NCBI RefSeq assembly: GCF_000013185.1
Contig: NC_007984.1
Coordinates: 193,618-257,617, forward strand
Reading direction: 5' to 3'
DNA length: 64,000 bases
Source: Baumannia cicadellinicola str. Hc (Homalodisca coagulata)
GTDB lineage: Bacteria; Pseudomonadota; Gammaproteobacteria; Enterobacterales; Enterobacteriaceae
Numbering within the stretch: the first letter of the stretch is position 1; each line of letters opens with the position of its first letter. The notes below the pieces were generated by a model, which was not told the DNA's origin, did not search any database, and worked only from the letters and a program-made list of their open reading frames with translations. The translations under genes were made by a program, and so were the position numbers. Below, piece after piece: positions 1 through 64,000 of the stretch.

Positions 1-827
1 AGCAGCTAGATACTGTCTTCCGTCAGAAGCTAAAAGCTAATCGACAGTGGATATTCAGTAATCATAATCATAGAGATGGTGAACGAAACAAACATATTCT
101 AGTATATTTAATATCTCTTAATAAAGAGAGGGAAAAAAAAATACGATATTTACAACTAACCAGCATTCAACTAGTAGCCAAAAAAGAAGAGCAACAGCAA
201 AAACAGCATCAACAAAATACATTGTTACAACAGCAGCAAAGGGTACTACGTACTGCCCGTAATACTGACCAGAAAATTCTCCATGATCTAAATACATCGA
301 TAAAACAGAACAAAGAGAGGATAACTAAATTACGTACTTATGAGACCCAGCTACGTAATACTATTGCCTGTGCTCAAATTGAATTGAAGGCTAAGGTTAC
401 AGCAGTAGAAAAACCAACACCACTAGTAGCACGCTTATACGGTGGTCTAACTGTTGGACAGGCCATATGGCCTGTTATAGGACGTAAAATTCATAGCTTC
501 GGTGAACCACAAAAAGGTGATTTACGATATAAAGGACTAGTGATTGCAGCACCTCAAGGCAGCAGAGTACAGGCTATTGCAGACGGTAAAGTTATAATTT
601 CTGATTGGTTGCAAGGCTATGGTCTAATAATTGCGATAGAACATGGAAAAGGAGATATGAGTATTTATGGCAACAACCAAAGTACATTAGTTCATGTAGG
701 TGATCAGGTTAAAGCTGGACAAGTAATTGCTTTAGTAGGATCTACTAGTAGTAAAATATCATCACTATACTTTGAAATAAGACGCCAAGGTAAAGCGGTA
801 AATCCTATACCCTGGTTAAGAAAGTAG
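1..827 (+). CDS. envC: EnvC, activator of murein hydrolases, 5' end outside window
   Basis: The open frame is already open at base 3 and runs to the stop at 827, so the N-terminus lies to the left of the window. The first half is Gln/Lys/Glu-rich and looks like coiled coil. The last ~120 residues are a LytM/M23-like domain ending in SLYFEIRRQGKAVNP, as in E. coli EnvC. The zinc-binding His positions of active LytM enzymes are absent, which is normal for EnvC: it activates the amidases AmiA and AmiB at the septum through FtsEX rather than cutting murein itself. A run of nine A bases near 133-141 lies inside the coding frame and could be prone to slippage. Confidence 0.93.
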   Translation, partial: QLDTVFRQKLKANRQWIFSNHNHRDGERNKHILVYLISLNKEREKKIRYLQLTSIQLVAKKEEQQQKQHQQNTLLQQQQRVLRTARNTDQKILHDLNTSIKQNKERITKLRTYETQLRNTIACAQIELKAKVTAVEKPTPLVARLYGGLTVGQAIWPVIGRKIHSFGEPQKGDLRYKGLVIAAPQGSRVQAIADGKVIISDWLQGYGLIIAIEHGKGDMSIYGNNQSTLVHVGDQVKAGQVIALVGSTSSKISSLYFEIRRQGKAVNPIPWLRK

Positions 828-1071
828 TTGTAGGTAGATTAAGCACTACACTTGCATTGATAATTAAATTTATCATTATTCTTTATATTTTATTATAAGA
901 AAATATATATTATTTATTTGACAAATCCGTTACCTAGTTATTTTTATAGAAAAAACTCTATATATAGTTCAGGATACTTCCTTAAGTTAGTGGTAACAAT
1001 GAAACTAACCATGAATATTCTCCATATAATTTCATGATTCATTATTCATATCGAGGATAGTTTAAAGGTAG

Positions 1072-2396
<1,325 letters not shown>

Positions 2397-2456
2397 CTAA
2401 TTGTTATCCATTATATCTCGTAATATCTTTATTCTTGTTTTTAGTCATATGCAACA

Positions 2457-2639
<183 letters not shown>

Positions 2640-2673
2640 TCAAGAGGAATGATAATTTAATTTATCATATTAG

Positions 2674-2901
2674 TTAGTAACGGATGCAGAGATTTGCTAA
2701 ACAATTCTCTATACCCTTCTTATCAATTACCCGCATACCTTTAGCAGATACGCGTATTTTAATAAAGCGTTTTTCTGCTTCAATCCAGAAGCGATGAAAG
2801 TGCAAATTAGGTAGAAAACGGCGTTTAGTAGCATTCATTGCATAGGAGCGGTTATTACCACTAACTGACCGTTTTCCTGTGACTTGACAGAATCGAGACA
2901 T
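2674..2901 (-). CDS. rpmB: 50S ribosomal protein L28
   Basis: 75 residues beginning [19 protein letters not shown], with the hallmark [17 protein letters not shown] stretch. E. coli L28 is 78 aa; only the last few residues are shorter. It is the first gene of a likely rpmB-rpmG unit, with a short gap of about 50 bases to rpmG. L28 belongs to the large subunit and is needed for 70S assembly. In E. coli radC lies upstream; here radC is missing and yicC follows on the same strand. Confidence 0.95.
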
Positions 2902-2999
2902 ATTTATTCACCTTGTTAAACTTGTTAAAAAGGACATAATACTTATATAATTAGTAATGATATCATCAATTTTACTTACTTAAACGAGTATTATAGCGG

Positions 3000-3866
3000 T
3001 TACTCAATATTTTGAATCTGCTCACGCATCTGTTCAATTAAAACCTTCAGCTCAATTGCTGATTTTGTTACACTGGCATTAATTGATTTTGATGCTAAAG
3101 TATTTGACTCACGGTGCAATTCTTGCATCATAAAGTCTAGACGACGACCAACAGCATCTTTGTTGCTGAGAATAAGAAGATGATATATTTCTTTCACATG
3201 TATTTCCAAACGCTCTAGTTCTTCGGCTACATCTAATCTTTGAGCTAAAAGAACAAACTCTTGCTCTTGACGATAGTTATCTAGCCTAATTTGTACTTCT
3301 TCTAACTTACCTAGTAATTTTTTCTTTTGCCATACCAGGATATCGGGCATTTGTTGACGAATCTTAGTAACTTCAGTACTAACACCGGCTAAGCGTTGTT
3401 CAATAATCGCTTTTAAAGCTATACCTTCTGTTTCACGAGCATGAAGAAAATCACGCAACGTAGTATCGAAACTATAAAATAATTGGGTAATAATAGTGTC
3501 ATCAATATCGTGCTCTGGCGTAGCTATTACACCTGGCCAACTTAGAATAGCGATCGGATTAATCTCTCCTTCACCACTATACTGTTTGACTAACTTAGCT
3601 GCCTGAATTAGTTGTTTTGTTAGTATTGTATTTACATGGAACGCACTTTGTGTTTGGAGATTAACATACAGATAGCACTCTACTTTACCGCGTGTTAAAC
3701 ATGAGCGGATACGATCCCGAATAATTGGCTCTAGCCTACGTAACTGCCCTGGCAAATTGATGTCGACTTCTAGATAGCGTTGATTAACTGAACGCAGCTC
3801 CCAGGTTGCAGTGCCCCAATTTTCTTTAATATAATGCCGTGCATAAGCCGTCATACTGTATATCAT
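3000..3866 (-). CDS. yicC: YicC family endoribonuclease/RNA-decay factor
   Basis: 288 aa against 287 in E. coli, colinear from SMTAYAR at the start to the identical C-terminus MREQIQNIE. The N-terminal YicC-like domain and the C-terminal DUF1732 domain (around LVLLAQRLDVAEELERL ... GRRLDFMMQEL) are both complete. The family was long uncharacterised. It is now linked to endoribonuclease activity and small-RNA decay in E. coli; I cannot judge which role holds here. The start could be Met1 or the Met five codons in. It is the outermost gene of an inverted block (yicC, pyrE, dut, coaBC) relative to E. coli. Confidence 0.92.
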   Translation of the reverse strand: MIYSMTAYARHYIKENWGTATWELRSVNQRYLEVDINLPGQLRRLEPIIRDRIRSCLTRGKVECYLYVNLQTQSAFHVNTILTKQLIQAAKLVKQYSGEGEINPIAILSWPGVIATPEHDIDDTIITQLFYSFDTTLRDFLHARETEGIALKAIIEQRLAGVSTEVTKIRQQMPDILVWQKKKLLGKLEEVQIRLDNYRQEQEFVLLAQRLDVAEELERLEIHVKEIYHLLILSNKDAVGRRLDFMMQELHRESNTLASKSINASVTKSAIELKVLIEQMREQIQNIE

Positions 3867-3963
3867 ACACTCTTAGTGCCTATTTTTTCTAATATTTGCT
3901 GCTATTATATATTAATATTCGGTTATATTAGTTAGATTTAGATTGCTTAACAGTTATTTTTAC

Positions 3964-4605
3964 ATGAAAGAGTATAAACATCAATTTATCGAGTATGCTT
4001 TAAATACAGCAGCATTACAATTCGGCAAATTTACGTTAAAATCAGGCAGAATTAGCCCATACTTTTTTAATACCGGGCTTTTTAACACGGGCCTTGATCT
4101 ATCATTTCTAGGCCGAATTTATGCAGCAGCTCTTATAGATGCCAGTATCGAGTTTAATGTATTATTTGGACCAGCTTATAAAGGTATCCCAATTACAATA
4201 ACAACTGCAATTGCTTTAGCAGAGCTATATGATCGTAATGTTCCGTATTGTTTTAATCGTAAGGAAAACAAGAATTACGGTGATGGTGGTATATTAGTCG
4301 GCAGCAAATTACAGGGGAAAATTATGCTATTAGATGATGTAATTACTTCTGGTATAACTATACATGAATCGATGGATATGATTATAAATCATCAGGCGAC
4401 ACCTGCAGGAATCTTGATTTCTCTTAATCGACAAGAGAAAAGCTGTGGTGATATTTCTGCTATTCAAGCCATTGAACTTACTTATAATTGTCAAGTAATG
4501 GCGATTATTACTCTCAAGGATATTATTGAGTATTTGGCTCTTCAAAGAAATATGGAAGCTAATCTTACTGCAGTATTAGCTTATCAGCAGCAATACGGTA
4601 TTTAG
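3964..4605 (+). CDS. pyrE: Orotate phosphoribosyltransferase
   Basis: It converts orotate plus PRPP to orotidine monophosphate in pyrimidine synthesis. I chose the ATG at 3964 ([13 protein letters not shown]), giving 213 aa as in E. coli; an upstream TTG at 3943 would add seven residues with no match. The PRPP-binding motif [17 protein letters not shown] and the substrate segment [10 protein letters not shown] are intact. It is divergent from yicC and convergent with dut; rph and slmA, its E. coli neighbours, are gone. PyrG later in the window works further along the same nucleotide pathway. Confidence 0.95.
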
Positions 4606-4659
4606 ACTTTTTACTCCTACCAACATATCATCTATCTCACTAACAAAGCTCCTTTACTA

Positions 4660-5115
4660 CTACACTCTTCCTGAGTGACCAAAACCTCTTTCTCCGCGCT
4701 TACTTTTCTGGAAGTTATCAACAATATTAAAGTATACTTGTACAATCTGCACAAAAACTATCTGAGCTATGCGCTCATTAGGTTGAATAGTAAATATTTC
4801 TTTTCCACGGTTCCATAATGACACCATTATAGAACCTTGATAATCTGAATCAATTAGACCGACTAAATTGCCTAGTACAATACCATGATGTCCTAATCCG
4901 GAACGAGGGATAATGATCCCTGCTAGACCGGTATCGGCAATATGTACAGCTAACCCAGTGGAAATAAGATTAGTTTCTCCTGGTTCTAGAGATATAGTAT
5001 TATCAATACAAGCGCGTAAATCTATTCCAGCAGATCCAGGGGTTGCATACTTTGGTAACTTAAAACAATCGCCAATGCGGCTATCTAGTATTTTAATGTC
5101 TATTTTTTTCATCAT
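4660..5115 (-). CDS. dut: dUTP diphosphatase
   Basis: It hydrolyses dUTP to dUMP, keeping uracil out of DNA and feeding dTMP synthesis. At 151 aa it starts [11 protein letters not shown], as in E. coli. Conserved motifs are [18 protein letters not shown] and GLIDSDYQG. The flexible C-terminal motif V reads [10 protein letters not shown] where E. coli has RGEGGFGHSG, a Gly to Arg change in the loop that closes over the substrate. The start overlaps the end of coaBC by 23 bases, so the two are probably translationally coupled, as in E. coli. Confidence 0.95.
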
Positions 5116-6307
5116 AACAACTGATAATTTGGTCTATTAGTTTTTGAGCTAGGACTTTTTTATCGCTTCGTGCTAACATTAGTTCACCATCTTGCCAAAA
5201 CAAATGTAAAGCACTTTTATTGCTATTTAAGTCCTTATTATAGTATGAAACATCGTTAGCGCAAATTAGATCTATGTTTTTTTTGATACGCTTTTGCCGG
5301 GCATATTCTTCTACCTTATTTGTTTCAGCAGCAAATCCTACAACGTAAGGTCGGTTTTTCGTTAGAGCACCAACTCCTGCAATAATATCAGGATTTTTCG
5401 TTAAAGCTATCATAATCTTATCACTATGTTTTTTAATTTTGTTCGGCGAAAAACGGTAGGCACGGTAGTCAGCAACTGCTGCACAACCAATAAAAATATG
5501 TTGTAGCTGTACACTATGCATTACCGCATCCTGCATTTCTAATGCACTAGTTACATTGATACGCTTTACACCTGGTGGTGTATTAGCATTTACAGGACCA
5601 GCAATTAAGGTAACTTGCGCTCCTCTAGCAGCTGCAGCATAAGCAATAGCAAAGCCCATTTTGCCTGAACTATAATTACTAATAAAACGAACTGGATCTA
5701 ATTCTTCACGGGTAGGACCAGCAGTAATCATTATCTTCAAATGAGTTAGGGAGTAAGATGTTAGAAAATAGCTACGCACTTGTTCGACTAGTACCAAAGG
5801 ATCTAACATTCGGCCTAATCCTATATCACCACAGGCTTGGCTACCATTATCTGGCCCCCAAAGCAGGATTCCCCTCTTACGTAATGTAGTTAAATTAGCT
5901 TGCGTAGCTGCTGCAAGGTACATATGCTGGTTCATTGCTGGTACAGCAGCAATAGTAGCTGGAGTTGCTAGACAAATAGCACTAAGTAAGTCATTAGCAA
6001 AACCGGCTGCTAAACGTGCAAGTAAGTCAGCAGTAGCTGGAGCTAATATGACAAAATCAGCCCATTTTGCTAGTTGAATGTGCTTCATAGCCGCTTGATA
6101 TGATTGATCTAACATCTCATTAGCAACATAGTTACTAGATACTACCTGTAGACTTAATGGCGTGATAAAAGCTTTGGCGGCTGAAGTCATTACCACGCGT
6201 ACTTCAGCTCCCAATTCACGTAAACGGCGTACTATTTCAGGTGCTTTATAAGCTGCAATACCTCCTCCTATGCCAAGGATAATTTTTTTACTGGTTAGTT
6301 CTGTCAT
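5093..6307 (-). CDS. coaBC: Bifunctional CoaBC (phosphopantothenoylcysteine synthetase/decarboxylase)
   Basis: 404 aa, both domains complete. The N-terminal flavoprotein CoaC domain has [22 protein letters not shown] (family PAMNxxM) and [10 protein letters not shown] with the catalytic Cys. The C-terminal CoaB domain starts near residue 190 with [18 protein letters not shown] and joins cysteine to phosphopantothenate. Together they make phosphopantetheine, the substrate of CoaD in this window. It needs cysteine, linking it to the cys module at 32-40 kb. It lies upstream of dut with overlapping ends. Confidence 0.96.
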
Positions 6308-6514
6308 GTAGCATATCTAAATTAATTATGTTCGCGACATACTACTTACTAAGTAATTCAACTGAAATCACTGTTTCACAGAAACAGCAGTTCCAGCTTC
6401 CAAGCAAGAAGGAAGTACATAAGGTACTATCTGTCAGGAAGTTACAGGTAGTAGAAGAGATAAGCTTCATAGTTTCGTTTCTCGAATGAGATTATAATCT
6501 AATATATCTAATAT

Positions 6515-6591
6515 TGGTCGGCGAGAGAGGATTTGAACCTCTGACTTACTGGTCCCAAACCAGTCGCGCTACCAAGCTGCGCCACTCGCCG
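6515..6591 (-). tRNA. proM: tRNA-Pro (anticodon TGG)
   Basis: A 77-base cloverleaf with seven-base acceptor CGGCGAG pairing perfectly with CTCGCCG, anticodon loop TTTGGGA (anticodon TGG) and an encoded CCA end. It is the last gene of a four-tRNA operon in the same order as E. coli argX-hisR-leuT-proM. Confidence 0.96.
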
Positions 6592-6681
6592 ATTAAATAT
6601 ACAGCGTAACTATATTACGTTGAATGATGCAGGTTATGTGGTGTGTTGAGCCATAAATAACCTGCACTAAGACCTCTCTTA

Positions 6682-6770
6682 TGGTACGAAGAGAGGGAAT
6701 TGAACCCTCACGTCTATGATAAGACACTAACACCTGAAGCTAGCGCGTCTACCAATTCCGCCATCCTCGC
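6682..6770 (-). tRNA. leuT: tRNA-Leu (anticodon CAG)
   Basis: An 89-base class II tRNA with long variable arm, anticodon loop TTCAGGT (CAG) and encoded CCA. Acceptor 5' strand GCGAGGA pairs with TCTTCGT, giving G-U wobbles at positions 1-72 and 5-68; E. coli has a Watson-Crick closing pair. It is the third gene of the operon. Confidence 0.95.
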
Positions 6771-6792
6771 AATTATAAAATGATAATATAAT

Positions 6793-6869
6793 TGGGGTGA
6801 CTGATGGGACTTGAACCCACGACAACTGGAACCACAATCCAGGGCTCTACCAACTGAGCTACAATCACC
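6793..6869 (-). tRNA. hisR: tRNA-His (anticodon GTG)
   Basis: 77 bases including the genomically encoded extra G at -1, which pairs with C73 and is the identity element for HisRS. Anticodon loop TTGTGGT; CCA encoded. Acceptor stem pairs completely with one U-G wobble. It is the second gene of the operon. Confidence 0.96.
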
Positions 6870-6885
6870 AATAACTATTAAGTTA

Positions 6886-6963
6886 TGGTCCGCCCGACAG
6901 GATTCGAACCTGAGGCCTCTGCCTTCGGAGGGCAGCACTCTATCCATACTGAGCTACGGGCGT
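6886..6963 (-). tRNA. argX: tRNA-Arg (anticodon CCG)
   Basis: The anticodon loop CTCCGAA gives CCG, reading CGG codons. CCA is encoded. Two oddities relative to E. coli argX: the first acceptor pair is A1 opposite G72 rather than G-C, and the D-loop is one base longer. The rest of the cloverleaf is sound. It is the first gene of the operon in transcription order. Confidence 0.93.
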
Positions 6964-7101
6964 CCAATATTACTACTATTTGGATGTTGATCCTAATAGT
7001 TTACCAGATTACTGTCTAGTGCGATTTTAAAATAAATAATCTTTTTAAGATTGTCACTGCATAGTAACATATAGATAATCAATTACTAGTCAGTAATCAA
7101 C

Positions 7102-7116
7102 CGTTAACAGTTAACG
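7102..7116. repeat. Perfect 7-1-7 palindrome downstream of rho
   Basis: CGTTAACAGTTAACG is a perfect inverted repeat with a one-base centre, about 100 bases past the rho stop. No T-run follows on the minus strand, so an intrinsic terminator is doubtful. A second, weaker repeat (ATTACT/AGTAAT) lies just before it at 7083-7098. The rest of 6964-7212 shows nothing I recognise. Confidence 0.4.
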
Positions 7117-7212
7117 ATTGTACATAATTATTCTAATATATTTATGTTATATAGAACAACTATCCTACTATTAAATAACAATTAATTATTACAACATAGA
7201 TATTTTATCTTC

Positions 7213-8472
7213 TTAATAACGTTTCATCATATCAAAAAATTCATCGTTAGTTTTAGTCATTGCTAACTTATTCATCAAGAATTCCATTGCATCTATTTCA
7301 CACATTGGATGGATAATTTTACGTAAAATCCACATTTTCTGTAGTTCTTCCTGAGTAGTAAGCAATTCTTCTTTCCGTGTACCAGACCGGTTATAGTCGA
7401 TAGCCGGGAATACACGTTTTTCTGCAATTTTACGTGATAAATGTAATTCCATATTACCCGTACCTTTAAATTCTTCGTAAATCACTTCGTCCATTTTTGA
7501 ACCGGTATCAATTAATGCGGTAGCTATAATAGTTAAACTACCACCCTCTTCTATATTGCGAGCAGCCCCAAAAAATCGTTTAGGACGATGCAAAGCGTTA
7601 GCATCTACACCACCCGTTAATACCTTACCTGAGGCAGGTACTACCGTATTATATGCCCGAGCCAAACGAGTAATAGAATCTAATAATATCATTACATCTT
7701 TTTTATGCTCTACGAGACGCTTTGCTTTCTCGATAACCATTTCTGCGACTTGCACATGTCGCGCTGCCGGTTCATCAAATGTTGAAGCAATAACTTCACC
7801 TTTCACGAGACGCTGCATTTCTGTAACTTCTTCTGGGCGTTCATCAATTAATAAAACTATTAGCACACAATTAGGATAATTATAGGTAATACTTTGTGCA
7901 ATATTTTGCATAAGCATTGTTTTACCAGCTTTTGGCGGAGCTACTATCAGACCACGTTGACCACACCCAATAGGCGATGCTAAATCTAGCACGCGAGCGG
8001 TTAAATCTTCTGTCGAACCGTTTCCACGTTCCATACGCAAACGTAAATTAGCATGCAACGGAGTCAAATTTTCGAATAAAATTTTATTACGGGCATTTTC
8101 CGGTTTATCGTAATTAACCTCATTAACTTTTAATAGTGCGAAGTATCGTTCACCTTCTTTTGGTGGACGAATTTTACCAGAAATAGTATCACCTGTACGT
8201 AAGTTAAAACGGCGAATTTGACTGGGAGAAACATATATATCATCTGGGCCGGCTAAGTAGGAACTATCACTAGAACGTAGAAAGCCAAATCCATCTTGCA
8301 GTATTTCGAGTACGCCATCGCCAAAAATATCTTCTCCACTTTTAGCGTGTTGCTTTAGTGTGGCGAAGATGATGTCTTGTTTTCGCATGCGTGCTATGTT
8401 TTCTAGTCCCATCTTTTCGCCGATTATTATTAACTCCGAAACTGGCGTATTTTTTAATTCGGTCAGGTTCAT
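7213..8472 (-). CDS. rho: Transcription termination factor Rho
   Basis: A hexameric RNA helicase that terminates transcription. It is 419 aa, the same as E. coli and nearly identical across its length. The N-terminal RNA-binding cold-shock-like domain includes [18 protein letters not shown]. The Walker A loop is [13 protein letters not shown] near residue 175, Walker [18 protein letters not shown], and the Q-loop/R-loop region [21 protein letters not shown] is intact. Order trxA-rho on the same strand is as in E. coli, with a gap of about 90 bases. Confidence 0.98.
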
Positions 8473-8565
8473 AATGGTGGGTTCTTAACCTAGAGGTATA
8501 TTTCGCTAGAACTATGGATGGTGATATTATGGTATATTAGTGTCAATCTTCTTTCTATATACCAT

Positions 8566-8892
8566 TTATATATTAGCGTTAAGGAATTCTATTAATTGTC
8601 CTTTAGATAACGCACCTACTTTAGTTGCTACTACTTCGCCATTACGAAACAACAAAAGACTGGGTATACTACGAACATTATACTTCTGTGCTATAGCAGG
8701 ATTTTCGTCAATATTCAATTTAACAATAGTAACTTTTCCGTTGAATTCATTAGCTATTTCTGCTAAAATTGGCGTAATACTTTTACAGGGAGCGCACCAT
8801 TCTGCCCAGAAGTCAACTAGAAATAATCCCTCGTTCTGTAATACTTGTTGAGTAAAGTTTTCTTGACTTATATTAATGATTTTGTCTTTCAT
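8566..8892 (-). CDS. trxA: Thioredoxin 1
   Basis: A small dithiol reductant. It donates electrons to PAPS reductase (cysH in this window) and ribonucleotide reductase. I chose the ATG at 8892 (MKDKIINIS), because AGGAG sits six bases upstream and the length becomes 108 aa against 109 in E. coli; an ATG at 8916 would add eight unmatched residues. The active site reads WCAPC instead of the usual WCGPC. The cis-Pro segment IPSLLLF and [10 protein letters not shown] are conserved. It lies upstream of rho. Confidence 0.95.
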
Positions 8893-9015
8893 TTTAGCTC
8901 CTGAAGATAACATCAAGAATTATTAAATCAATGACTGATAATAAATGCAATAGCTAATTGTAATTAGCTGACGAAATGAGCATATTTTACTTTTCAATAT
9001 TACATTAACTATATA

Positions 9016-9354
9016 CTAATCTTCGTTGTCTGTGTATTCTTCTATCACATCCATTTGTGGCTTACCACCAGATAAAGTATGAAAACGTTTAGGACGACGG
9101 GTATGTGCTATATACTTCAACCATACTTTTTCGTGATCATTAGATGGTAGACGTTCACCATGACATACAGCAATAAATTGATGTTCATCATCGGTAATAG
9201 GCTTACGTTTGCCACAATCTAGATCATTATAGGCTTGACCAAAACGTTCAAGTAATTGTGCTTCGCGAATAGTGAAATGACCATGTCGGGAGAAACCACG
9301 AGGATAATGTTTATAATCGAAATAACGATTAGTAGATAAAAAACTATCTGCCAT
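9016..9354 (-). CDS. maoP: MaoP (YifE), Ori macrodomain organisation protein
   Basis: 112 aa, the same length as E. coli MaoP, with [17 protein letters not shown] near the N-terminus, [14 protein letters not shown] near the C-terminus and an acidic tail. In E. coli MaoP acts with the DNA site maoS to keep the Ori macrodomain organised; the protein was formerly called YifE. I could not identify a maoS site here because I do not know its motif well enough. Keeping this gene in a small chromosome is unexpected. Confidence 0.92.
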
Positions 9355-9686
9355 ATTACGTATTCCTATTGTTGATTTTATGTTGTTTCTTAAGTAAGAA
9401 GAGTGTGAGTAAGGTATTAACTATACTAAAATATTTTTAAGTAAAATGAACACATATTTTAGTAAATAATTTTATCAAAAACTATTTGAGTAGTTAGCTA
9501 CTACTATATCTTAAAAAAAGATCTAATGATCTTCATCAGCGTATGTTAGCTGACGACCTTTCAGTCTTTTAATAGTTAAAAACATTAGTGATCATAGATA
9601 CAATACGGTGAATTGTTTAATATCTAATATGTACATAGATAAAAAATAGTATACATATACTAACAAATATATTTTAATTAAAATTA
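9355..9686. other. Intergenic stretch between maoP and the DAHP synthase gene
   Basis: About 330 AT-rich bases upstream of two divergent genes. No open frame, tRNA or convincing protein relic was found on either strand. It must hold both promoters, but no clear -35/-10 pair or TyrR box stands out. Confidence 0.5.
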
Positions 9687-10682
9687 ATGATTACGCCCGA
9701 CACTCTAAAAAAATTATTTCCTTTAAGTGACGCAAAAAAACAATTAGTGATCGAATCGCGTAAAATAATTACTGATATAATTCATGGTAGTAATCCACGT
9801 TTACTCGTAGTTTGTGGTCCATGTTCTATCCACGATAAAAATGCCGCCATAGATTATGCCCAAAGGTTACAAACGATATCCTGGGAATTAAAAGATAAAA
9901 TATATCTTGTGATGCGCGTATATCTTGAAAAACCTCGTACTACTTTTGGCTGGAAAGGTCTTATTAGCGATCCGTATATGGATGGATCTTGTGATGTTGA
10001 AGCTGGAATGCAAATTGCTCGGAGTTTATTAGTCGAACTAATAAGTATAGGGATACCGCTAGCTACGGAAGCACTTAATCCTCATGGTCCCCAATACCTT
10101 GGCGATTTATTTAGTTGGGTTGCTATTGGCGCACGTACTACAGAATCACAAATTCACCGCGAGATGGCCTCAGGCTTATCGATGCCTGTAGGTTTTAAAA
10201 ATAGTACTTACGGTATTTTAACTACTGCTATTAATGCAATTACAGTAGCTAAGCGATCACACCGTTTTATTGGGATTAATCAGGCTGGTCAGGTAACGTT
10301 ATTGCAGACTAGTGGTAATCTAGACGGTCATCTTATATTACGGGGTGGTAACAAGCCAAATTACTACCCACATGATATCAAAAATTGTACAGATCAGATG
10401 ATTTCTGCAGGTTTATCACCTAGACTTATAATAGATTGTAGTCATGGTAATTCTAATCATGATTATCGCCGTCAGGTTGATGTTGTACAATCTGTAATAG
10501 CACAGATTAAAGCGGGCAATAATTCCATTCGAGGCATCATTTTAGAAAGTAATATTTATTCAGGAAATCAGTCTGCGGAACTACCAAAAAGCAAAATGCG
10601 TTATGGGGTATCAGTAACGGATTCTTGCATTAATTGGAATACGACGCAACATATGTTACGTCGACTACATAGTGAACTATAA
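9687..10682 (+). CDS. aroF: 3-deoxy-D-arabino-heptulosonate 7-phosphate synthase, AroF type, N-terminally short
   Basis: It condenses erythrose 4-phosphate with PEP, the first shikimate step. The protein is 331 aa; among the E. coli paralogues the sequence is closest to AroF (tyrosine type, 356 aa), for example PHGPQYLGDLFSWVAIGARTT-like and SNHDYRRQ segments. The catalytic core (CGPCSIHD, KPRTTFGWKG, SHGNSN) is intact. It begins at the residue equivalent to about AroF 17, so the N-terminal arm tied to feedback inhibition is gone. A TAA four codons upstream in frame rules out an unseen extension. No ribosome binding site is visible. Confidence 0.93.
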   Translation: MITPDTLKKLFPLSDAKKQLVIESRKIITDIIHGSNPRLLVVCGPCSIHDKNAAIDYAQRLQTISWELKDKIYLVMRVYLEKPRTTFGWKGLISDPYMDGSCDVEAGMQIARSLLVELISIGIPLATEALNPHGPQYLGDLFSWVAIGARTTESQIHREMASGLSMPVGFKNSTYGILTTAINAITVAKRSHRFIGINQAGQVTLLQTSGNLDGHLILRGGNKPNYYPHDIKNCTDQMISAGLSPRLIIDCSHGNSNHDYRRQVDVVQSVIAQIKAGNNSIRGIILESNIYSGNQSAELPKSKMRYGVSVTDSCINWNTTQHMLRRLHSEL

Positions 10683-10733
10683 TTACTACCGCTAACATAA
10701 TAAATAATAGATATTATTATCTTTTGTAAATAA

Positions 10734-10754
10734 AATAACAATAGCATTGTTATT
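10734..10754. terminator. Bidirectional hairpin between aroF and bamD
   Basis: AATAACAAT and ATTGTTATT form a perfect 9-bp stem with a 3-base loop, between two convergent genes. T-rich stretches follow on both sides (CTCTCTTTAT on plus, TTATTTAC on minus), so it could end both transcripts. The stem is AT-rich and therefore weak. Confidence 0.5.
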
Positions 10755-10780
10755 CTCTCTTTATGAATAAGGTTAACTGA

Positions 10781-11476
10781 CTAGCTGCTATTTATTCGTA
10801 ACTGTTGGTAAGCCCTTTCCATATGCTTGCGTGCTTGGTATGTAGCATTATTATTCGGAAAATTACTGAGCATATGCTTAACCCGTGTTACTACAGCTAC
10901 ATATGCTCCTACTTTAGAATAAAATTCTATTACTGTTAGTTCATAATTAGCTAGTCTGTTTTGGAGATAAATCAAAATTTTCTTCGCATCTATCGCATAG
11001 ATACTATGTGGATAATTATTAATTAGTTGCTGAAAAGATATAACAGCAGCACGAGCATGTTTTGGATCACGTTCGAAATGATTGAAACCGAATAAAAAGT
11101 ATTTAGATAATGCTTGTTCATCCAGCTTCATCTCAATTAGACCACATATGTAGAGAACATAATCAGTATTGGAATGGTTAGCGTTCGTACGTAGAAAACG
11201 ATCTATCAAATTTTGTGCCTTTTGCATGTTGGATAACTTATAGTAGGCATATATTAAATCTAGTTGTAACTGTTGCGTATTAGGACCGAACATATAGTAG
11301 TTATCTAGTGCTTCTAGTTGTTTAATTGCTTGTTTATAGTAACCTTGCTGTAATTTTTGCCGCGCCGAAGCATAAGTCTCTGCGGGGAGATGATCTAAAA
11401 AAACATTTTGGTTACTGGAACAATTCACAAGGACCAATAAACTTAGTAGTATTACTATAATTTTTAGCTTTAGCAT
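10781..11476 (-). CDS. bamD: Outer membrane assembly lipoprotein BamD
   Basis: An essential lipoprotein of the Bam complex, working with BamA to insert outer-membrane beta barrels. The N-terminus has a hydrophobic signal ending in the lipobox LVNC, with Cys as the lipidated residue. Tetratricopeptide-like repeats follow (ASARQKLQQGYYKQAIKQLE, QLDLIYAYYK, DPKHARAA). 231 aa against 245 in E. coli; the shortening is at the C-terminus. It is divergent from rluD, as in E. coli. Its presence implies an outer membrane with porin-like proteins. Confidence 0.93.
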   Translation of the reverse strand: MLKLKIIVILLSLLVLVNCSSNQNVFLDHLPAETYASARQKLQQGYYKQAIKQLEALDNYYMFGPNTQQLQLDLIYAYYKLSNMQKAQNLIDRFLRTNANHSNTDYVLYICGLIEMKLDEQALSKYFLFGFNHFERDPKHARAAVISFQQLINNYPHSIYAIDAKKILIYLQNRLANYELTVIEFYSKVGAYVAVVTRVKHMLSNFPNNNATYQARKHMERAYQQLRINSS

Positions 11477-11574
11477 TTTCTAGAATAGGTATTGCGGTAT
11501 ATTACCGCGTAATAATAACTATATTAATGGAAACTATTTGCTCGTAACAACCGAAATAAAGAGAGCTTTTAAAT

Positions 11575-12534
11575 ATGGCACCACAATACCTAAATATTAC
11601 AGAACAAGTTCCTCATATACTATTTCCACAGCGCTTAGATCAAGCTATAGCTAAATTATTAGCGGATTATTCACGCTCACAAATTAAAGGCTGGATATTA
11701 GAGGGAAAAGTCAAAGTAAATGATCAGGTAACTATTCTTCCGAATAAAAAAATACTAGGTGGAGAAATAATTAAAATATCGGTAATGATAGAAAGAGAAC
11801 ATGAACAGTACTGGAAAGCGCAGAATATTGCTTTAAATATTGTTTATGAGGATGATGATATAATAGTAATTAATAAACCACGAGATATGGTGGTACACTC
11901 AGGTGCTGGGAATCTCGACGGCACCATACTAAATGCCTTGCTGTATTATTACCCAGCTATTGCTAATGTACCACGCGCAGGCATCGTTCATAGGTTAGAC
12001 AAAAATACTACAGGTTTAATGATAGTAGGTAAAACACTATCGGCACAAACTAAGTTAGTAGAATTATTACGCACACGGAGTATCATTCGTGAATACGAAG
12101 CGATAACTATTGGTATTATTAATAACGATGGTACTGTTGAACAGCCAATTGCTCGCCATGCTACTAAGCGAACTCATATGACAGTAAATCCTCTAGGTAA
12201 ACCAGCTATTACACATTACAGTATTATAGAGCGTTTTCGTGCTCATACTCGACTACGGCTGAGATTAGAAACAGGTCGTACCCATCAGATTCGCGTACAT
12301 ATGGCCTATATGAATCACCATTTAGTTGGCGATCAATTGTATCGTAGTAGTCAGCAAAATCATCACAGTAATATAGAAGTGTTACGTCGGTTTAATCGCC
12401 AAGCATTACATGCAACTACATTACGATTACACCATCCAATTACAGCAAGAGAAATGGAGTTGCATGCAGCACTACCGCAAGATATGGTCGAATTAGTTAA
12501 TGCACTTCAAGAGGATAGGAAAAATTTTCTTTAA
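11575..12534 (+). CDS. rluD: 23S rRNA pseudouridine synthase RluD
   Basis: It isomerises U1911, U1915 and U1917 in helix 69 of 23S rRNA. An S4-like RNA-binding domain occupies the first ~80 residues (QRLDQAIAKLL). The RluA-type catalytic motif HRLDKNTTG, with the catalytic Asp at about residue 140, is intact, as is ETGRTHQIRVH. 319 aa against 326 in E. coli. In E. coli yfiH (pgeF) separates rluD and clpB; here it is deleted and clpB begins about 140 bases later. Confidence 0.95.
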   Translation: MAPQYLNITEQVPHILFPQRLDQAIAKLLADYSRSQIKGWILEGKVKVNDQVTILPNKKILGGEIIKISVMIEREHEQYWKAQNIALNIVYEDDDIIVINKPRDMVVHSGAGNLDGTILNALLYYYPAIANVPRAGIVHRLDKNTTGLMIVGKTLSAQTKLVELLRTRSIIREYEAITIGIINNDGTVEQPIARHATKRTHMTVNPLGKPAITHYSIIERFRAHTRLRLRLETGRTHQIRVHMAYMNHHLVGDQLYRSSQQNHHSNIEVLRRFNRQALHATTLRLHHPITAREMELHAALPQDMVELVNALQEDRKNFL

Positions 12535-12672
12535 TCTCAATTGAAGATTGGTATTCTAACTTGTTGTTCGTGCTATAGCTTTCATCTTATTGAATTTTGC
12601 CTAAATAACCTTATATACTTTCTATATAGCCATATAGGCCATATAGATAGACTACAATTTATGGAAGAAATT

Positions 12673-15261
12673 ATGCGTCTAGATCGTTTTACAAATCAAT
12701 TTCAACAAGTTCTCATAGATGCTCAGTCATTGGCTCTTAGGTACGCTAATCAGTTCATAGAGCCATTACACGTTATGGTTATTTTACTTCAGCAAGAAGG
12801 TAGCTCAGTATACCAATTACTACAGTATGCTGGTGTTAACACTGCGAGATTAAGTTTAGCAGTTGAACAGGCTTGTAAGCAATTGCCCCATCAGCAAATT
12901 AACAGTAACAACGGTAACTTACCACCTTCCCAGTATTTAGTAAGTGTATTAAATATGTGTGAAACGCTTGCAAACAAACGTTCTGAAAAATTAATTTCAT
13001 CTGAATTATTTATTCTGGCATCAATTAATTCGCGAGGACGCTTAGCAGAACTACTACAAGCTGCTGGTGCTACAACAATATTAATTGAACAAGCAATAGA
13101 TTACCTACGGGAAAGTAAAAAAGTAGATAATCTAGATACGGAAAATCAGTGTCAAAAAGCCCTCAAGCAATTTACTATTAATCTCACAGAGCTTGCAGAA
13201 CAGGGAAAGTTAGATCCAGTTATTGGTCGTGATGAAGAAATCCGCCGTACCATCCAAGTATTGCAACGACGCACGAAAAATAACCCAGTACTTATTGGCG
13301 AACCAGGAGTAGGTAAAACTGCTATAGTAGAAGGGCTTGCTCAGCGCATCGTGAACGGTGAAGTTCCTGAAGGACTGAAAAATAATCGGGTACTGTCATT
13401 AGATATGGGAGCACTAGTAGCTGGTTCTAAGTACCGAGGTGAATTTGAAGAACGATTAAAAGCTGTACTTAATGAACTATCAAAATTAGAAGGTAATATC
13501 ATTTTGTTCATTGATGAATTACATACTATGGTCGGCGCGGGTAAGGCAGACGGTGCAATGGATGCAGGTAATATGCTGAAGCCAGCACTTTCACGTGGTG
13601 AACTACATTGTGTTGGTGCTACAACTCTAAATGAATACCGTACATTTATTGAGAAGGATGCTGCACTAGAAAGGCGTTTTCAGAAAGTATTTATAGTTGA
13701 GCCTAGTGTTGAAGATACTATTGCTATCTTACGGGGTCTTAAGGAGCGATATGAGCTACATCATCACGTACAGATTACTGATCCAGCTATAGTTGCAGCG
13801 GCAATGTTATCTAACCGTTATATCGCCGATAGGCAATTACCTGACAAAGCTATTGATTTAATCGATGAGGCTGCTTCTAGTATCCGTATGCAAATTGACT
13901 CTAAACCAGAAGAACTAGATCGCCTAGAACGACGCATGATTCAATTAAAGCTAGAACAACAGGCACTACAGAAAGAACTAGATGATGCTAGCCTAAAACG
14001 TCTCAAGATACTTAATAAAGAGCTAGCGCAAAAAGAACATGCTTATGCTAAACTAGAGAAAGAATGGCAAGCGGAGAAAGTTTCTTTATCTGGTGCGCAA
14101 AAAATTAAATCAGAGTTAGAACAAACGAAAATTTACCTCGAGCAAGCACGTCGTATCGGCGATCTAGCCAGAATGTCGGAACTACAATATGGCAAAATTC
14201 CTGAGTTAGAAAAAAAACTTGCAGTAGTTTTGCAATCAGAAGGTAAAAATATGCGCTTGTTACGTAACCGCGTAACAGAGATGGAAATCACTGAGGTATT
14301 AGCGCGATGGACTGGTATCCCAGTATCACGCATGCTAGAAAGCGAGCGCACAAAAATTTTACGGATAGAACAATATTTACATCAAAGAGTAGTAGGTCAA
14401 AATGAAGCAGTAGAAGCAGTTTCTAATGCTATTAGACGTAGTAGAGCTGGTATTGCAGACCCTAATAGACCAATTGGTTCTTTTATGTTTCTAGGACCTA
14501 CTGGAGTAGGAAAAACTGAACTATGTAAAGCTTTAGCCGCTTTTGTTTTTGATAGTGATACTGCCATCGTACGTATAGATATGTCAGAGTTTATGGAACG
14601 ACATTCAGTATCGCGGATGGTAGGGGCTCCTCCAGGATATATTGGCTACGAAGAAGGTGGATCGCTTACTGAGGCTGTGCGCCGTAGACCTTACTCAGTT
14701 ATTCTACTAGATGAAATAGAGAAAGCTCATATTGATATTTTCAATCTCTTACTTCAATTGTTAGAAGATGGTAGGTTAACTGATGGCCATGGCAGGACGG
14801 TTAATTTCCGTAATACCATAGTTATTATGACATCTAACTTAGGATCTGATGTAATTAATGAACGTTTTCATCAAATTAATTACCATGATATGAAAAATAT
14901 CGTTGTTGATGTTGTTTGCCATCATTTTCGCCCGGAATTTATTAATAGAATAGATGAAATTGTCGTTTTTCATCCACTAGGCCATGAAGATATGCTGAAA
15001 ATAGCACAGATACAACTACAGCGTCTGTCAAAACGTTTAGAGGAACAGGGAATATCAATTACTATAAGCGATCAAGTACTGACTTTATTAGTTAAAACTG
15101 GTTTTGATTTTATTTATGGCGCTCGGCCTCTAAAGCGTGCTATACAACAGAAAATAGAAAATCCATTGTCACAACAAATATTATCTGGGAGTTTACTACC
15201 AGGTAAAAAAATTAAAATTGATGTAAATAATGATAATATTATTGTAATTGATTATGATTAG
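12673..15261 (+). CDS. clpB: ClpB disaggregase (Hsp104-type AAA+ chaperone)
   Basis: A hexameric chaperone that extracts proteins from aggregates with DnaK. I chose the ATG at 12673 ([10 protein letters not shown]), preceded by GGAAG; upstream in-frame TTG and ATG codons add sequence with no match. 862 aa against 857 in E. coli. Domains in order: N-domain, AAA1 with GEPGVGKTA, the middle coiled-coil domain with [24 protein letters not shown] sequence, and AAA2 with GPTGVGKTE. The stop overlaps the convergent rplS stop by four bases. I see no clear heat-shock promoter upstream. Confidence 0.96.
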
Positions 15262-15605
15262 CTGCTAATACGCTCTTTAATACGCGCAGCCTTACCGGTA
15301 CGTTTACGTAGGTAATATAATTTTGCCTTACGGACAAAACCACACCTTTTTACGGTAATGCTCTCTATTATCGGAGAGTGCATTTGGAATACACGCTCAA
15401 CACCTTCGCCATTTGATATTTTACGCACTGTAAATGCGGAATGTAAACCTCGGTTACGGATAGCTATAATCATACCCTCGAATGATTGTAGACGTTTTTT
15501 ACTACCTTCAACTACCCAAACCTTTACTTCTACCGAGTCACCTGGGCGGAAAGCTGGCAAATTTTTCATTTGCTCGTGTTCTATATGTTGAATTAGATTA
15601 AACAT
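15258..15605 (-). CDS. rplS: 50S ribosomal protein L19
   Basis: I chose the ATG at 15605 ([14 protein letters not shown]), giving 115 aa as in E. coli; the frame extends a little further upstream without homology. The core [17 protein letters not shown] and [21 protein letters not shown] are intact. L19 sits at the 30S-50S interface. It is the last gene of the rpsP-rimM-trmD-rplS operon, 16 bases beyond trmD, and its stop overlaps that of clpB on the other strand. Confidence 0.96.
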
Positions 15606-15621
15606 AGTTAATGTTATCCTT

Positions 15622-16380
15622 CTATACTTGACTTTCAATTAAATTGTTATATTCATACTGAAATTCTTTCAGTAATCTTACTTGCTCATGAGTAAGATAT
15701 AGATTATTTAGTAATTCAGGTCTTCTAAGCCAAGTACGGCCTAAAGATTGTTTCAAGCGCCAGCGTCTAATATTAGCATGATGCCCAGATAGTAGAACAG
15801 GTGGAACCTTTATACCGTATAACACCTCCGGACGTGTATAGTGCGGACAATCTAGTAATCCTTGAGCAAATGAGTCTTCGACCGCCGAAGACTCATGACT
15901 TAATGCTCCGGGAATTAATCTAGTCATCGAATCTATTAGTATCATGGCAGCTAATTCTCCGCCACTAAGAACATAATCACCTATTGACCACTCTTCATCA
16001 ATCTCAGTAGTAATTAAACGTTCATCAATACCTTTATAGCGACCGCAGATAAGAATTAACTTCTTATTAGCGGCTAATTCATATACACCTTGTTGATCTA
16101 ACTTTCGTCCCTGAGGAGAAAGATAAATTACTTTTACTCCTGTTTCAGTATGATTTTTAGCTTCATGAATCGCATCACGTAAAGGTTGCATCATTAATAA
16201 CATTCCCGGTCCACCGCCATAAGGACGATCATCCACTGTTTGGTGCCGATTGTGAGAAAAGGCACGTGGATTCCAGCAATGTACTTGTAGTAAGCCCTTT
16301 TTTACCGCACGTCCGGTTACTCCATAATCCATAACTGCACGGAACATGTCCGGAAATATACTGATTAATCCAATCCACAT
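15622..16380 (-). CDS. trmD: tRNA (guanine-N1)-methyltransferase TrmD
   Basis: It methylates G37 of tRNAs reading CNN codons, including the Leu-CAG, Pro-TGG and Arg-CCG tRNAs encoded here, to prevent +1 frameshifting. 252 aa against 255 in E. coli. The trefoil-knot SPOUT core is visible as [24 protein letters not shown] and [21 protein letters not shown] near residue 55 is conserved. It sits between rimM and rplS in the usual operon order. Confidence 0.97.
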
Positions 16381-16404
16381 TAGATCTATCTTTGATATTC
16401 AGGG

Positions 16405-16974
16405 TTAAAATTCTGGGTCCCAGTCTACTTTAATTATGTGAGTTGCGAGATCAACATTTTTAATTACTTGACCATATATAAATGGGATTAAAAGCTCATT
16501 GATTTTAGTAGAATGTTGTTGATTTGCTTGAACAACCATCACATCATTTGAGCCAGTCTCGATTAAGTCAATAACTTTACCAAGTTGATAACTGTTTATT
16601 GTTTCTACTTGACAACCTATCAGATCTTTCCAGTAGTAATCACCATCGGATAGAGTTGGTAACTGCGAAGCATCAACTATAATATTACAATTAGCAAAGA
16701 GCTGTGCGGCTTCCCTATTTTCAATGCTATTAATTTTAATTATTAACTTATTATGATAATTATATTTCCATTCATCTAGTATAACATCAAGCCATGTATT
16801 TAACTTTTTAATAAACCATGGCTGATACTCAAAAATACTTGCTGCATTTTGCGTAAATGAAATAATGTTTAGCCAACCGCTTATGCCATAAGCGGAGCTT
16901 ATGGTACCTAAAACCACAGGATTAACCGGCACTAGAGTACTGAGATTTGTTTTTCGCGCTTTTGATAAGTGCAT
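16405..16974 (-). CDS. rimM: Ribosome maturation factor RimM
   Basis: It helps 30S assembly by binding S19. The RimM domain ([18 protein letters not shown]) and C-terminal PRC barrel ([23 protein letters not shown] ... VDWDPEF) are complete. The start is uncertain: the ATG at 16974 overlaps rpsP by 53 bases and adds about eight residues to the E. coli length of 182, while a GTG at 16932 would still start within rpsP. No strong ribosome binding site picks between them. The overlap is partly because S16 is longer here. Confidence 0.93.
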
Positions 16975-17188
16975 ATAAACGTTCTGACATTTTGGCACCA
17001 TGATTAATCCAATATAATATTCTATCCATATTTAAACGTAAATCTACTGCTTGCCCAGTAGCTAGTGGATTAAAAAAACCCACACGTTCAATGAAGCGCC
17101 CGTCTCTTGCCTGATGGTTATCAGTTACTATAATTTGATAAAATGGACGTTTTTTAGCTCCACCACGTGCTAAACGAATTCTGACCAT
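16922..17188 (-). CDS. rpsP: 30S ribosomal protein S16
   Basis: 88 aa against 82 in E. coli, starting [18 protein letters not shown]. The core up to LIKSAKN aligns; the last residues (KSQYSSAG) are an extension that carries the gene into rimM. S16 binds 16S rRNA in the 30S body and is needed for assembly. It is the first gene of rpsP-rimM-trmD-rplS; ffh lies about 100 bases upstream on the same strand. Confidence 0.95.
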
Positions 17189-17284
17189 AGTAAGAATATC
17201 CTTTGCTTAACAAGGAAATTAGTATAACTCATAACTATTTTATATACCTTATTTATGAGTAAAAAGCAATTAATTCATTTAACA

Positions 17285-18634
17285 CTAGAAAAATCTGTGT
17301 GGTATGATTTTCTTTAAACTACGCATTATTCCATCTTTTTGTATTTTATTCATAATACGCTGCATTTCGGTAAACTGTTTTAACATACGGTTCACATCCT
17401 GCACCTGCATTCCTGATCCAGCAGCAATCCTACGCTTACGTGAACCTTTAATAATTTCAGGGTTAACACGTTCTTGAGCTGTCATTGAATAAATAATTGC
17501 CTCCATATGTACCAGTAATTTATCATTCTGCATTTGTAACTTAACTGAATCTGGTAGTTTATTAATCCCGGGTAATTGATTCATCATACCGGTTATACCA
17601 CCAATTTTACGTATCTGCTTCATTTGATGAAGAAAATCGGTCAGATCAAAGCTATTACCTTGTTTAATTTTTTTTGTAAGTTTTTGAGCTTGGGTATAAT
17701 CTACATTACGTTCGATCTGTTCAATCAGAGATAATGTATCACCCATGCCTAGGATGCGATTAGCTAATCGATCAGGGTAAAAAGGTTCTAAAGCATCTAT
17801 TTTTTCTCCTACACCAAGAAATTTAATAGGTTTGCCCGTTATATAACTGATAGAAAGTGCCGCACCACAGCGTGAAGTACCATCTACTTTAGTAAGGATT
17901 ATTCCAGTTAGTGGTAACATACTATTAAAAGATTTAGCTACTTTAGCAGCATCCTGTCCGGTCATAGCGTCTACTACGAATATAGTTTCTACTGGTTTTA
18001 TCGCTATATGAATATTAATAATTTCATTCATCATAAAATTATTGGTATGTAGACGACCAGCGGTGTCTACTAGCAATACATCATAAAAATGTTGCTTTGC
18101 GTATGTTAGTGCTAGATGAACAATATTAAGCGGTTTCTGAACGATTTCGGATGGAAAAAAATCAATATTGATATTTTTTGTTAAGGTTTCTAATTGATTA
18201 ATTGCTGATGGTCGGTAAACATCAGTAGATACTACGAGTATTTTTTTGCGTTGTCTTTCCCCTAAATATTTTCCTAGCTTGACCACGCTCGTGGTTTTAC
18301 CAACACCTTGCTGACCAACTATTAATACTACTACCGGCGGTGGTGCAGCTAAATTCAGCGTATCATTTTGTCCTCCCATCGTATTTATTAGCTCCCAACG
18401 GATAATTTTAATAAATTCTTGCCCAGGAGTGAGGCTTTTATTAACTTTCTGACTTAATGCACTTTCTTTTACACGACTAATAAATTCCTGTATGACAGGT
18501 AATGCTACATCTGCTTCTAATAACGCCATGCGTACTTCACGTAAAGTGTCTTTGATGTTTACTTCCGTTATTCGTCCTTGATCGCTAATATTACGCAAGG
18601 AAAATGATAATTTCTCAGATAAATATTCAAACAT
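17285..18634 (-). CDS. ffh: Signal recognition particle protein Ffh
   Basis: The SRP54 GTPase that targets membrane proteins to FtsY and SecYEG. Domains in order: N-domain helical bundle; G-domain with GQQGVGKTTSVVKLG near residue 108, DTAGR and TKVDG; and M-domain with the methionine-rich signal-binding and RNA-binding segments (GSRKRRIAAGSGMQVQDVN). 449 aa against 453 in E. coli; the C-terminal Met-rich tail is shorter. The 4.5S RNA partner is not in this window. Confidence 0.96.
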   Translation of the reverse strand: MFEYLSEKLSFSLRNISDQGRITEVNIKDTLREVRMALLEADVALPVIQEFISRVKESALSQKVNKSLTPGQEFIKIIRWELINTMGGQNDTLNLAAPPPVVVLIVGQQGVGKTTSVVKLGKYLGERQRKKILVVSTDVYRPSAINQLETLTKNINIDFFPSEIVQKPLNIVHLALTYAKQHFYDVLLVDTAGRLHTNNFMMNEIINIHIAIKPVETIFVVDAMTGQDAAKVAKSFNSMLPLTGIILTKVDGTSRCGAALSISYITGKPIKFLGVGEKIDALEPFYPDRLANRILGMGDTLSLIEQIERNVDYTQAQKLTKKIKQGNSFDLTDFLHQMKQIRKIGGITGMMNQLPGINKLPDSVKLQMQNDKLLVHMEAIIYSMTAQERVNPEIIKGSRKRRIAAGSGMQVQDVNRMLKQFTEMQRIMNKIQKDGIMRSLKKIIPHRFF

Positions 18635-18935
18635 GCTGATTTAAAAGACCTAAACAATTAATAACAGTTATATACTATATTTTAAATATAGTATAGTTAA
18701 CTATGATAGTTATCATATTATGTCTTTTGCTATATTATATCTATTAGAATCTAGTTGTATATTTTGCACAAAAAATCAGTGATCTTGTTATGTTAAGTAA
18801 TAGGGAAGCTACTAGCTTAGTAAAATCATCAGTATTAGACTGCTACCTAATAATTTTATTAGTTAGTACTATATCTAAAATAATACATTCAATTAGCATT
18901 ATAGGTGTAATTTAGCTAGGAACTTTATAGGTACT
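18635..18935. other. Intergenic region between gshA and ffh
   Basis: About 300 bases downstream of gshA and upstream of ffh on the minus strand. Apart from the long palindrome listed separately I see no gene. luxS follows gshA in E. coli, but I could not recognise any LuxS fragment here. Confidence 0.5.
18671..18695. repeat. Perfect 25-base palindrome upstream of ffh
   Basis: Two 12-base arms (TATACTATATTT and its complement AAATATAGTATA) flank a single T. It sits 37 bases before the ffh start. It could be a hairpin ending gshA transcription or an operator-like site; there is no T-run after it on the minus strand. Confidence 0.6.
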
Positions 18936-20507
18936 TTATTGTTGGTGGCTATTGATATGAGCTAAAAAATCATCAAAGCTTAGTATATCTAATGCTTCTA
19001 GTTCTAACTGACGATGCCAAGATCTTATCTGTTCTTTATCGAACGTTAATTCATTGAACATTTCCAATGGTTCTTCAAGTAATATCTGAAAATACTGGTT
19101 TGCTAAAGTTAATCCTAGACCACGAATACCATATTTTTTCATTTCTTTTAAGATACGAGCCGATAAAGTTAACTCAGGTTGGTCAATACACGCTCTTAGC
19201 TTGTGGCAGACTTGCTGATACTGAATATTGCCATTATGGCTATCAAGAGTTTCGGCTAATGCTTGCATCGCACTAAATAGTTCTTTGCCTATAGTAGCCA
19301 GAGGTTTTTTACTGCTACCACCGTCAACAATTAGCGTCAGCCCTGGCTTACGTCCTTCCAAAATAACTTTAGTCCAATTAAGGCGAGTATAAAGTAACTC
19401 CCTAGTGCTCATTTTTGGTGCTGGAGCTAAGGTGCACCAAATTAAAAATAAATCTAAAAATCTTACTTGCTCCTCATCAATACCTACTGGTGAAAAGGGA
19501 TTAATATCTAGCGCCCTAACTTCTATATACTCAATACCCCTTCTTAGTAGGGCATCTAAAGGTGATTCTTCATTCTTCGTTATCCGTTTAGGACGGATTG
19601 GTGCATATAACTCATTTTCACTTTGTAATATATTCGTATTTAGTTGTAGATAACTACCATTTTTTTTCAATCCTATTCGTTGGTAATCCGCATATGGAGT
19701 ACGTATCGCATGCTTTAACCTAAATACATACTCCTTGAGGCTATTGAAGGTAATATCTAGCTGACTTTGAGATTTATTCGCATAGCCTAAATCACTCATA
19801 CGTAGTGAAGTAGCATAAGGTAAATAAAGAAAACCAGATGATGCCTTTATAAAAGGTAAGTCTGTATCTCTATTTTTCATAAAAGATTGACAAACACCAG
19901 GTGAAGCGCCAAAAATATATGGAATAATCCAACCGAAACGATAATAATTACGGATAAGTCCTAAATATCCAGCTGATATAATATCTTTATTGCTATTCAT
20001 ATCACTAACTCCAGCATATACCTGCCAGAATGTTAGAGGTAAGGAAAAATTATAATGAACTCCAGATATAATCTGCATCATAGCACTGTAACGGTTTTTA
20101 AGTCCTTTACGGTATAAAGTTTTCATGCGTCCCATATTAGATGGACCATATTGGGCTAGTTTAATCTGTTGTTGACTATCAATAAAACAAGGCATACTCA
20201 TTGGCCACATCCATTCATTACACAGATGACGTGCAACGTGGCGATGAATATCACGTAATAACGTGAGCATGTGATCAATATCCTGAGCAACTGGTGTTAT
20301 AAATTCAAGTAATGTTTCAGCAAAATCAGTAGTAATCCACTTATGGGTTAATGCGGCACCAAGCTTTTTAGGATGAGGTGTCTGTGCTAAATGTCCTTGA
20401 GTATTAATCCTTAGTGTTTCACGTTCTACTCCTCGATAAATGCCTTGTAAGGCTTGAGGATTAGCTTTCAGCCAAAAAAGTGTATCTGATGATACGTCAG
20501 GTATCAA
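18936..20507 (-). CDS. gshA: Glutamate-cysteine ligase GshA
   Basis: It makes gamma-glutamylcysteine, the committed step of glutathione synthesis, from glutamate and cysteine. 523 aa against 518 in E. coli. Conserved segments include GVERETLRI near residue 24, [18 protein letters not shown] and [15 protein letters not shown]. It uses cysteine, so it depends on the sulfur assimilation genes at 32-40 kb. In E. coli it also lies downstream of the alaS-csrA-tRNA cluster; the intervening yqaA and yqaB are missing here. gshB is not in this window. Confidence 0.95.
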
Positions 20508-20555
20508 ACTGACCTCCTATAGAATGAGCAGTTAGTATTTAGTAAAACAATTAAT

Positions 20556-20571
20556 TCTGCTTAGTAGCAGA
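20556..20571 (-). terminator. Weak hairpin upstream of gshA
   Basis: TCTGCT and AGCAGA form a 6-bp stem with a 4-base loop, followed on the minus strand by ATTAATTGTTTT. It could be a second terminator for the csrA-tRNA transcript before gshA. Short stem, so low confidence. Confidence 0.3.
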
Positions 20572-20640
20572 GTGAGCAGTAGTAGTATTATTCGTACAAG
20601 GCTAGGGCACACAACATCTACATCAAGATGACATATGAAA

Positions 20641-20664
20641 CTTTACTTGCTAAGCAAAGTAAAA
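20641..20664 (-). terminator. Probable intrinsic terminator of the tRNA-Ser/tRNA-Arg transcript
   Basis: About 15 bases past the tRNA-Arg CCA on the minus strand, a stem built from TTTACTTTGC and GCAAGTAAAG (one bulged base) with loop TTA is followed by TTTCAT. Position and shape fit an intrinsic terminator for the tRNA genes. Confidence 0.5.
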
Positions 20665-20678
20665 GAAAACATAACGAA

Positions 20679-20755
20679 TGGTGCATCCGGAAGGATTCGA
20701 ACCTCCGACCACTCGGTTCGTAGCCGAGTACTCTATCCAGCTGAGCTACGGATGC
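20679..20755 (-). tRNA. argV: tRNA-Arg (anticodon ACG)
   Basis: A 77-base cloverleaf, acceptor GCATCCG/CGGATGC, anticodon loop CTACGAA, CCA encoded. A34 would be deaminated to inosine by TadA to read CGU, CGC and CGA. E. coli has four tandem copies (argVYZQ) at this position between csrA and gshA; one remains here. Confidence 0.96.
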
Positions 20756-20762
20756 ATTTTAG

Positions 20763-20855
20763 TGACGGTGAGGGAGGGATTCGAACCCTCGATACAGCTT
20801 TTTACTATATACTCCCTTAGCAGGGGAGCGCCTTCAGCCTCTCGGCCACCTCACC
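20763..20855 (-). tRNA. serV: tRNA-Ser (anticodon GCT) with TCA instead of CCA at its end
   Basis: A class II tRNA with long variable arm; acceptor GGTGAGG pairs with CCTCACC, anticodon GCT in loop CTGCTAA reads AGC/AGU. After discriminator G73 the DNA reads TCA rather than CCA, unlike the other five tRNAs here, so the mature end must be made by trimming and CCA addition. The mature body is 20766-20855. Confidence 0.93.
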
Positions 20856-21052
20856 TACGAACTTTTAGTTTAAGCTAATTGGTACCACGTGGCGCACATA
20901 TTACTTTCTCAGTTTCAGAAGTCAAATTCTTTTTTATTTTTTATCATTTACATTATACTGATCAATAAAATGGTAGAATATCAAAATCAACGTCATTAAT
21001 TAAGAATTAATTATTCTATAGCGGTTATGCGTTGGCAAAGTAAAGAACATAA

Positions 21053-21238
21053 TTAGCAAATAGACTGTTGCGATTTCTCAAATTGAATACGATGGTATAT
21101 TTCTTCACGGTGTACTGACACTTCTTTAGGAGCACTAACACCGATACGAACCTGGTTGCCCTTGATGCCTAAAATAGTCACAGTTACCTCATCACCAATC
21201 ATGAGGGTTTCACCAACTCTACGAGTCAGAATAAGCAT
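21053..21238 (-). CDS. csrA: Carbon storage regulator CsrA
   Basis: A dimeric RNA-binding regulator that blocks ribosome binding at GGA-containing leaders. 61 aa, the same length as E. coli, with [18 protein letters not shown] and [13 protein letters not shown]; the RNA-contact residues near the two ends (Leu4, Arg6, Arg44) are conserved. A strong AAGGAG lies upstream of the ATG. It is located between alaS and tRNA-Ser as in E. coli. Its CsrB/CsrC antagonists are not seen in the window. Confidence 0.96.
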
Positions 21239-21419
21239 TCTCTCTTTGCTCCTTGAAATATAAAAAGAGTAGGTTTTCTTGTTTTCCTGCTTAGATCATA
21301 AGCTATACTACTTTAATAAAGATTAGCTATGCATATAATATACAGTGTGCTAAACATATACTGCTTGCTTTCTCTATCCTCTTTAGGCTCATTTTAGTAA
21401 TGAGGGATAGCTTAGATAA

Positions 21420-24074
21420 TTAATTCATCTCTTGTGACTCTGTGAATTTTACAGCTACTATTTTTTCTATATAGTAAAGAACTGTAGATAGTTCGTTAGT
21501 CGTAATACTGCCGGCATAAGCAATTTTTTTGCTCCCTCCACCTCTACCTCCAAACTTTTGGATTAAGGTCCTAATAATATCACTAGCCTGAATACGATTA
21601 GTTAAGTCATCTGTTACTCCAGCAATTAGATTTACTTTTCCATCAACTAAATTTATATTAGCTAGTATTATTACCACCGAACCTAGCTGATGCTTTATTT
21701 CATCTACTATATGACGCATTATTTTAGGTTCTATATTTTCTAATTTACTAACTAATACCTGCGTGCCATGCATTTTGCTTATTTTGCGGCTTAATACTGC
21801 TATTTCTTGTGCTACCTGCTTACTCTTAAGCTGCTGGTATTTTGATTCTAACTGCTTAATATGATTTTGTAACCCACGTACCTTCTCTACTAAGTTACTA
21901 CCATCATTTTTGAATAGTTGTGATATTTGTTGCACTAAATTGCTTTGTTGATGTAAATTTTTCAGCGCAAATTCACCGGTAATAGCTTCAATACGGCGTA
22001 TTCCAAGAGCAATACCTGATTCCGATGAAATCCAGAATAAGCCAATATCACCGGTACGACTAGCATGAGTCCCGCAGCATAGCTCAGTAGAGAAGTCCCC
22101 TATGCTTAATACTCGTACTTGGGACGACTCATATTGATGATCTAATACTGATATTGCACCTTGATTTTGTGCAGCTTCCAACGTCATCATGTCTGTTTTA
22201 ATGATTAGATTACGGCGTATCTGTTGGTTTATTATTTTTTCTACTTCATGTATTTGTTCTACTTGCATAGCTTGATGATGGGAAAAGTCGAAGCGTAAAT
22301 ACTGGTCATGGACAAGAGATCCTCGTTGTACTACATGTTTACCTAGTAATTGACGTAATGCCGATTGTAACAAATGGGTAGCCGAGTGATTTACGCTAAT
22401 ACGATCGCGGCGCAATTGATTAACCTTAGCTGTTACCTGATCCCCTATTCTTAATTCTCCATAGTTAAGCATGCCTAAATGACCTAAAGCATTCCCATAT
22501 TTTTTGGTATCAATTACTTCAAAGATACCATTTGCGGCAGTAATTTTACCGCTATCACCAATTTGACCGCCAGATTCTCCATAAAATGGAGTATAATCTA
22601 ATATTACTATCGCCTTTTCACTATGATAGATCACTTCTACCGATTGATCATTAAGGTACAATGCCGTTACCTTGCCTTGGGACTTCAAATGCTTATAACC
22701 TAAGAAGCGAGTATATTGGTTTATACTAAGCATGCTATTATATTTGTAACTAAATCTACTTGCTTCTCGTGCGCGATTACGCTGTACCTCCATGGCGCTT
22801 TTAAAACCATTTTCATCTACTTTAATATTACGCTCACGACATATATCAGTAGTCAGATATATTGGTAAACCATAAGTGTCGTAGAGACTAAATGCTGTTT
22901 CACCATCCAATGTATCGCCTGTGAGTTTAGTAAGTACCTGTTCTAACATGAATAATCCACGCTCTAAAGTTTGAGAGAATTGTTCTTCTTCAGTGCGTAA
23001 TACTTGTTCTACCATATTTTGCTGTTGTTTTAATTGATCGGCTGTACTACCCATAACTTCAATTAGTGGGGCAACTAACTTATAAAAAAATGCATCTCTA
23101 GCGCCTAACATGTAACCATGGCGAATAGCGCGACGTATGATATGGCGTAAGACATAACCACGTCCATCTTGAGATGGTACTACTCCATCGCTGACTAAGA
23201 AAGCGCACGAACGAATATGATCGGCAATTACTTGTAGAGAACTAGTATTAGTTGCCTTTGTTACATCAGCTACAGCTTTAATGAGCTGACTGAATATATC
23301 AATATCGTAGTTAGAGTTTACATGTTGTAGTACTGCTGCAATACGTTCTAGACCCATGCCCGTATCTACCGAAGGTTTCTGCAAAGGTATTAGGGTACCA
23401 TCCATCTGTCGATTAAATTGTATGAAAACTAGGTTCCAAATCTCGATATAGCGATCGCCATATTCTCCTTGGCTACCAGGTGGAGCACCAAACAGATGAT
23501 TACCATGATCAAAAAAAATTTCTGAACAGGGACCACAGGGTCCAATATCACCCATTTGCCAGAAATTATCTGAAGCGTAAGCTTTGCCTTTGTTATCGCC
23601 GATACGGACGATACGCTCACGTGGTATGTTGATTTGCTTAGCCCATATATTATATGTTTCGTCATCAGTAGCATATACTGTTACCCATAGTTTATCTTTC
23701 GGTAGATTAAACCATTGTCCTCCAGTTAATAATTCCCATGCTAATTGGATAGCTTCGCATTTAAAATACGCACCAAAGCTAAAGTTACCTAGCATTTCAA
23801 AAAATGTATGATGACGTGCTGTATAACCAACTTTTTCCAGATCATTATGCTTACCACCAGCTCTTATGCAGCGCTGCGCAGTAGTAGCACTTTGGTATAA
23901 CCGCTTATCTAAACCCAAGAAAACATCTTTAAACTGATTCATACCAGCATTCGTAAATAGTAAAGTCGGATCGTTATGAGATACTAGCGAGCTACTTGCA
24001 ACTATCTTATGTCCTTTCTGGTGAAAAAAATTGAGAAACTCTTGTCGAAGCTCAGCAGTACTATTATTACTCAT
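21420..24074 (-). CDS. alaS: Alanyl-tRNA synthetase
   Basis: I chose the ATG at 24074 ([17 protein letters not shown]), giving 884 aa against 876 in E. coli; the frame extends ten codons further with no homology. Domains in order: class II catalytic core ([30 protein letters not shown]), tRNA-recognition helices, the editing domain with zinc-binding HSATHLL and [13 protein letters not shown], a coiled coil, and the C-Ala domain with [14 protein letters not shown]. It lies upstream of csrA and downstream of recA; recX, which separates them in E. coli, is missing. Confidence 0.97.
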
Positions 24075-24321
24075 AGTTATCTCGTCATTCATTATTAAAG
24101 TCAAAAATACAGATCAATTTTGTTTAGTACGAAGTAACATTATACACCGGATTTATTGATTAATATGATCGCCAATATTATCTCGAAAGTTGAAAGGAAA
24201 ATATTAGTAATAGTCAATTGCTAGATATAGTTACCTATATCTAATAATTACTATATATAGGTAAAACAATACCTATAATTACTGTTTCTAATTTGATAAA
24301 TTAAGATTACTCTATTATTCA

Positions 24322-25374
24322 TTATTCATCAAAAGTTCCTTCATCATCTCTTACTAAACTATTGCTCTCGGTACGAGTAGTATTATGTAGTAGCATTTCA
24401 CGTAGTTTCTTATCTAATTCGGCAGCTAGCTGTGGATGATATTTCAAGAAGTTACAGACGTTATTTTTTCCCTGTCCAATTTTATTACCATTATAGCTAT
24501 ACCAAGAGCCTGCTTTTTCGATCAAATTATTCTTCACACCAAGATCTACTAGTTCCCCGTGAATATTAATTCCTTTACCGTATGTGATCTGAAAGTCAGC
24601 TTGTTTAAATGGCGCAGCTACTTTGTTTTTTACTACTTTAACCCTAGTTTCGCTACCTACTACCACATCGCCTTCTTTAACTGAGCCTATACGGCGAATA
24701 TCTAATCTAACCGAAGAATAAAATTTAAGTGCATTACCACCTGTAGTTGTTTCGGGATTACCAAACATGACACCAATCTTCATTCGAATTTGGTTAATAA
24801 ATATTAGTAAAGTGTTAGCATTTTTAAGGTTACTAGTTAATTTACGCATAGCTTGGCTCATCATCCGTGCTGCTAATCCTATGTGAGAATCACCTATTTC
24901 ACCTTCGATCTCAGCTTTAGGCGTGAGCGCAGCTACGGAGTCAACGATAATTACATCTACAGCTCCTGAACGGGTTAAAACGTCACATATTTCTAGCGCT
25001 TGTTCTCCTGTATCTGGCTGTGAACACAATAGATTATCGATATCTACCCCTAAATTTTTTGCGTAAATTGGATCTAAGGCATGTTCAGCATCTATAAAAG
25101 CGCAGATTTTACCTTCTTTTTGTGCAGTGGCTATAACCTGTAACGTTAGTGTTGTTTTTCCTGACGATTCTGGTCCGTATATTTCTACAATACGACCCAT
25201 GGGTAAACCACCAGCTCCTAGTGCAATATCAAGTGATAAAGAACCAGTAGAAATAGTTTCTACATCCATTGATCGATCTTCTCCTAGACGCATGATGGAA
25301 CCTGTCCCAAATTGCTTTTCAATTAGGCTTAATGCTGCTGCTAGCGCCTTTTGTTTATTCTCATCAATAGCCAT
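24322..25374 (-). CDS. recA: Recombinase RecA
   Basis: It forms filaments on single-stranded DNA for homologous recombination and, in E. coli, triggers LexA cleavage. I chose the ATG at 25374 ([15 protein letters not shown]), with TAGGAG seven bases upstream; 350 aa against 353. The Walker A motif GPESSGKTT, the L1/L2 DNA-binding loops ([38 protein letters not shown]) and C-terminal lobe are intact. The acidic tail is altered but present (DDEGTFDE). The promoter region shows a relic of the SOS-controlled promoter. Confidence 0.98.
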
Positions 25375-25467
25375 TTTCACTCCTATCAAGCGATAGCATA
25401 GAACAACATCGCCACCATATTTTAAATGAGCTGACAATTTAGACTAATAGTGCTAAGTGCTAATTTT

Positions 25468-25488
25468 ATTATACTGTATTTGTATCAA
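25468..25488 (-). promoter_or_regulatory. Relic of the LexA-controlled recA promoter
   Basis: On the minus strand the region reads TTGATA, then CAAATACAG, then TATAAT. E. coli recA has the same TTGATA and TATAAT but with the 16-base spacer CTGTATGAGCATACAG, which is the LexA operator. Here only the right half (ATACAG) survives and the spacer is nine bases. It lies about 95 bases before the recA start. A functional -35 would have to be elsewhere. Confidence 0.6.
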
Positions 25489-25559
25489 GCAGAACACTGA
25501 GGCGTTACTATTTAGCTGTACATAGATTAATTACTTATTTAAGTATGAACTATACGGTA

Positions 25560-25830
25560 AGAAGCAAAGGCGATTTATTACTTAAAGGGTAGCAAATTTA
25601 CTGTAACTGCATGATTAGCACTAGTAGATAAAATTTAGTCTGATAGCATTCTTTATATGAAGAAATAATAATCCGATGTAAATGGTATCCTTGATATCAA
25701 TAGAATTTAGTTATCAATATGCTTATCTGGTTGGTATAGGTATAACCAAAAGCAATGGCTAATAACATAAAATGCTTTAGTAGCATCAGATTAAATCGTT
25801 TAGCATGACTACCAACGGTAGCATTATACG
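25560..25830 (-). pseudogene. pncC: Possible pncC (ygaD) relic upstream of recA
   Basis: Translations of the minus strand give fragments resembling E. coli PncC (NMN deamidase) in order but in shifting frames: LPLVVM near 25810-25830 (E. coli EPVVVEM), then ATKAFYVIS at 25758-25784 (E. coli AARADYAVS), with further weak matches down to 25570. PncC is immediately upstream of recA on the same strand in E. coli, so the position is right. Identity is low and stops are frequent. The remainder of 25375-25860 shows only the recA promoter relic and presumably the promoter of the ABC transporter. Confidence 0.4.
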
Positions 25831-25860
25831 CCTTTAGTTAACGTTTATTGAGGAATAATC

Positions 25861-26643
25861 ATGAAAAACATCAATCAGGTACTAGTATTAAGTTATATTT
25901 TTTTTATCTCAGCTTTTATCTCAGCAGAAACACTAGCTGCTGAGGAACTTGTAGCGCTGAAATCAGCTAACATTATTACCTTTGGTACGGAAGGAACTTA
26001 CGCACCTTATACCTATCACGATAGTAATGATAAACTTGTAGGTTTTGATGTTGATCTTGGCTATGCAGTCGCAGCTCATTTAGGAATGAAAGCTAAATTT
26101 ATAGAAGGACGTTGGGATGGATTAATAGCTGGTCTAGATAGTAAACGTTATGATGCAGTTATTAATCAAGTAGGTATTACACCAGAGCGAAAAGTAAAAT
26201 ACGATTTTTCCCAATCTTATATTGCCTCTAAAGTAGTCATAGTTACACGTAATGATAATACTACTATAAACAACTTCAATGATTTAAAAAATCAAAAGTC
26301 AGCTCAGAATCTGACTAGCCATTATTCCCAATTAGCTAGAAAATATGGTGCAGATATTGTGCCAACTGATAATTTTAATCAGTCTATAGAATTAGTGATA
26401 ACAGGTAGAGCAGCAGTAACTCTAAATGACTATCTTTCATTCCTTGATTTTAAAAAACATAAACCAGATGCTAAAGTAAAAGTTGTTGCCTTAGAAGCAA
26501 CACACTCGCCTTCTGGTATTATGCTACGTAAGGGCCAACCAGAATTAGTTGCTGCAATTAATCGAGCTCTAGATGATATTAAGGCGAATGGTACTTATAA
26601 GATAATATCTATCCGTTATTTTGGCCAGGATATCTCTCAATAA
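25861..26643 (+). CDS. Amino-acid ABC transporter, periplasmic binding protein
   Basis: 260 aa of solute-binding family 3. A cleavable signal peptide covers about 1-27 (hydrophobic core, cleavage near LAA), followed by FGTEGTYAPYTYHD, LVGFDVDLGYAVAAHLG, WDGLIAGLDSKRYDAVINQVGITPERKVKYDFS, the ligand-pocket segments of the family. It resembles E. coli FliY (TcyJ, cystine) and related proteins, but the exact ligand cannot be told from sequence; a polar or sulfur amino acid is plausible. GAGGAA precedes the ATG. The permease follows 26 bases later. Confidence 0.88.
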   Translation: MKNINQVLVLSYIFFISAFISAETLAAEELVALKSANIITFGTEGTYAPYTYHDSNDKLVGFDVDLGYAVAAHLGMKAKFIEGRWDGLIAGLDSKRYDAVINQVGITPERKVKYDFSQSYIASKVVIVTRNDNTTINNFNDLKNQKSAQNLTSHYSQLARKYGADIVPTDNFNQSIELVITGRAAVTLNDYLSFLDFKKHKPDAKVKVVALEATHSPSGIMLRKGQPELVAAINRALDDIKANGTYKIISIRYFGQDISQ

Positions 26644-26669
26644 GTTTTTATTATAGAGGAATTTTACTT

Positions 26670-27326
26670 ATGCCACCATGGCTACAATTAATACACGATT
26701 CTTTTTGGCGTTTATTTATAGCCGGGCTTTATTTTACGTTGCCTTTAGCATTATTATCTTTTTTTATTGGTCTCATATTAGGATTGTTAGTAACATTAAT
26801 CCGTTTATATAGTTCACGATATCTGCAACTCATAGCTAATTTTTATGTATGGGTAATCAGGGGTACACCATTATTAGTGCAGCTATTTTTGATATTTTAT
26901 GGTCTACCAAGTGCTGGAATTACGTTAGATGCGTTCCCAGCTGCGCTAATTGGTTTTACGTTGAATATAGGAGCGTACAGTTCAGAAATCATTCGTGGTG
27001 CGATTTTATCTGTTCCTCTAACGCAATGGGAAGCAGCATGGGCTATTGGTATGAATAGTACCCAAGCAATGATAAGGGTAATTTTACCACAGGCGATATT
27101 TGTTGCTTTACCACCACTAGCAAATTCTTTTATATCTTTAATTAAAGATACTTCGCTAGCGGCAGTAATTACTGTACCGGAGATCTTTTTAGCTGCTCAA
27201 CGGATTGTTTCCGTAACTTATGAGCCTCTGATTTTATATATTGAGGCAGCTGCTATTTATTTGCTCTATAGCACAGTGCTTGGTAAATGGCAAACTAAAC
27301 TGGAGAGCTATTTCCTGCGATATTAA
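26670..27326 (+). CDS. Amino-acid ABC transporter, permease (His/Glu/Gln/Arg type)
   Basis: 218 aa with about five hydrophobic membrane segments. It has the family EAA loop (QWEAAWAIGMNSTQAMIRVILPQA) that contacts the ATPase, and VIRGTPLLVQLFLIFYGLP, typical of the HEQRA permease family, close to E. coli YecS (TcyL). AGAGGA precedes the ATG. No ATP-binding subunit follows: the next gene is mutS. The transporter must borrow an ATPase encoded elsewhere, or be incomplete. Confidence 0.88.
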   Translation: MPPWLQLIHDSFWRLFIAGLYFTLPLALLSFFIGLILGLLVTLIRLYSSRYLQLIANFYVWVIRGTPLLVQLFLIFYGLPSAGITLDAFPAALIGFTLNIGAYSSEIIRGAILSVPLTQWEAAWAIGMNSTQAMIRVILPQAIFVALPPLANSFISLIKDTSLAAVITVPEIFLAAQRIVSVTYEPLILYIEAAAIYLLYSTVLGKWQTKLESYFLRY

Positions 27327-27412
27327 TTAAGGTTACTGATAGATATCGTTACCAGAAAATTGAACTATATTTTATTCATTCCTATTACTCATAAGATTAA
27401 TTTACTTAATAT

Positions 27413-29980
27413 ATGAAAGAGCTTACAGATAAATCTATCCTTAATCATACTCCTATGATGCAACAATATTGGCAGATAAAAGCTCAGCATTCTGATGTTT
27501 TACTTTTTTACCGTATGGGTGATTTTTATGAATTATTTTATGAAGATGCTAAATTAGCGTCACAGTTAATAGATATCTCTTTAACCAAACGTGGTTTCTC
27601 TGCTGGTGAACCAATCCCAATGGCAGGGATACCTTATCATGCATTAGATAGCTATCTAGCTAAACTAGTAGCGCTGGGTAAATCAGTTGCCATTTGTGAA
27701 CAAGTAGGTGAGCCAACTATCAATAAGGGTCCAGTAGAACGCCGTGTAGTGCGCATTGTTACTCCTGGTACGCTCAGCGATGAAGTATTATTAAATGAAC
27801 GCCAGGATAACTTACTAGCTGCTATGCTGCAAGATAAACAAGGATTTGGGTATGCTACGTTAGACATTACTTCTGGACGTTTTATCGTATCAGAACCGAA
27901 AGATTTCGAGGCTATGGCCGCTGAATTACAGCGTACTAATCCAGCTGAGCTACTTTATCCAGATACGCAACATAATTTAGCTTTAATAGAACACCGACGC
28001 GGTCTACGACGTAGACCAATATGGGAATTTGAACTAGATACAGCTTGTCAGCAGCTTATGATTCAATTTGGCACTAGTAGTTTAAAGGGGTTCGGCATTG
28101 AGTGTGCCCATCTAGCGCTACGAGCTGCCGGTTGTTTATTGCAATACGCTAAGGATACTCAACGTACCGCTATGCCGCATATCAGTACTATCACTTTGGA
28201 ACGACAAGAAGATTACGTAGTAATGGATGCTGCAACTATGCGTAACCTTGAGCTAACACATAACCTTAGTGGCGGCATAGAACATACCCTCGTAGCAGTA
28301 TTAGATCATACTGTTACTTCTATGGGTAGTAGGATGCTAAAACGCTGGCTACAGATGCCAACTAAACATCTTACTACGATTGAAAACCGTCAACAAAGTA
28401 TTTACTTTTTGCAAGGTAAGTTTGATATTTTACAACCCATACTACGAAAAATAGGTGATCTAGAGCGAATACTAGCACGTTTAGCACTACGCTCTGCACG
28501 CCCTCGTGATTTAGCTCGCATACGTAATGCTTTACAACAATTACCAGATATTCAATCGTTATTGGCAGATAATACTAGTGGTATGCATCTGTCTCAATTA
28601 CTAAGTAATGTCGGTTATTTCGATAATTTATGCCAGCTATTAGAGCGTGCTATTGTGATATCACCATCAGCATTATTACGTGATGGCGGTATAATTGCTA
28701 CTGGATATAATTTAGAGTTAGATGAGTTACGTGCGCTCGCTAATAATGCTACCGACTATCTAGATATACTTGAGATGAAAGAGCGTAAACATACTGGTCT
28801 AGAAACACTTAAGATTGGTTTTAATGCCGTACACGGATATTTTATACAGCTCAGTCGTGAGCAGAGTCATCGAGCACCTAAACGCTATATTCGCCGTCAA
28901 ACACTTAAACATGTAGAACGTTATATTATACCAGAGCTAAAAGAGTATGAAGATAAAGTAATAACTTCAAAAAGCAAAGCTTTATCGTTAGAAAAAAAAT
29001 TGTATGATGCATTACTAGATATGCTTTTGCCATATTTAACTCAATTACAGCTCAGTGCTACAGCATTAGCGGAATTAGATGTTTTAAGTAATTTAGCTGA
29101 ACGTGCTGATACACTACATTATGTCTGTCCTATGATAAATAATCAGCCGATTATTAATATAATCGATGGGCGACATCCAGTAGTAGAACCTTTGATGAGT
29201 AAGCCATTTATTGCTAATACTTTATCTTTATCAGACCAAAATCATATGATAATTATCACAGGACCTAATATGGGTGGTAAAAGTACTTATATGCGACAAA
29301 ACGCGCTAATTGTTTTGTTAGCCTACATTGGTAGCTTTGTGCCGGCATCTCAAGCTATTATAGGACCTATTGATCGTATTTTTACTCGTATAGGCGCTGC
29401 CGATGATCTAGTTTCTGGCCGTTCAACTTTTATGGTCGAAATGACGGAAACAGCAAATATTCTACATAATGCTACTTGCCAAAGTTTAGTTTTAATGGAT
29501 GAAATTGGACGAGGGACCTCAACTTATGATGGATTATCGCTAGCTTGGGCTTGTGCAGAAAGCCTGGCTAGTAGAATTAAAGCTATGACATTGTTTGCTA
29601 CACATTATTTTGAACTAACGACTCTACCCAATAAAATCAAGGGTATAGTGAACGCACATTTTGCAGCTATAGAATATAATGATACTATAGCTTTTATGCA
29701 TAGTATACAGAATGGAGCTGCGAATAAAAGTTATGGCTTGTCAGTAGCTAGTTTAGCTGGGATACCACGCGATGTTATTAAGTGCGCTAGCCGAAAACTA
29801 CATGAGCTAGAGAATCTATCGAACAATATAGCATTAACTACTCCGCTGTCGAGCCGCAGCTTACCACAATTTACGCAGGAGACATCGCCAGTAATCCAAG
29901 CTTTACAAGAAATAGATCCTGATAGTTTGTCTCCACGTCAAGCACTTGATCTACTCTACTCTTTAAAGCAGATGATTTAG
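27413..29980 (+). CDS. mutS: DNA mismatch repair protein MutS
   Basis: It recognises mismatches and recruits MutL. 855 aa against 853 in E. coli, colinear. The mismatch-binding Phe-x-Glu motif is in [15 protein letters not shown] near residue 38. Connector, lever, clamp and ATPase domains follow, with Walker [14 protein letters not shown] and Walker [19 protein letters not shown]. The C-terminal dimerisation helices are present, but the beta-clamp motif QMSLL seen near residue 812 in E. coli is not recognisable. mutL and mutH are not in this window. Confidence 0.97.
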
Positions 29981-30238
29981 TTTTACTTAATCATAATACA
30001 TTAGGGAGATAACAATCTGCGTTGTCAATAAAGAATAAGTAATGAACTAAATACAGTTATATCCTGTTATCGATAACAACAATGATGAGTAGGCGATATT
30101 TAATATCCAGCGGAATAATGAGTAATTATCAAGATAATTTAATATAAAATGTAGAAAAAGATTATAATAGGAAGGCACTATCTATGATAGTCTACTTTTT
30201 ATTCTTACTCTACTAAGATAAAGTGATAACAATTAGTT

Positions 30239-30715
30239 CTAATCAATATGTATTAACAATACTACAGCCTCGCTAGCTATACCTTCACCTCGTCCGGTAA
30301 AACCTAATTTTTCTGTTGTAGTTGCTTTAATGTTAACATCATCTATGTTGCAGACTAGATCGGTAGCAAGGTAGACACGCATTTGCTGAATATACGGATA
30401 CATTTTAGGTGCTTGTGCAATGATAGTAATATCTAGATTACCTAAACGATAGTTTTTAGCAATAATAAGTTGCCAAACTTCACGTAGTAGCTTACGACTA
30501 TTAGCACCTTGAAACAATATATTTGTATCTGGAAATAATTGACCAATATCACCTAGTGCTGCAGCACCAAGTAAGGCATCAGTTACTGCGTGTAGTACAA
30601 CGTCACCATCAGAATAAGATAATAAACCTTGCGGATAAGGAATTTGTACCCCCCCCATTATTAATGGGCCGTCTCCATCGAATTTATGAACATCAAAACC
30701 ATGACCAATACGCAT
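30239..30715 (-). CDS. ispF: 2-C-methyl-D-erythritol 2,4-cyclodiphosphate synthase IspF
   Basis: The fifth step of the MEP isoprenoid pathway, forming MEcPP with release of CMP. 158 aa against 159 in E. coli. The metal ligands are in GFDVHKF (Asp8, His10) and in the [11 protein letters not shown]is near residue 42; [15 protein letters not shown] binds CMP. It lies nine bases after ispD, whose product feeds the next kinase step before IspF. A run of eight G on the coding strand encodes the GlyGly of IMGGVQ, an unusual homopolymer for this genome. Confidence 0.96.
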
Positions 30716-30724
30716 TTATACTCT

Positions 30725-31450
30725 CTATTTGTTGTGAGTGTTAGTTAATTGAGATAAATAAAAGCTTGCGAGCTGTAGATCTTCTGGCCAAGTAACTTTA
30801 ATATTATCTGCCCTACCAGGTACTAATAAAGGTTGGTATCCGCAATACTCTAATGCAGCAGACTCATCTGTTACAGTTACACCTTCTTTTAGTGCTCGCT
30901 GAAGACAACTCTTTAGTAATTCAAGCATAAATAATTGTGGTGTCAGCGCATGCCATAAATCTTTACGGACAACAGTATAATTAATAGTTTTCACATTAGC
31001 GATATTACCAGCACGTTTTATAGTGTCACGTACAGGTGTTGCTAAGATACCTCCAACTGTAGAGTGCGCCGTAATCGTTAGTAGACAAATTAGATCTTCC
31101 TGGTGTAAACATGGACGAACAGCATCATGAACTAGTACCCAGGATACATGTTTAACATAGCGTAATGCGCGCATGACTGAATATACGCGTTTACTACCAC
31201 CAGTAACTACCATCACTCGCTCTTCAGCAGCAATTGGTAACTGAGCAAACCAATAATCATCGGGACTAATAGCAACAATAATTTGACTTATGCAAGGCTG
31301 ACGTAACAGGGTATATATTGTTAGTTCAAGTAAAGTTTTGTTACCAATAGTAAGATACTGTTTAGGAAATGTTGTTTGCATACGACGACCTTTGCCAGCA
31401 GCAGGCAAAATAGCAACAACATTGGGCAATGGTCTGGTTAAACAGGTCAT
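30725..31450 (-). CDS. ispD: 2-C-methyl-D-erythritol 4-phosphate cytidylyltransferase IspD
   Basis: It joins CTP and MEP in the MEP pathway. 241 aa against 236 in E. coli. The nucleotide-binding N-terminus is [21 protein letters not shown], and the substrate segments [10 protein letters not shown] and TDESAALE are intact. It is upstream of ispF in one operon. In E. coli the preceding gene is ftsB; here a broken ftsB-like sequence ends with a TGA that overlaps the ispD ATG. Confidence 0.96.
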
Positions 31451-31690
31451 TGTTGCTTATTTTCTTGTAATATTTTATTCAGTACTAAATGATAATAGCA
31501 TTTATTAAGCTTAATCATATTGAATTCATTGCTTAATTATTCCTCTCTAGATAGGGATTCAATTTTCAAAAAGTTAATAATGACTTTTCTTTAATTTTAC
31601 AAAATGGTATATTGTATAATGATACAACTATTTCTATTCTACGCAATATCATTATTTGATAAACAGACTACTATTATTAGTACGAATATA
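31447..31690 (-). pseudogene. ftsB: ftsB relic upstream of ispD
   Basis: The best-preserved part is 31483-31530, translating NEFNMIKLNKCYYHLV. It aligns without gaps to E. coli FtsB NELSMTRPGETFYRLV (residues 73-88). The frame ends in TGA overlapping the ispD ATG. Upstream in the same frame, TAA codons at 31539-31541 and at several earlier points interrupt it; an ESLSREE stretch may match QEALEER. FtsB is a small septal protein joining FtsL and FtsQ, and lies directly upstream of ispD in E. coli. The rest of the 31451-31764 gap shows nothing else. Confidence 0.5.
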
Positions 31691-31764
31691 TTTATTCAAT
31701 TTTTGTCAACAATTAGTACTTTATTTTTATTTACTCATATAACAAATGCCAAAATGTCAGGCTG

Positions 31765-32388
31765 TCAGCAGCGAATAATCATACGTTCATTAAGTAAATT
31801 TAATAATTGTGTTGTTAACTTTTGGATTAATTGCATACCATTAAGATGTATTTCTGGTTTTTGCGGTTCTTCATAAAGAGAGTCAATACCAGTAAAATTA
31901 TATAATTGGCCACATCTAGCTTTATGATATAATCCTTTTGGATCTCGTGCTTCGCAAATAGCTAACGGTGTATCGACGAAAACTTCAACAAATCGATCTT
32001 CTGGTAGCATGTCACGAACCATCTGCCGTTCAGCGCGGTGAGGTGAAATAAAAGCACTGAGTACTATTAGCCCAGCATCGAGCATTAACTTAGCTACTTC
32101 ACCTACCCTACGGATATTTTCGTGCCGCCCGTTATCGCTAAAATCTAAATCGCTACAGAGACCATGGCGTATATTATCGCCATCAAGCAGATAAGTGCTA
32201 ACCCCATGGTGATATAGTGCCTGTTCTAACGCACTAGCTAGTGTAGATTTACCAGCGCCAGATAAACCAGTAAACCATAACACGGCACCAAGGTGTTTAT
32301 GTAGTTGTTCTCTATCTTTACGTTGTATAGGATGTATATGCCAAAATATATTTTCATTGTAGGTTGGACGATTGGAGCTTTCTGTCAT
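31765..32388 (-). CDS. cysC: Adenylylsulfate kinase CysC
   Basis: It phosphorylates APS to PAPS with ATP. 207 aa against 201 in E. coli. The P-loop is GLSGAGKST near residue 40; DGDNIRHGL, the FISPHRAER segment with the phosphorylated Ser region, and [10 protein letters not shown] are intact. It overlaps the end of cysN by four bases (ATGA-type coupling) and is the last gene of the cysD-cysN-cysC unit. The C-terminus is a few residues longer than in E. coli. Confidence 0.96.
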
Positions 32389-33827
32389 GATTTACCTCCG
32401 AGTAAATCCCGAGTGCCCCAGTGCGGAAAGTAGCGGCGTAGTAGAGCATTTAATTCTAGTTCAAATTGACTGTAGATATTTGATGGTCGGTGGATTTCTT
32501 GCACTGTTTGTTGTACTAGACCAGCACCTACGGTTACATTAGTGAGCCGATCGATAAATATCATACCTCCGGTGACAGGATTAGTGGAATACTTTTCCAG
32601 TATCATAGGTTCATCGAATTCTAATTCGAGCATTCCAATGCTATTCATATGTAAATTATCTGCGGTACGTGGTTTTAATGTATTAATATCGATTTGATAT
32701 TTGACATTATCTATACGGACGCTAGTTTTCTTGCCGGCAATCTTGATATCGTAGTTTTGACCAGCAACTAGTAGTTTCTCAGTCATCCATACGACATTAA
32801 CTTGGGCGTACTGTACTGGGTGTAGTACTGTATCGTAGTCTACTATTAAATCTCCGCGGCTAATGTCAACTGCATCTGTTAACACTAGCGTTACAGCTTC
32901 TCCCGTACGTGCTTCTGTTTGCTCACCATCGAAGGTCACGATACGACTAATAGTCGAATCTATATTCGATGGTAGTACCTTAATATGTTGCCCTACTTTT
33001 AGTGTTCCTGAAGCTAAGGTTCCACTATAACCACGAAAATCTAAATTAGGACGATTAACATACTGCACTGGAAATCGCACTTGCTGTTGTTCAACAGTAT
33101 TAACCACTACCACAGTTTCTAAGATATCTAGTAGTGTTGGACCACTATACCACGACATAGAAACGGCAGGATGAACAACATTATCACCTCCTAGCGCTGA
33201 TAACGGTACGAATTTAATATCTAAATTAGAATGATATGGTAATTGCTTAGAAAAAGTAAGGTATTCTTGCTTAATCTGATTGAAAACAGATTGATCATAT
33301 TTTACTAAATCCATTTTATTTACCGCTATTACTAAATTACAGATACCTAGCAAGGTACTAATGAAACTATGTCTGCGTGTTTGATCTAACATACCTTTAC
33401 GTGCATCGATAAGTAATATTGCAAGATCAGAATTTGAAGCACCCGTAACCATATTCCGGGTATATTGCTCATGCCCCGGAGTATCAGCAATAATAAATTG
33501 TCGCTGATTAGTGGCGAAATAGCGATAGGCTACATCAATAGTAATACCCTGTTCACGTTCTGCCTGTAAACCGTCAACTAGTAGCGCAAAGTCTAATTTT
33601 TCGCCTTGTGTGCCAAGACGTTTACTGTCTTTGTGTAGTAGAGATAGTTGATCTTCATAAATATGCTGGGTATCATGTAGTAAGCGACCAATCAAGGTAC
33701 TTTTACCATCATCTACGCTACCACATGTAAGAAAACGCAGTAAACTTTTATTTTTTTGGGAATGTAGGTATGCTTCAATACTACCTTGCTCAGCAATCTT
33801 TTTAGCTATATGATTATTATTATTCAT
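32385..33827 (-). CDS. cysN: ATP sulfurylase, GTPase subunit CysN
   Basis: The GTPase subunit that drives APS formation by CysD. 480 aa against 475 in E. coli. It is an EF-Tu-like protein with G1 [15 protein letters not shown] near residue 36, G3 DTPGHEQY and G4 NKMD, followed by two beta-barrel domains. It is 12 bases downstream of cysD and overlaps cysC by four bases, which implies coordinated synthesis. Confidence 0.97.
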
Positions 33828-33839
33828 TTAGATGGTTTC

Positions 33840-34748
33840 TTAAAAATAACCCTGACGTTTTTTCATTTCCATGGAACTAGATTGATCAGTGTCAATTACA
33901 CGACCCTGACGTTCGCTAGTAGCAGAGATGAGCATTTCTTTAATGATATCAGGTAAAGTTTGTGCTGTTGACTCTACTGCACCAGTTAATGGCCAACAAC
34001 CTAGAGTACGGAATCGTACCATACGTTGCCCTACTGTTTCACCAAACTGTAAGTCAATACGATCATCATCTATCATAATAAGCATACCGTTACGTTCTAA
34101 TATAGGGCGTTCTTTAGCGAAGTATAATGGTACTATGTCGATATTTTCTAGAAAAATATATTGCCAAATTTCTATCTCAGTCCAGTTAGAAAGCGGGAAA
34201 ACACGGATACTTTCACCCTGATTAATCTGTCCATTATAGTTATGCCATAGCTCTGGACGTTGATTCTTTGGGTCCCAACGATGGAATCGATCACGAAAAG
34301 AGTAGATACGCTCTTTAGCACGAGATTTCTCCTCGTCGCGACGTGCACCACCGAATGCCGCATCAAAATTATATTTATTCATAGCCTGCTTCAAGCTTTC
34401 TGTTTTCATAATATTAGTATGTTTAGCACTACCATGCACAAATGGATTAATACCCATTGCTTGTCCTTCTAAGTTTTTATGCACCAGAAGCTCAAAACCA
34501 TAGGCTTTAGCTGTATGATCACGGAAATGATACATTTCACGAAACTTCCAACCAGTGTCTACATGTAGCAACGGGAAAGGCAATTTTCCTGGATAAAAAG
34601 CCTTACGTGCTAAATGTAGCATAACAGACGAATCTTTACCGATGGAATACATCATCACAGGATTACGAAATTCTGCAACTACTTCACGCAATATATGGAT
34701 ACTCTCAGCCTCTAGTTGCTGTAAATGTGTTAAATGTTTTTGCTCCAT
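33840..34748 (-). CDS. cysD: ATP sulfurylase, catalytic subunit CysD
   Basis: It adenylates sulfate to APS. 302 aa, the same length as in E. coli. The PP-loop motif is [20 protein letters not shown] near residue 32, and [17 protein letters not shown] and [12 protein letters not shown] are conserved. It is the first gene of cysDNC. Upstream is cysG rather than the iap/CRISPR region of E. coli. CysB control is expected for the family, but I see no convincing CysB site. Confidence 0.97.
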
Positions 34749-34791
34749 AATTCATATCCTTAAACCAGATGTACTATTGCAAATAGCTTAT

Positions 34792-36180
34792 TTATTGCTC
34801 TTTAATTATTTTACCAAACCAATTTATTTCACAAGAAATTTTCACTACTTCTCCTATAATTAGCAGTGTAGGAGAAAGTGCCTGTATAGTTAACATTTCT
34901 AGTTGCTCTAGTGTCCCAATTATTACGCTCTGATCTTTTAAAGTACCACGACTTATCACGGCAACAGGTGTCTGTAGTGCGCGGCCGTGAGCTAATAGCT
35001 TCTTCTTAATCACTGCTGCCTGAATAACACCCATGTAAATTACCAGAGTTTGATTACTACGCGCTAATAACGACCAGTTGAGGTAATTACTACTATCATC
35101 GCACTGATGACCAGTAATGAATATAACACTATGTGCATACTCACGATGGGTTAATGGAATACCGGCATAAGCTGTAGCACCACTAGCCGCGGTAATACCA
35201 GGTACTACCTGAAAAGAAATTCCCGCTGCCGCAACTGCCTGTAGTTCTTCGCCGCCACGACCAAAGATAAATGGATCGCCACCTTTGAGCCGTACAACAT
35301 TTTTACCTTGCAGTGCTAACTTAACTAATAAGCTATTAATTTCAGCCTGTGGCATAGAATGTTTACCAGCCTGCTTACCTACATAAATTCTATCGGCATC
35401 ACGGCGCACTAAATCAAGTATTTCAGGGCTGACAAGATAATCATATAGTACTATATCTGCTTGCTGCATTAGTTGCAGTCCACGTAAAGTTAGTAGCCCG
35501 CTATCACCAGGACCAGCACCGACTAAAGCTACATTTCCAATAGGTGATTGGTAGTGGTATAACTGAGACTCTATTTCCTTCTCTGCATGTTCCCATTTTC
35601 CCTGGGAAATTAAATGAGCAAAACGTCCATTAAGTATAGTTTCCCAGAATCGACGACGCCACGCTATATTATGGATATGCTGTTTAATACGATTACGCCA
35701 GGTACCAACTAGCGTTGCCATAGGACCGATGAACATAGGTAGTATCGTTTCAATTTTTTCACGTAGAATACGTGCTAGCACCGGTGCCTTACCGCTAGAA
35801 GAGATAGCAACTACGATCGGCGATCGATCAACAATAGAGGGGAAAATAAAAGAGCAATATGACTGCTTATCTACTATATTAGCAAATATATGGCGCTTCT
35901 CTGCGCATTTATAGACCAACGCATTGAGTTTAGTATTGTTAGTAGCAGCAATAACTAGAAATACCTCATCTAACATAGCTGGCTCAAATAATTTACCAAT
36001 CCAATTTATGTCTTTTTTATTTACTATGCGTGCTAGCTCAGGGCATAAATCATCAGCAACTACCTTAATATGTGCGCCAGTGCGCATAAGTAATTGTATT
36101 TTACGCGCAGCAACATTGCCTCCACCAACTACCAAAACTGTACGTTGCCTAAGATTAGCAAATAGAGGTAAATATTCCAC
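34792..36180 (-). CDS. cysG: Siroheme synthase CysG (trifunctional)
   Basis: It turns uroporphyrinogen III into siroheme, the cofactor of CysI. 462 aa against 457. The N-terminal half is the NAD-dependent dehydrogenase/ferrochelatase ([40 protein letters not shown]). The C-terminal half is the SAM-dependent methyltransferase ([55 protein letters not shown]). It lies between cysD and cysH, an order different from E. coli, where it is near nirBD. Both halves look intact. Confidence 0.96.
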
Positions 36181-36347
36181 ATTAAAAGTGTGTTGTAAAA
36201 TTGATATATATCATTATATATATGAAAATCAGGATTAAATCCAATTATGAATTGGAATTTAATTTACCTTTATAGAATAATAAAACTATTGACTTTTATC
36301 ATGATTTACATGTTAATTTTATCTTGTTAATAATGACTAATAGATAG

Positions 36348-37085
36348 TTATTTTTCTTCGTGTATGCCGCATTCACGCTTTAGGCCAAAAAAACGAGTAT
36401 CTTCTTCATTCATCCCCGGTGTCCATTTACAGGTAGTATGAGTATCACCTACTGATAAGTAACCCTGCTCCCATAGTGGATGATAGTTTAGACCGTGCTT
36501 TTTAAGATAAGAATGTACCTGCCTATTATCCCAATCAATTATCGGCAACAGCTTAAACAGGCATTGCTGAACTGCTAGTACAGGTAATTTACTACGACTA
36601 CTTGATTGAGTACGCCGTAAACCAGCAAACCAAGTTAAAGAACCCAGTTGTATTAATGCCCTATTCATAGGTTCTACTTTATTAATTTTATTATATAGCT
36701 GAATTCCCTTTATACCTTGCTCCCATAGTTTACCATAGCGTGCTTCTTGCCAAGCAGGAGAGATGTAAGCACGAAATACTTTTAAGTTTAATTTAAGCTG
36801 TTCCGTTAATTGATCGATAAATTGGTAAGTCTCAGGAAACAGATAACCTGTATCGGTCAGTATTACTGGAATATTTGGTTGCTGACTAGTTACTAAATGC
36901 AGACTAACTGCTGCTTGAATACCAAAACTAGAAGAAAGTACAGCTGGTTGTGGTAGATGCTCTAAGGCCCAGCTTACTCTATGCTCAGCGGTCATATTTT
37001 CTAGCTGTAAATTCACTGTTGTCATAGCTTCTGTTTGCTGTGATTTATCCATAGCATTCAATTCTCTTAGATCAAGAACTTTCAT
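36348..37085 (-). CDS. cysH: PAPS reductase CysH
   Basis: It reduces PAPS to sulfite using thioredoxin (trxA, 8.6 kb). 245 aa against 244. PP-loop-like [30 protein letters not shown] and the C-terminal catalytic ECGIHE with its Cys are present. The four cysteines of iron-sulfur APS reductases are absent, so this is the PAPS type, consistent with CysC nearby. It lies 13 bases downstream of cysI. Confidence 0.97.
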
Positions 37086-37098
37086 GTTATGTTACCGT

Positions 37099-38799
37099 TT
37101 AATTGTGAAAATCTAACGCAGAGTTAATCACAGGACGGATAATTCCAGCTCGTACTACATAATCACCGTAGGATTCATCAGGCTGGCGTTCACGAGCCCA
37201 GCGTCCAGTAGTATCGTTAATAATACTTAATATTTCTTCTTCTGTAAGATTTTCGCGGTATATTCTGGGAATACGTGTACCGATACTATCGCCTCCTAAG
37301 TATAGGTTATATCTTCCGATAGTTTTGCCTACTAAACCTATTTCGGCTAACATTGCACGACCACAGCCATTTGGACAACCGGTTACACGCAGGATAATTT
37401 TTTCCTGTCCTAAACCATGACGAGACATAATATTTTCTACCTTAGTGACAAACTGCGGCAGGAAACGTTCAGCTTCTGCCATTGCAAGTGGACATGTTGG
37501 AAAAGCTACGCATGCCATTGAGGCCTTACGTTGTAAGGTAATATTATTATTAATTAACCCATACTGCCTAGCTAATAACTCAATAGTTGCTTTATGTTTC
37601 TTCTCTACTCCTGCAATAATAATATTTTGGTTAGCAGTAATACGAAAATCTCCTTGATGAATGCGAGCAATTTCTAACATACCAGTTTTTAGCTTTCGAT
37701 GACTATCATCTATAATACGACCATTTTCAATAAACAATGTAAGATGCCACTGATTATCTATACCTTGTACCCAGCCAAAACGATCACCACGCTCAGTAAA
37801 GGAATACGGCCTGATATGTTTAAATTTGATCCCTGCTCGAACCTCCACCTCTTTCTTAAAAAATTCTACCCCTACGCGTTCAATGGTATATTTTGTTTTA
37901 GCATGTTTACGATTAGAACGATCACCTAAATCACGCTGAGTAGTAATGACTGCTTCGGCTATTTTAATAGTATCTACTACAGAGATATAGCCTAACTCAC
38001 TGGCAGTACGCGGATAAGTACTTTTATCGTTATGGGTCATTGCTAGACCACCGCCTACTAACACATTAAAACCAACTAGTTGTCCTAGGTTACTAATGGC
38101 AATAAAGTTAAGATCATTAGCGTGTAGATCAACATCATTTAGTGGGGGCACCACAATGGAAATTTTAAATTTACGGGGTAAGTAATTAGCCCCGAGGATA
38201 GGTTCTTGCTCGGTAGTTTCGGTTTTTTCTCCGTCCAACCATATCTCAGCATATGCACGTGTTTTGGGTAGAAAATGCTCAGATATCATTTTTGCGTAAT
38301 TACATACCTGCTGATGTAGTACTGATTCAACAGGATTGGAAGTGCATAATACGTTACGGTTCATATCACCAGCAGTAGCTATAGAGTCTAATCCTAAACT
38401 ATGAAGTAGTTTATGCATATTTTTAAGATTAGGTTTTAATACCCCATGAAACTGAAAGGTTTGTCGAGTAGTTAGTCGAATACTACCATATAGCGTATGT
38501 TTAGTTGCAAAACTATCGATACCTAACCATTGCTGCGGAGTAATAATCCCACCAGGGAGTCGACAACGGAGCATCATATTAATCAATGGCTCAAGCTTCT
38601 GACAGGTACGTTCTACACGCAAATCACGATCATCTTGCTGATACATCCCATGAAAGCGAATTAGTTGAATATTATCACCTTTAAATCCTCCTGTAATATT
38701 ATCTTGTAGATCTTGCGCTATAGTACCGCGCAAAAAATTACTGGCTACTTTTAACCGCTCATTGTCGGATAATATAGCTTTTGGTATCTTTTTATTCAT
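37099..38799 (-). CDS. cysI: Sulfite reductase hemoprotein CysI
   Basis: The beta subunit that reduces sulfite to sulfide on a siroheme-[4Fe-4S] centre. 566 aa against 570. The four cluster cysteines are in the [17 protein letters not shown] region (Cys-x5-Cys) and the [11 protein letters not shown] region (Cys-x3-Cys). Siroheme contacts ([17 protein letters not shown]) are conserved. The gene starts at the last base of the cysJ stop, so the two are coupled. Siroheme comes from CysG in the same cluster. Confidence 0.97.
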
Positions 38800-40586
38800 T
38801 AATAGGTATCCCGCTGAAAACGTCGCGCTATGCGTAGTTCACTTAAAAATTCATCTGCTTGTTCATAATCCATACGACCATGTATTGCTATTAGCTTAAC
38901 TAATGCTTTTTCTACATCACGTGCCATTAGGTTGGCATTGCCGCAAACATAAATATGTGCACCATCTTGGATCCAGTTCCATAGTTCTATTCCTTTTTCT
39001 AATAGCCGATCTTGTACGTAAATTTTTTTGTTTTGATCTTGCGACCATGCTACATCTATTTTGTTTAGTAAACCGTTTTTGATATAACGCTGCCATTCAA
39101 CCTGATATAAAAAGTCGTCTGTTAGATGTTGATTACCGAAGAATAACCAATTTTTTCCCTTGGCAGTAGTTGCCTCACGTTGTTGCATGAAACCGCGGAA
39201 TGGTGCGATTCCTGTTCCTGATCCAATCATAATAATTGCAGTATTAGGATTATTTGGTAACCTAAAATTATCATTATGTTCAATAAAAACACGAATGGGC
39301 TCACTTTCCTGAAGACGATATGCTAGATAACTGCTAGCGCCACCAGTGCGTATTTTTCCATCTATTTCATACCGTACGACACTAACGGTTAAATGAACCT
39401 CATCGCCTACTTCAGCTTGCGATGAAGCAATAGAGTACAAACGTGGCATTAATGGACGTAATAAAGTTAATAACTGTTTTGGATGTAGCTCGACTGGAAT
39501 ACGTTGTATCATATCAATAAAAGGGGTTGAAAAAGCAAACTGCTTGAGTTGTTGTTGATCATCAACTAGTGCAAGTAAGGATGAATTACGTGTTATATAA
39601 GCATAACTTTTGACAATCTCTGCAGTATTGTTTGTTAGTTCATAATGTTTTTGTAAAGCCTCATTTAGGGGTATATTTTTCTCCTTTACTTGAACTAACT
39701 CATTACCTGTTAGACCTAATAATTCTAGGATCTCACTTATTAGTACCGGATCATTCTCATACCACACACCCAATGCATCACCTGGCTGATAATTTAAACC
39801 TGATCCAGCAATATCTATCTCTAAATGGCGGATATCTTTTTTAGAGCTCCGGCTGGTAATTTTTTGCTTCACCACTAAATGTGCGGTAAATGGCTCTTCT
39901 TTCGTATAGAGGTTATTCTTAACTTCTATGCGGTTGTTAATTACAGATAATTGCTGTTTCGCGTTAACGGTTACTAACTTTGTCTGCAAAATTTTTACTA
40001 TTTCACGGCGCCAGATATCCGCTTTTTCTTGATAATCAACGTCGGCATCTACTCGATCATACAAACGTTGAGCACCAAGTTCAGCTAGGCGGCTATCAAA
40101 GTCTTTGCCTATTTTCGCAAAATATGTATACGAACTATCACCTAAACCAAAAATAGCAAACTGAATATTATTTAACACCGGAGCTTTTTTTGAAAAAAGG
40201 TACTTATATAGTGCTATAGCTTCTTCTGGGGGATCTCCATCCCCTTGAGTTGAAGTAACAATTAGCAACCATTTTTCCTGGGCAATTTGCTTAAATTTAT
40301 AATCGCCTGCATTAATTATCACTACGCTAAGCTGAGCAGCAAGTAAATCTTCGTACAACTGTACTGCAAGTCGTCTAGCATTCCCCGTCTGGGAAGCAGA
40401 TAACACTGTAATGACCTGCTGCGATGCAGTATAATCTATTGGTATACTATGAGAAGCTTTGTTCCATAAATATCCTGAAGCCCAGGCTAGCTGAAGATTG
40501 GATAAATCACTACTTATTGCTTGTAAGCGATCTAGTTGCTCCGCACTTAGTGGAGGTAGATCTTTGGGTGCATTTTGTTGAGTCAT
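38799..40586 (-). CDS. cysJ: Sulfite reductase flavoprotein CysJ
   Basis: The alpha subunit, passing electrons from NADPH through FAD and FMN to CysI. 595 aa against 599. Flavodoxin domain: [14 protein letters not shown] near residue 65, [31 protein letters not shown] reductase domain: [37 protein letters not shown] and the C-terminal [17 protein letters not shown]. It is the first gene of cysJIH and divergent from queD. Confidence 0.97.
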
Positions 40587-40887
40587 AATAGTTAGTCATT
40601 CCTTGTACTTATACCCTGTCTAAGTAGGACGATTAAGATCGTGATTTATTCTTCAAATTAACTGCTAATAGAATAGAAATAAAGGATGAGATCGCAATAA
40701 GAAATAACAAAACAACCTAAGGAGTAAATATAGGCAATTAAAATATACTCAATAGTTATTTAATTCAAAGAAAATAATACTTAAGTAGTATAACAGTAAA
40801 TCAATCTCTCTCTTAGATAGAGAAGATTCTGTATCATAGTGAGATATTTAACTTGATATAATCTAATCAGCTAGTATAAGTAATACT
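40587..40887. other. Divergent promoter region between cysJ and queD
   Basis: 300 AT-rich bases between divergent starts. A TTGATATAATCT stretch at 40853-40864 contains -10-like sequence before queD. No CysB motif, gene relic or structured RNA could be recognised. Confidence 0.4.
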
Positions 40888-41277
40888 ATGTTTAGTTTGA
40901 TGAATAAGAATACGGCATTGACTACTACATTGTTTAAAGATTTTACTTTTGAATCTGCCCACTATTTACCTTATGTACCGGCAGGTCATAAGTGTGGTAG
41001 AATACATGGGCATTCATTTCGTGTTCGTATTGAACTGACTGCTAAGATAGATTTATATACTGGTTGGATCATGGATTTCGCTGAGTTAAAAGCAGTATGT
41101 CAACCTATTATAGAGCAATTAGATCATTCTTACTTGAATAAGATACCAGGACTAGAAAATCCTACTAGCGAAGTACTAGCACAGTGGATTTGGCAAAGAT
41201 TACTGCCTAATCTACCATTACTAAGTGCAGTTTATATTAAAGAAACTTGTAATTCTGGTTGCGTGTATCGCGGCTAA
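40888..41277 (+). CDS. queD: 6-carboxy-5,6,7,8-tetrahydropterin synthase QueD
   Basis: The second step of queuosine (preQ0) synthesis from dihydroneopterin triphosphate. 129 aa against 121 in E. coli; the first residues are extra, and an ATG four codons later (40900) is an alternative start. Zinc ligands are the His in SAHYLP and the two His of HGHSF; the catalytic Cys is in [21 protein letters not shown] ends the protein as in E. coli. It is next to queE, the following enzyme, on the opposite strand. Confidence 0.95.
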
Positions 41278-41299
41278 TAATACCAATTTATCAGTTAAA

Positions 41300-41971
41300 T
41301 CAAGCAATATTAAGGTATTTATGTATTTGCATCGATAGACGCCAATTCCGCATAATACAGGTATCAATGCATAATTTTGTTGCTAATTTTTTTTGACTAA
41401 GAGGTTGTAAGCAAATAACACGCTGTTTACTATCCTTTAAAGTTAGTAGTAACTCGTCTAGATATTTAATATCACGTTGACGTGATACAACGTGCTTGAT
41501 TTCATTACTACGACTTAACGCCTGTGCTAGTATTTGAACATCGTAGTGCTTATTTATTTTAGGCGATACTGTAACCCAGGTATTAGACGTACATTTAATA
41601 GACTGTGTACCACTAGTCTCTATCTGGCAGCTAAATTTATATTGTTCTAATAAATAAGTTAGAGGTAGTAGATCATACATACAAGGTTCACCACCAGTTA
41701 TCACTACATGTTTAGCAATCCAACTTTGTTGCACAATTAGAGCTAAAATATCTTCTTCTGATAAATTAGACCACACACTACTATTAGCTTTTTTGAGCAT
41801 AATATCCTTTGCGATTCCCTGCTCAATCTTATTTTTATGCCAAGTATACTTAGTATCACACCAATTACAGCCTACCATGCAGCCTTGAAGGCGGATAAAG
41901 ATAGCAGGGATGCCGCTAAAGTAACCTTCACCCTGCAAAGTTTGGCAAATACTATTAATAGGATACTGCAT
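41300..41971 (-). CDS. queE: 7-carboxy-7-deazaguanine synthase QueE (radical SAM)
   Basis: It contracts the ring of carboxytetrahydropterin to CDG, the third queuosine step. 223 aa, the same length as E. coli. The radical-SAM cluster cysteines are in the Gly-Cys-Met-Val-Gly-Cys-Asn-Trp-Cys region near residues 31-38; TGGEPCMYDL and VSPKINKHY are conserved. Convergent with queD. In E. coli queD, queE and eno are also near each other. queC, queF, tgt and queA are not in the window. Confidence 0.95.
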   Translation of the reverse strand: MQYPINSICQTLQGEGYFSGIPAIFIRLQGCMVGCNWCDTKYTWHKNKIEQGIAKDIMLKKANSSVWSNLSEEDILALIVQQSWIAKHVVITGGEPCMYDLLPLTYLLEQYKFSCQIETSGTQSIKCTSNTWVTVSPKINKHYDVQILAQALSRSNEIKHVVSRQRDIKYLDELLLTLKDSKQRVICLQPLSQKKLATKLCIDTCIMRNWRLSMQIHKYLNIA

Positions 41972-42011
41972 TTATATTAATACTACCTTAAAACAAGATT
42001 ATTATTTAAAC

Positions 42012-43313
42012 TTAAGCTTGGCTTTGTACTTCTTTTAAACCATTAAATGGTGCTTTTTTGCCTAGTTGTTCTTCGATACGAAGAAGCTGATTGTATTTAG
42101 CTAAACGGTCAGAACGACTCATTGAACCAGTTTTTATTTGTCCAGCAGAAGTACCTACTGCTAAATCGGCAATAGTTGTGTCTTCTGTTTCACCAGAACG
42201 ATGGGAGATAATAGTAGTATAACCAGCATTCTTCGCTATTTTTATTACTGCCATAGTTTCGGTTAAAGTACCAATTTGGTTTAATTTTATTAGAATTGAG
42301 TTAGCAATACCTTTTTCGATTCCTTGTTGCAAAATCTTAGCACTAGTTACGAATAGGTCATCGCCGACTAACTGAATTTTATTACCTAAAACTTTTGTTT
42401 GGTACATAAAACCATCCCAATCAGATTCGTTTAGACCATCTTCGATGGAAATAATCGGATATTTTTTAGTAAGTATATTTAGGTAATCTGTAAATTCCTG
42501 AGAAGTAAATATCTTGCCTTCTCCTTTAAGAAGATACTTATTAGTTAATGGGTCAAACAATTCAGAAGCTGCACAGTCTATAGCTAAGGTAATATCTTTA
42601 CCTAAAATATAACCAGCTTTTTCTACTGCTTCTGTAATTAAATCTAATACTTCAGTATTAGAATCTAAATTAGGTGCATAGCCACCCTCGTCGCCAACTG
42701 TAGTGTGCATACCATTAGCTTTAAGAACTTTAGCTAAATAATGGAATACTTCAGCACCGATTCTTATTGCTTCTTTGATTGTCTTTGCGCTAACAGGCTG
42801 GATCATAAATTCTTGTATATCTATATTATTATCGGCATGCTTACCTCCATTGATAATATTTATCATTGGTAATGGCATAGAAAACTGAAAGGCGGTGCCA
42901 TTTAGTTCAGCAATGTGCTCATAAAGTGGTATCCCCTTGGAAGCCGCAGCAGATTTAGCAGTTGCAATTGATACAGCTAGGATAGCATTTGCACCAAATT
43001 GAGATTTATTTTCTGTGCCATCTAGCTTAATCATTATTTTATCTATGCACTCTTGATACTTTGCATTATTGCCAATTAATGCTTCCGCGATAGGACCATT
43101 AACAGCACTCACGGCTTTAGTTACTCCTTTTCCTAGAAAACGAGATTTATCGCCATCACGTAGTTCTAATGCTTCAAACGAACCGGTAGAGGCACCAGAT
43201 GGTACTGCTGCCAAACCTATAAAGCCACCATGTAGATGTACTTCTGCTTCGACCGTGGGATTTCCGCGTGAGTCAATAATTTCACGGCCAATAACTTTTA
43301 CTATTTTGGACAT
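42012..43313 (-). CDS. eno: Enolase
   Basis: It interconverts 2-phosphoglycerate and PEP. I chose the ATG at 43313 ([17 protein letters not shown]), because AAGGA lies seven bases upstream; 433 aa against 432. The signature [13 protein letters not shown], the metal ligands in [22 protein letters not shown] and LVGDDLFVT, and the catalytic Lys region are intact. It is downstream of pyrG, as in E. coli. PEP from here is a substrate of the DAHP synthase at 9.7 kb. Confidence 0.97.
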
Positions 43314-43380
43314 GAGCATTTCCTTTTAGTTTATTATACAGTTATCATTAACTAATTGAACTAAGTATTAATTACTTTAT

Positions 43381-45072
<1,692 letters not shown>

Positions 45073-45120
45073 TCAGCGATGATGCTACAAATATAAGCTA
45101 GTATAATAGATTGCTAACGA

Positions 45121-45801
45121 TTATTTGTATTTCCAGTGCGCAGCTATACCTAATTCAGCATCTTTATGCATCTGATTAGTACGAATTTGAATTTCTATAT
45201 TTTTACTGTTTGGTCCTAGTACTACGGTATGAATCGATTGGTAACCATTAGGTTTGGGATAAGCAATATAATCATCAAATTTATCCGGGAGATAATTAAA
45301 ATGATCATGAATAAGACTGAGTATAGTATAGCAATCTTGTAGTTGCTTCACTACGATACGTACGGCGTACAAATCGAATAATTCGTTAAAAGCTAGCACT
45401 TTTGTCTGCATTTTACGCCAGATACTATAAATATGTTTTGGACGGCCATAAATTTGATTTACCTCAAGTCCAGCATTATGCATTGATTGACGTAAAAACC
45501 GCACGAAGTTATCAATATATATTTCTCGAGCGATACGACGTTCGTGTAGTAGTTGAACTATATGCCTATATTCATTAGGATATAGGTAGTTAAATACACG
45601 ATCCTCTAGCTCCCATTTTAACTGACTCAGCCAGAGATAGTTTGCTAGTGGTGCGTAAATATGAGTATTATCTTGAGCTACTAAGACCCGTTTATTTTCT
45701 GTTGCATTTTGTCTTTCACGTAGCTTAGCAATATGCTTTGCGAGCTGAATAACTAAGCTGCTAAAATTATCTTGTAGTAAGATACGGTATACTTTATTCA
45801 T
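45121..45801 (-). CDS. relA: RelA synthetase-domain fragment with its own open frame
   Basis: 226 codons matching E. coli RelA from about residue 137 to 363: the end of the pseudo-hydrolase region and the complete (p)ppGpp synthetase domain. YGRPKHIYSIWRKMQ, FDDYIAYPKPNGYQSIHTVV and IEIQIRTNQMHKDAELG are conserved, including the catalytic Asp of FDD and the Glu of IEIQIRT. The EXDD motif of RelA reads KFDD here. The stop falls right after HWKYK; the TGS, helical, zinc-finger and ACT domains are absent and only about 110 bases remain before pyrG. It may be a functional minimal synthetase or a decaying fragment. No clear ribosome binding site. Confidence 0.85.
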   Translation of the reverse strand: MNKVYRILLQDNFSSLVIQLAKHIAKLRERQNATENKRVLVAQDNTHIYAPLANYLWLSQLKWELEDRVFNYLYPNEYRHIVQLLHERRIAREIYIDNFVRFLRQSMHNAGLEVNQIYGRPKHIYSIWRKMQTKVLAFNELFDLYAVRIVVKQLQDCYTILSLIHDHFNYLPDKFDDYIAYPKPNGYQSIHTVVLGPNSKNIEIQIRTNQMHKDAELGIAAHWKYK

Positions 45802-46155
45802 ATACTTAGTTTCTATAGTTTGATAAAAAGCTATATTAAGTTGGTAAGTTGGTGAATAATATTCACCTCACGTACACCGTAAATAAAATGTAATACATTT
45901 TTGTGGCAGTATGCTGCCAAAATATTATCTTATATAAATCCAATAGAAGCTAGAGGAAACAACAATGCAGCACATAAACTATCGTTATCCATGCTTAGCA
46001 TAGATAAAATTTATAACATATCAATACTACGCTAGAGTAACATAGTATACTATTGCTTGCAGTAGGGTATAGAAGAGCAACTAATTTGACCGCTAGTTAG
46101 ATAACCTTAAATTAACTAGATAGATAAAAGTTTGGATTTATGACCGCAATAACTA
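45802..46155 (-). pseudogene. relA: Decayed N-terminal half of relA
   Basis: Minus-strand translation upstream of the intact fragment still follows RelA: TSGQISC and PYCKQ, then LL*RSIDML*ILSMLSMD, AALLFPLA (identical in E. coli, 45948-45975), DNILAAYCHKNVLHFIYGVREVNIIHQL. A TAG replaces the Trp of LLWRG at about 46032-46034 and TAA codons occur at 46014 and near 45936. At 45837-45852 the 8-mer TAAGTTGG is duplicated in tandem; removing one copy restores a continuous frame into the synthetase fragment. The remaining 46156-46358 shows nothing beyond the mtnN promoter region. Confidence 0.85.
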
Positions 46156-46358
46156 TACTAACATACTCATTAATATCTATAATGCATATATTTCAAAATT
46201 AGTATAGGTAATTACAGAAGAAATAGTAAATAATATTTACTACAAAATAATATTACTTGCTATATAAAACAAGCAATCCATGCTTACTAGATATTAGTGT
46301 ATGAATCACCCTAAACTAATTAGTTAGATTTAACTATATAGAATAAAAAATAAATAAT

Positions 46359-47048
46359 ATGATAATTGGCGTTATAGGAGCAATGGAACAAGAAGTAATG
46401 TTGCTTAGTAAGCAATTAGCCAAACTAAATATATGGCAACAGGCTAGATGTAATATTTATAGTGGTTGGTTGCATGGAAAAAAAGTAGTCTTAGTCCAAT
46501 CAGGGATTGGAAAGGTATCAGCTGCATTAGGCTGTACGCTACTACTAACTAATTTTGAAGCAACATTAGTTATTAACATAGGTTCAGCTGGCGGTTTATC
46601 ACCGGCATTAGCAGTTGGTGATATTATTGTATCGGAAGAAGTACAATATCACGATGTTAATGTAACAGCTTTTGGCTATGATAAAGGACAAATGGCTCAA
46701 TACCCATTATTATTTCCAGCGTCGCCTTCGTTAGTAGCTTTAACTAAGCAACTAACAGAACATACTAATATAAATGTCGTATGCGGTCAAATTATTAGTG
46801 GCGATATATTTATTAATGGCGGACAAGAGTTATATAAGCTTAAACGTAGATTTCCACAAGCAATAGCAGTAGATATGGAAGTAACTGCTATTGCTCAGAT
46901 ATGTTATCTGTTTGCTGTCCCCTTTGTAGGGATCCGTGTTATTACGGATATAGCTGACTCTGTTTCTCATAAGAGTTTTAAAGATAACCTAATAACAGTA
47001 GTATCTCATTTATCATTACTAGTATCAGATATAATACAAGCTTTATAA
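46359..47048 (+). CDS. mtnN: 5'-methylthioadenosine/S-adenosylhomocysteine nucleosidase
   Basis: It cleaves adenine from MTA, S-adenosylhomocysteine and 5'-deoxyadenosine, relieving product inhibition of SAM-dependent and radical-SAM enzymes such as LipA and QueE in this window. 229 aa against 232. Catalytic residues: Glu12 in GAMEQEV, Glu in VDMEVTAIAQ near residue 173, Asp in VITDIAD near 197. The adenine site GSAGG is intact. Convergent with erpA; btuF and yadS between them in E. coli are missing. Confidence 0.96.
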   Translation: MIIGVIGAMEQEVMLLSKQLAKLNIWQQARCNIYSGWLHGKKVVLVQSGIGKVSAALGCTLLLTNFEATLVINIGSAGGLSPALAVGDIIVSEEVQYHDVNVTAFGYDKGQMAQYPLLFPASPSLVALTKQLTEHTNINVVCGQIISGDIFINGGQELYKLKRRFPQAIAVDMEVTAIAQICYLFAVPFVGIRVITDIADSVSHKSFKDNLITVVSHLSLLVSDIIQAL

Positions 47049-47091
47049 TAATTTTCTTAGATACTACTCTCTACATCTGCCATAATAGAAT

Positions 47092-47439
47092 TTATGTCAT
47101 ACTAAATGACGATCCACAACTACAAGTCGTTTGAACATTTGGGTTAATAATAAAAAAGCGTGAACCTTTTAGTCCCTCACTATAATCTACTAATCCACCC
47201 AATAAATATTGTAGACTAATTGGGTCTACTATTAATACGACACCTTGTTTTTCTATTGCAATATCTTCTTCGTTAACTTTGTCATCAAAAGTAAAACCAT
47301 ATTGTAAGCCACTACAACCACCACCAGTAATATAGACGCGAAATTTAAGATGTGGATTAGCTTCTTCAGCAATAAGTGTTTTAATTCTATTAATAGCTGA
47401 ATCAGTTAATTGTAAAGGAAATCTAATCATTTCATTCAT
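47092..47439 (-). CDS. erpA: Iron-sulfur cluster carrier ErpA (A-type)
   Basis: It delivers [4Fe-4S] clusters to apo-enzymes; in E. coli the isoprenoid enzymes IspG and IspH are clients. 115 aa against 114. The three cluster cysteines are in [10 protein letters not shown] (near 42) and the TTCSCGSSF end (near 107 and 109). [17 protein letters not shown] is conserved. GGAATAAAC precedes the ATG. Likely clients in this window include LipA, QueE and CysI. A large palindrome lies 22 bases upstream. Confidence 0.96.
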
Positions 47440-47460
47440 AATGTTTATTCCTCGTAGGCA

Positions 47461-47485
47461 AATTGATTAATATTATTAATCAATT
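47461..47485. repeat. Perfect inverted repeat upstream of erpA
   Basis: AATTGATTAAT and ATTAATCAATT are exact complements separated by ATT (11-3-11). It sits in the erpA leader or promoter, about 22 bases before the start codon. It does not look like an IscR site. It might be a terminator for upstream minus-strand transcripts or an RNA hairpin in the leader. Confidence 0.55.
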
Positions 47486-48850
47486 AGATGACGAAAAATA
47501 TGCTACATATTACTCAAGATATTCTTACTACCATGTTCTTCTTTTTCAGTGTTGATTTGCTGATATCTTTGTTAACGATGTGTAATTTTTGATATAAATA
47601 CTACGTCTTATTCTTCCAAATTGGTATAGTATGTAATGTACTATTACTATAGCAATACTAAATTGCTCGTATTATCAATAAACATTTTACTAATACCTTA
47701 AGGAGGTATTAAATTTAGTTTGATCATCATTATCTTGACCTATCAAAATAAGATAAAATTTTTCCATATATAACAATAAACCAGCTATTAATTTTAGTAA
47801 TACTATTTTTTGCGTGAATATGGTACGTTAGAAATCTAATTGCTTATGCAGTTCCATGCTCTACAACTATGTTACATAGCATATAACATATGCAGCCTGA
47901 GCTGGAATTACAGTTGGTATAATGTCTGACCATGTTCGTTCACGACTAAAATAACTGCTGATAATTTGGCATAGTTACCATAATTAGCAATTATTTTGAG
48001 GAATATCTGTGTTTTTACTCATAGATCAGGCTGCATACTTAACATTAGTTGAATGTAGCATATTAATCAGCCTAGAGCCTAGGATTGATGCGTCAAACAT
48101 CAATATTAAGTTATAGATCTAAATTGTTAATTTCTAGTATGTTTTTGTTCGTAAAAACAATTTTAACTCAAATTAGTCCTTTCTTCAGGAAAGGAAAAGA
48201 TTGGTGTAATAACTAAATGCTATTATTACGCATAGTAAATTTACTGGATGATTAATGTAGGACACAGTATTACATACCTTCTAATATTGTTGCTACTTCA
48301 TAGCTACTGTAAAACATACCAGGTTCTAGATAAACTAGACAGCAATAAACCGCTGCGGGTAATTGCCAAACTTGACCGACCATATCTATCTAAATAACAG
48401 CCATATTAATCAACCAATCTAACTAAGAAGATACGTAGATACTAGCTAATACGATACGAGAAGAGGTATTTTTTATTTCTGCGTCATATAGTAAGACGAT
48501 AATTAAGCAAGATTTTGTAACAATAATATTTTACTATCTACTAACTATTTACTTGTTTATATTTGTTCTTTTATATTTCTAATATATTACACTACTCCTA
48601 CTTAATAAACAAGAATCTTAGTAAGATTTTGCGTAAACATTACTTACTTATATATTACTTCAATAATTAATGGAAACTACTTTAGTTTAGACCATTATAT
48701 AGATAGGTTACTAAAAGTAATCTTTTGTGAAGTGAAAAACTTGGCATGAATAATGAATTATTGATAACCTTAATGTCATCGGCTATTTATACCTATTTTT
48801 TCCCCTATTAGTAATTAATAATACATGTTATTGATTGAAGGAGAAGCAAT
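47486..48850. other. 1.4 kb gene graveyard between erpA and dksA
   Basis: No intact gene on either strand. The middle (47739-48470) is a degraded mrcB, listed separately. 47486-47738 contains only a small hairpin (TAATACC/GGTATTA, 47691-47711), and 48471-48850 holds a palindrome AATCTTAGTAAGATT (48614-48628) and presumably the dksA promoter. E. coli has clcA, hemL, fhu genes, mrcB, hrpB and sfsA between erpA and dksA; apart from mrcB I could not recognise any of them. Confidence 0.6.
47739..48470 (-). pseudogene. mrcB: mrcB (penicillin-binding protein 1b) pseudogene
   Basis: Minus-strand translations follow E. coli PBP1b in order, in changing frames and with many stops. YGCYLD (48388-48405; E. 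coli YGVYLD); QVWQLPAAVY (48345-48374; KVWQLPAAVY) then LEPGM; KFTMRNNSI (EFTVQANSI); RINPRL (48075-48092; RLDPRL); then, after a large deletion, IPAQAAY (47888-47908; VPAQAAY) and SWFIVIYGKILSYFDR (47739-47786; TWFAGIDGSTVTITWVGR). The glycosyltransferase core and the KTGT motif are lost. Position between erpA and dksA matches E. coli. Confidence 0.85.
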
Positions 48851-49306
48851 ATGCTCAAAAGCAAAAATCGTAAAGCATCCTCCTTAAGTATTCTTACCAT
48901 AGCTGGGTTAGAACCATATCAACTGAAGCCTGGCGAAAAATATATGAATGATGCCCAACTACTCTATTTTAGATGTATTTTAGAAACTTGGCGTAATCAA
49001 CTGCGAGATGAAGTTGAGCGTACCGTTTTACATATGCGAGATGAGGCGGCCAATTTTCCTGACCCGGTAGATAGAGCTGCTCAAGAAGAAGAATTTAATC
49101 TTGAACTACGTAATCGTGATCGAGAACGTAAACTAATAAAAAAAATAGAAAAAACTCTAAAAAAAGTGGAAGAAAATAATTTTGGTTTCTGTGAAACTTG
49201 CGGTATTGAAATTGGTATACGCCGCTTAGAAGCACGTCCTACCGCTGATTTATGTATAGACTGCAAAACCTTAGCTGAAATTAGAGAAAAACAAATAGTA
49301 GGATAA
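48851..49306 (+). CDS. dksA: RNA polymerase-binding transcription factor DksA
   Basis: It binds the RNA polymerase secondary channel and, with ppGpp, resets transcription of rRNA and biosynthetic promoters. 151 aa, the same length as in E. coli. The coiled coil with tip residues [11 protein letters not shown] (the two Asp near 71 and 74) and the zinc finger CETC ... CIDC are intact. A strong GAAGGAGAAG ribosome binding site precedes the ATG. Its partner ppGpp would have to come from the truncated RelA at 45.1 kb or from SpoT elsewhere. Confidence 0.97.
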
Positions 49307-49545
49307 TAATAACTATATTACCATAATATATTGAATTGCATACTATATTATATAATTTAGAATATTGTTCTAATCTAGAAAATATTGCGAGTAGATAGTA
49401 GCTAACAAGCAATCTATACTTAATCTAGTTATATAGTGCCACTATAGAGTGGATAGGCTATTTTTGACTTTTTTATATAAGTATTCTTTACATATTTAGT
49501 TACTCATTCTGTTTCTGTATACTTTATTTATTACTGAGGTTAACT
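49307..49545. other. Gap between dksA and pcnB
   Basis: 240 AT-rich bases. gluQ lies here in E. coli; I see no trace of it. The end holds the GAGG ribosome binding site used by pcnB. Confidence 0.5.
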
Positions 49546-50865
49546 ATTTTTAACCAACAAGACAATTTTTCCCTTCAGGGACGTTACAGTCAAACTATAG
49601 ATACTGTATTAGAGGATAGACAACATTTAACGATTATTCCACGTAATCAACACTCTATATCGCGTAAAGATATTAGTACAAATGCATTAAAGGTACTTTA
49701 TCGCCTGAGTAAGGCGGGATTCAAAGCTTACTTAGTTGGTGGTTGTGTCCGTGATATTTTATTAGGTAAAAAACCTAAGGACTTTGATATTACTACTAAT
49801 GCTACTCCAGAAGAAATGCGTAAATTATTTCGTAATTGCCGACTAGTAGGTCGCCGTTTTCGCCTTGCTCATGTAATCTTCGGTGCCGAAATCATTGAGG
49901 TTGCTACCTTACGTGGTCATCATAAGATGCTTAATTATCAATACAGCAAGGTTTCAACTACATCATTCAAATATAATAACGGTATGCTATTACGAGATAA
50001 TATTTTTGGCTCTATTGAAGAAGATGCTCAACGCCGAGATTTCTCCGTTAACTGTCTCTATTATAGTATAGAAGATTTTACTGTACGTGACTATACAGGA
50101 GGCCTCATAGATTTACGTGATGGTAAAATTCGTATGATTGGTGATCCTGAGACTAGGTATCGCGAAGATCCAGTTAGAATGCTACGTGCGGTACGATTTG
50201 CCGCTAAATTAAATATGATAATCAGCGAAGAAACAGCTAAGCCTATTCTACAACTTGCAACTTTATTAGATAATATTCCTCCAGCTCGGCGCTTCGATGA
50301 AGCATTAAAATTATTACACACAGGATATGGTGAACTTACTTATCGTTTACTCTGTAAATACCAGCTATTGAAACCACTATTCCCCCTGATTAGCAAACAT
50401 GTTACCGAGCATGGTAATAGTTATATGGAAAATATGATAATCTTAGTACTTACTCAGACCGACCGAAGTTTTCATAAATCCAGTATAGTTAATCCTGCGT
50501 TATTATTTGCTGCTATGCTATGGTATCCTTTATTAGATTATGCACAAAAGCTAATGCAAGAAAAACCCATATTCTATTTAGAAGCTTTTGTACTATCGAT
50601 GACTAATATACTAGATGAACAATGTAAAACATTAGCTCTGCCTAAGAAGATAACAACACTAATGCGTGATATATGGCAATTACAGCTTAGATTATCTCGT
50701 TATCCAAATAAAAAAGCTAGAAAACTGATAGAGCATCCTAAATTTAGTGCTGCTTATGATTTACTATTACTACGTGCAAAAATAGAAGAAAAGGTGGAAT
50801 TAAAAAGGATGACTAACTGGTGGCGAGAATTACAAGCTACAGTACCATTATGTAATAATAAATAA
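49546..50865 (+). CDS. pcnB: Poly(A) polymerase I with ATT start codon
   Basis: It adds poly(A) tails that speed RNA decay. The ORF with an ATG at 49816 would lack the nucleotidyltransferase motif. The frame is open upstream and reads [34 protein letters not shown] and [15 protein letters not shown], all matching E. coli PcnB. No ATG, GTG or TTG exists between the upstream TGA (49465) and this region. ATT at 49546 begins (Met)FNQQDNF, parallel to E. coli MFTRVANF, which starts at AUU, and GAGG lies six bases before it. 439 aa against 465; the C-terminal basic tail is lost. Confidence 0.9.
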
Positions 50866-50890
50866 TATCAATAAAGAGTGATAATAACTC

Positions 50891-51394
50891 ATGGAAGTAG
50901 TATTTATAGCCCTTGGTAGTAATCTAGCTGAACCACTGCAGCAAGTAGAGAACGCTCTATTTCAGTTAGATAATCTACCAAAAACTAGTATTATTAAGTG
51001 TTCTTCTTACTATCGTAGCCGCCCGTTAGGGCCAAAAAATCAACCAGATTACTTAAATGCAGTAGTAGCCATAAAAACAGCACTTCAACCAGAAGAACTG
51101 TTAGTTCATACACAGTTTATTGAAGCAAAGCAGGGACGTGACCGTCAAAAATCTCGTTTTGGACCACGTACACTAGATTTAGATATTTTACTCTTTGGTA
51201 ATAGAATTATTTCCACTAAGAAGTTGACTATACCCCATTATGATATGCATCAACGTGAATTCATGCTTTATCCTCTAGAAGAAATTGCGCCAAATTTACA
51301 ATTACCTAATGGTACAACATTAGTTAAACTACGACGTAAGATTGCACGTAATGGCCTAATTTTTTGGCATGATAACCATCTGCTAAGTTATTAG
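50891..51394 (+). CDS. folK: HPPK, 6-hydroxymethyl-dihydropterin pyrophosphokinase FolK
   Basis: It activates hydroxymethyldihydropterin for folate synthesis. 167 aa against 159 in E. coli. The signature [13 protein letters not shown], with the two Asp that bind magnesium, is near residue 95; ALGSNLAEP at the N-terminus and [16 protein letters not shown] are conserved. 25 bases downstream of pcnB and upstream of panB, as in E. coli (pcnB-folK-panB-panC). Confidence 0.96.
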
Positions 51395-51450
51395 TTACCT
51401 ATCTAAAAATTATCGGTGCTGTGATTTTAACAAAGCTAGATAGAGGTTAT

Positions 51451-52248
51451 ATGAATATAACGACAATTTCACATTTACGTAAATATAAACAGCGACAACA
51501 AAAATTTGCTGCTATTACTGCTTATGATGCAGCTTTTGCTTCTTTATTTGAACAGAATGGTATTCAAGTAATGTTAGTAGGAGATTCACTAGGTATGACT
51601 ATTCAAGGAAATGATTCCACGTTACCTGTAACATTAGAAGATATGATTTACCATACACGTTGTGTTCGTCGTGGCGCACCATACTGCTTACTAATAGCGG
51701 ACCTACCATTTATGTGTTACGCTACTTTATATCAGGCTTATGATAACGCTGCAGCACTTATGCGAGCAGGTGCTAATATAGTTAAACTAGAAGGTGGTGG
51801 TTGCTGGGTAACGAAAATCGTCCGATGCTTAACCGATCGTGCTGTACCAGTATGCTGCCATCTAGGTTTAACTCCTCAATCAGTAAATATCTTAGGTGGT
51901 TATAAAATTCAGGGTAGAGATAAAGATAGTGCAGATAGGATATTATCTGAGTCAATAGCATTGGAACTTGCTGGAGCTCAAATGCTAGTCCTAGAATGTG
52001 TACCAATTACTTTGTCTGAACGAATAGCAGACGTATTAACAATACCAGTTATTGGTATTGGTGCTGGTCCTGTCACGGACGGCCAGATCTTGGTAATGCA
52101 AGATATACTAGGTATTACGGGGAATCGTATTCCATCTTTCGCTAAAAATTTTCTCACTGATAGTAGAGATATTCCTACAGCGATTCAGCTTTATGTACAA
52201 GAAGTAGAAACTGGTAAATTTCCTGCAGTACAACACTATTTCTCCTAA
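51451..52248 (+). CDS. panB: Ketopantoate hydroxymethyltransferase PanB
   Basis: It makes ketopantoate from ketoisovalerate, the first committed step to pantothenate. I chose the ATG at 51451 ([15 protein letters not shown]), with AGAGG upstream, giving 265 aa against 264; a GTG 30 bases earlier is less likely. [35 protein letters not shown] and [15 protein letters not shown] are conserved, including the metal-binding Asp and Glu. The substrate comes from the valine pathway, which may be supplied by a partner. panC follows after 18 bases. Confidence 0.96.
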
Positions 52249-52266
52249 CATCAAAGGATTAGGTAC

Positions 52267-53124
52267 GTGCTTATTATCGATAATATTACTATCTTGCGTC
52301 AAACAATTAAGCAGTGGCGCAAATCAATACAAAGTATCGCCCTTATCCCAACCATGGGTAATCTACATGATGGGCATATGACTATAGTTAATCAAGGGCG
52401 GTCACATACTAATATTGTTATTGTCAGCATATTTGTGAACCCCATGCAATTCGATAGGGAGGAAGATTTATTCCTTTATCCACGTACTTTACAGTCAGAT
52501 TATGAAAAACTTCATAAGATTGGTGTAGATGCAGTTTTTGTCCCCTCGGTAGAAACAATGTATCGGGATAACATTAATTGCCATACATTTCTAGATGTGC
52601 CCAACTTATCAAGTATATTAGAAGGTATTTACCGACCAAACCACTTTCGTGGAGTAGCTACAATTATCAGTAAATTATTTAATTTAGTACAGCCTAATGT
52701 AGTCTATTTTGGTGAAAAAGACTTTCAACAATTAGTACTAATTCGGCAGATGGTACGTGATATGAACTATGATATTGAGATAATTGCAGTACCAACTGTA
52801 CGTGCCAACGATGGTTTAGCATTGAGTTCACGCAATAGTTATCTAACGCCAGAACAACGCAAGATAGCACCTAAACTGTATCAAGTTATGCAAACACTAG
52901 TAACTAATTTATGTTCTGGTGAAAAAAATATAGACGTTCTACTTAATAAAGCAGCAAAACAATTAAGTAAGTTTGGATTTACTCCGGAAATATTAGAAAT
53001 ACGTGATGCTATAACTCTCCAACCAATTACCATAAATAGTAAAAAGGTGGTAGTATTATTTAGTGCTTGGCTAGGTAAGGCTAGGCTAATAGATAATACT
53101 CAGGTGAGTATACCTAAAGAATAA
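52267..53124 (+). CDS. panC: Pantothenate synthetase PanC
   Basis: It condenses pantoate and beta-alanine. It starts at a GTG ([12 protein letters not shown]) with AAGGATTAGG upstream; 285 aa against 283. The HIGH-like motif is [11 protein letters not shown] near residue 30, and [15 protein letters not shown] (here [11 protein letters not shown]) and LSSRNSYL are intact. panD, which makes beta-alanine and sits beside panC in E. coli, is not present here. The product leads to CoaBC and CoaD. Confidence 0.96.
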
Positions 53125-53322
53125 GTTCATTAATTAATTTTAGCACTATTATGGCTGGCTTAAATTAATCTTATTTCTTCAATTAGATCACGGCAGTTCT
53201 TTTGCTGACCAACTATCTATGAGTTATATACTAACAGTAGTATGCTTGCCATAAAGGAAACTAGGTAGGCTAGCTAACTATTCAAATTAAGGCATCATTT
53301 TGCTTAAGGATGACTTACTGCT

Positions 53323-55908
53323 ATGCAAGAGTTTTATGACCCCAAAAATATTGAATCCACCATTCAGCAATACTGGCACGAAAATAATACCTTTACCGTA
53401 ACTGAAGATTTTAGTAAAGAAAAATATTATTGTCTCTCTATGCTACCATATCCATCTGGCAATTTGCACATGGGACATGTACGTAATTATACAATAGGCG
53501 ACGTACTTTCTCGCTATCATCGAATGTTAGGTAAAAACGTAATGCAACCAATTGGTTGGGATGCATTTGGTTTACCTGCTGAAAGAGCGGCATTGAAAAA
53601 TCAAACTGCACCCGCTACCTGGACCTATGCCAACATTGAAACGATGAAAAAACAATTAAAGCAACTAGGATTTAGTTATGACTGGAGCCGTGAAATAACA
53701 ACATGTCGACCAGAGTACTACCGTTGGGAACAATGGTTCTTTATCCAGTTATATGAGAAAGGCTTAGTTTATAAAAAGACCTCATTTGTTAACTGGTGCT
53801 CAAATGATCAAACAGTATTAGCTAATGAACAGGTTATTGATGGTTGCTGCTGGCGATGTGGTGCTCCTATTATGTTAAAAGATATTCCACAGTGGTTCTT
53901 AAAAATTACTGCTTATGCAGACCAGTTACTTCATGATCTAGATAAACTAGATGGTTGGCCTGAACAAATAAAAAATATGCAACGTAACTGGATTGGTCGT
54001 TCTGAAGGAATCAATATTACCTTTCAAGTAATTGACATGAAAGAAACACTTACTATTTATACTACTCGTCCTGATACCTTAATGGGTGTTACCTATTTAT
54101 CGATTGCAATTAATCATCATTTGGCACAGCAAGCTGCTAACAATAATCGACTATTATCTGATTTTATTGAACATAGCCGTCCTACGAAATTATCAGAAGC
54201 AGAAATAGTGAAAGTTAATAGGGTTAAAACTGGCATATTTACTGGTCTATACGCTATCCATCCGCTAACAGAAGAGAAACTTCCAATATGGGTTACCAAT
54301 TTTGTACTAATGGATTATGGTACAGGAGCAATCATGGCTGTACCCGGACACGATCAACGTGATTGGGATTTTGCCCGTCAATATAATCTACCTGTGAAAA
54401 ATATTATCCGTAATATAGACGGTAGTAAACCTACGATTAGCGGGATTATTCCCGAAGGAATTCTATATAATTCTGGCGAGTTTAATGGTCTTCGTTCTCT
54501 AGAGGCCAGTAAAATAATTACTGATATATTAGTAGCACGTGGTATAGGAGAAACAAAAGTCAACTATCGTCTGCGTGACTGGGTGATTTCACGTCAACGG
54601 TACTGGGGTACACCAATACCTATGATGACACTAGAAGATGGTACTGTAGTACCAACTCCAGTAGATCAGCTTCCAGTAATACTACCTGAATATCTTTTGA
54701 TAAATAGTATCTCTAATCCACTTAAAGATGATCATCTATGGATGAAAACAAATTATAATAATAATATAGCAACGCGTGAAACAGATACTTTCGATACTTT
54801 TATGGAATCTTCATGGTACTACGCGCGTTATACCTGTCCAAATTATGACCAAGGCATGTTAGATACTACTGCGGCAAACTATTGGTTACCTATAGATCAA
54901 TATATTGGAGGTATTGAACATGCTATCATGCACTTAATGTACTTCCGTTTTTATCATAAATTATTACGCGATGCTGGTATGTTAACCTCAGATGAGCCGA
55001 CAATACGCATATTATGTCAGGGTATGGTGCTAGCTGATTCATTTTACTATATTAGTTGTACTACTGGTGAGCGTATATGGGTATCACCCATTAATGTTCG
55101 AGTACAACGTGACGAAAAAGGTAATATCATTAATGCTATTGACTTACAGGGTCATCATTTAGTATATGCTGGTACGATCAAAATGTCTAAATCTAAAAAT
55201 AACAGTATAGATCCACTAACCATGGTAGAAAAATATGGTGCCGATACTATACGTCTATTTATAATGTTTGCATCTCCAGTAACAATGGCCTTAGAATGGC
55301 GAGAATCTGGTGTAGAAGGTGCTAATCGATTTTTGAAACGTCTCTGGAAGTTAACTTATGATCATATTCAGCGCGGTAAGGTAATTAAGTTAGATTTAGC
55401 AGCTATGAGTAACGATAATAAAATACTGAGAAGAGAACTACATCAAACCATAGCTAAAGTTACCGATGATATTAGTCGTCGTTATGCTTTTAATACTGCT
55501 ATTGCTGCTCTGATGGAAATAACAAATAAACTAATGCATGCCTCATACCATAGTCAACAAGACCGTGCTATAGTGCAGGAAGCTCTACTGGCGGTAGTTC
55601 GTATGTTATATCCATTTACTCCTCATCTATGCTTTAAGCTATGGCAAGCACTAAATGGAGAAGGAGATATTGATAATGCACCATGGCCTATAGTAGATCA
55701 ATTAGCTTTGGTAGAAGATACTAACTTAATAGTAATTCAGATTAATGGTAGATTCAGGAGTAAAATTATAGTACCAGTTAGTGCCGATAAAGCATTGATT
55801 ATTGAACGTGCTTCTAAAGAAAAATTAGTCGCTAAATATCTAGAAGGAACTAAAGTACAAAAAATAATTTATGTGCCTGGCAAATTACTCAACCTAGTTT
55901 TAAAATAG
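53323..55908 (+). CDS. leuS: Leucyl-tRNA synthetase
   Basis: 861 aa against 860 in E. coli. The class I HIGH motif is in [14 protein letters not shown] near residue 43, and KMSKS in [14 protein letters not shown] near 622. The CP1 editing domain with [13 protein letters not shown] and the conserved Asp region [10 protein letters not shown] is present. Zinc-ribbon cysteines near 159-177 are partly kept (CSND, CCWRCG). It heads the block leuS-holA-nadD-mrdA-mrdB-lipB-lipA, as in E. coli apart from missing lptE, cobC, rsfS, rlmH, rlpA, dacA and ybeD. Confidence 0.97.
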
Positions 55909-56124
55909 TTTTATTCATTGAATGCTAATACCTCAGGAACCCTTATACGATACCCGAAGATTCGTTTTACATTAATCATAAATCATAGCAGTTTGTGCTG
56001 TGATTTATTGTTCTAATAACAGTAAAACTTATCCGTAAACATACATAATAGATAAATCTAGTATGATAATATATATAAATGCTACTAAATACTATATAGT
56101 ATGTGATTATATTAATGCAATGAA

Positions 56125-57162
56125 ATGATACGAATCTTTCCAGATCAGTTAAAAGCACAACTACAAAAGTATTTACGTCCTTGCTATTTACTATTAGGGA
56201 GAGATCTCCTCTTGTTACAAGAAAGTCAAGATCATATTTACACTAAAGCGCAATCCCTAAATTTTCAGGAAAATTACAACGTTGTTTTAGATGAAGTAAC
56301 TAATTGGGATGCTATATTTAGTTTTAGTAAAGAGCTAAGCTTATTTGCTCATCGCAAGATTCTACTAGTAACATTACCAGATAATGGCTTAACGGTAAAT
56401 ATAGGTAAAAAGCTTATAATGCTTACGTCGCTATTACATCGAGATTTACTACTAATTTTACGTATTTATCAATTAACTAGTAGTCATGAGAAAAGTGTTT
56501 GGTTCAATGTATTAACTAACCATAATGGGGTATTAGTTGATTGTAGTACACCGGAAACAGCACATTTACCATTATGGGTAAATAAACGTGCTAATAAGAT
56601 GCAGCTATCGCTCGATAATGCAGCTTGTGAGTTACTGTGTCATAACTATGAAAATAACTTAACTGCATTAGTTCAGACACTTGAACACCTAAAGTTAATT
56701 TATCCTGATGGGATACTTACTTTATCCCGGATAGAAGATGCTGTTAATGATGTATCTCATTTTACTCATTTTCATTGGATTAATGCCATATTATCTGGCA
56801 ACAGCAAACGTGCTCATCATATCCTTCAGCAGCTAAAAAATGAAGCTATGGAACCTATTATGTTACTATATTACCTCCAGAAAGAGATTTTTTTATTGCT
56901 GACTTTGAAACGTAAAGCAACAAGTAATACTCTTAGTAAGTTATTCGACCAACATAAAATTAGTACCTTCCGCAGAAAAGGATTTATTAGGGCTATACAG
57001 CGTCTTAATATACAGCAACTATATCAGGCAATAGCACTTATGCTCAAAATTGAATTGATACTTAAGCAAGATTATATTGATAATGTATGGGCTGATATAA
57101 ATGCTCTATCACAGTTATTATGTGGTAATCAGCTGCTTCCAGCATTAATGATTCATGGCTAA
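56125..57162 (+). CDS. holA: DNA polymerase III subunit delta (HolA)
   Basis: The clamp-loader subunit that opens the beta clamp. 345 aa against 343 in E. coli. The N-terminus MIRIFPDQLKAQLQKYLRPC and the LLGRDLLLLQESQD stretch match; the beta-binding wrench SLFAHRKILLV, with the SLF motif near residue 70, is intact. The C-terminal collar domain aligns to the end. It lies about 215 bases after leuS, where lptE is in E. coli, and overlaps nadD by eight bases. Confidence 0.94.
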   Translation: MIRIFPDQLKAQLQKYLRPCYLLLGRDLLLLQESQDHIYTKAQSLNFQENYNVVLDEVTNWDAIFSFSKELSLFAHRKILLVTLPDNGLTVNIGKKLIMLTSLLHRDLLLILRIYQLTSSHEKSVWFNVLTNHNGVLVDCSTPETAHLPLWVNKRANKMQLSLDNAACELLCHNYENNLTALVQTLEHLKLIYPDGILTLSRIEDAVNDVSHFTHFHWINAILSGNSKRAHHILQQLKNEAMEPIMLLYYLQKEIFLLLTLKRKATSNTLSKLFDQHKISTFRRKGFIRAIQRLNIQQLYQAIALMLKIELILKQDYIDNVWADINALSQLLCGNQLLPALMIHG

Positions 57163-57808
57163 AAGATTATTAACTGCGTTCTATGGTGGAACCTTTGATC
57201 CTATTCATCATGGTCATTTACAACCCGTGATAGCATTAGCACAGTTAGTTAATTTAAAACAAGTAATCCTGTTACCAAATCATATTCCACTACATCGTCC
57301 GTTACCAAAGGCAACACCTCAGCAACGATTAAGAATGACACGATTAGCTATTGCTGATACTCCAGGTAAGCTATTTGTGATTGATGAACGTGAATTACGC
57401 CGTAATACGCCATCTTGGACAGTAGAAACATTTAAAGTTTTACGTAGTGAATATGGTCCTATGGCACCACTAGGTTTAATTATCGGTCAAGATTCATTAT
57501 TAACACTACCACAGTGGCACCGAAGTCAAGAACTATTTGAACTATGCCATATTCTAGTTTGCGCTCGACCTGGTTACCAGTATGGTATCGCTGGATATAA
57601 GAATAATAACTGGATGGAATATCGTTTTACTGATGATCCCTCTGCACTTAACTACCAACCAGCTGGACTTGTATATTGCGCCGAAACCCCAGAATTAGCT
57701 ATATCAGCTAGTGATATTCGTGGGCGTGTACATGCCATACTACCGTACTATGATCTATTGACACATTCGGTACATGCTTATATTAATAAGCAAGGTTTAT
57801 ACCGTTAG
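57155..57808 (+). CDS. nadD: Nicotinate-nucleotide adenylyltransferase NadD
   Basis: It makes deamido-NAD from nicotinate mononucleotide and ATP. 217 aa against 213. The nucleotidyltransferase motif is FYGGTFDPIHHGHL near residues 9-22; IIGQDSLLTLPQWHR and the ISASDIRGRV end are conserved. It overlaps holA by eight bases, as part of one operon. The proteins for NAD synthesis upstream of this step are not in the window. Confidence 0.95.
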   Translation: MAKRLLTAFYGGTFDPIHHGHLQPVIALAQLVNLKQVILLPNHIPLHRPLPKATPQQRLRMTRLAIADTPGKLFVIDERELRRNTPSWTVETFKVLRSEYGPMAPLGLIIGQDSLLTLPQWHRSQELFELCHILVCARPGYQYGIAGYKNNNWMEYRFTDDPSALNYQPAGLVYCAETPELAISASDIRGRVHAILPYYDLLTHSVHAYINKQGLYR

Positions 57809-57878
57809 AACTATAAGTTATATATTAATGCTATATAACAAATAAGCATAAATAATTTTATTAAAATTATTGAATAAT

Positions 57879-59744
57879 ATGAAAAAAACAAACGAACCAT
57901 TACGTAACTCTTCAGCTGAATTAGCACTATTTATGCGCCGAGTCACAATATCATTTACTATAATATTACTACTTATTAGTATACTAATAGCTCATTTATA
58001 TCAGTTACAGGTTATTAGCTTTGAAAATTATCGTAATCGATCTAATCAAAATAGCACTAAAATAATACCAATTCTACCAAGTAGAGGAAAAATTTTTGAT
58101 CGTCACGGTACGCCAATAGCATTTAACCGTACTATTTATCAACTAGAATTAGTGGTAGAAAAAGTTAATAATCTAAAAAAGACTCTCGATGCTCTTCGTC
58201 CTCTTGTAGATCTTACTGATCAAGATATAGCTAATTTTAACAAAAAGCTACAAAATGCACAAAAATTAACGTCAATACCATTAAAATTAGATCTTACTGA
58301 TGTACAACAGGCTCATTTTGCGGTGAATAAGTTCCGTTTTCCTGGCGTAGAGATCAAAAAATACCAGCATCGTTATTACCCTTATTGCTCTACATTCACC
58401 CATGTCATCGGATATGTTTCAAAAATAAATGCTAATAATCTAGCTAAGCTAGAAAAACAAGGCCTAATATCTAATTATGCAGCAACAAATGAAATCGGTC
58501 AACTAGGCATTGAACGTTACTATGAAAATAAACTACATGGTAGTATAGGCTATAATAAGGTTGAAGTTAATAACCGTGGTCATATTATTCGTAATTTATA
58601 TCATCAGCTACCTGAATCAGGTAAAGATATTTATCTAACAATCGATTTAAATCTACAACAGTATATTAACAAACTACTTACTGGGAATCGTGCGGCAGTT
58701 GTCGTAATAGATCCACGGGACAGTGGTATTTTAGCATTAGTATCTAACCCTAGTTTTAATCCGAATCTTTTTGTAGAAGGTATTTCGAGTAACGATTATC
58801 AAAATCTACTTAATGATCACAATTATCCTCTTATTAACCGTGTAACTCAAGGGTTATATCCTCCAGCTTCAACTGTGAAGCCTTATATTGCAGTATCAGC
58901 ATTAACAGTAGGAGTAATTAACGAATACTTCTCGATATTTGACCCAGGATGGTGGCAATTACCAGGATCAGGAAAACGCTATCGGGACTGGAAACACTAT
59001 GGGCATGGTAAATTAAATATAATTAAGGCTATTGAGGAGTCAGCAGATACTTTATTTTATCAAGTTGCTTATGATATGGGTATCGACCTACTAGCCGAGT
59101 GGATGATGAAATTTGGCTATGGTCATTATACGGGAATTGATATTACAGAGGAGCATACGGGTATAATGCCAACACGTAACTGGAAAATGAAACGTTTTCA
59201 TGAACCGTGGTATCCAGGAGACACAATTGTGGTTGGAATTGGACAAGGATATTGGACAGCTACACCATTACAAATATTAAAAGCTCTAGTAACACTTATT
59301 AACAATGGTTCTGTATATAAACCACATTTACTGTTGGGAACAAGGGAACAAGATGATAATATAATATCATATCATCAGTATGAAGAGACGAATATTGGTG
59401 ATCCTTATTCTGGTTTTTGGGAGATAGCTAAAGATGGTATGTATGGTGTTGCTAATCATCCTAATGGTACAGCACGTCATTATTTTGCCAATACACCTTA
59501 TAAGACAGCGGCAAAATCAGGTACTGCTCAAGTATATAGCTTAAAAGCAAATGAAAAATATAATGTTCATAAAATTAATGAAAGGTTACGTGATCATAAA
59601 TGGATGACAGCATTTGCTCCATACGATAACCCAACAGTCTGTGTAGTAGTTTTATTAGAAAATGGCGGAATCGGGCCATCTGCAGGTACTATTACGAGAA
59701 ATATTTTAGATTATATTCTACTATCTAATAAAAAAAATGCTTAA
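57879..59744 (+). CDS. mrdA: Penicillin-binding protein 2 (rod-shape transpeptidase)
   Basis: The transpeptidase that cross-links murein during elongation with RodA. I chose the ATG at 57879 (MKKTNEPLRNS); the open frame starts nine bases earlier at TTG. 621 aa against 633. A single membrane anchor lies near 25-45. The non-catalytic pedestal domain follows, then catalytic STVK near residue 327 (PPASTVKP, where E. coli has PPGSTVKP), SAD in EESADTLFYQ and KSGT in AAKSGTAQV. It overlaps mrdB by eight bases. Confidence 0.96.
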   Translation: MKKTNEPLRNSSAELALFMRRVTISFTIILLLISILIAHLYQLQVISFENYRNRSNQNSTKIIPILPSRGKIFDRHGTPIAFNRTIYQLELVVEKVNNLKKTLDALRPLVDLTDQDIANFNKKLQNAQKLTSIPLKLDLTDVQQAHFAVNKFRFPGVEIKKYQHRYYPYCSTFTHVIGYVSKINANNLAKLEKQGLISNYAATNEIGQLGIERYYENKLHGSIGYNKVEVNNRGHIIRNLYHQLPESGKDIYLTIDLNLQQYINKLLTGNRAAVVVIDPRDSGILALVSNPSFNPNLFVEGISSNDYQNLLNDHNYPLINRVTQGLYPPASTVKPYIAVSALTVGVINEYFSIFDPGWWQLPGSGKRYRDWKHYGHGKLNIIKAIEESADTLFYQVAYDMGIDLLAEWMMKFGYGHYTGIDITEEHTGIMPTRNWKMKRFHEPWYPGDTIVVGIGQGYWTATPLQILKALVTLINNGSVYKPHLLLGTREQDDNIISYHQYEETNIGDPYSGFWEIAKDGMYGVANHPNGTARHYFANTPYKTAAKSGTAQVYSLKANEKYNVHKINERLRDHKWMTAFAPYDNPTVCVVVLLENGGIGPSAGTITRNILDYILLSNKKNA

Positions 59745-60849
59745 TAAAAATACAATGATGAATCATTGGTATAAAACAAATATCGACTTAATATTGTTAT
59801 TTTTTATCATGTTACTATTACTCTATAGTATTTTTGTGATGTGGAGTGCTAGTGGTCAAAATATAGACATGATGGAAAATAAGATTATTCAGATTATAAT
59901 AGGGATACTAGTTATGTTAGTATCAGCACAAACGCCACCACGATTTTATGAAGCATGGGCACCCTATTTATATATTTTCTGCATATTGCTACTAGTGATA
60001 GTAGATATTTATGGGCAAATTAGCAAAGGAGCACAGCGTTGGTTAGATTTAGGCTTTGTGCGTTTTCAACCAGCAGAAATCGCAAAAGTTGCTGTGCCAT
60101 TAATAGTAGCTCGTTTTATTAATAGAGATACTTATCCACCTTCTTTCAAGAAGGTGGTAATTGTTTTGATATTAGTCATTATACCAACTATCTTAGTGGC
60201 TGTGCAACCAGACTTAGGAACAGCAATACTAATAAGTCTTTCTGGTATGTTTATGCTGTTCTTATCTGGTATTAATTGGAAATTAATTATTATAACTGGG
60301 TTACTAGCATTAATGATAATTCCTTTTATTTGGTTTTTCTTTATGCATGATTATCAAAGGAATCGAGTAATTATGCTATTAGATCCAACAATTGATCCTC
60401 TTGGTGCTGGCTATAATATTATCCAATCAAAGATAGCTATAGGATCTGGTGGTTTGAACGGTAAAGGATGGTTACACGGTACCCAATCTCAGTTAGAGTT
60501 CTTACCTGAGCGTCATACTGATTTCATCTTCGCTGTCATAAGCGAAGAACTAGGATTATTTGGCGTATTATTGCTTCTATCGCTATATCTTGGAGTAATT
60601 ATCCGCATTATCATTATTGCCATTCATGCACAAAATACTTTTAGTCGTCTTATAGCAGGAGAAGTAATGCTTATTTTTTTCTGTTATATATTCGTTAATA
60701 TAGGCATGGTTAGTGGTATTTTGCCCGTTGTTGGTATACCGTTACCAATAGTAAGTTATGGTGGATCATCGTTAATTATGTTTATGACTAGTTTTGGTAT
60801 AGTTATGTCAATACATACTCATCGAAAAATGTTATCAATTAGTTTATAA
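59737..60849 (+). CDS. mrdB: Peptidoglycan glycosyltransferase RodA (MrdB)
   Basis: A SEDS-family polymerase that makes glycan strands for elongation, paired with PBP2. 370 aa, as in E. coli, with about ten membrane segments. KGAQRWLDLGFVRFQPAEIAK, VAVQPDLGTAILI with the catalytic Asp region in the loop, IAIGSGGLNGKGWLHGTQSQLEFLPERHTDFIFAV and PLPIVSYGGSS are all intact. It overlaps mrdA. With mrcB dead, RodA/PBP2 may be the main wall synthase retained in the window. Confidence 0.96.
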   Translation: MLNKNTMMNHWYKTNIDLILLFFIMLLLLYSIFVMWSASGQNIDMMENKIIQIIIGILVMLVSAQTPPRFYEAWAPYLYIFCILLLVIVDIYGQISKGAQRWLDLGFVRFQPAEIAKVAVPLIVARFINRDTYPPSFKKVVIVLILVIIPTILVAVQPDLGTAILISLSGMFMLFLSGINWKLIIITGLLALMIIPFIWFFFMHDYQRNRVIMLLDPTIDPLGAGYNIIQSKIAIGSGGLNGKGWLHGTQSQLEFLPERHTDFIFAVISEELGLFGVLLLLSLYLGVIIRIIIIAIHAQNTFSRLIAGEVMLIFFCYIFVNIGMVSGILPVVGIPLPIVSYGGSSLIMFMTSFGIVMSIHTHRKMLSISL

Positions 60850-60976
60850 TTATCAGTAGAGATAAATATAAAGAGATATTTAGACTATTTATCTAAAAAT
60901 AGATAATATAAGTAAATAACTTAGTTGTGTAACTTATCTTTGAGCAAAATAAAGATCTCTATAGGTACAGAGATTT

Positions 60977-61660
60977 GTGACGAACAATGTAATTATTCGC
61001 CAGCTTGGTATACAAGCTTATCAACTAGTTTTAGTGGCTATGCAACGTTTTACTGAGCGACGTAAAGCTAATACTATTGATGAGATATGGCTAGTACAGC
61101 ATCCACCAGTATTTACTCAGGGAAATGCTAGTGAATCAGAGTACTTGCTGCTAATACCTGGAGATATTCCGGTAGTACAAAGTGATCGAGGTGGAAAGAT
61201 TACTTATCATGGCCCAGGTCAACAAGTAATGTACGTTATGCTAGATTTACGACGGCGTAATCTACTTGTACGTGATTTAATTACAATACTAGAAAAAACT
61301 GTTATTACTACACTTTATAAATTTGCTATTACGACTGCTTATAGTAAAAAAGATGCACCAGGCGTATATGTAGGAGATGATAAAATTTGTTCTATTGGTC
61401 TACGTATTAGAAAAGGTTGTTCTTTACACGGTTTAGCTTTAAATATTGCCATGGATTTATCTCCTTTTTTACTTATTAATCCCTGCGGGGAAGTTGGCTT
61501 ACGTATGACTCAATTAAGCAGGCTTTCACCAGTAGTATATAATACAACAGATGTCGTTAAAGTTTTACTTGAGGTCTTTCTATCTTTATTAGGAGGAACT
61601 AATACAGGAGCTATTAAAACCTGGCATTATAATGATTACCTAAATAATAGCGAGAGTTAA
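60977..61660 (+). CDS. lipB: Octanoyl-ACP:protein N-octanoyltransferase LipB
   Basis: It transfers octanoate from ACP to apo-lipoyl domains. It starts at GTG ([16 protein letters not shown]); 227 aa against 213. [40 protein letters not shown] and INPCGEVG, with the catalytic Cys and the Lys of KICS, are conserved. The C-terminus is somewhat longer. lipA follows 35 bases later; the E. coli gene order lipB-ybeF-lipA has lost the regulator between them. Confidence 0.95.
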
Positions 61661-61695
61661 ACACATAGCGTGAAATTAAGTGAACAAGTAAGTAG

Positions 61696-62580
61696 ATGGT
61701 AAAGATAGAAAAAAAATTACATAAGCCTTTATGGCTAAAAATTAAACTTCCATCTTCTGATTACAAGATTAAAGTAATTAAGAAGACAATGAACAAAAGT
61801 AGCTTATACACAATATGTGAAGAAGCATGTTGTCCTAATCTTGCTGAATGTTTTAACAATGGTACTGCTACTTTTATGATACTAGGTAATATCTGTACTC
61901 GCAGGTGCCCATTTTGTAATGTAGCTCATGGTAGGCCGTTAATTCCAGATATTCATGAACCAGAAAAACTAGCAGAAACTATTACTAATATGGGATTACG
62001 TTATGTAGTAATAACTTCGGTTAACCGTGATGATCTATATGACGGGGGCGCGCAACATTTTGTTGATTGTATCCGTGCGATACGAGCTAAAAATTCTGCT
62101 ACTCGTATCGAAGTACTTGTACCAGACTTCCGTGGTCACATGAAGACAGCATTAGAAATTTTGAATACTTCACCACCGGATGTCTTTAACCATAATATAG
62201 AAAACGTACCACGTCTTTACCGTCATATTCGACCAGGCGCCGATTATCATCGGTCATTGAAATTACTTAAAAAATTCAAAGAATATAATCCATCTTTACC
62301 AACAAAATCTGGTCTCATGATGGGTCTAGGTGAAACAAGAGAGGAGATAATTGAAGTTATGCGTGATTTACGCCAGCATAATGTTACTATGCTCACGCTA
62401 GGTCAATATCTACAACCTAGTAGTAATCATTTACCGGTTCAACGTTATATAACTCCACAAGAATTTAATGAAATGAAATTAGAATCGCTGGCCATGGGCT
62501 TTACCTATGCTGCTTGCGGTCCTTTTGTACGTTCCTCCTACCACGCTGACTTACAAAATAAAGGCATAGAAGTGAAATAA
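61696..62580 (+). CDS. lipA: Lipoyl synthase LipA (radical SAM)
   Basis: It inserts two sulfurs into the octanoyl group on lipoyl domains. 294 aa against 321; the shortfall is at the N-terminus, which begins [19 protein letters not shown] where E. coli has about 27 more residues. The auxiliary cluster is in [12 protein letters not shown], the radical-SAM cluster in CTRRCPFC; the C-terminal Ser ligand is in VRSSYHAD. It needs iron-sulfur delivery (erpA) and reductant. In E. coli the missing N-terminal segment is not part of the cluster ligands. Confidence 0.95.
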
Positions 62581-62608
62581 CGTTTATAACATCAAATTAA
62601 CTTAGTAG

Positions 62609-62638
62609 AATAATTTTCTAATTTTTCAGAAAATTATT
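62609..62638 (+). terminator. Hairpin downstream of lipA
   Basis: AATAATTTTCT and AGAAAATTATT form a perfect 11-bp stem with an 8-base loop, 28 bases past the lipA stop. Few Ts follow, so the fit to an intrinsic terminator is partial. The rest of 62581-62809 shows nothing else apart from the presumed mdtH promoter. Confidence 0.5.
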
Positions 62639-62809
62639 TGCATTCGTAGATCTTATCGGCAACTTAAGTTTAGTTTCGTAACATAATTTTGGTTGTAAAT
62701 TTTGTGCGATTTTAAATATCCTCCATAACTATATTCCATAATATTGCTTAGCTCATATTACGTTCAAAATATGGTGTATGATCATTTCAATTATCAACTA
62801 TGGTGTAAC

Positions 62810-64000
62810 ATGTCTTCGGTATCACAAGCTCGAAGCTTGGGTAAGTATTTTTTATTGATGGATAATATTTTAGTAGTAATGGGTTTTTATATGGTATTTC
62901 CGTTGATTTCAATTCGTTTTGTAGATCAACTTGGCTGGACCGCACTACTAGTAGGTATTGCTCTTGGACTGCGACAATTTATCCAGCAAGGTCTAGGAAT
63001 TTTTGGCGGTGCTTTCGCCGATAAGCTTGGAGCAAAACCTATGATCATAACTGGCATGTTAATGCGTGCTCTAGGTTTCATTTTCATGGGCATTGCTGAT
63101 AAGCCATGGCTACTTTGGGTATCTTGCATCTTATCAGCTTTAGGTGGCACGTTATTTGATCCTCCGCGTACTGCGCTAGTTATGAAACTTACTAGACCGT
63201 GGGAACGAGGTCGTTTTTATTCATTATTAATGATACAGGATAGTACTTGTGCAATGGTTGGAGCACTGCTTGGTAGCTGGTTATTACAATATAATTTTAA
63301 GCTAGTTTGTCTAGCAGGAGCATTACTATTTCTGTTTGCTGCTATTTTAAACGCCTGGCTACTACCAGCATACCGTATTTCTAATGCACAGACCTCTATG
63401 TTAGAAGGAATACGACGGGTACTATACGACCAGCGTTTTGTCACCTATGTTTTTACATTAACTGGTTATTATATATTATCAGTACAGGTTATGTTAATAC
63501 TACCTATAAGAGTAAATGAAGTAGCTGGTCAGTTAGCTGCAGTAAGATGGACATATGCTATTGAAGCAGCCTTATCGTTATCATTATTATACCCTATTGC
63601 TCGATGGAGTGAGAAACGCTTCAGCTTAGAAAACCGATTTATGGCTGGTCTAACTATTATGTTACTAAGCATCATTCCTATAGGCATGATTCATAATTTA
63701 CAGGTATTATTTTTGCTAATAGGTATATTTTATACTGGTTCTATTATTGCTGAACCAGCACGCGAAACCTTAGGTGCATCACTAGCTGATAATCGTGCAC
63801 GTGGTAGCTATATGGGTTTTAGTCGTCTTGGTCTAGCTTTAGGAGGAGCCATTGGTTATAGCGGTGGCGGCTGGCTTTATGATATGGGTAACCAGCTGGA
63901 TATACCGCAGTTACCTTGGGTTATGCTAGGTATGATAGGTCTTATTACACTGCTAGGTTTTTATCGTCAATTCCATCAGCACCACTATCAAACTTATAGT
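62810..64000 (+). CDS. mdtH: MdtH-type major facilitator efflux transporter, 3' end outside window
   Basis: The frame opens with ATG at 62810 ([19 protein letters not shown]) and stays open to the last base, 397 codons, against 402 aa in E. coli MdtH; only a few residues are missing. The alignment is colinear throughout, for example [45 protein letters not shown] and [19 protein letters not shown]. About twelve membrane segments are visible. MdtH exports drugs such as fluoroquinolones in E. coli; the natural substrate is unknown. Keeping a multidrug-family pump in a reduced genome suggests another role. Confidence 0.94.

Follow-up and report, generated by a model that had tools for sequence, protein, structure and literature searches.

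The long RSH enzyme RelA of Escherichia coli has a pseudo-hydrolase part (residues 1-200), a synthetase domain (~201-380) and a TGS domain at residues 405-470 (PMC4974054), and a loop at residues 114-130 is described as controlling its synthetase activity (PMC8012599). The enzyme has been described as constitutively active once its C-terminal part is truncated (PMC8321558), and Atkinson and colleagues predicted that a residue near the RXKD/EXDD motif passes signals between the domains of long RSH proteins (PMC3153485). A split between a synthesizing RelA[hS] and a hydrolase-only SpoT[Hs], in which SpoT is still a long RSH, is known from the Moraxellaceae (PMC9974481). In a set of 19 E. coli clones lacking spoT, relA was inactive in 8 and changed but ppGpp-making in 11, some of the latter with changes in the pseudo-hydrolase part of RelA (PMC4154780). 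Reduced endosymbionts are described as mostly devoid of RSH enzymes, with ‘Baumania’ among the genera having none in the 2011 survey by Atkinson (PMC3153485), and ppGpp in reed-beetle symbionts has been raised as a possibility only (PMC12508126). Among the matches listed for open-licence PMC papers on relA or spoT in Baumannia, or on truncation, loss or subfunctionalization of RelA or SpoT in symbionts, we recognised none that describes the situation presented here.

The stretch of DNA analysed here (the window) comprises 64,000 nucleotides (193618-257617) of the genome of Baumannia cicadellinicola str. Hc from the glassy-winged sharpshooter. A sequence-only reading had described its relA as reduced to an open synthetase fragment within a broken gene, and this description is borne out: a frame of 226 codons stands open, and the remains upstream of it carry stops. 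From the comparisons presented below, we think it probable that this piece is kept for use as a minimal catalytic core, a weak constitutive synthetase supplying basal (p)ppGpp.

A relA fragment beside pyrG

The window genome (Baumannia, designated G000) is a single contig of 686,194 bp; G001, G002 (759,425 bp) and G003 are the other three genomes of the genus. On the minus strand of the window, eno, pyrG and the relA fragment lie in a row, and a gene that we take, by resemblance, to be mtn/pfs-like diverges upstream. The features, in window coordinates, are:

43381..45012, minus strand: pyrG, the intact downstream neighbour, used as a control gene
45013..45120, minus strand: spacer of 108 nt from the relA stop to pyrG; relA C-terminal homology, none found
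45121..45801, minus strand: relA fragment, 226-codon open frame, corresponding to about residues 133-358 of E. coli RelA
45124..45480, minus strand: catalytic part (E. coli RelA ~241-358), apparently constrained, with 20/20 catalytic-motif residues
45481..45801, minus strand: open but apparently relaxed part (E. coli RelA ~133-240), with 19/56 near-invariant sites changed
45802..45845, minus strand: frameshift or insertion leading from the N-terminal remains to the open frame, placed by alignment
45846..46097 (about), minus strand: remains of the N-terminal, pseudo-hydrolase part, disrupted by 4 in-frame stops over 83 aligned codons
46098..46155 (approximate limits), minus strand: further upstream remains and altered start-codon region, from DNA alignment with G002/G003
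46359..47048, plus strand: divergent upstream neighbour, presumably mtn/pfs-like
48851..49306, plus strand: dksA-like gene, retained, with a zf-dskA_traR match over the cut-off

The open frame starts with an ATG at 45801 and ends with HWKYK-TAA at 45121; pyrG begins with the ATG at 45012. Residues 7-226 of the fragment match residues 140-358 of PDB chain 5iqr_8 ‘GTP pyrophosphokinase’ (E 1.6e-92), which we take to be E. coli RelA. The fragment is nearer to RelA than to SpoT (tblastn summed bits of 368 and 168, respectively), and it occupies the position of a RelA ortholog beside pyrG-eno. The full domain set of a long RSH (pseudo-HD, SYNTH, TGS, helical, ZFD, RRM/ACT) is not present, only ~133-358 being open. 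Homology to RelA past residue 358 was not found at the locus, in agreement with the claim that nothing of RelA is left after HWKYK. That the 226 codons cover exactly the synthetase domain is incorrect, as the frame opens at ~133, within the pseudo-hydrolase part, and runs to 358.

Upstream of the open frame, in a frame different from its own, the N-terminal remains carry the four stops, which replace one Q, two E and one W codon of the intact G003 gene, together with indels, the altered start-codon region and a sub-threshold HD_4 match that itself contains stops. The several stops and the frameshift noticed earlier in the RelA N-terminal half are therefore real, and the original gene has undergone disabling changes in its N-terminal part.

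The fragment resembles E. coli RelA in sequence, in its pyrG-adjacent position and in its catalytic residues, but lacks residues 1-132, the TGS and all later domains, and has K for E306 in EXDD. Laboratory truncations of RelA likewise lack the C-terminal domains; here, in contrast, the truncation is natural, the G002 and G003 copies end at 358, and the window copy is also without residues 1-132. With its synthetase domain standing alone and no ribosome domains attached, it would work like the small alarmone synthetases RelP and RelQ, but it is derived by decay of relA and is not one of them: RelA-type chains match it at E 1e-92, while YwaC, YjbM and other short synthetases (chains that we assume to be RelP/RelQ) match at 3e-8 to 8e-5.

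By sequence, the (p)ppGpp synthetase domain is recognisable from a Pfam RelA_SpoT match of 143 bits and from the catalytic-motif residues, all 20 of which are present, as had been claimed; the same count (20/20) is found in all 12 C-terminally truncated copies computed, the window copy and 11 others. The EXDD motif departs from the rule, reading KFDD in G000, G002 and G003, where 75 of 77 RelA copies have E and two have H. At this position (E306; codon at window 45280-45282), K is confined to no single copy, being found in the same three genomes, and Q is found in G048, G065 and G134. Changes in the catalytic part of truncated copies recur at G294, H302, E306, A312, P316, R277 and A292; G294 matches by motif the signal-passing residue of Atkinson, suggesting that the proposed interface residues drift while the catalytic ones stay. 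The assignment of a fold draws on matches in sequence to solved RelA and on the output of the AlphaFold2 model itself, whose pLDDT averages 86.5 but is below 50 over the final eight residues; the structure alignment took in 33 of 80 loci. It is conceivable that the product is a poor catalyst and persists for some function other than catalysis, nucleotide binding for example, given the changes R188Y and G190W, the many changes in supporting helices and E306K in EXDD of G000, G002 and G003. That every catalytic-motif residue is conserved in this copy, as in 11 more truncated ones, makes this improbable, as binding alone has no obvious need for all of them.

Ancestral truncation and selection on the fragment

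The HWKYK-stop DNA pattern was found in 3 of the 392 genomes of the family that were scanned, namely G000, G002 and G003, three of the four genomes of the genus. In G002 and G003, RelA has a normal start, is open for 348 and 354 codons, respectively, and ends with HWKYK-TAA, and the three members that have relA share the identical DNA end TACAAATAA. The shared end places the C-terminal loss in the ancestor of the genus, and the claim that it is part of the decay of this gene was rejected; on this comparison, the N-terminal decay alone is the window genome's own and the C-terminal loss is older. Comparison of G002 with G003 gives the truncated RelA an omega of 0.156 over 348 codons (N part 0.17, C part 0.14), and omega = 1 is rejected (2dlnL 90.9). 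Such purifying selection indicates that RelA without its TGS, helical, zinc-finger and RRM/ACT domains is kept as a protein in these species. In G001, a profile search gave no RelA_SpoT match; relA is among the reported losses in one strain of the Baumannia symbiont (PMC4758232). G001 is also without HD_4 or RNA polymerase omega matches, yet keeps dksA.

Each species is represented by a single genome, so that selection was compared between species of the genus, using a three-taxon codon model written for this analysis. On the branch of the window genome, which carries ~2 to 2.5 neutral substitutions per codon, making saturation a concern for the codon model, relA has an omega of 0.19 (pyrG 0.05, eno 0.07), and omega = 1 is rejected (2dlnL 49). 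The open frame thus does not show the omega near 1 of a pseudogene, and the test proposed earlier, in which dN/dS near 1 or stops in sister strains would count against the fragment, left it standing when run between species. For the N-terminal remains together with residues 133-240 (the first 107 codons), the neutral fraction of the branch is 0.27, compared with 0 for the catalytic ~118 codons; two values fit better than a shared one (2dlnL 13.5, 1 df, p about 2e-4, calculated by hand), and in the catalytic part a neutral fraction above about 0.13 (interpolated) is disfavoured. This regional contrast in relaxation is weakened by the uneven background omegas of the congeners, 0.07 then 0.24 for the two halves in G002 and 0.28 then 0.18 in G003.

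A second comparison, which needs no dS and is thus independent of saturation, used near-invariant sites defined from 77 of 80 RelA loci (three were dropped). In the window copy, 19/56 such sites are changed in residues 133-240 and 6/69 in residues 241-358 (p 6e-4), while G002 and G003 each have 4/57 and 4/69. Overall, 24/124 sites are changed in the window copy (25/125 in a second alignment), R188Y and G190W among the changes, versus 8/124 per congener. By these sequence measures, residues ~133-240, roughly half of the open frame, look relaxed.

The fragment might instead be kept as DNA, as a pyrG promoter or leader for instance, and not as protein. Its position immediately upstream of pyrG, in the same orientation, and the identity of its end TACAAATAA in three genus members would fit such a role. 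However, four-fold sites of the catalytic part diverge from G002 like those of pyrG (15/33 and 101/210, respectively) while its amino acids are constrained, and promoter-like matches occur at chance level (10 vs 8.7, sd 2.7), no promoter-like or terminator-like signal at the locus exceeding shuffled sequence. Constraint at the DNA level was accordingly rejected, and we consider this explanation very improbable. By eye, the ribosome-binding context of the internal ATG is weak.

A more serious challenge to use of the fragment as a synthetase is that relA may be a very recent pseudogene: RelA would have worked until lately, the N-terminus would have broken, and the catalytic frame would be open for lack of time. 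A 19-residue block in the N-terminal remains is identical in both congeners, indicating that this region died late too, and the omega of the catalytic part is a long-branch average compatible with a neutral fraction of up to about 0.13. Simulations at 0.2 neutral substitutions per codon still give a chance of 0.13 that all 226 codons escape a stop, and full inactivation of relA is common after loss of spoT in E. coli (8/19 clones, PMC4154780). In contrast, at 0.5 substitutions per codon that chance falls to 0.01, all four nonsense changes lie within the remains (0.005 by position, post hoc), the neutral fraction is about 0.27 in the remains plus residues 133-240 and 0 in the catalytic part, and the same skew is seen again in other genera. 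We therefore regard recent death of the gene as rather unlikely, although it deserves real weight.

SpoT and truncated RelA in the genus and in other small genomes

The search of the genome for spoT that had been suggested was carried out, and spoT is absent from the window genome: a single PF04607 match was obtained genome-wide, the relA fragment itself, and the rpoZ and recG matches, between which G002 has spoT, are only 314 bp apart. A SpoT elsewhere in the genome was rejected, since RelA_SpoT matched nowhere else and the only HD_4 matches fell within the relA remains. In the G003 draft (190 contigs), rpoZ and full-length recG were not found. The gene dksA is present in all four genomes of the genus, and rpoZ in G000 and G002. 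Other (p)ppGpp hydrolases were considered and rejected for the window genome, where the sole Ppx-GppA match is below the cut-off and the two NUDIX matches are to proteins that, judged by eye, we take to be RppH and NudE and not MutT or NudG. Overexpression of either MutT or NudG replaces SpoT in E. coli (PMC7593582).

To place the genus among its relatives, we selected 71 small genomes out of the 392 on the basis of their size (0.2 to 2.8 Mb), mostly one per genus and with some small congeners left out; from their size, they are presumably symbionts. A RelA_SpoT match is present in 25 and absent from 46. In ten of them (G011, G016, G048, G055, G065, G097, G107, G134, G147 and G237), the catalytic domain is open and everything from TGS onward is lost or broken; the motif filter overlooked two of these, G107, which was added later, and G055, which was read by eye. 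Leading homology ends at residues 359-412 in these ten copies (at 359, one residue from the window end point, in G134) and at 358 in G000, G002 and G003, that is, short of TGS or at its edge.

The N-terminal end has receded as well. No N-terminal homology is left before residues 128-142 in G011, G048, G065 and G237, and in G016 the N-terminus is in pieces with stops, the open part running from near 159, so that all five start at or past the 114-130 loop; some starts are doubtful, the earliest in the G016 frame being a GTG that lies 31 codons in, and TTG being the first codon of G048 and G065. The skew of changes to residues 133-240 recurs in G011, G048, G237 and G065 (p 7e-5 to 0.003), is weaker in G134 (p 0.04) and G016 (0.06), and is not seen in G002, G003, G097 and G147. 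In five further small genomes (G056, G057, G101, G136 and G154), RelA has stops inside the synthetase domain.

The number of losses was counted on a PyrG tree (LG+F+G4), several nodes of which are weak, with supports down to 11. Interspersed among the truncated copies are G113 and G192, with a long open RelA, and G069, with both halves and a frame change near 481-520, and at least six C-terminal losses are counted on this basis: in this genus, in G147, in the group with a stop at W384 (G055, G097 and G107, counted once), in clade B (G011, G065, G134 and G237, counted once), in G016 and in G048. The stop at or next to the E. coli W384 codon in loci L178 (G055), L159 (G097) and L165 (G107) could reflect shared ancestry or repeated change. 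L165 has also lost residues 36-164 in frame and has a frameshift at residue 201, and G107 has no second RelA_SpoT match.

SpoT was compared in ten genomes whose RelA lacks the C-terminal half (G002, G011, G016, G048, G055, G065, G097, G134, G147 and G237). All ten retain 9/9 key residues of the SpoT hydrolase. Key residues of the SpoT synthetase, by contrast, are changed in 7/10, compared with 2/17 other genomes (G113 and G020; p 0.004) or, among small genomes only, 1/9 (p 0.02), in Fisher tests that treat genomes as independent. From this table G208 and G032 were dropped and the reference row was not counted; the SpoT of G069 has masked bases. Residue R270, in the reference frame of the analysis and not in E. 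coli SpoT numbering, is hit in G002 (R270L), G016, G134, G147 and G237, whereas G011, G055 and G065 have an intact SpoT synthetase site and fall outside the reciprocal pattern. The SpoT frames L113 (G002), L184 (G134), L180 (G147), L115 (G016), L177 (G065) and L183 (G048) are short, 295 to 536 aa, and keep the hydrolase motif.

We read these sequences as a recurrent reciprocal degeneration, RelA to a bare synthetase and SpoT to a hydrolase. It would be the same split, synthesis by RelA and hydrolysis by SpoT, as in the Moraxellaceae, except that here RelA itself has lost its regulatory half and the split arises several times in small genomes. A pair of hydrolase-only SpoT and synthetase-only RelA is found in G002, through R270L, but not in the window genome, which has no SpoT and which we read as an end-stage case, its catalytic core apparently constrained and its hydrolase partner gone.

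A possible route to a minimal synthetase

The proposal that best accommodates these observations, use of the fragment as a minimal synthetase, has the following steps. In the ancestor of the genus, RelA would have lost its ribosome- and tRNA-sensing C-terminal half by truncation just after HWKYK, leaving a RelA of ~350 aa that, from work in E. coli, is expected to make (p)ppGpp without the ribosome. SpoT, acting as a hydrolase, would have balanced the truncated RelA while its own synthetase became redundant. In the window lineage, spoT would then have been lost and the pseudo-hydrolase N-terminus of RelA broken, lowering synthesis to a tolerable level; this order of losses is suggested by the E. 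coli clones without spoT together with the constitutive activity of truncated RelA, full inactivation being the other outcome expected. Translation from the internal ATG would now yield the catalytic core, a minimal synthetase that is constitutive and probably weak, since a fully active enzyme is expected to be harmful where no hydrolase is left. The enzyme would provide basal (p)ppGpp to an RNA polymerase whose partners DksA and omega are retained.

The earlier idea of an unregulated minimal synthetase is thus favoured by the selection on the catalytic part, the residues kept and the similar outcomes in other small genomes; it is altered in that the C-terminal loss is ancestral, residues ~133-240 appear relaxed and no hydrolase is left. 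Several observations point the other way: R188Y, G190W and the 24/124 changed sites, the low-pLDDT end, the lack of a promoter signal, the weak ribosome-binding context, the uneven background omegas, the 8/19 E. coli clones without RelA activity after spoT loss, the lack of a RelA_SpoT match in G001, the 46/71 small genomes without a match and the five with stops inside the RelA synthetase domain.

More tentatively, and at somewhat less than even odds in our judgement, several reduced lineages may have independently rebuilt the alarmone cycle as a bare RelA synthetase and a SpoT hydrolase, the window organism being left with synthesis only and (p)ppGpp serving it as a constant housekeeping nucleotide rather than an alarm. 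Retention of a bare synthetase, if real, would suggest that a basal level of (p)ppGpp may be of value even to a cell that has given up ribosome sensing. As a series, the truncated copies form a natural deletion map of RelA, marking the parts that stay once regulation is gone. Elsewhere in the window, two paired ORFs at 6947-7213 are 266 bp apart, and ~12 kb lies between them in G002 (G002:C1:223206-235488).
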